This document shows, one piece after another, positions 1 through 26,602 of a DNA stretch of 26,602 nt. The DNA is from a virus. Positions within the stretch are counted from its first letter, which is position 1; the number at the start of each line of letters is the position of its first letter. The DNA lies in the IMG/VR virus record IMGVR_UViG_3300025809_000106, positions 1 to 26,602 of that record, one strand, 5' to 3'. The position numbers were made by a program, and so were the translations under genes. The notes beneath the pieces were generated by a model. That model did no database searches, was not told the origin of the DNA, and saw only the letters and a list, made by a program, of their open reading frames with translations.

Positions 1-633
1 AGAAATTAAAATGCCTAATGGCCAAAGAATTTTACCCATAAGTTTTGAAATAGGAGCCAAAGTGCTACCTATACCACGTACTGAACCACCAAAAAATTTA
101 GTTACTGATGCTCCTATCTTAGCACCTGGTCCTAAGAAATAAGCACTTAATGCAGTACCAACTACAGTTAAAGGACGAAGAAAAGACTTAATTTGGATAC
201 CAAGCCTAGGTATTAATGTTTTAAAGTTAGTTTTAAACTTACTCTTTGTTTCTTCAATTATATCACCAATCTTTGTTGTAAATCCAGTAAGACCATTAAG
301 CTTCTTAATAAGAGGTAATTCCCAACCACGTAACCCTACCATAGTTAAACCTAGTGCACTAATACCAGCAAGAAATGTTCCTAGCTTTCCGGCTAAACCC
401 ATTAAACCAAATAAACCAACATTAAACTTATCACCACCACTATTTCCATCAATCTTAGTAGCTTTGGCAGGCTTGTCTGATTTCTCGGACTTACTTTCTC
501 GTTCTTTCTCAAGGGCATCTAATCGTGCACGCTCTTGAGTTAAGAACCATTGTTTAAAGTTCCTATTGAGATTAGCAGTCTCTGTATTGTTCTTATGTAA
601 TTGCTTTACTACATCTTCGAGATTAGTTGCCAT
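1..633 (-). CDS. Putative tail tape-measure / tail-hub protein, N-terminal 211 residues (cut by window edge)
   Basis: The frame starts at ATG 633-631 and stays open to base 1, so the C-terminus lies outside the window. A GC-rich ribosome site (AAGG..GGA) precedes the ATG. Residues 1-60 are charged and helical (MATNLEDVVKQLHKNN..., then a Lys/Glu/Ser-rich stretch). Residues 70-103 form a Gly-rich hydrophobic segment (FNVGLFGLMGLAGKLG), with further hydrophobic stretches at about 150-170 and 195-210. Such helical proteins with hydrophobic patches lie just downstream of tail-assembly chaperone genes and set tail length. The start overlaps the gp51-like frame by 11 bases, again as expected for chaperone and tape measure. 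The identity is inferred from position and composition; no family motif was recognised. It could instead be another hub or structural protein. Confidence 0.6.
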   Translation of the reverse strand, partial: MATNLEDVVKQLHKNNTETANLNRNFKQWFLTQERARLDALEKERESKSEKSDKPAKATKIDGNSGGDKFNVGLFGLMGLAGKLGTFLAGISALGLTMVGLRGWELPLIKKLNGLTGFTTKIGDIIEETKSKFKTNFKTLIPRLGIQIKSFLRPLTVVGTALSAYFLGPGAKIGASVTKFFGGSVRGIGSTLAPISKLMGKILWPLGILIS

Positions 634-814
634 TGTTCCGCCTTTTGGTTTCTTCTTCTTGTTCTTTCAAATGCGTTTCAAGCATTGTTATATAAACTTC
701 TTTTTCCCATGGTATTAAACTGTCTATCTCATTCAAACTATAGTTATGGTGTTGCATTAAAGCAAAGTTATTTCTATAGTAATTAATTATACTATTATGA
801 GACAGACATACTAG
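623..814 (-). CDS. gp51-like / 'T-part' tail-assembly chaperone extension, probably made by -1 frameshift from gp26
   Basis: This 63-codon frame runs from the slippery heptamer at the end of gp26 to a TAA at 625-623. It lies exactly in the -1 frame of gp26 with no stop between. It reads LVCLSHNSIINYYRNN, then MQHHNYSLNEIDSLIPWEKE, then VYITMLETHLKEQEEETKRR. The pattern of an aromatic/His start, a 'IPWEK..Y..ML..H' helix and a charged Glu/Lys/Arg end resembles the small gp51 proteins of marine T4-like phages and the T part of GT chaperones. The only useful internal ATG (757-755) would give 44 residues and has no Shine-Dalgarno sequence. A fusion with gp26 would be 301 residues, with base 814 read twice. 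The open frame is seen directly; the frameshift and the role in loading the tape measure are inference. Confidence 0.78.
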   Translation of the reverse strand, partial: LVCLSHNSIINYYRNNFALMQHHNYSLNEIDSLIPWEKEVYITMLETHLKEQEEETKRRNNGN

Positions 815-1527
815 AAAAAATCTTGCATACCACTTAGTGTCATTTCATTATCTTTATTACAACTATGACAAACAAATTTAACATCATGTTTAAGTGTTGG
901 CATATCTTCCATATATTCTTTAATGGCATTAAGATCACTAGTATTCATAGAGTTAATAAAGTTATCTTGGTCAACTTTACTTTCACCAGCAAAGATAATT
1001 CTTTCTTCATCAGTAACCACTGTCTTAATACACATCTTAATCATATCAAATGTTGATTCAGAGCTTGATTTACCAGCTGTAGTCTTTGATTCATTTACTA
1101 CACTATTATAAGTAGGCCATTGTAGCTCTAATGATATATCAGAGTTTAATTCAATAACAGATCCTTCTAAGCTCATATTACCTTTTACATTAATATTATC
1201 AATTGGTATTGATACTTCATTAGATTCTTCACATTGACCACAAGCTAATGATAATTTAACATTTTCTCCAACTGATCTTGATCTTAGTTGTGTAAACATA
1301 AATTCAATATCAAATGTTGTTAGCTTAGATGTGTTTAATTCACCTTCGGCACAAGCTTCTATAGTGTCAACAATAGATGATAAAATCTGTGTTTCATCTT
1401 TTGATTCCATAGCAAGTAAAAGAACCTTTTCTTCCTTAACTAGAAAGGGCCTAAATCTAATCTTTTTCTTTGTAGAAGGTATGATCAATTCATACTTGGG
1501 TTGGTCGTTTAGTTTCGGTAAAGCCAT
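811..1527 (-). CDS. gp26: Baseplate hub assembly protein gp26 (T4_baseplate family), probable tail-assembly chaperone 'G' part
   Basis: This 238-residue protein opens MALPKLNDQPKYELIIPSTK and matches the T4_baseplate/gp26 pattern. A short beta N-terminus leads to 'IRFRPFLVKEEKVLLLAMES', then a helical region with 'TTFDIEFMFTQLRSRSVGE', a CxxC pair (C96, C99), a beta region, and a second CxxC pair near the end (C220, C223). The four cysteines could bind zinc. The family size is about 210-240 residues. The start is ATG 1527 with GGAG nine bases upstream. In T4 this protein is needed for hub assembly and is not a major virion part. Here it follows a tube-fold gene by 12 bases and precedes the gp51-like frame, to which it is probably joined by -1 frameshift. 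The family call is strong; zinc binding and the chaperone role are inferred. Confidence 0.85.
   Translation of the reverse strand: MALPKLNDQPKYELIIPSTKKKIRFRPFLVKEEKVLLLAMESKDETQILSSIVDTIEACAEGELNTSKLTTFDIEFMFTQLRSRSVGENVKLSLACGQCEESNEVSIPIDNINVKGNMSLEGSVIELNSDISLELQWPTYNSVVNESKTTAGKSSSESTFDMIKMCIKTVVTDEERIIFAGESKVDQDNFINSMNTSDLNAIKEYMEDMPTLKHDVKFVCHSCNKDNEMTLSGMQDFF
814..820 (-). promoter_or_regulatory. Candidate -1 ribosomal frameshift site T TTT TTC at the end of gp26
   Basis: On the minus strand the last gp26 codons read GAT TTT TTC TAG. The heptamer T TTT TTC fits the X XXY YYZ slippery rule in the correct frame, one codon before the stop. tRNA-Phe can re-pair on TTT TTT after slipping back one base, and the next codons (CTA GTA TGT) enter the gp51-like frame. 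Phage P2 uses the closely similar T TTT TTG for its tail-chaperone frameshift. No strong stimulatory structure sits at the usual distance; a 6-bp stem lies 18 bases downstream. Confidence 0.75.
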
Positions 1528-1539
1528 AATAACTCCATG

Positions 1540-2130
1540 TTATGATATCCAGTCGTCGTAGCTGAACTGGATGTTTAATTCAAGCAAACCATTTTGCTCA
1601 CTATTTAGTTGAAGAGCATTAATAGTAGTTGGAAATGCTCTAATCAATTTACATTTATATACTTCAATATCACTTGTAATGCTGAAATCAAATAGATCAG
1701 CTAAGTTATTTGCAGTAAAGTCTATTTCAAAATTAACAGAAAGACCGTTGCGTTTTTTCTTCTGTAATTGAGTAATTTCTATATCAAAGACATAATCATC
1801 TTTGTATTTTAATTCTTTTGTTTGGAAGTCAATGATCCTAGATTGCCATTCATCAAAGTATTCTTTAATGCCGTAATCATTCATTACATAGAATGTCATA
1901 GAAACATCCTCTTCAGCATATCCATAAGCAACTTTTTTCTGCTTCATGCCAATGATACGCTCTTGAGTAAGTATCTGACGACCAGGCAATTGTACATCTT
2001 TACAAAGCAAGTTAAGATCATATGATGCTTCTATACCTAAGTTTGGTAATTGCACTTTCCATAGGTTAGCTTGAGCAAGCCCACCCTTTTTACCTATAAG
2101 AGATTTCATCTGATCAACGCTAAAGGTCAT
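1540..2130 (-). CDS. Tail-tube-fold protein (gp19/gp54-like), probable tube initiator or tube-baseplate adaptor
   Basis: This 196-residue protein starts at ATG 2130 in an ATGA overlap with the gene upstream. It shows the order typical of T4 gp19/gp54 tube-domain proteins. An N-terminal 'GGLAQANLWKVQLPNLG' strand is followed by 'LLCKDVQLPGRQI', 'KKVAYGYAEEDVSMTFYVMND' (the strand after the tube loop), the helix 'IKEYFDEWQSRIID', and C-terminal strands with 'KCKLIRAFPTTINALQL' and 'LELNIQFSYDDW'. Such proteins stack as hexamers to form or cap the tail tube. It lies among hub-assembly genes, away from any sheath gene, which favours a tube initiator (gp54-type) over the major tube protein gp19. 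Fold recognition is moderately strong; the exact numbering is uncertain. Confidence 0.65.
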   Translation of the reverse strand: MTFSVDQMKSLIGKKGGLAQANLWKVQLPNLGIEASYDLNLLCKDVQLPGRQILTQERIIGMKQKKVAYGYAEEDVSMTFYVMNDYGIKEYFDEWQSRIIDFQTKELKYKDDYVFDIEITQLQKKKRNGLSVNFEIDFTANNLADLFDFSITSDIEVYKCKLIRAFPTTINALQLNSEQNGLLELNIQFSYDDWIS

Positions 2131-2714
2131 ATCATTTTCCTTGACTGTTTATACACTTGGTTGGAAGAAGCACCTTTCCATTGAGCCATAGGTAAGAATG
2201 TAGCAATTTCCCATTCTGATGGTGGTACTAATGCCAATCTACTTTTAACGTGTGCTGTGAGATAGTGTTTTATTGTAGGTTTAAATTCTTTAAACTTAGA
2301 TGAGCCATTGAGTAACTCATAACTAAGTTTTAGTCTTGTTGTTTCATTGTACTTATCATTATTCTTTAGATCAATTAAACCATCTAGTAGTTTAGCTCTT
2401 AGAATTGGTGGCAAGTAATGTAAGTTTAATCCCATAAAACCACCTTTAGCATCTCCTATAACAAAGATAAGAGGAAACTGGTCATAGTATGGTAATGTAT
2501 CTTTATGCTTTGGATCATAAAAGAACATATACATATTGCCTATTACACTAGTTTTAGATAGTTGTAGAGACTCCGCACGCATTAAACCTTCACGATTGAT
2601 TCTGCGCATTGATTGCGCACGCTTACGGAACCATTCACGTGATTGGTCAGTCCTTGGTGTGATACCAGCTCTGAGTGCTTCTGCGGATATTCTATTAAAT
2701 AAGTTTTTGCTCAT
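2127..2714 (-). CDS. Conserved T4-like phage protein of unknown function
   Basis: This 195-residue basic protein starts at ATG 2714, 13 bases after the gp4 stop and with no clear Shine-Dalgarno sequence. Its Arg-rich N-terminus (residues 15-45, with 'SREWFRKRAQSMRR') leads to a distinctive core: 'GNMYMFFYDPKHKDTLPYYD', 'FPLIFVIGDAKGGFMGLNLH' and 'YLPPILRAKLLDGLIDL'. The C-terminal part (residues 145-190) contains 'KHYLTAHVKSRLALVPPSEW'. I recall this DPK..LPYYD.FPL...GF.GLN.HYLPP core from other marine T4-like phages, where it is usually left unnamed. Its place between gp4 and tube/hub assembly genes suggests a head-tail joining or DNA-end role, or a virion part, but nothing in the sequence proves it. 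A TATAAATA box ends five bases before the ATG. Confidence 0.8.
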   Translation of the reverse strand: MSKNLFNRISAEALRAGITPRTDQSREWFRKRAQSMRRINREGLMRAESLQLSKTSVIGNMYMFFYDPKHKDTLPYYDQFPLIFVIGDAKGGFMGLNLHYLPPILRAKLLDGLIDLKNNDKYNETTRLKLSYELLNGSSKFKEFKPTIKHYLTAHVKSRLALVPPSEWEIATFLPMAQWKGASSNQVYKQSRKMI

Positions 2715-2719
2715 GATGT

Positions 2720-2727
2720 TATTTATA
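2720..2727 (-). promoter_or_regulatory. Possible T4-type late promoter on the minus strand (TATAAATA)
   Basis: The minus strand reads TAG-TATAAATA-ACATC-ATG, with the TAG being the gp4 stop and the ATG the start at 2714. An exact late box is present. By T4 spacing (box at about -13 to -6) transcription would begin at or next to the A of the ATG, giving a leaderless message. The CYYT bases that precede the other late boxes in this window are absent, so this may be chance in AT-rich DNA. Confidence 0.35.
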
Positions 2728-3237
2728 CTATTTTTTAGTAGTTTTTTTCTTTGTCTTGAAAGGTTTTAGAGGTTTAATTGATTTTAGTCTTTTAATTGGT
2801 TTAGGCATAATACCCATCTTAATTAAAGTATTCTCTGTCCATATCTGAAAACCCCAGTCTCTATCTTTAGCATATATTCTGGCTGCTTCCCATTTGTTTT
2901 CGTTCTTAATGTAAGATAGGCTTTCGTTAATATATCTTTTTGTTTTCTTCCCTGGATACTCTGGTGGTCTTGTTTCTTTATCTGGTTTAATCTCTATAAG
3001 ATCAACAGATCCGTCTTTCCATGTGATCTTTAGATCCATAAAATATCTATGATACCTCTTATCTACAGCATAAAGATATGGTATTACAACTTCCTCGCTT
3101 GACCAATACTTAACAGCAGTGCTTTGATCACACCAATTAAAACATTTTAGCTCCCAACTTGATCTATATGTTATCTTAGTGAAGTCACCTTTATACTTTT
3201 CAATGTTCTTTGGTCTAAATTTACCACTATGAGCCAT
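2728..3237 (-). CDS. gp4: Head completion protein gp4 (gp50/gp65), TnsA/PD-(D/E)XK nuclease-like
   Basis: This 169-residue protein opens with 'GKFRPKNIEKYKGDFTKITY' and 'RSSWELKCFNWCD', the hallmark start of T4 gp4 (about 150 residues). A nuclease-like core follows: E29 in RSSWE, D68 in YFMDLKI, and E82-x-K84 in LIEIKPDKE, matching a PD-(D/E)XK / TnsA N-terminal arrangement. The C-terminal 25 residues are a Lys-rich tail, somewhat longer than in T4. In T4, gp4 acts with gp2 to finish DNA-filled heads before tail joining. The start at ATG 3237 has AAGG six bases upstream. It is divergent from gp48, with 50 bases between, and in T4 it also neighbours gene 53. Identity is confident. Nuclease activity is inferred from the retained residues. 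Confidence 0.9.
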   Translation of the reverse strand: MAHSGKFRPKNIEKYKGDFTKITYRSSWELKCFNWCDQSTAVKYWSSEEVVIPYLYAVDKRYHRYFMDLKITWKDGSVDLIEIKPDKETRPPEYPGKKTKRYINESLSYIKNENKWEAARIYAKDRDWGFQIWTENTLIKMGIMPKPIKRLKSIKPLKPFKTKKKTTKK

Positions 3238-3246
3238 GATTTACCT

Positions 3247-3254
3247 TATAAATA
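3247..3254 (+). promoter_or_regulatory. T4-type late promoter (CCTTATAAATAA) upstream of gp48
   Basis: An exact TATAAATA late box lies in the 50-base divergent gap between gp4 and gp48, preceded by ACCT. Thirty-three bases separate it from the gp48 ATG at 3288, and AAGG (3277-3280) gives the ribosome site. Transcription would begin near 3260 by T4 spacing. The box occurs here, at 10525 and at 13803, each time at the head of a gene cluster. Confidence 0.8.
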
Positions 3255-3287
3255 ATACTAATTACTTCTATATATTAAGGTTATAAG

Positions 3288-4232
3288 ATGATCAATGAAC
3301 CAAAAGGCCCGTATAATTTCCCAATCGACGATACAAATGAGTATCCCGCTGAGATTGTATTTCGTCAAATTAACATAGCACCTCTGACTGCAAACGATTT
3401 ACTAAACTTTGTAAAAGAAATCAACTTAGCCGAAATGAATGTTGAAGGTATTTCTACAGAAAGAGATGGTCTAGGTTCTTCTATAGCAGTAACAGATATA
3501 GAAGAAAAAACATTAACTCGAAGTATTAAGAGAACACCATTAGAAGCAAATGGTGATTGGTGGGTATCATTATATATGCCACAAAGTATTCCTTTTAATG
3601 ATGGTGTTGCATATCAGAATGTGGAACTTGGTGCTATTGGTGCTGGAATTGTTAACTCACTTAATACTGGAAAAAACTTGGCTCAAGCCGCAATGGCTGC
3701 TGTACAACAATCAACATCTGGTCTTATAGATGGGATTGTAAATAATGCTAATAGCGACGGAGCTAGTTTAGCTGCACTTAAAGTTGCTAGTAAAGCAAAT
3801 ACTACAGTTGCTAATGCAACATCGGCTGCTACACGTGTATCATTAAACCCTAATAGTAGAACATTGTTTAATAGTGTTCCTATGAGAAACTTTGCCTTTA
3901 CGTTTAAACTTATACCTAATAACCCTAAAGAAGTTGCTAGAATTAAAAGTATTATTAAACTGTTTAGAACAGCTATGTACCCAGAGGAGATAGGTACTGA
4001 TCAAGTTGCTATAGGTTATAAATTTCCAGACCCATTTGAAATAAAGATGTTATATAGAGATCAAGATGTATTCACAAAAATACTACCATCATATCTAACT
4101 AATGTTACTACTACATATAATAATGCTGGACAAGGTTTCTATAAAGATGGCGGCTTTACTGATGTAGAGGTTACATTATCATTTACTGAAACAAGACCAC
4201 TTAACCGTGAAGACATTAAGGATAACTACTAA
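3288..4232 (+). CDS. gp48: Baseplate tail-tube cap protein gp48-like
   Basis: This 314-residue protein has an N-terminal 'YPAEIVFRQIN' strand and a long central part containing 'GDWWVSLYMPQSIPFNDGVA' and 'YQNVELGAIGAGIVNSL'. That segment resembles the T4 gp48 segment 'ALYLPENIEL..GVEYANEEMGAIGG'. A low-complexity Ala/Asn/Ser insert (about residues 125-185) precedes the C-terminal tube domain, with 'NSVPMRNFAFTFKLIPNNPK', 'IKSIIKLFRTAMYP' and 'YKFPDPFEIKMLY'. In T4, gp48 caps the hub and starts tube growth with gp54. The stop overlaps the next start by one base (TAATG), so it is translationally linked to gp53. Size is near the T4 protein (364). The gp48 assignment is likely; gp54 shares the same fold. 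Confidence 0.8.
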   Translation: MINEPKGPYNFPIDDTNEYPAEIVFRQINIAPLTANDLLNFVKEINLAEMNVEGISTERDGLGSSIAVTDIEEKTLTRSIKRTPLEANGDWWVSLYMPQSIPFNDGVAYQNVELGAIGAGIVNSLNTGKNLAQAAMAAVQQSTSGLIDGIVNNANSDGASLAALKVASKANTTVANATSAATRVSLNPNSRTLFNSVPMRNFAFTFKLIPNNPKEVARIKSIIKLFRTAMYPEEIGTDQVAIGYKFPDPFEIKMLYRDQDVFTKILPSYLTNVTTTYNNAGQGFYKDGGFTDVEVTLSFTETRPLNREDIKDNY

Positions 4233-4954
4233 TGTATTTTAAAGATTTTCCACAAACATTATATAAGTTTGGAGATGCCGAATCGTTCGTTAGATTTCAA
4301 CAGTTAAACACTTATGTGAATCTAATTGATCAGTATAGAGATGATGTAACAGTTTATGAGAAATATATAATACAACCAGGTGAGAGAGCTGATACACTAT
4401 CATTTAGACTTTATGGTACTACTGATTATCATTGGACATTCTTTGTAGCTAATGATAATATAAGAGAGAGTGGTTGGCCTTTAGATAGATCACGTATATA
4501 TGAAACAGCTCAAAAGAATTATCCACATAGAGCTATTACTACAGCAACTAACATTGGTAATACTAACTTTAAGAAAGGTCAAGTAGTAACTGGTTCACAG
4601 TCTGGTTCAACTGGTCCTATTATAGAAGTAAAACTTGATCTTGGTATTATTATTGTAAATGCTAATGGTAATTTTAATGATGGTGAGACATTAAGTGTTG
4701 GTACAGGTGGTGATACACAGACTTGTCTTATTACTAGTGAGGTCGCACAGTATGATTCAATACACCATTACGAGAATTCAGATAATGAATATACAGATAT
4801 TGATCCTCATAGCCCTAATACATCTGGATTAGTACCAGTTACATATGTAGAGAGATTAATTAAATTTAATGATGAGTTATCTCAAATAAGTATTATTAAC
4901 CCTAAGATAATAGAACAAGTAGTTGGCCAGTTCAATAAAGAGTTAAAGGCTTAG
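4232..4954 (+). CDS. gp53: Baseplate wedge protein gp53 with an internal beta-rich insert
   Basis: Residues 1-105 match gp53: 'MYFKDFPQTLYKFGD', 'IQPGERADTLSFRLYGTTDY' and 'HWTFFVANDNIRESGWPLD'. In T4, gp53 clamps neighbouring wedges together and is about 196 residues long. Here it is 240, and the extra length is mainly residues 107-172, a compact Gly/Asn/Thr-rich insert ('FKKGQVVTGSQSGSTGPIIE' to 'FNDGETLSVGTGG'). Similar F..GE.vtG..SG..g modules recur in marine phage structural proteins. The C-terminus returns to wedge-like sequence with 'YVERLIKFNDELSQISIINP'. The gene starts one base inside the gp48 stop and ends three bases before gp27. Identity is confident; the insert's role is unknown. 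Confidence 0.9.
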   Translation: MYFKDFPQTLYKFGDAESFVRFQQLNTYVNLIDQYRDDVTVYEKYIIQPGERADTLSFRLYGTTDYHWTFFVANDNIRESGWPLDRSRIYETAQKNYPHRAITTATNIGNTNFKKGQVVTGSQSGSTGPIIEVKLDLGIIIVNANGNFNDGETLSVGTGGDTQTCLITSEVAQYDSIHHYENSDNEYTDIDPHSPNTSGLVPVTYVERLIKFNDELSQISIINPKIIEQVVGQFNKELKA

Positions 4955-4957
4955 ATC

Positions 4958-6208
4958 ATGTCTGATATAGTTGCCTCACAGTATAGGTATCAATCTGCGG
5001 TTGTAGTTAATGAAACAACTGGGCTTAGAGTAGATGTATCAGCTGCTATTGCTGAACTACAACTATATGAAAACATAACAAGCATTGGTATCTCTGGTAA
5101 GATCCTTATAGTTGATAACTTAAATCTATTTGATCGAATAAACTTCTCTGGTACTGAGACATTAGATATTGAAGTATTATCAGATGCTACTGGTACAACG
5201 ATTAAGAAATCATTTGTTATGGTTAATGTTGATAATAAGAAAGTTGTAAACGACGAGACTATATCATATGTCTTTAGTCTTATGAGTAAACCAGTATTTA
5301 GAAGCAATCTTCAAGTATTAAGTAAGGCTTATGAAGGTACACCACTTCAGATAATAGGTAAAATTCTTACTGGTAATCTTGGTGTTTCTTTAGATAAGAC
5401 ATTACTAGAAGGTACAGATCCAGTTCAAGAAAACATGAGCGTGATATCACCTTATCTAACACCTATAGAGACCATTCAATGGATTCGTAATATGTGTACT
5501 ACAGAAGCCAGTGGCTTTCCTTTCTTTTTATTCGGTACAATTCATTCAGATGATATCAAAGTTACTTCACTTGAAAACATAATGAATAAACAACCAGAAT
5601 TTAATAGACCATTTATATATTCTGGTGCTATAGCAAATACTCAAGACACTATTAAAAAGCTATTTACTATCGAGCAGATAGAATACAATGATAATTCTAG
5701 TACACTAACATCGGTTATAAGTGGTGCTGTAGGAGCTAAGTATGAAGTATTAGATACTGTTTACGGAACAAGTAATGATAATAAACAGTTTAAAATAGAG
5801 GATGCTCTCCCTGATACTAAGTTATATGATACTAGATTTAAAATAGATGATAAGAAAATATCAGAGTTTGAATCAAACTATATCTTTAGTGTTGTTGCAC
5901 CTACTATGGCTGACGCAAACGGGTATGGTTATAATAAAGATACAAACAAGTTAAAGAGTAAAGTTTTAAGAAATGGTGTTTTACAAGCACTTAATATGAA
6001 CGGATCAGTCATTAAAGTAAATGGATTACCGTTTATGGCATCTAAGAGTGTTGGACCTGGATCTGTTATATCTATAGAGGTTGTTCAATTCTTTAATAAT
6101 AGATATGTTGTAGATGATAAGAAGTCCGGTAGATTTATAATCTCATCTTTAGATCACCAGTTCTTTGACGAGAAACATACTGTTACTTTAGGAGTAAGTA
6201 AGTTATGA
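4958..6208 (+). CDS. gp27: Baseplate hub protein gp27-like
   Basis: This 416-residue protein lies directly before the OB-fold spike gene, as a gp27-type hub should. Features resembling T4 gp27 (391 residues) include an N-terminal beta domain with 'ITSIGISGKILIVDNLNLFD', 'ETLDIEVLSD' and 'KKVVNDETISYVFSLMSKP'; a central part with 'ETIQWIRNMCTTEASGFPFF' and 'SLENIMNKQPEFNRPFIYSG'; and a C-terminal domain with 'VINDDKKSG'-like strands ending 'DHQFFDEKHTVTLGVSKL', comparable to the gp27 end that senses its own ligand strand. In T4 a gp27 trimer forms a torus on gp5 and joins it to the tube. The stop overlaps the next start (ATGA). The hub call rests on pattern and order; sequence identity to T4 is low. 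Confidence 0.8.
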   Translation: MSDIVASQYRYQSAVVVNETTGLRVDVSAAIAELQLYENITSIGISGKILIVDNLNLFDRINFSGTETLDIEVLSDATGTTIKKSFVMVNVDNKKVVNDETISYVFSLMSKPVFRSNLQVLSKAYEGTPLQIIGKILTGNLGVSLDKTLLEGTDPVQENMSVISPYLTPIETIQWIRNMCTTEASGFPFFLFGTIHSDDIKVTSLENIMNKQPEFNRPFIYSGAIANTQDTIKKLFTIEQIEYNDNSSTLTSVISGAVGAKYEVLDTVYGTSNDNKQFKIEDALPDTKLYDTRFKIDDKKISEFESNYIFSVVAPTMADANGYGYNKDTNKLKSKVLRNGVLQALNMNGSVIKVNGLPFMASKSVGPGSVISIEVVQFFNNRYVVDDKKSGRFIISSLDHQFFDEKHTVTLGVSKL

Positions 6209-7035
6209 GTTTATCAACAATACAGTCAGCATACTATGGTGATATTCAAAGATGGTTCCTTGGTGTTGTTGTTAATATACAAGATCCTCTTAAAGTAGGT
6301 AGAATAAAAGTAAGAATTTATGGTATTCATAATAGTGATGTTAATGAAGTACCAGAGAGATCACTGCCATGGGCTCAAGTTGTAACACCTACTACAGAGG
6401 ATGGCGTATCTGGTCTAGGTAGATCACTTGGTATTAAGCCTGGGGCACAAGTATTTGGTGTATTCATGGATGGTATTCAGTCCCAAGTACCTCTTGTTCT
6501 TGGTTCAACTCCTAAATTTGAAGCAGCTACAGAGGTTAGTAATGGCTTTGAGAATGATTCTACATTAAGAACATCACAATCTAAAAATATAAAAGACACT
6601 ATATCAACTATAGCACTAGTAGGTGATAGTAATGCTGAGAAAGCATTTAACTTTCTTATCTCTCATAGCTTTAGCCCTGTACAAGCCGCCGCTATCATAG
6701 GTAACTTTATATATCAATCAGGTATGGATCCAAAAAAAGCATCATATGGTATAGCTGGATGGGATCCAGCCTCTGGTCGCAAACAAGGGTTAGAAGAATT
6801 TGCTGATGAAAGGTCTCTTGATATAGAAGACTTAGGAACACAATTAGCTTTCTTTATATATGACTTTACTACAAATAGATACTTAGGTTATGCTAAGTTT
6901 AAAACATTAACTAATATTAAAGTAGCAAGTGATTATTTTTGTGATAAGTACATGAGACCTGATGCAGCCTCCGCAAATAAATCAAGAAGAATAGATAACG
7001 CTAAGAGAGTTTTGGAGAATTATAATGGCAATTAA
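6205..7035 (+). CDS. gp5: gp5-like spike base: OB-fold plus tail-lysozyme-like domain (catalytic Glu replaced by Gln)
   Basis: Residues 15-105 form a gp5/VgrG-type OB fold: 'WFLGVVVNIQDPLKVGRIKV', 'RSLPWAQVVTP' and 'GAQVFGVFMDGIQSQVPLVL'. After a linker, residues 143-272 match the phage tail lysozyme family (Phage_lysozyme2): 'KAFNFLISHSFSPVQAAAII', 'GNFIYQSGMDP', 'YGIAGWDPASGRKQGLEEFA' and a late 'FCDKYMRP...R..NAKRVL'. In this family the motif is normally GNL..ESG..P, and the Glu is the expected catalytic acid; here it is Gln171 (codon CAA, 6715-6717). The domain may therefore bind peptidoglycan without cutting it. Unlike T4 gp5 (575 residues), the beta-helix is not in this gene. The start has GGAG at 6191-6194. 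It overlaps the amidase gene by 11 bases. Confidence 0.83.
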   Translation: MSLSTIQSAYYGDIQRWFLGVVVNIQDPLKVGRIKVRIYGIHNSDVNEVPERSLPWAQVVTPTTEDGVSGLGRSLGIKPGAQVFGVFMDGIQSQVPLVLGSTPKFEAATEVSNGFENDSTLRTSQSKNIKDTISTIALVGDSNAEKAFNFLISHSFSPVQAAAIIGNFIYQSGMDPKKASYGIAGWDPASGRKQGLEEFADERSLDIEDLGTQLAFFIYDFTTNRYLGYAKFKTLTNIKVASDYFCDKYMRPDAASANKSRRIDNAKRVLENYNGN

Positions 7036-8500
7036 TATTAATGTTTTAAATAGCCAACTGAATAGTTTAAATAGTAACTCTAACTTAGATCAAGTTTTAG
7101 ATAAAAAAACACAAGTAGTAGGACAGACATCTTGTCAACTAGAGACTGGTCTTAAAGATGTTGGTGTTGCTGTATCTGGTATAGTACCATTAAGTGGTGG
7201 TGATCATCCTTTATCACAAGCTGTATCAGCCGTTGATTCTATAGTAGAAATCACTGGTAGTGTGCCAGGATTAGAAGACAAGCTCATTGGTAATCTATCA
7301 AGTGCAAGAATATCAGAGATCAATAGTGCTATTGGTGAAACAGTTGCAAATGGTGAGTTAAAACTTATAATCAGTACTGGTTCTCCTGAAGCTATATCAA
7401 GAGCATTAAAGAATGTAACTAGTGAGAGAGTGCCAGATGCCATACTATCAAGTGTTGCAGCACCAAATGGTAAGCAGAGTGTATCTACAATAGAAAAGAC
7501 TATAGAATCAAACATTGGTTCAGCTACTGGTCTCAGTGAATCTATTGCTGCATATAAGAGTAACTTTTCAAACATACTTGGTTTCACAGGTGGCAGTTTA
7601 CTATCTAACGTAACACGTAAACTTGACTCAACTACAGATATAGTATTAGATGATCTAATTAATGGTACAGGTGTTGATAAAGAGGAAGTTGTTAATCTTA
7701 TTGAGAATGACAATAGGGAAGAAGCAACTAAACTAATAGCAAGTGAGTCATCAAAAGAGTATGCAGACATAGAAGAAAAGGTAAATCAGATCCTTATAAA
7801 TCCAAATGATACTGTTGAATTCAATGAAAGTAAGGCAATTGGTAAAAAGACAGGTAATTCATACGTTATTGGTTCAAACAATAATAGTTGGAAAGGTAAA
7901 AATACACCTATATCATCTGATCTATTTACATATGTAGATTCAAAAGAAGAATTGGTTGCTGAGTTTAGAAATAGTAATAGAGAGATTACTGAGTTTATAG
8001 CACACTGGACTGGTTCATACACTAATCAAGACATAGGATCACCAGAAGTACACGCATGGCACTTAGATAATGGATGGTCTGGTTGTGGTTATCACTATGT
8101 AATTAGACGTGACGGAAGAATACAGAGAGGCAGACCTATTGATAGAAAAGGTGCTCACTCAGCTGCATATGGTCATAATGATAAGTCTATAGGTGTTTCT
8201 ATGGCTGGTGGTTATAACTGTCCAACAGGCACTAATAACCCTAATAGATACATTAGTGCAGATAGTTTAACACCCGCACAGATGGATTCTTTTAAGAAGT
8301 TTGTGGGAGCCTTCTATGAGGTATGGCCTTCTGGACAAGCACTAGGTCATAACGATACATCAGATAAAGGTAAATTAGATCCTGGGTTTGATGTACCAGA
8401 ATATGTAAGTGCTAACTTTAATAAAACAAACTTGATAACAGATGCTAAGGCTTCTGGTCCACTCACAACAGAACAGATTAATTCAGGAATAATAGTATGA
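7025..8500 (+). CDS. Virion-associated N-acetylmuramoyl-L-alanine amidase (T7-lysozyme / PGRP type)
   Basis: The protein has 491 residues. Residues 1-300 are Ser/Asn/Val-rich, of unknown fold and probably the attachment part. Residues 320-465 form a complete Amidase_2 domain that reads like T7 lysozyme: 'FIAHWTGS' (zinc His327), 'CGYHYVIRRDGRIQRGRP' (Tyr356), 'GAHSAAYGHNDKSIGVSMAG', 'LGHND' (zinc His442) and 'GKLDPGFDVPEY' (Lys450 and Asp452 in place of the T7 Lys-x-Cys). All zinc and catalytic positions are present. It should cut the bond between N-acetylmuramic acid and the stem peptide, and there is no signal peptide. It lies between the spike-base and spike-needle genes, with 11- and 4-base overlaps, so it is most likely carried on the baseplate hub for entry rather than used as a late lysin. 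GGAG (7014-7017) supports the start. Confidence 0.92.
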   Translation: MAININVLNSQLNSLNSNSNLDQVLDKKTQVVGQTSCQLETGLKDVGVAVSGIVPLSGGDHPLSQAVSAVDSIVEITGSVPGLEDKLIGNLSSARISEINSAIGETVANGELKLIISTGSPEAISRALKNVTSERVPDAILSSVAAPNGKQSVSTIEKTIESNIGSATGLSESIAAYKSNFSNILGFTGGSLLSNVTRKLDSTTDIVLDDLINGTGVDKEEVVNLIENDNREEATKLIASESSKEYADIEEKVNQILINPNDTVEFNESKAIGKKTGNSYVIGSNNNSWKGKNTPISSDLFTYVDSKEELVAEFRNSNREITEFIAHWTGSYTNQDIGSPEVHAWHLDNGWSGCGYHYVIRRDGRIQRGRPIDRKGAHSAAYGHNDKSIGVSMAGGYNCPTGTNNPNRYISADSLTPAQMDSFKKFVGAFYEVWPSGQALGHNDTSDKGKLDPGFDVPEYVSANFNKTNLITDAKASGPLTTEQINSGIIV

Positions 8501-10518
8501 CAACCGAAAGAGATGATCTAAAAGACAGAGTACAAAGGTTCGGTAGTGGCTTTGTTGATACTCAAGGTACTAATAATAATGGCTTTTTGGATCCTAATAA
8601 AGAGTTTCCAAGAAAGAAATATAATAATCTATCTAGTGTAAACGAAGCTGTTAGATCAGGTGAAACACACCAACTACCATTAGGAGCCGATGTTGATGTT
8701 CCTCCGCTTACAGCTACACAATATCCATATGCTGATATAAAAGAAACAGTTTCTGGTCACGTACTTGAGTTTAATGATACACCAGGTGGCGAACGTATTC
8801 TTATTAAACATAATAGTGGCTCTGGTATAGAATTAAGACCAGATGGTACTGTAGTTGTTCTAGCAACAGATAACAAAGTAGAAGTCACTCATGGTGATCA
8901 GACTGTTATAGTAGAAGGTAATGGTCAACTTACATATGAAGGTGATCTTACTATTAATGTTAAGGGTGATTTTAAAGTCAATTGTGATAACTATGAAGTT
9001 AACACTAAAGGTGATAAGAAAGAAAACATTGAGGGCAATAGCAGATCAAAGGTGTTTGGTAATAAAGGTTCTAATGTATCTGGTAATGACAGTAAAGTAG
9101 TTGCCGGAGAATCAGTAAGTACACACCTTGGTAATGTTACTACAGCTATTAAAGGTACTAATAAGCAAGCCACAGAAGGTGATATCATTATCGCTGGTTC
9201 ATCTAAGATTGAACTTACTGCAGAGACTAGAATAATACAATCATCACCTAAGATGAACATACAAGCACTTGAAGCATATATATGGGCTGATACTGGTACA
9301 TTCGGTGGTGTAGAAGTAAGACATCATGGTCAAGGAGCACACTTTAGTGAAGGTGTAACAGCACCGACATTTCATGGTGATCTCAGAGGTACATCATTAA
9401 CATCTCTTGTTGCTGATATATCTAATTCACAAAGCTATGCAGATCCATCAACAGGTGGTGGAGTTGGTTCTCCATCTGGTTTTACTGTATCTAATGTAGC
9501 ACAGCCTGATGTATACACTGCTGCATCTGGTGTTCTATCAGATGTCCTTACTAAATCAGAAATAGGTGTAAAGACTGTTAAAGTTGATGTAGATAACTTC
9601 TTATATAACTCATTAAGAATTAGAAAATTAGATACTGTTGATGTGAGATCAAAGTTAAGGGATCCTTCATATCTTAATGATGTAGACTTTGCTGCTATTC
9701 AATTAGGAGCAGGTAGACTTAATGAACAATACACTTCTACAACACCTCCAGGTGGTTATGGTAGAGTAAGAAAAGCTGGCGGTACTGCACAAAGAGGATC
9801 ATCTAAATTAGGTAATGTGGGTATTGAGAGAGCAACTAAGACATTTATTGTAGATAATAAAAAGAAAATATTCTCGCTTACTGATCAGAAGTTTGGTGAA
9901 ATAGATTTACTTACAGACGTTACTTCTACTACTATATTAAACAAACCAGTTAGTATGGCAAGATTCATTGGTGCTAATGATGCTGGTTCATTTAAATCAT
10001 TATCGTTAGCTGATAAGAAACAGATTGCCAAGAACTATCTTATTCAGACTCATATCACTAAATATGCTATGGGTACATCTGGTAAGTTTTCAGCATATAA
10101 ACTCAAGGCAGTAGAAGGTTTCTATGCCAAGGAACTATATGGTAAAGGTGGTGCCGGTGGGCTTTTAACAGAAACACTTACAGCTGGTGGTTTACTTGAT
10201 CTAAGAAATAAAGGTCAAGCTGTAGTATATGAACTATATGGTCCAGATGGTAAGATGGATCCAGAAGTAACATTTGATTTAGCTTGTAATATAGCAGAGA
10301 TTGGTTTATTTGATAAACTTACACTAGACTATGATATATTTAATCCAGATGGTTCTATGAATGTTCAAATCATTATTGAGACACCAATAGTGACTAAGCC
10401 AGAATCAGTTACATTTAAAAGATTAGTACAGACTACATTTAATAATGGCTTACAATCAGCGGATAGTTTAGTAGAATTAGAACCAAATCCTTCTAATACT
10501 AGCTTTAATCCTCGATAA
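8497..10518 (+). CDS. gp5: gp5-type spike needle: triple beta-helix protein with unknown C-terminal half
   Basis: The protein has 673 residues. Residues 80-130 hold a 'GERILIKHNSGSGIELRPDG' strand set. Residues 130-270 are regular short beta repeats of the gp5 VxGxxxxx kind ('LTINVKGDFKVN', 'VNTKGDKKENIEGN', 'VFGNKGSNVSGND'), which in T4 form the trimeric membrane-piercing needle. Residues 280-310 ('HFSEGVTAPTFHGDLRG') look like a fibre-type transition. A Ser/Gly linker then leads to a large C-terminal part (345-673) with 'DVRSKLRDPSYLND' and 'YTSTTPPGGYGRVRKAGG', not recognised as an enzyme. T4 gp5 joins OB fold, lysozyme and needle in one chain that is later cleaved; here the needle is its own gene. 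It starts in an ATGA overlap with the amidase and is the last gene before the next late promoter. Confidence 0.83.
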   Translation: MTTERDDLKDRVQRFGSGFVDTQGTNNNGFLDPNKEFPRKKYNNLSSVNEAVRSGETHQLPLGADVDVPPLTATQYPYADIKETVSGHVLEFNDTPGGERILIKHNSGSGIELRPDGTVVVLATDNKVEVTHGDQTVIVEGNGQLTYEGDLTINVKGDFKVNCDNYEVNTKGDKKENIEGNSRSKVFGNKGSNVSGNDSKVVAGESVSTHLGNVTTAIKGTNKQATEGDIIIAGSSKIELTAETRIIQSSPKMNIQALEAYIWADTGTFGGVEVRHHGQGAHFSEGVTAPTFHGDLRGTSLTSLVADISNSQSYADPSTGGGVGSPSGFTVSNVAQPDVYTAASGVLSDVLTKSEIGVKTVKVDVDNFLYNSLRIRKLDTVDVRSKLRDPSYLNDVDFAAIQLGAGRLNEQYTSTTPPGGYGRVRKAGGTAQRGSSKLGNVGIERATKTFIVDNKKKIFSLTDQKFGEIDLLTDVTSTTILNKPVSMARFIGANDAGSFKSLSLADKKQIAKNYLIQTHITKYAMGTSGKFSAYKLKAVEGFYAKELYGKGGAGGLLTETLTAGGLLDLRNKGQAVVYELYGPDGKMDPEVTFDLACNIAEIGLFDKLTLDYDIFNPDGSMNVQIIIETPIVTKPESVTFKRLVQTTFNNGLQSADSLVELEPNPSNTSFNPR

Positions 10519-10524
10519 AACTCT

Positions 10525-10532
10525 TATAAATA
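10525..10532 (+). promoter_or_regulatory. T4-type late promoter (CTCTTATAAATAA) upstream of gp25
   Basis: An exact TATAAATA box lies in the 39-base gap between the spike-needle gene and gp25, with CTCT before it. Twenty-five bases separate box and ATG. The leader ends in AAGGA (10547-10551), a good ribosome site for gp25. The leader 'AATAGGTTTAAGGATA' resembles the one after the third late box at 13803. Confidence 0.85.
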
Positions 10533-10557
10533 AAAGCAATAGGTTTAAGGATAATTA

Positions 10558-10998
10558 ATGGCTCGCATACTTTCAATAGAGGATAAGGATCTAAATACGT
10601 CTAGTGTGGTTACATCTCGTAAGCTCAACTATTTAGATATAGACTTATCATTTGCAAATCGTCCGAGTGGTGATGTGTATAAGAAAAAAGATGCTGCAGC
10701 TGTGAAACAAGCAGTAAAGAACATCGTTGCAACTGGTAGACTAGAGAAACCATTTGAATCCGAATTTGGTGCAGACGTAACATCTTTATTCTTTGAACTA
10801 GCGGATAATAGAGCATCACGTGCCGTAAAACAAAATATTAGAAATGCTATCTATGTTTATGAGCCACGTGCCGAAGTATTAAACATAGATGTAAATTTAC
10901 AACCAGATAATAATTCACTTTCTGTAACTATTACCTTTAAGGTAGTCAGTTCGGAAGAAACTGTTACACTCAATACCATCGTTTCGAGGTTAAGATAA
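10558..10998 (+). CDS. gp25: Baseplate wedge protein gp25
   Basis: The protein has 146 residues, close to T4 gp25 (132). The GPW_gp25 fold is evident: 'SFANRPSGDVYKKKDAAAVK' then 'QAVKNIVATGRLEKPFESEF' then 'GADVTSLFFELADN', a helix 'RAVKQNIRNAIYVYEPRAEV' holding the EPR motif, and final strands 'LSVTITFKVVSSEETVTLNT'. gp25 joins gp6 and gp53 at the wedge core and seeds sheath polymerisation, since it shares a fold with the sheath end. It is first behind the second late promoter and one base from gp6, as in contractile injection systems generally (gp25 then the J-like protein). Confidence is high. Confidence 0.94.
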   Translation: MARILSIEDKDLNTSSVVTSRKLNYLDIDLSFANRPSGDVYKKKDAAAVKQAVKNIVATGRLEKPFESEFGADVTSLFFELADNRASRAVKQNIRNAIYVYEPRAEVLNIDVNLQPDNNSLSVTITFKVVSSEETVTLNTIVSRLR

Positions 10999-10999
10999 T

Positions 11000-12823
11000 A
11001 TGGCTACAACAATTAAATCAACAGAACTTGACTTCAATACAATCAAGAACAATCTAAAAACAGAACTTGCATCTAAGAGCGAGTTTGCTGACTATAACTT
11101 TGAAGCATCTGGTTTATCAAATATTCTTGATGTTCTTGCTGTGAATACACACTATAATGGATTAATTGCTAACTTTGCTTTGAATGAATCATATCTTTCT
11201 ACAGCTCAGTTAAGAAGTTCATTGGTATCATTAGCAGAAGGTATTGGTTATATTCCAAAATCTAAGACTGCTTCAATGGCTACTGTTACACTATCAACTA
11301 ACACTGGTGATTTATCAGGTAGACCTTCAACACTAGCTTTGGCTAGTGGTACTAAGTTTACTGCTTCAGTAGATGATGTAACGTATACATTTCAGACTAC
11401 AGAGACAGTAACCGCTACAGATAATGGTTACGGATACTATTCATACTTAACACCAGATGGTTCAACTAACATTGGAATCAAAGAAGGTATTGCTAAAACA
11501 AAAACATTCTTTGTAGGACGAGATAGTGTAGACGATGTGTATGTTATCCCTGATAAAAACATAGATATGGAAACTGCGATTGTTAAAGTATACCAATCAG
11601 CAACTGATACAGCATTTACTTCATATATTAATATTGGTAAATCATCTACTATTAATGCCAATACTCGATTATACATTATGAAGGAAGCACCTAATGGATT
11701 CTATGAAATAACATTCGGAGATGGTATAACACTAGGTGCGGCACCTGAGGCTGGTAATAAAATTGTTATAGAGTATCTACAAGTAAGTGGTTCTATTGCT
11801 AATGGAGCCAGTGCATTTATTGCTAAATCAAAGATTCAAGTATTAGGTTCAGACTATGATGTAAATACAGTTACCTTTACTAATTCTATTGGTGGTGCGG
11901 AAGAAGAAACAATGTCTTCCATTCGTAAAAACGCACCATTTCAATATGCTACACAGAACCGTATGGTTACTGCAGTTGATTACTCTACATTGGTTTTATC
12001 TAACTTTGGTACACTTATCAAAGACATTCAAGCATTTGGTGGAGAAGACGCCTTAGAACCAGAGTTTGGTGTAGTATTCTTATCCGTTGTTTTTAATTCA
12101 GATGTAACAGCAGATACTATTACAACTACAAAGGATGCTATTACTGATCTATCTAAACAGTTATCGGTTGTGGGCTTTGATATTAAGTTTGAAGATCCCG
12201 TTACCACATTCATTGAGACAGAGATATTCTTCCAGTTTAACCCTAAACTTGGTTCACTATCTCTAAACAGTGTGCAAGATAATGTACAAACAGAAATTAA
12301 TAATTACTTTTCTAGTAACATTGGTAAATTTAACCAGACATTCCGTAGATCAAATTTATTGTCTGACGTTGATGAAGTTAGTACATCTGTTCTATCTTCA
12401 CGTGCTAACATTAAAGTTCAGCGTAGGTTTACTCCTACAACAGATACACTTCAAGATCATACTCTAAGGTATCCAGTTGATATTGCTGAACCAGATGATG
12501 TAAACTATATTATTACAACTACACCATTTCAGTTTAATGGTAAAACTTGTATTATTAGAAATAAACTAGGTTCAAATAAACTTCAAGTTGTTGCTCTTGG
12601 CGAACAATCAATAGAATCAGATAACATTGGTTCATATAATAACAAATCAGGTGTTATAAGTATTGTTGGATTAAGAATACAATCTGTTATAGGTGGAGAT
12701 GCATTTATTAAAGTAACTGCAGTTCCAGCTAACCAATCAGCCATCAGTCCACTTAGAAATGATATTCTTGAGTATGATGCTGGTCCATCTTTTGCTACTG
12801 GAGTTGTGGTTACAACCACATAG
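11000..12823 (+). CDS. gp6: Baseplate wedge protein gp6 (baseplate J-like)
   Basis: This 607-residue protein (T4 gp6 is 660) has a strong gp6 start: 'STELDFNTIKNNLKTELASK', then 'ILDVLAVNTHYNGLIANFAL' and 'NESYLSTAQLRSSLVSLAEG'. A variable beta region (100-250) precedes the baseplate-J motif at about 300-330: 'MSSIRKNAPFQYATQNRMVT', then 'AVDYSTLVLSNF'. The C-terminal half holds 'IETEIFFQFNPKLGSL' and ends in small beta modules. gp6 dimers form the continuous inner ring of the baseplate that reshapes when the sheath contracts. GAGG (10986-10989) supports the start. It lies directly between gp25 and the 322-residue wedge-associated gene. Confidence 0.93.
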   Translation: MATTIKSTELDFNTIKNNLKTELASKSEFADYNFEASGLSNILDVLAVNTHYNGLIANFALNESYLSTAQLRSSLVSLAEGIGYIPKSKTASMATVTLSTNTGDLSGRPSTLALASGTKFTASVDDVTYTFQTTETVTATDNGYGYYSYLTPDGSTNIGIKEGIAKTKTFFVGRDSVDDVYVIPDKNIDMETAIVKVYQSATDTAFTSYINIGKSSTINANTRLYIMKEAPNGFYEITFGDGITLGAAPEAGNKIVIEYLQVSGSIANGASAFIAKSKIQVLGSDYDVNTVTFTNSIGGAEEETMSSIRKNAPFQYATQNRMVTAVDYSTLVLSNFGTLIKDIQAFGGEDALEPEFGVVFLSVVFNSDVTADTITTTKDAITDLSKQLSVVGFDIKFEDPVTTFIETEIFFQFNPKLGSLSLNSVQDNVQTEINNYFSSNIGKFNQTFRRSNLLSDVDEVSTSVLSSRANIKVQRRFTPTTDTLQDHTLRYPVDIAEPDDVNYIITTTPFQFNGKTCIIRNKLGSNKLQVVALGEQSIESDNIGSYNNKSGVISIVGLRIQSVIGGDAFIKVTAVPANQSAISPLRNDILEYDAGPSFATGVVVTTT

Positions 12824-12829
12824 AAATAT

Positions 12830-13798
12830 ATGTCACAACGAGATAAAACATTAAAAGATAATAATAGACGTAATCTATTACTGCACGATTGTCATTCTAT
12901 TCGTGAGGTTCTGCCTGCATATTTTCTTGAAGAGTATCCTAAACTTGTTAGCTTTCTTGAAGCCTACTATGAATGGGAAGATAGCGGTAAGACTCCGTCA
13001 AAATTAATACATGACTTATTTCTAAACAGAGATATTACAGCAACAGACATTTCAAATCTTTCTTTCATTGAAGATGAATTACTATTAGGTCAACAATACT
13101 TTGAAGGCTTTCAGAATAAAAGATCAGCAGCTAAGTATTCTAACACACTATATAGATCAAAGGGTACACTCTTTTCTATTGAACAATTCTTTAGATCATT
13201 CTTTAGTATCTCTCCAGATGTTGTATATACAAAAGAAAACATATTTAATGTTGGAGAGAATACATCACTTATAGGACCAGAGTCACTCAAGTATCTTGTT
13301 GATGATAAACTATATCAGAAGTATGCACTATTAGTTAAAGCGCCTATTCCTATTAGTCAATGGAAAGAAGCATATAAGTTATTTGTACACCCAGCCGGTA
13401 TGTACATTGGTGGAGAAGTTCAGCTTGTAAGTCAGAATGTTAATGATCTTTTAGTTATGCCAGATGTTATAATTGCTGATCAGTTTGATCCAATATACGA
13501 AGGTGTTGCTACAGCAGGGCTTGAAGCACAATTAGATATTACTGGTCTGAGACCACGTGGTGTGTTCTTAGATAGTGATACACGTATAAGTCTTAATGGT
13601 CAAGTTGAAGATTATGCTACACGTACAATTGAAGAGATTGGCAGAAACTATGATACTATAGAAGAATGGATTGGTACTAACTCACCAACATTCGATGAAG
13701 ACTCAGCAGTCGGTGATCCATATGCACCAAGAATGTCTACAGAATTAGATACGTTCGACGAAGTTAATTACATTTGGTATGACTCAGACTCAGCCTAA
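12830..13798 (+). CDS. Wedge-associated virion protein, gp7-like by position
   Basis: This 322-residue acidic protein opens with a helical segment 'EVLPAYFLEEYPKLVSFLEA' followed by 'YYEWED'. A 'LP.yi...YP.fv.FL..YYeW.e' start recurs in proteins beside baseplate genes of many large myoviruses. The middle has 'YFEGFQNKRSAAKYSNTLYR' and 'SKGTLFSIEQFFRSFF'; later come 'SQWKEAYKLFVHPAGMYIGG' and a C-terminal Asp/Glu-rich region (250-322). It directly follows gp6, where T4 has gp7, the large wedge protein binding gp8 and gp10. The T4 protein is about 1,000 residues, so if related this is a reduced form. It is the last gene before the third late promoter. A structural role is likely; the gp7 link is only positional. 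Confidence 0.6.
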   Translation: MSQRDKTLKDNNRRNLLLHDCHSIREVLPAYFLEEYPKLVSFLEAYYEWEDSGKTPSKLIHDLFLNRDITATDISNLSFIEDELLLGQQYFEGFQNKRSAAKYSNTLYRSKGTLFSIEQFFRSFFSISPDVVYTKENIFNVGENTSLIGPESLKYLVDDKLYQKYALLVKAPIPISQWKEAYKLFVHPAGMYIGGEVQLVSQNVNDLLVMPDVIIADQFDPIYEGVATAGLEAQLDITGLRPRGVFLDSDTRISLNGQVEDYATRTIEEIGRNYDTIEEWIGTNSPTFDEDSAVGDPYAPRMSTELDTFDEVNYIWYDSDSA

Positions 13799-13802
13799 CC
13801 CT

Positions 13803-13810
13803 TATAAATA
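13803..13810 (+). promoter_or_regulatory. T4-type late promoter (CCCTTATAAATAA) upstream of the fibre-like gene
   Basis: An exact TATAAATA box begins five bases after the preceding stop, with CCCT directly upstream. The ATG at 13839 is 28 bases after the box. Leader bases 'AATAGATTTGGATAGAG' are similar to those behind the 10525 box, and the GAG near the start acts as a weak ribosome site. It should drive the fibre and wedge genes from here to about 24668. Confidence 0.85.
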
Positions 13811-13838
13811 AAGATAATAGATTTGGATAGAGATTAAA

Positions 13839-14831
13839 ATGGCAAGACAAGATATAGCCCGAGGCACAGCCGCTAATGACGGAACCGGTGATACACTACG
13901 TGTTGCTGGTCTAAAGATTAACCAAAACTTTGCTGAGCTGTACCAATTGCTCGGTGGTGACTCTGCTGAGTTAAGTGCTGGTGTTTCATTAACAGATCAA
14001 GGTGTTCTTTTTGAAGGCACTAACGTTGATGATCACGAAACAACATTAACAGCTGGTAACCCATCTGCTGATATATCATTAGCATTACCTACAGCGGGTA
14101 CTGAACTAATCTCTAATAGTGCAACACAGACACTAACCAATAAGACATTAACATCAGCTGTTCTTACAACACCAAAGATTAATGATACATCATCTAATCA
14201 TCAATACATATTTGCTGCAAGTGAATTATCTGCAAATAGAACTGTTACATTACCTTTATTAGGTGGTGGTGATACATTTGTATTTCAAGCACATACACAG
14301 ACATTAACTAATAAGACATTAACTTCACCTCTTATCAATACTGGTAAGATTGGCGCTAGTATTAATGATACTAATGGCGCAGAGTTAATTAAAGTAACAG
14401 CAACTGCTAGTGCAGTAAACCAAGTATTAGTTGCCAATGCTGCAACTGGTAATGCTCCATCTATTACAGCTGACGGAGATGATACTAATGTAAGTCTTAT
14501 ACTTGGATCTAAAGGTACTGGTGCTGTTAATATCAATAACAAAGTTGTGCATCGTGAACACTTTATGACAGGCGACGGTGCTGTAAACTTAACAATTCCT
14601 CTTACAATCTTTAATGCTTCATCAGCACTTGCTATTACAATGGCAGATGGAGTTATTACTGGTGAGACTAAATACTTTGTAAATAGAGGAACAGGTACTG
14701 CTACAGTAACAATAACAAGCTTAGTAGGTACAGGTAACCCATCAACAGTAGCATTTGCGGCACATGAAGCTGGTTTCATGATGTGGGATGGTGCAAACTG
14801 GCACTTAGCCTCTAAAACAGTTGCTTCTTAA
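13839..14831 (+). CDS. Fibre-like virion protein with TQTLTNKTLTS repeats
   Basis: The protein has 330 residues. The start 'RGTAANDGTGDTLRVAGLKI' followed by 'NQNFAELYQLLGGDS' is a common N-terminal module of marine phage fibres and baseplate appendages ('G..ANDGTGD.LR.A..K.N.NF.ELY'), probably the virion-attachment end. The body is Thr/Ser/Ala-rich beta sequence. The motif TQTLTNKTLTS occurs at residues 96-106 and 153-163, and a triplet-like 'LILGSKGTGAVNINN' segment lies near 220. The C-terminus 'HEAGFMMWDGANWHLASKT' looks like a compact fibre tip. The first 40 codons are near 50% GC, richer than the rest. It sits between the gp6 and gp8 clusters, so it may be a short wedge-borne fibre. The receptor is unknown. 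Confidence 0.65.
   Translation: MARQDIARGTAANDGTGDTLRVAGLKINQNFAELYQLLGGDSAELSAGVSLTDQGVLFEGTNVDDHETTLTAGNPSADISLALPTAGTELISNSATQTLTNKTLTSAVLTTPKINDTSSNHQYIFAASELSANRTVTLPLLGGGDTFVFQAHTQTLTNKTLTSPLINTGKIGASINDTNGAELIKVTATASAVNQVLVANAATGNAPSITADGDDTNVSLILGSKGTGAVNINNKVVHREHFMTGDGAVNLTIPLTIFNASSALAITMADGVITGETKYFVNRGTGTATVTITSLVGTGNPSTVAFAAHEAGFMMWDGANWHLASKTVAS
14122..14330 (+). repeat. Imperfect direct repeat coding TQTLTNKTLTS (two copies)
   Basis: Near-identical 33-base stretches coding TQTLTNKTLTS lie near the two ends of this interval, 171 bases (57 codons) apart and in frame. They differ mainly at third codon positions, so selection acts on the protein. This is a fibre repeat, not a mobile element. 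Confidence 0.7.
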
Positions 14832-14842
14832 GGACATAGACA

Positions 14843-16180
14843 ATGACAGCTATTATAACAGATAAACTCAAAAAACAATTACTACTAAACATCATTGAAG
14901 ATGTAGATAGTGCAGCTAATAATTACTTTATTGGTATAGGAAGATCAGAGGCTTGGAATGAAACCGATGCTGCTCCTGCTCCTCAGAATAGCTTGCGTGA
15001 TCAACGTAATTTAGGATTGAGTTTACAATCTGTAAAAGGCATTGCAGATAAATCTTTATGTGTACCAAGGACAGATTGGTCATCTGGTGCAATATATTCT
15101 TCTTATAATGATAATATTCAAGGACATCCAGTATCGTCTTACTATGTCTTTACTGATGAGAATCACGTATATATTTGTCTACAGCAAGGTAGAAATGCGG
15201 CGGGAACTGGTGTTAACTCCACTGTTAAACCAACAGGGACTAGCGCCAATGCATTTAAAACAGCAGACGGTTATGTATGGAAATTCTTATATTCTATTGG
15301 TGCATTAACAGCCAATAAATTCTTATCATCTAACTTCCTTCCTGTTACAAAGATTGTCTCGGTTGATTCTGATTCACCAGCTTCTATTTCTGAACAAAAA
15401 GGAATACAAGATGCGGCAATAGGTGGAGAGATTATTGGATATACAGTAACAGCCGGTGGAACTGGATACACTTCAACACCAACAGCTACTATTTCAGGTA
15501 ACGGAACATCGGCTAAAGCTGATGTCACTATATCTGGTGGAGCTGTATCTAAAGTTGATGCTAGAGACTCAAGTGGATCCCTAGTATTTGGTTCTGGCTA
15601 TACTTATGCTGAAGTCACATTAACAGGTGGCAGTGGTACTGGTGCAACAGTAAGGCCTATCTTTGGTACTAAAGATGGTATGGGTGCAGATCCGAGAGAT
15701 GATCTTAGAGCAAGAGCAATTATGTTCAATGCAAAACCAGATGGTACTGAAGCAGGTGACTTTGTTATCGGAAATGATTTCCGTCAAGTTGCTCTTATTA
15801 AGAACCCTCTTACATATGCAAGTGCTAAGTTAACAAGTAATACAGGCAATGCATTAAACAAATTAAATCTATCAGCCATCAGTTCATCATTTAGTGCAGA
15901 TAAAACTATACTAGGAGCTGACTCACTAGCTTTGGCTTATATAGATAAAATAGATTCAGATAATATATATTATCATCAAAATGAGACAACAGGATTTGGT
16001 TCGTTCCAAAGCGCAGAAGCAATATCTGAAACAGATGGTTCCGGTGCTGGTGTTGTTGCAACAGATAGTGCGGGTGATTTTAACCCACTAACTGGTGATA
16101 TTCTCTATATAGATAATAGAGCTGCAGTAACTAGAGTTGCAGAACAAACAGAAGACATTAAAATCGTTATTCAATTATAA
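14843..16180 (+). CDS. gp8: Baseplate wedge protein gp8 with a beta-sandwich-like insert
   Basis: Residues 1-190 are clearly gp8: 'NNYFIGIGRSEAWNETDAAP', 'LQSVKGIADKSLCVPRTDWS', 'YYVFTDENHVYICLQQ' and 'GYVWKFLYSIGALTANKFLS'. T4 gp8 has 334 residues. Here there are 445, and most of the difference is residues about 195-275, a Gly/Thr-rich insert ('GYTVTAGGTGYTSTPTATIS', 'FGSGYTYAEVTLTGGSGTGA') of a type seen as add-on domains in phage structural proteins. After the insert the gp8 pattern resumes ('DPRDDLRARAIMFNAKPDG', 'GNDFRQVALIKNP'). gp8 dimers bind gp7 and gp10 in the T4 wedge. AAGGA (14830-14834) precedes the start by eight bases. Identity is confident; the insert's function is unknown. 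Confidence 0.92.
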   Translation: MTAIITDKLKKQLLLNIIEDVDSAANNYFIGIGRSEAWNETDAAPAPQNSLRDQRNLGLSLQSVKGIADKSLCVPRTDWSSGAIYSSYNDNIQGHPVSSYYVFTDENHVYICLQQGRNAAGTGVNSTVKPTGTSANAFKTADGYVWKFLYSIGALTANKFLSSNFLPVTKIVSVDSDSPASISEQKGIQDAAIGGEIIGYTVTAGGTGYTSTPTATISGNGTSAKADVTISGGAVSKVDARDSSGSLVFGSGYTYAEVTLTGGSGTGATVRPIFGTKDGMGADPRDDLRARAIMFNAKPDGTEAGDFVIGNDFRQVALIKNPLTYASAKLTSNTGNALNKLNLSAISSSFSADKTILGADSLALAYIDKIDSDNIYYHQNETTGFGSFQSAEAISETDGSGAGVVATDSAGDFNPLTGDILYIDNRAAVTRVAEQTEDIKIVIQL

Positions 16181-16195
16181 TCGGTGTAGGAAAAC

Positions 16196-19100
16196 ATGGC
16201 AATAGATTTTACAAAAAACATTTTTGCGTCAACATATAAAGACGACTTTGCTGATAGTGATAACTATCATAGGATTCTCTTTAATAATGGACGTGCCCTA
16301 CAAGCCCGTGAATTAACGCAACTGCAAACTATTACTCAGTCTGAGATTTCTCGGATGGGTAGACATTTATTTAGAGAAGGTGCTGCTGTTAATCCAGGTG
16401 GTACTACTATTAATAATAAGTATGAGTTTATTAAACTAACTGGCGAATTACCTAGTTCAAGTATTATTGGAACACAGTTTACTTCAGCATCCAACTCTAT
16501 TATTGTAGAAGTGCTTGAAACCGTAGCAAGAGTATCTGATTTAGAACCAGCTACAATCTATGTTAAGTATGTAAGTACATCAGGTGGAACTAGTGGATCA
16601 ACTCCTGTTAGAGTATCTGCAAGTGACACATTATCTGGTGGAGATGAAACTCTTACAGTACAATCTACAAATACTGTTGCTAATCCAGCTACAGGTACCG
16701 GTACTAGAGTATCCATTCACGCTGGTGATTTCTTTGCTATAGATCGTTTTGTCTTTGCAAGAGAACAGTCAATGATTTTATCTAAATACACTTCTGATCC
16801 AGAGGCAGTAATTGGATTTAAAGTAACTCAAGATATTGTTAGTGTTAATGATTTCCCTGCACTATATGATAACTCTGGTGCAACTCCTAATGTATCTGCA
16901 CCTGGTGCTGATAGATATAGAATTAGACTTGATATAGCAGACAAAGCTAATGTTGCAGCTGATGAAAACTTTGTATATGTTGCTAAAGTTGTTGATGGCA
17001 TAGTAGTTACACAAGTTGATGGTACAGATTCTTACAATAAGATAGAAGACAGAATGGCCATCAGAACAAGTGAAGAGTCTGGTGACTATATCGCTAAAAG
17101 GTTTTCTGTTAGTTTTGATACTAGTGATTCGGATGAAAGTATATTAGACTTTGATATAACACCAGGTATTGCATATGTAGATGGCTATAGAGCTGTTATT
17201 AACTCACCACTTAAACTTTCAGTCAGTAAACCAAGAACAACTATTACAGAAAATAATAATGTAACAGCAGCTGCATATGGGCAATATGTTACAGTATCTG
17301 CTAATAAAGGCTTACCTAACATTAATACATTTGCTCAAATTAATCTTTATCCTAATACAGCTGGTACTGGTGCATTAATAGGTACTGCTAGAGTAAGAGC
17401 TGTAGAGGAAGATGGTTCGAACTATAGAGTATATCTGTTTGATGTACAAATTGCTTCTGGTAAAAACAAAAGAAACACTAAATCACTTGGTACTGGTTCT
17501 ACTGATTATATGACACTAGTTCTTGAAAACAGCAAAGCAGTATTTAAAGATGAAGGATCTACAAGTCTATTGTTCCCAGTCCCTGGAAATAGACCAAAAG
17601 TTATTACAGATATTAGTCTTGTAACACAAAGGTATAGAACAGCAGTTATATCAGGTGGAGCAGGTTCTATTACACTAACAGCTACAGGCGAGACCTTTGC
17701 TGATACTAGTGATTGGATTGCAGCACAAGCCGATTCAGATATAGATACAGGGTTTACTGCAAATGGATCTGGTACAACAGCTAGTGCACTAGGTGGTGTT
17801 ACAGATGGTACATATGAAATTCTTACTTATGTAAATAAGGCTGCAGGGACTGTTAGAACTAAGTCACTTACAGAAGTAACCGAAACAATCACACCAGATG
17901 GTTCTGGTAATTTAAACTTTACAAAAGCTGATGTTAGTAGTATAGTTAGAGTTACTCTTGCTGACTCAGATGGCGCTGATCTAACAACATCTTATGACTT
18001 AGATAATGGTCAACGTGACTTTGCTTATCTAAATGGTAGAATGGTTAAGAAAGCCGGAGTTACTCAAACAGCTGATGTGTTTGTAAGATATAAACACTTT
18101 ACTCATGGTGCATCTGGTGATTTCTTTGCGGTTAACTCTTATACTGGTCAAACCAACTATGAAGATATTCCATCATATACACAATCTAATGGCACAACAG
18201 TATCTCTAAGAAATGTTTTAGACTTCCGTTCAAGTGTTAATAGCTCAGGTAACTTTGGTTCAGGTGCTAAAATTAATGAGATGCCTAAGAATACAGGTCT
18301 CATCACATTTGATGCAGAGTATTATCTCGGTAAAAAAGTTCGTGTGACAATAGATAAAAATAGTTTTGTTGATGCTATTAGTGGTGCAGCTAGTGTTAAT
18401 CCTCAATTACCACCAGCTCCAAACAATTCTCTGGATTTATTCCATGTTGATATGAATCCATATACAGTTAGTGATACTGATATTACTTCAACTACTATCA
18501 GAGCTAAAAGATTTACTATGAAAGATATTGGTAAATTGGAAAATAGAATTGATAAAGTTGAAGAGGCTACATCATTAAGCCTTCTTGAATTAGATACAGC
18601 ATCATTTAATGTTCTTGATGCTACTAGTAATAATAGAACAAAATCTGGTTTCTTTGTAGATAACTTTGCTGATCAATCTAGGTCATATATGTCTGCTGAT
18701 TATAATGCAGCTATTGATCCAGAAGCTAAGATTATGCGCCCTTGGTTCCAAGAAGATAACCTTAGAATGATCTATGACTCTGATCAATCTAGTAATACAA
18801 TTCTTAAAGGTGATAGCGTATACCTAAAACATGATAATATAAATTATGTTGATCAACCTCTTGCAACAGAAGCAATGAATATTAACCCATTTGCTGTTAT
18901 CCTAAATGAAGGTTTTATTGATCTTTCACCATCATCAGATGAGTGGACTGCAGTCGACAGATTACCAGATCGTGTAGAAGACGGTGGATCAAGACTTGTT
19001 AATAATGGAGCATTACTCTGGAATACATGGCGATGGAACTGGATTGGACGAAATGATACACCAACCGAAGATTTAGCAACTAGAGATGCAGCACGAACAA

Positions 19101-21235
19101 GTATATTAGCAGTCAATAGAGTTGTTGCTTCAGAAACAGTTCGTGAATTTGTGAATGATCGTATACTAGATGTTGCATTTATTCCGTTTATGCGGTCTAG
19201 GAAAGTTAGTTTCCGCGCTCAAGGTCTTAAACCTAATACTCAAGTTTTTGCTTTCTTCAATAACAAATCAGTTGCTGATTGGGTAAGATCAGAAGCATTT
19301 ACTAGATTTGCCACTACTACTGATGATTTTGGTAATAGACATAATAGAGCAACTCAACATCCTGATGGCAAGTCAACACTAGTAACTGATGCTACAGGTT
19401 CTGTTACTGGTTCATTCTTTATTCCATCCACAGACGCAATTAAGTTTAGAACTGGTGTACGTGAGTTTAAACTACTTGATATTAGTGTACCTAAAGATGA
19501 GAATGCAACATCAATTGCAAAAGAACCTTTTTCATCAACAGGTGTATTAGAAACTAGACAGTCAACATTTACAACAACTAGAGTGCTAACTATATCAGCT
19601 CCGCCACCACCTGTTGCTCCACGGAGACGTAGACGCCGTAGGTCAGGTCTAACACCTGATCCTCAGTTGGACCCAAGGAATCAAACCAACAAAGATCCTT
19701 TGGCTCAGACATTCTTTATTGATGAAAATGATGGTTTGTTTATAACTAGAGTTGGTGTTAGGTTCCAAACTAAAGATACAACAGTTCCTGTGATGATGCA
19801 AATTAGATCAACTGTAAATGGTGTTCCATCATCAGATGAGATTATACCTAATGGAGTTAAGGTTCTTCTACCCGGTTCTATTACAACATCAGCTGATGCT
19901 AGTGCAGTAACTTACTTTGAGTTTGATGAACCAGTTTACTTGAACGGCAACATGGAATATTCTATTGTTCTACTTGCTAATTCTATAAATTATAATGTAT
20001 ATGTAGCAAAATCTGGTGATTTAAAACTTAATTCAACAGAACTAAGAGTTACTAAACAGCCTACACTAGGTTCATTGTTTAAATCTCAGAATAGTAGGAC
20101 TTGGACGGCAGATCAAGAAAGAGATTTAACATTCACTATTGATTGTGCTGAATTTATTTCAGCAACCGGATATGTTACATTACAAAATGCGCCCATTCCA
20201 CCAATCTTATTGGCTAGTAATTCATTAGATGCTACAAACACAAGTGGCACAGTTAAGGTTCTTGCATTTGGTCACGGGTTTACAGTAGGCGACTCGGTAA
20301 CAATAGCAAATGCTACAACGTTTGGTGGAATAGCTGCAGCTAATATTAATGGTACAAGAGCAGTCACTAAAGTAGATGGTACAGGCTTTGAGTTTGTGGC
20401 AGGTGCATCAGATGTTGCTTCAGCTACTATAGCTGGTGGTGGGGATGCTATTACAATAACAAGAAATATTATGATGGATACAGTAGTTCCTTATGTTGAA
20501 ACACTTTCACCTCCACAGACTTTAATATCACACTCAGCTAAATTTACATCAGGTAAATCATTTGCTGGATCTGAAACTGCTTATATTCCAGATAGTAGTT
20601 ATCAAACCATAGCAAATAGAGATAATAATAACTTTACTCAACCTAAGGTGATTGCTTCAAGTGCTAATGAAACTGCTTCTTTATCAGGTAATAAATCGTT
20701 AACATATAAAATTGATTTACAGACACAAACTAACTTAGTTGCACCAGTAGTTGATCTTCAACGTGCTTCTATAACAGCTATAAACAATTTAGTTGATCAA
20801 CAAGTTGCAAGTGGTAGTGGTGGTAATATTCCAATAGAATATATTGCAGAAACAAATCCAACTGGTGGTTCACATCTAACTAAGCATATTACACAACCGG
20901 TATCTCTTGATGAGTCAGCTGTTGGTTTAAAAATACTAATTGGTGCAAGTAGACCATCTGCAGCAAGCTTTGATGTTTACTATAGAACAAATGCTTCAGA
21001 TACAGCAGCGGCAGGTAACTTACTTGACTCAACTTGGATATTAGCTACACTTGAAACTGAAATGCCTTCAGACGAAAATATTAATGTATTCAGAGAGTAC
21101 AGATACTTAGTAGGCGGTGATGACGGAACTATGGATGCTTTCTCACAATTCCAAGCTAAGATAGTATTAAAATCAACCAATACATCAAGACCTCCAGTCA
21201 TACAAGACTTGAGAATGATTGCATTGAGTGTATAA
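16196..21235 (+). CDS. Giant DUF4815-domain baseplate/fibre protein (gp10-like by position)
   Basis: At 1,679 residues this is the largest gene in the window. The N-terminus 'FNNGRALQARELTQLQTITQ' with 'RMGRHLFREGAAVNPGG' is the DUF4815 signature. Beta-rich modules follow to about 700; 'DPEAKIMRPWFQEDN' to 'NPFAVILNEGFIDLSPSSDE' and 'WTAVDR' lie near 840-925. A Pro-rich segment then seven Arg (R1143-R1149) form a hinge. Next is a conserved 'DPLAQTFFIDENDGLFITRV' domain (about 1165-1290) and a 'HGFTVGDSVTIAN' module (near 1360). The C-terminal domain has 'VGLKILIGASRPSAASFDVY' and 'YRTNASD'. It follows gp8, where T4 has gp9/gp10, so a wedge-to-fibre connector is likely. AGGA (16188-16191) supports the start. 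The domain calls are good; the gp10 equivalence is inferred. Confidence 0.75.
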   Translation: MAIDFTKNIFASTYKDDFADSDNYHRILFNNGRALQARELTQLQTITQSEISRMGRHLFREGAAVNPGGTTINNKYEFIKLTGELPSSSIIGTQFTSASNSIIVEVLETVARVSDLEPATIYVKYVSTSGGTSGSTPVRVSASDTLSGGDETLTVQSTNTVANPATGTGTRVSIHAGDFFAIDRFVFAREQSMILSKYTSDPEAVIGFKVTQDIVSVNDFPALYDNSGATPNVSAPGADRYRIRLDIADKANVAADENFVYVAKVVDGIVVTQVDGTDSYNKIEDRMAIRTSEESGDYIAKRFSVSFDTSDSDESILDFDITPGIAYVDGYRAVINSPLKLSVSKPRTTITENNNVTAAAYGQYVTVSANKGLPNINTFAQINLYPNTAGTGALIGTARVRAVEEDGSNYRVYLFDVQIASGKNKRNTKSLGTGSTDYMTLVLENSKAVFKDEGSTSLLFPVPGNRPKVITDISLVTQRYRTAVISGGAGSITLTATGETFADTSDWIAAQADSDIDTGFTANGSGTTASALGGVTDGTYEILTYVNKAAGTVRTKSLTEVTETITPDGSGNLNFTKADVSSIVRVTLADSDGADLTTSYDLDNGQRDFAYLNGRMVKKAGVTQTADVFVRYKHFTHGASGDFFAVNSYTGQTNYEDIPSYTQSNGTTVSLRNVLDFRSSVNSSGNFGSGAKINEMPKNTGLITFDAEYYLGKKVRVTIDKNSFVDAISGAASVNPQLPPAPNNSLDLFHVDMNPYTVSDTDITSTTIRAKRFTMKDIGKLENRIDKVEEATSLSLLELDTASFNVLDATSNNRTKSGFFVDNFADQSRSYMSADYNAAIDPEAKIMRPWFQEDNLRMIYDSDQSSNTILKGDSVYLKHDNINYVDQPLATEAMNINPFAVILNEGFIDLSPSSDEWTAVDRLPDRVEDGGSRLVNNGALLWNTWRWNWIGRNDTPTEDLATRDAARTSILAVNRVVASETVREFVNDRILDVAFIPFMRSRKVSFRAQGLKPNTQVFAFFNNKSVADWVRSEAFTRFATTTDDFGNRHNRATQHPDGKSTLVTDATGSVTGSFFIPSTDAIKFRTGVREFKLLDISVPKDENATSIAKEPFSSTGVLETRQSTFTTTRVLTISAPPPPVAPRRRRRRRSGLTPDPQLDPRNQTNKDPLAQTFFIDENDGLFITRVGVRFQTKDTTVPVMMQIRSTVNGVPSSDEIIPNGVKVLLPGSITTSADASAVTYFEFDEPVYLNGNMEYSIVLLANSINYNVYVAKSGDLKLNSTELRVTKQPTLGSLFKSQNSRTWTADQERDLTFTIDCAEFISATGYVTLQNAPIPPILLASNSLDATNTSGTVKVLAFGHGFTVGDSVTIANATTFGGIAAANINGTRAVTKVDGTGFEFVAGASDVASATIAGGGDAITITRNIMMDTVVPYVETLSPPQTLISHSAKFTSGKSFAGSETAYIPDSSYQTIANRDNNNFTQPKVIASSANETASLSGNKSLTYKIDLQTQTNLVAPVVDLQRASITAINNLVDQQVASGSGGNIPIEYIAETNPTGGSHLTKHITQPVSLDESAVGLKILIGASRPSAASFDVYYRTNASDTAAAGNLLDSTWILATLETEMPSDENINVFREYRYLVGGDDGTMDAFSQFQAKIVLKSTNTSRPPVIQDLRMIALSV

Positions 21236-21453
21236 TGATAAAAGTTAATGGGCACCCAAATTTAGTTAGAGATCCAAATTCGGGTGCTATTTTGAATATA
21301 AATAAAGATGAGATTACTTCAGCACGAGCAAGAAAGATAGCCCGTGCTGAAAAAGAATTAGAAGAACAACAACTGAAAGCAGATGTACTAAGTTTAAAAA
21401 ATGAGATTAGTGACATTAAACAACTGTTGGCTCAAATTGTAGAGAAAATTTAA
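21235..21453 (+). CDS. Small coiled-coil virion-associated protein, unknown function
   Basis: The protein has 72 residues and starts in a TAATG overlap with the DUF4815 gene. The N-terminal 'GHPNLVRDPNSGAILNINKD' resembles a short motif (p.LVRD..SGAI.N) of small unnamed proteins among the structural genes of marine T4-like phages. From residue 27 on it is one charged helix with heptad spacing of Leu/Ile ('ARAEKELEEQQLKADVLSLK' then 'NEISDIKQLLAQIVEKI'), a likely coiled coil. Tight coupling to the genes on both sides (one-base overlap before, none to spare after) suggests it is made in step with them, perhaps as a small structural part or folding aid for the fibre. No enzyme motif is present. 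Confidence 0.75.
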   Translation: MIKVNGHPNLVRDPNSGAILNINKDEITSARARKIARAEKELEEQQLKADVLSLKNEISDIKQLLAQIVEKI

Positions 21454-23226
21454 ATGGCAAGAACACACGTAAATGTAACAGATCATATTTTAGATATGAA
21501 GAACAAAGTCAACGAAATCTCATATGATGTCGGTGACATAGCTCTTATATCAACATCGGGACAAGATAGTGATGTAGTTCAAGCTATTAACTCACTTGAC
21601 TCAGATATTGGTGGAATTGCTAATCTTACAACAATAGACAAGTCTAGTATTAAAGCGGCTATCAATGAGCTAGATGCTGAGATTGGTGCAGATACTCTAA
21701 CAACTAGTGCATCTACAGTAAAAGGTGCTATTAATGAACATGAAGTTCAAATCAATAATACAGATAGTGATATTGGTACTAGAACTAATCTAACTACAGA
21801 TGCAGATCAAAACCTTGTAGTTGCTATAAATGAAGTAGATACTAATGCGAATACCGCAAATGCAACCGCAAATGCAAATACAGTTAAGCTTGGTACAATC
21901 ACATCTGGTGCTATGGGCACTTCTGCTGGTACAGTAGGTCCAGCTATAAGCGAACTTCATACCGAAATAACATCCGCTACATCAAATATAGGCGCTTTAA
22001 ATTCATTAACCACAACAAACAAAAGTAATTTAGTTGCAGCTGTTAGTGAAGTAAACGGCTTACTTATAGATTCGGCTATGATTAAAAATATATTCAGTGC
22101 CACTAATACGGGAACTGGTTATGGTGCACTTACATATGGTAACAATGGTGTTTATTCACTGGCCAAAGTAACTAATACTAATATCAGAAGTGCTATATCT
22201 GCAGGCGAAGGTATAGACATTGCAAGTGGTGTTATCTCAGGTGAGCTTGCTTCTTATACTAATATAGGTATTGCAAAATTTGACTCAGATGGTTTCACAG
22301 TTAATAATGGCGAAGTCTTTATTAAAGCAAATGGTATTTCAGCCACTCAAATTTTAGATGGTGCTGTTACTACTGTTAAAATAGCAGACAATGCGGTCAC
22401 TACTGCTAAGATTTTAAATGGTAATGTTACTACTGCTAAAATAGTAGACAATGCGGTTACTGCTGGTAAGATTTTAAATGGTAATGTTACTACTGTTAAA
22501 ATAGCAGACGATGCTGTAACATACGCAAAGTTACAAAACTTAGTAACAGCTAATAGAGTATTAGGATCAACTAGTACTGGATTAATAGGCGAGACACAAG
22601 TACAGACTGCAATGATAGCAACTAATGCGGTCACTACTGCTAAGATTTTAAATAGTAATGTTACTACTGCTAAAATAGCAGATGTTGCTGTTACAGCTGC
22701 CAAGATAGCAACTAATGCTGTTACAGCTACTAAAATTTCATCAAGTGCAGTAACTACAGATAAGATAGCAGCTGATGCTGTAACATATGCTAAACTACAA
22801 AACTTAGTAACAGCTAATAGAGTATTAGGATCAACTTCAACTGGAGTAATAGGTGAGACTCTAATACAAAATGCAATGATTGCTCCAGATGCAGTAACTG
22901 GTAGTAAGATACCTGATAATGCTATTAACTCAGAACACTATGCAGCAGGCTCAATTGATCCAGAACATCTTGCAAGTAATGCAGTAACGGAAATTAAGAT
23001 TGCTAGTAATGCTGTTACTTCTGGTAAGATTGCAGCAGATGCTGTTAATGGGACAAAGATTGCTGATAATGCAATTAACTCTGAGCATTATGCAGCTGGT
23101 TCAATTGATAATGAACATATTGCTAATGATGCGGTTGGTGCAGATGAATTAAAAAGTGTTGTTTCTTTAATAATATATAACAGTGCAGGTACAGCATTAA
23201 AGACATTGTATGGTGCAGGAAGCTAA
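21454..23226 (+). CDS. Long repetitive tail-fibre protein
   Basis: The protein has 590 residues. Residues 1-200 contain repeated 'SDIG...LTT..K..I..AINE.' units, which look like alternating helix and turn in a trimeric shaft. Residues about 298-430 and 440-560 are made of ten-residue units of the form NAVTTAKIAD, the repeat typical of phage and bacterial fibre shafts. An 88-residue block containing 'YAKLQNLVTANRVLGSTSTG' occurs twice (starting near residues 353 and 441), and 'NAINSEHYAAGSID' also occurs twice (near 490 and 540). The C-terminal tip is short ('SLIIYNSAGTALKTLYGAGS'). The stop codon of the upstream gene ends at the base before this ATG. It is probably an adsorption fibre; the receptor is unknown. 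The repeats make it prone to length change by recombination. Confidence 0.85.
   Translation: MARTHVNVTDHILDMKNKVNEISYDVGDIALISTSGQDSDVVQAINSLDSDIGGIANLTTIDKSSIKAAINELDAEIGADTLTTSASTVKGAINEHEVQINNTDSDIGTRTNLTTDADQNLVVAINEVDTNANTANATANANTVKLGTITSGAMGTSAGTVGPAISELHTEITSATSNIGALNSLTTTNKSNLVAAVSEVNGLLIDSAMIKNIFSATNTGTGYGALTYGNNGVYSLAKVTNTNIRSAISAGEGIDIASGVISGELASYTNIGIAKFDSDGFTVNNGEVFIKANGISATQILDGAVTTVKIADNAVTTAKILNGNVTTAKIVDNAVTAGKILNGNVTTVKIADDAVTYAKLQNLVTANRVLGSTSTGLIGETQVQTAMIATNAVTTAKILNSNVTTAKIADVAVTAAKIATNAVTATKISSSAVTTDKIAADAVTYAKLQNLVTANRVLGSTSTGVIGETLIQNAMIAPDAVTGSKIPDNAINSEHYAAGSIDPEHLASNAVTEIKIASNAVTSGKIAADAVNGTKIADNAINSEHYAAGSIDNEHIANDAVGADELKSVVSLIIYNSAGTALKTLYGAGS
22510..22894 (+). 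repeat. Duplicated block within the fibre gene, 264-base period
   Basis: The stretch from 22510 to about 22630 recurs at 22774 to about 22894, exactly 264 bases (88 codons) later. A 40-base core is identical (22533-22572 and 22797-22836), while the flanks have drifted mostly at third positions. It is an in-frame duplication that lengthens the fibre. Confidence 0.85.
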
Positions 23227-23230
23227 TTAG

Positions 23231-24157
23231 ATGACGGTTAGAACACCACTCATACTTGATGGGTCGAACAATCTCATAGAGATGACGACAGCTCAGATAA
23301 ACGCAGTTAAAGATAGATGCCGGTATTTGTACGGAACATCTCCATCTGTTACGCTATCACGTGTTGCGTCTGGTGGTAACAGAGGAAGCATTTCTGACAC
23401 TCGTAAACAAGCTGGTGCTATGTCGACAAGCACAACATCATTACCGACTGAAGCAACCACGGCAGAACCGTCCACAGTTACAGTTAACCGTGCTCACATT
23501 TCTGAAAGTAGAGTAGATACAACCGCTAGTGTTGATACTAATAGTGTTGCCTTTCCTGTATATCAAACAAGCGGTAACATTCGATCAATGTCTTTAACGG
23601 ATATTTATGATACATTCATTTACCCTGCTATAGATACTCTTACAAGTGCTGCCGGTCAACCAGGAACATATTATATTCACACAGGGACATCACTTTCTGG
23701 ATATACTGCAGTATCAAGTAGCATAGTTTACGCAGACACAAGAGCTAACACAGGAGCTTATACAGCAGGTGGTATTGGTGAAACATTAGATCAGCCTACT
23801 ACTATTACAAATTACTATCTTTTAAAGGCCAATAATATTTCTGCTCCTTCTATGGCACAAATGTTATTTATTAGAAACTCAGATAAAAATTTAGAGCAAT
23901 ACACACAAGCAGAAATGGATGCATGGTTAAAAAACTGTATGAGACATGCCGCTTCTGAAATAACTGGTACTAGAATATCATATAACCTTAACGGATCTGG
24001 CATAAACTTAGGATCTGGTATGGCAAACACTATTCTAAATGGATCTGGTAACTACCAAACACGTTACGTTGGTCTTGATGACTATCGTGCGCAAGAATTC
24101 CCTAACGGTTCAGCAGTAACCGCGGCAACCCACAGACTTAAAATGGAACAGGTGTAA
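23231..24157 (+). CDS. Virion structural / fibre-associated protein, unknown fold
   Basis: The protein has 308 residues. The start 'TPLILDGSNNLIEMTTAQIN' followed by 'AVKDRCRYLYG' is a known opening of fibre or appendage proteins in marine T4-like phages. Residues 50-130 are Ser/Thr-rich with 'SISDTRKQAGAMSTSTTSLP'. A mixed middle holds 'YDTFIYPAIDTL' and 'QPTTITNYYLLKANNI'. The C-terminal part has 'EMDAWLKNCMRHAASEITGT' and ends in an Asn-Gly-Ser-rich segment with 'YVGLDDYRAQEFPNGSA'. No catalytic motif is seen. It lies four bases after the long fibre gene and one base before the next gene, so it is probably a partner or tip of the fibre. The first 290 bases are near 46% GC against about 32% in neighbours. 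Confidence 0.6.
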   Translation: MTVRTPLILDGSNNLIEMTTAQINAVKDRCRYLYGTSPSVTLSRVASGGNRGSISDTRKQAGAMSTSTTSLPTEATTAEPSTVTVNRAHISESRVDTTASVDTNSVAFPVYQTSGNIRSMSLTDIYDTFIYPAIDTLTSAAGQPGTYYIHTGTSLSGYTAVSSSIVYADTRANTGAYTAGGIGETLDQPTTITNYYLLKANNISAPSMAQMLFIRNSDKNLEQYTQAEMDAWLKNCMRHAASEITGTRISYNLNGSGINLGSGMANTILNGSGNYQTRYVGLDDYRAQEFPNGSAVTAATHRLKMEQV

Positions 24158-24158
24158 A

Positions 24159-24668
24159 ATGACAATACACAATTTAGAAATTAGCACAGCACACTTCACT
24201 AATAATGAACGTACAGAGATTGAGGTAATACTTTTTGCTGAAGAATCTACTGAAGATGATGTAGTTCTTATTCCTTATAACATTGAAGCTAAAGATGGTG
24301 ATGCTGATTACGAATGGCTAATTAGTAAGATCAACATTGATCAGGTTCATGAAAACACCTTTAATAAGTTCCGCAAAGAGAACGAACAATATAAAGAGAA
24401 TATTGTAGCTGTCGGTAAAGAGATGGGGCTCATCTTTGATAATAATGGAGTAAACAGTAATCTATATGAAGCACTTGTAGATACTTTGTTTGAGCCATTT
24501 ATCGAAAAAGACATGAAAGAAAAACTATTTGTAATGAAACTTAAACTCTTTGAAGTAGAGGCTATTAAGTCTAGTAAAAATAGAGAACTAAAAGCTAAAC
24601 TGAGAAAGTCAAAAGACTTCTTATCAGCTATTAAGTATGCAACAATGATTGCACTACCCGAAGAATAG
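24159..24668 (+). CDS. Small acidic protein at the end of the fibre cluster, unknown function
   Basis: This 169-residue protein has an N-terminal beta half ('ERTEIEVILFAEE...VVLIPYNIEAKDGDADY') and a C-terminal half rich in long charged helices ('ENTFNKFRKENEQYKENIVA', 'FIEKDMKEKLFVMKLKLFE' and 'NRELKAKLRKSKDFLSAIKY'). No family was recognised. Small proteins with a short beta part and charged helices often follow fibre genes and act as fibre chaperones, so that is a reasonable but unproven guess. It begins one base after the previous stop. It ends inside the 3' end of the convergent glycosyltransferase gene (15-base overlap), which makes it the last gene of the plus-strand late cluster. Confidence 0.6.
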   Translation: MTIHNLEISTAHFTNNERTEIEVILFAEESTEDDVVLIPYNIEAKDGDADYEWLISKINIDQVHENTFNKFRKENEQYKENIVAVGKEMGLIFDNNGVNSNLYEALVDTLFEPFIEKDMKEKLFVMKLKLFEVEAIKSSKNRELKAKLRKSKDFLSAIKYATMIALPEE

Positions 24669-25430
24669 ATCAAATTTCTTATGAACAAAATGTAATAGAT
24701 GTGCCGCAGAAGTCATGTTCTGCTCATTATGATCTAGTATAAAATTCCAAGGCATTCCAATATTAGTAAATGGTACGTTGTATTTCTCTATTATATAAGA
24801 GAATATAACTTCGTTGTTTAACACCCAATTCTTAGAGATTTGTTCTGGATAAAGATTATCTTCCAACGAATCATTAAATGTACATACAGCTTCTATTGAT
24901 CTCTCAGCAAAATTAAGATTACGAACACAGTCTGAATTCATTACAACTACGGCTGTATTGATACAACTCTGAGTACCATTTATATCATGTAATAGTAACA
25001 TGGCTTTTTTATTATGAGCCTTTGTATACATATCCATGGAGTGCCATTCAAAGTTATCATTAAACCTCTCACGCAATTGTTCATTATCTATATCCGCAAC
25101 TTCTATATTAAATGCACATACTTTGTTTAAATCAAATCTTTCAAAGATGTTTACTGTAGTGTTAGGTATTACATCAAAGTCTATGTACATTATCTCATCA
25201 TAATCTTTAGCTAGTCTCTCAAACGAGTTTAGCTTTTCAAATTGAACTTCGATATAGTCAGTTGAAGTAGGCTTTATAAGCAGATAGTCTGCACCCACAA
25301 TGTTAGCATACTCTCTATGCTTCTGCTCTAGTTGATCTGCATACTTAATAAACTGTTCTCTTTTAAATGAGGGAACAGATTCATGATCAGCAAGATCATT
25401 TCTATATAAGCTGAATATTATTCTTTTCAC
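24654..25430 (-). CDS. Putative GT-A glycosyltransferase (GT8-like), paralogue 2
   Basis: This 258-residue protein starts at GTG 25430, with AAGG about nine bases upstream. That start aligns its opening (KRIIFSLY) with the paralogue's (RRVIYSFY). The GT-A core is visible: 'YDEIMYIDFDVIPN' with the metal-binding D84-x-D86, then 'SCINTAVVVMNSD', the acceptor-side region 'NWVLNNEVIFSYIIE', and a late 'LLHFVHKK' that may supply the C-terminal metal-binding His. Such enzymes transfer a sugar from a nucleotide-sugar donor. The target could be a virion protein or a host surface glycan; nothing here decides it. It overlaps the upstream paralogue by 29 bases, so the two are likely translationally coupled. 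The C-terminus is shorter than in the paralogue, and the stop overlaps the convergent late gene. Confidence 0.75.
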   Translation of the reverse strand: MKRIIFSLYRNDLADHESVPSFKREQFIKYADQLEQKHREYANIVGADYLLIKPTSTDYIEVQFEKLNSFERLAKDYDEIMYIDFDVIPNTTVNIFERFDLNKVCAFNIEVADIDNEQLRERFNDNFEWHSMDMYTKAHNKKAMLLLHDINGTQSCINTAVVVMNSDCVRNLNFAERSIEAVCTFNDSLEDNLYPEQISKNWVLNNEVIFSYIIEKYNVPFTNIGMPWNFILDHNEQNMTSAAHLLHFVHKKFDLFFG

Positions 25431-26256
25431 ACCATTGCCTTACATAGTCAAAGTCTTTACTCACACAATGAATAAACTTTGCATTCTTTGTTATATAACT
25501 CCATTTATCCATAAAGAAGTGCCACTGTTCTCCTAAGACTTGATACTCGACTTCATTCATATAAGTCTTATATCCCCATATAGTTTCGTTATCATATCCA
25601 AACATATAACTTATAGACTCAGGGTAGAAATCTGGATCTGATATCATATTAGACATTAGGTCTAGTGTTTCTTCAAAGTTATCAAAGTATCCTAACTTAT
25701 CTAAGTGTTCTTTTCTTGCACCTACTATTGCTGTATTAAATACATCTGGCTCATCTACACTCATTCCGCTTTCAGCAAGCATACACCTACTGTTCCACAT
25801 CTTAGCCATAGGTGATCTTACATGGTGTGTATAGTTATGAGTCTGTAGTTTGTTTATAGGTAGTTGTCCTGTGGCAGTACCCGTCATAATAGCGATACCT
25901 TTTGACAAATCAATCTCTTCAAAGAAGTTAAGATCGGTGACAGGTATAACGTCTATGTCTAGGTATAGCACCTCATCATAATCTTCTAAAAGATCAACGA
26001 GTAAACGTATCTTCCAAAAATTAACTATATTATAATATGAGATGTCTGGATAGTTATCTTGAAACCATTTAACATAGTTATCGAAGGGTTTATCTTTAAC
26101 AAAGTGTCTGTACTCAACACTAATTGAATCAGCATATCTTTGTTGACTTGCTAGTAACCATTCGTAGTTATCAGCAAACTTGTCCTTAGACTCATGATGC
26201 GATACAAGTTTTTCTTTAGGTATATCTATGTAGAAACTATATATAACCCTACGCAT
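25402..26256 (-). CDS. Putative GT-A glycosyltransferase (GT8-like), paralogue 1
   Basis: The protein has 284 residues and starts at ATG 26256, eight bases inside the end of the methyltransferase-like gene. It carries 'FWKIRLLVDLLEDYDEVLYL' followed by 'DIDVIPVTDLNFFEEIDL', with D100-x-D102 as the metal- and donor-binding DxD. Further on are 'DVFNTAIVGARKEHL', 'WGYKTYMNE' and a late 'QWHFFMDKW...FIHCVSKDFD'. The order of motifs matches its downstream neighbour closely (YDE-hhYhDhDVIP, then hNTAhV, then a terminal HFhH/IHCV segment), so the two arose by duplication. A family-8-like retaining transferase is the best reading, but the donor and target are unknown. Two different paralogues side by side suggest consecutive sugars on one glycan. 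Confidence 0.78.
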   Translation of the reverse strand: MRRVIYSFYIDIPKEKLVSHHESKDKFADNYEWLLASQQRYADSISVEYRHFVKDKPFDNYVKWFQDNYPDISYYNIVNFWKIRLLVDLLEDYDEVLYLDIDVIPVTDLNFFEEIDLSKGIAIMTGTATGQLPINKLQTHNYTHHVRSPMAKMWNSRCMLAESGMSVDEPDVFNTAIVGARKEHLDKLGYFDNFEETLDLMSNMISDPDFYPESISYMFGYDNETIWGYKTYMNEVEYQVLGEQWHFFMDKWSYITKNAKFIHCVSKDFDYVRQWCEKNNIQLI

Positions 26257-26602
26257 ATCCTATCACCATAAATCTTTTATAACCATTTGGCATATCTAAA
26301 GAACCTTTATATAATATTTCTCTTAGTCCAGTATTCTCAACTAACTCATCTTCACTGTTCACACAGTTGATATGATCTGGTACATGAAACATATTATTAC
26401 TTTGTACAGCAAACAGACAGTTGTCTTTATATTCTTTCTTTGCTAGTATAGTATGTAGTGGTGGCATATGTTCGGATGATGTGTTAATAACCAAGTCTGT
26501 ATCAATGTCTGTTTTATGTTTATCTAATACATCTGCACAATGAGTGTCTAATACATGAAGATATTTAAGGTGAGAATTTAACAACCTGCAATAATGTAGA
26601 GC
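26249..26602 (-). CDS. Probable class I SAM-dependent methyltransferase, C-terminal part (5' end beyond window)
   Basis: The frame is open to the right edge, so the N-terminus is missing. The first codons inside the window read ALHYCRLLNSHLKYLHVLDT. A TTG at 26584 is an in-frame codon, not a supported start. The 117 visible residues contain 'DIDTDLVINTSSEHMPPLHT', where 'D.VINTS.EHM' is a motif I associate with strand 4-5 of a class of phage and bacterial SAM methyltransferases. It is followed by 'LFAVQSNNMF', 'HINCVNSEDELVE' and 'ILYKGSLDMPNGYKRFMVIG'. The glycine-rich SAM-binding motif I would lie outside the window. Its 8-base overlap with the glycosyltransferase downstream points to a shared sugar- or surface-modification unit. 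The family call is moderate. Confidence 0.6.
   Translation of the reverse strand, partial: ALHYCRLLNSHLKYLHVLDTHCADVLDKHKTDIDTDLVINTSSEHMPPLHTILAKKEYKDNCLFAVQSNNMFHVPDHINCVNSEDELVENTGLREILYKGSLDMPNGYKRFMVIGYA

Follow-up and report, generated by a model that had tools for sequence, protein, structure and literature searches.

In phage lambda, the slippery heptamer is G_GGA_AAG, which is unlike the one described here, and the E/E+E' frameshift site of phage P2 is T_TTT_TTG. As for T4-like phages, their tail assembly chaperone genes were reportedly identified by Vladimirov, Gautam and Davidson (Virology 2022, doi 10.1016/j.virol.2021.11.003). A 2016 review described the G-T frameshift as conserved in long-tailed phages 'except T4' (PMC5009743). 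In passages citing Vladimirov et al., some T4-like phages are stated to have a short gene together with a long, fused one (PMC10885494), and poly-T slip sites are mentioned as known in T4-like TAC-N genes (PMC12846349). Moreover, gp26 and gp51 are already annotated as tape measure assembly chaperones in the record of Acinetobacter phage Konradin.

The window analysed here, i.e., the whole stretch of 26,602 nucleotides of viral DNA (IMG/VR record IMGVR_UViG_3300025809_000106, positions 1 to 26,602), carries a gp26-like gene followed by a small open frame in the -1 phase. Judging from sequence comparison, the two very probably constitute a single tail assembly chaperone gene, from which a short and a long form would be produced by -1 programmed ribosomal frameshifting. 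The features of the locus are as follows.

811..1527, minus strand: gp26-like gene, predicted short chaperone form (TAC-N / G-like), 238 aa; matches PF12322 and phrog_150 and is kept in close IMG/VR loci
813..811, minus strand: TAG stop codon of the gp26-like gene
814..820, minus strand: candidate slippery heptamer T_TTT_TTC in gp26 phase; T_TTT_TTN in 109/109 distinct relatives, and the sole in-phase case in the main genes of the window
623..814, minus strand: -1 frame, 63-residue C-terminal T domain; matches phrog_634 and the last 50 columns of phrog_150, and is open in all relatives
625..623, minus strand: TAA stop codon of the T frame
623..1527, minus strand: predicted frameshift product, long form (TAC-NC / GT-like), 238 + 63 = 301 aa; supported by profile colinearity with T4 gp51
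776..795, minus strand: weak hairpin, a possible stimulator, spaced about 19-38 nt from the heptamer on its 3' side; averaged over relatives, the fold z-score reaches its minimum immediately 3' of the heptamer
1..633, minus strand: start of a tape-measure-like gene (211 aa in the window), so called by position and composition

On the minus strand, the gp26-like gene ends with ATG CAA GAT TTT TTC TAG, and the -1 frame, translated from base 814 (which would be read twice in the frameshift product), runs for 63 codons as LVCLSHNSIINYYRNNFALMQHHNYSLNEIDSLIPWEKEVYITMLETHLKEQEEETKRRNNGN*. Shortly 5' of the heptamer the -1 frame is closed by a TGA, after which it reads NDTKWYAR-FF, and at its other end it overlaps the next gene, whose ATG lies at 633, by 11 bases. 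No ATG, GTG or TTG was found in the -1 frame of the window ahead of the FALMQHH Met, which lies about 20 codons into the frame, and no ribosome-binding-like sequence precedes the ATG of that Met. The 23 main ORFs of the window comprise 8,582 codon positions, and T_TTT_TTN occurs in phase at a single one of them, the end of gp26. An earlier note, made from the letters of this DNA alone, had reported the in-phase heptamer, the length of the open -1 frame up to its TAA, the overlap with the tape-measure-like gene and the lack, in the small frame, of a start codon with a ribosome site, and all four observations were reproduced.

By the proposed mechanism, most ribosomes would stop at the TAG and release the 238-residue short form, comparable to lambda gpG, while a minority, with tRNA-Phe on the TTT and TTC of the heptamer, would slip back one base, because in the -1 frame each of the two tRNAs again has a TTT with which it can pair. 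The slipped ribosomes would read on to produce the 301-residue long form, comparable to lambda gpGT, which would carry the T domain. If lambda is taken as a guide, the short form may coat the tape measure protein encoded by the next gene, a few molecules of the long form may recruit tail tube subunits, and both forms would leave before the tail is completed. Both the slippage and its frequency are inferred, as are the partners that the products bind.

The distribution of this arrangement was examined in related loci, where one profile for each of the two parts was searched against every stop-to-stop segment of the three forward frames, so that the T domain was located with no assumption made on frame. 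Of 144 loci, 140 yielded a T domain. Relative to gp26, it lies in the -1 frame in 139 of these; the single exception is T4, in which the gp26-part and T-part profiles both match one ORF, gp51. After duplicates and four Ackermannviridae were dropped, 109 distinct sequences were compared, with T-region identity going down to about 17%. The earlier note had suggested aligning the gp26 3' ends of related marine T4-like phages; here the heptamer is present and in phase in every one of the 109, as TTTTTTT (57), TTTTTTC (44), TTTTTTA (7) or TTTTTTG (1). The first heptamer codon is always TTT, and TTC is used in 258 of the 998 other gp26 Phe codons (26%); the second varies between F and L and always starts with TT. 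Elsewhere within the gp26 frames of these relatives, in-phase T_TTT_TTN occurs at 11 of 25,060 positions. The arrangement is kept in P-SSM2, KVP40-type phi-pp2, Aeromonas Ah1, Stenotrophomonas Ps15, Rhizobium LG08, Sinorhizobium phiM19, S-PM2, Mosig, C48C1 and OC, and all close IMG/VR relatives spanning the site retain the heptamer, its phase and the open -1 frame. Taken as a -1 frameshift that joins gp26 with the small frame in a G/GT manner, the interpretation of the earlier note is well supported at sequence level, since heptamer, phase and open frame are found in all relatives tested outside Ackermannviridae.

Since the conserved element is a run of six to seven, sometimes eight, T, slippage during transcription of the T6/T7 run could also yield nearly the same two proteins, a possibility we regard as very unlikely. 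Six T are short for slippage of RNA polymerase, and in about half of the relatives T_TTT_TT is followed by C, A or G. In addition, the run is always set to the codons as T|TTT|TTN, which is needed for tandem tRNA re-pairing but not for RNA polymerase, although shared ancestry weakens this point.

Frameshift stimulation by downstream RNA structure may contribute at some of the loci. A strong hairpin lies 6 nt 3' of the heptamer in eight P-SSM2-type sequences, and the hairpin of the window itself is weak. In P-SSM2 (L051:2515-2560) and seven similar loci, this is a long hairpin, AGTATGGCTCA/TGAGTCATACT, placed within the usual stimulator spacing of 5-9 nt; in a second group of relatives a hairpin begins about 20 nt after the heptamer instead. 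A downstream structure by covariation is not claimed, because pairing was only slightly above that of shuffled controls, and an Rfam search of the region returned nothing.

The -1 frame is under protein-coding selection. Its first 48 codons contain no stop in any of the 109 relatives, while the same region has on average 5.9 stops per sequence in the 0 frame and 5.0 in the +1 frame, and codon position 3 takes 55% of the substitutions in the -1 phase, compared with 58% in real gp26. A coding frame might also be translated separately, and many cyanophage records do annotate the small frame as a gene of its own (gp51) with its own start; an ATG lies near the beginning of the small frame in some relatives, including the annotated gp51 of P-SSM2 and S-PM2, and a TAATG overlap is present in Aglimvirinae. 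We consider this slightly less probable again than transcriptional slippage. No ATG, GTG or TTG is found ahead of residue 10 after FF, i.e., ahead of the conserved region, in 54 of the 109 relatives, no ATG in 83, and in 29 a stop codon of the -1 frame abuts TTT TTT; separate translation of the T domain therefore cannot be general. An open coding -1 frame without a start of its own is thus true of the window and strictly true of half of the relatives. A separate gene would also leave the invariant in-phase heptamer unexplained, and T4 has both parts fused. Finally, a one-base sequencing or assembly error could split one gene in this way in a single genome, but an arrangement common to 139 loci, which come from numerous separate assemblies and isolates, excludes it for practical purposes.

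In profile searches, the 0-frame protein matched PF12322 (T4_baseplate; E=1.5e-55, residues 10-238) and phrog_150 (E=2e-57), and the small frame matched phrog_634, 'baseplate hub assembly catalyst' (E=5e-26). Pfam searches with the T domain gave chance matches only, and sequence searches for solved-structure relatives of gp26 or the T domain found none. An AlphaFold model of gp26 reached a pLDDT of 86.8, and a fold search with it against the PDB gave no significant match, with the HK97 tail assembly chaperone 2OB9 at E=2.9 and a probability of 0.35.

In the window, P-SSM2, KVP40-type phages, Ah1, Ps15 and OC, the gene that immediately follows the chaperone locus is long and tape-measure-like. 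The 211-aa piece of this gene in the window has no profile match above noise, and the gene at the equivalent place in Ochrobactrum phage OC matches tape-measure profiles weakly; by its place and character, together with this match in a relative, we take the next gene as tape-measure-like. In phage C48C1 (L143:3391-4869), the gene directly after the chaperone locus matches a peptidase profile, and therefore an enzymatic domain may be part of the tape measure in that phage. Elsewhere in the window, positions 21454-23226 encode a 590-residue protein with repeated NAVTTAKI-type segments, whose probable identity is a tail fibre or a structural repeat protein.

Profile comparison was also used to relate the locus to T4. 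Residues 13-245 of T4 gp51 (249 aa, compared together with its Konradin and DK-13 homologues) align with the frameshift fusion (E=1.7e-16), covering fusion columns 25-283, whereas T4 gp26 covers only columns 15-239 and aligns with the unshifted part alone (E=3e-26). T4 gp26 and gp51 are themselves paralogous (E=3e-11), and the negative controls gp25, gp27, uvsY, rnlB and gp29 of T4 gave nothing in the same comparison. Similarly, phrog_150 covers residues 3-248 of the 249 of T4 gp51 and 5-208 of T4 gp26, while PF12322 covers 1-201 of gp51, leaving a 48-residue T tail. Therefore, T4 has two paralogous genes for what would be the two frameshift products of the window lineage. T4 gp28 was considered as a third paralogue and rejected (best profile comparison E=0.006, 6% probability).

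In T4, gp26 and gp51 are separate genes, as the earlier note had stated; T4-type phages have no frameshift here. The note's equation of the small frame with gp51 has to be corrected: judged by these alignments, the frame is the C-terminal T part only, and it is T4 gp51 that is the whole GT-like protein. Its proposal of G and GT products holds as a reading, while the explanation of the hub-assembly roles of gp26 and gp51 that it drew from this has reportedly been published already (Vladimirov et al.). The gp26 and gp51 genes are divergent in T4, DK-13, Konradin and Thanatos-1. In RB43 (L161:2501-3794), two PF12322 genes, of 247 and 185 aa, form a tandem on the same strand, followed by a gp25-sized gene, and this pair is possibly a transitional stage that links the frameshift locus with the divergent order seen in T4. 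In the tree, the gp26 clade is separate from the gp51 clade, and long branches make the deeper joins unsure.

In Ackermannviridae (19 loci, several identical; L053, L138-L140 and L145-L159), the -1 frame likewise encodes the T domain; the site, however, is GAR ATT TTC ATY TAA and contains no X_XXY_YYZ heptamer. The junction is TAATG in Aglimvirinae and TAATT in Kuttervirus and Taipeivirus, and the chaperone locus precedes gp5 and does not adjoin a tape measure gene. One tentative scenario, which we regard as less likely than not, is that the frameshift is ancestral in the T4 superfamily and was replaced once by duplication in T4-type Straboviridae (tandem in RB43, divergent in T4), that KVP40- and Ah1-type Straboviridae kept it, and that Ackermannviridae moved to a third mode. 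Lacking a canonical heptamer, the latter would therefore have to rely on single-tRNA slippage on U_UUC or on stop-start coupling.

These comparisons show that the T4 'exception' is limited to the T4-type branch: the predicted frameshift site is present in related lineages, marine T4-like phages among them, and its two products have their counterparts in T4 gp26 and gp51. The idea of a frameshifted chaperone is itself not new, and the window locus is a further case that is well supported by its sequence. Because Vladimirov et al. 2022, as cited elsewhere, had already identified the T4-like chaperone genes, what is added here is limited to breadth (marine, rhizobial, Vibrio, Aeromonas and Stenotrophomonas phages), the exact site, the correction of widespread 'gp51' labels and the odd case of Ackermannviridae. 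For annotation, gp26 and the small frame should be joined in such genomes.

Compared with known systems, the heptamer of the window belongs to the same class as that of P2, and one relative (L064) has exactly T_TTT_TTG, although the P2 GpE profile did not match the T domain. Similar to lambda gpG/gpGT, the locus would encode a short form and a form extended in the -1 frame, ahead of a tape-measure-like gene, with the ratio presumably controlled by slippage (PMC5009743). The gp26 of the window differs from its lambda counterpart in being larger (238 aa) and having CxxC-type pairs, and the profiles used gave no match to lambda-type chaperone families. In phage Adele (Vandenendeviridae/Andersonviridae; PMC12846349), a small downstream frame that is usually annotated separately likewise follows a conserved T-rich slip motif and has no -1 stops, while the phage families are different and the motif is GTTTTT (PMC12846349). 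The gp26 and gp51 chaperones of T4-like phages belong to the same family as the window locus (PF12322, phrog_150 and phrog_634); T4-type phages use two genes for the two forms, whereas the lineage of the window would obtain both from one gene and a -1 frameshift.
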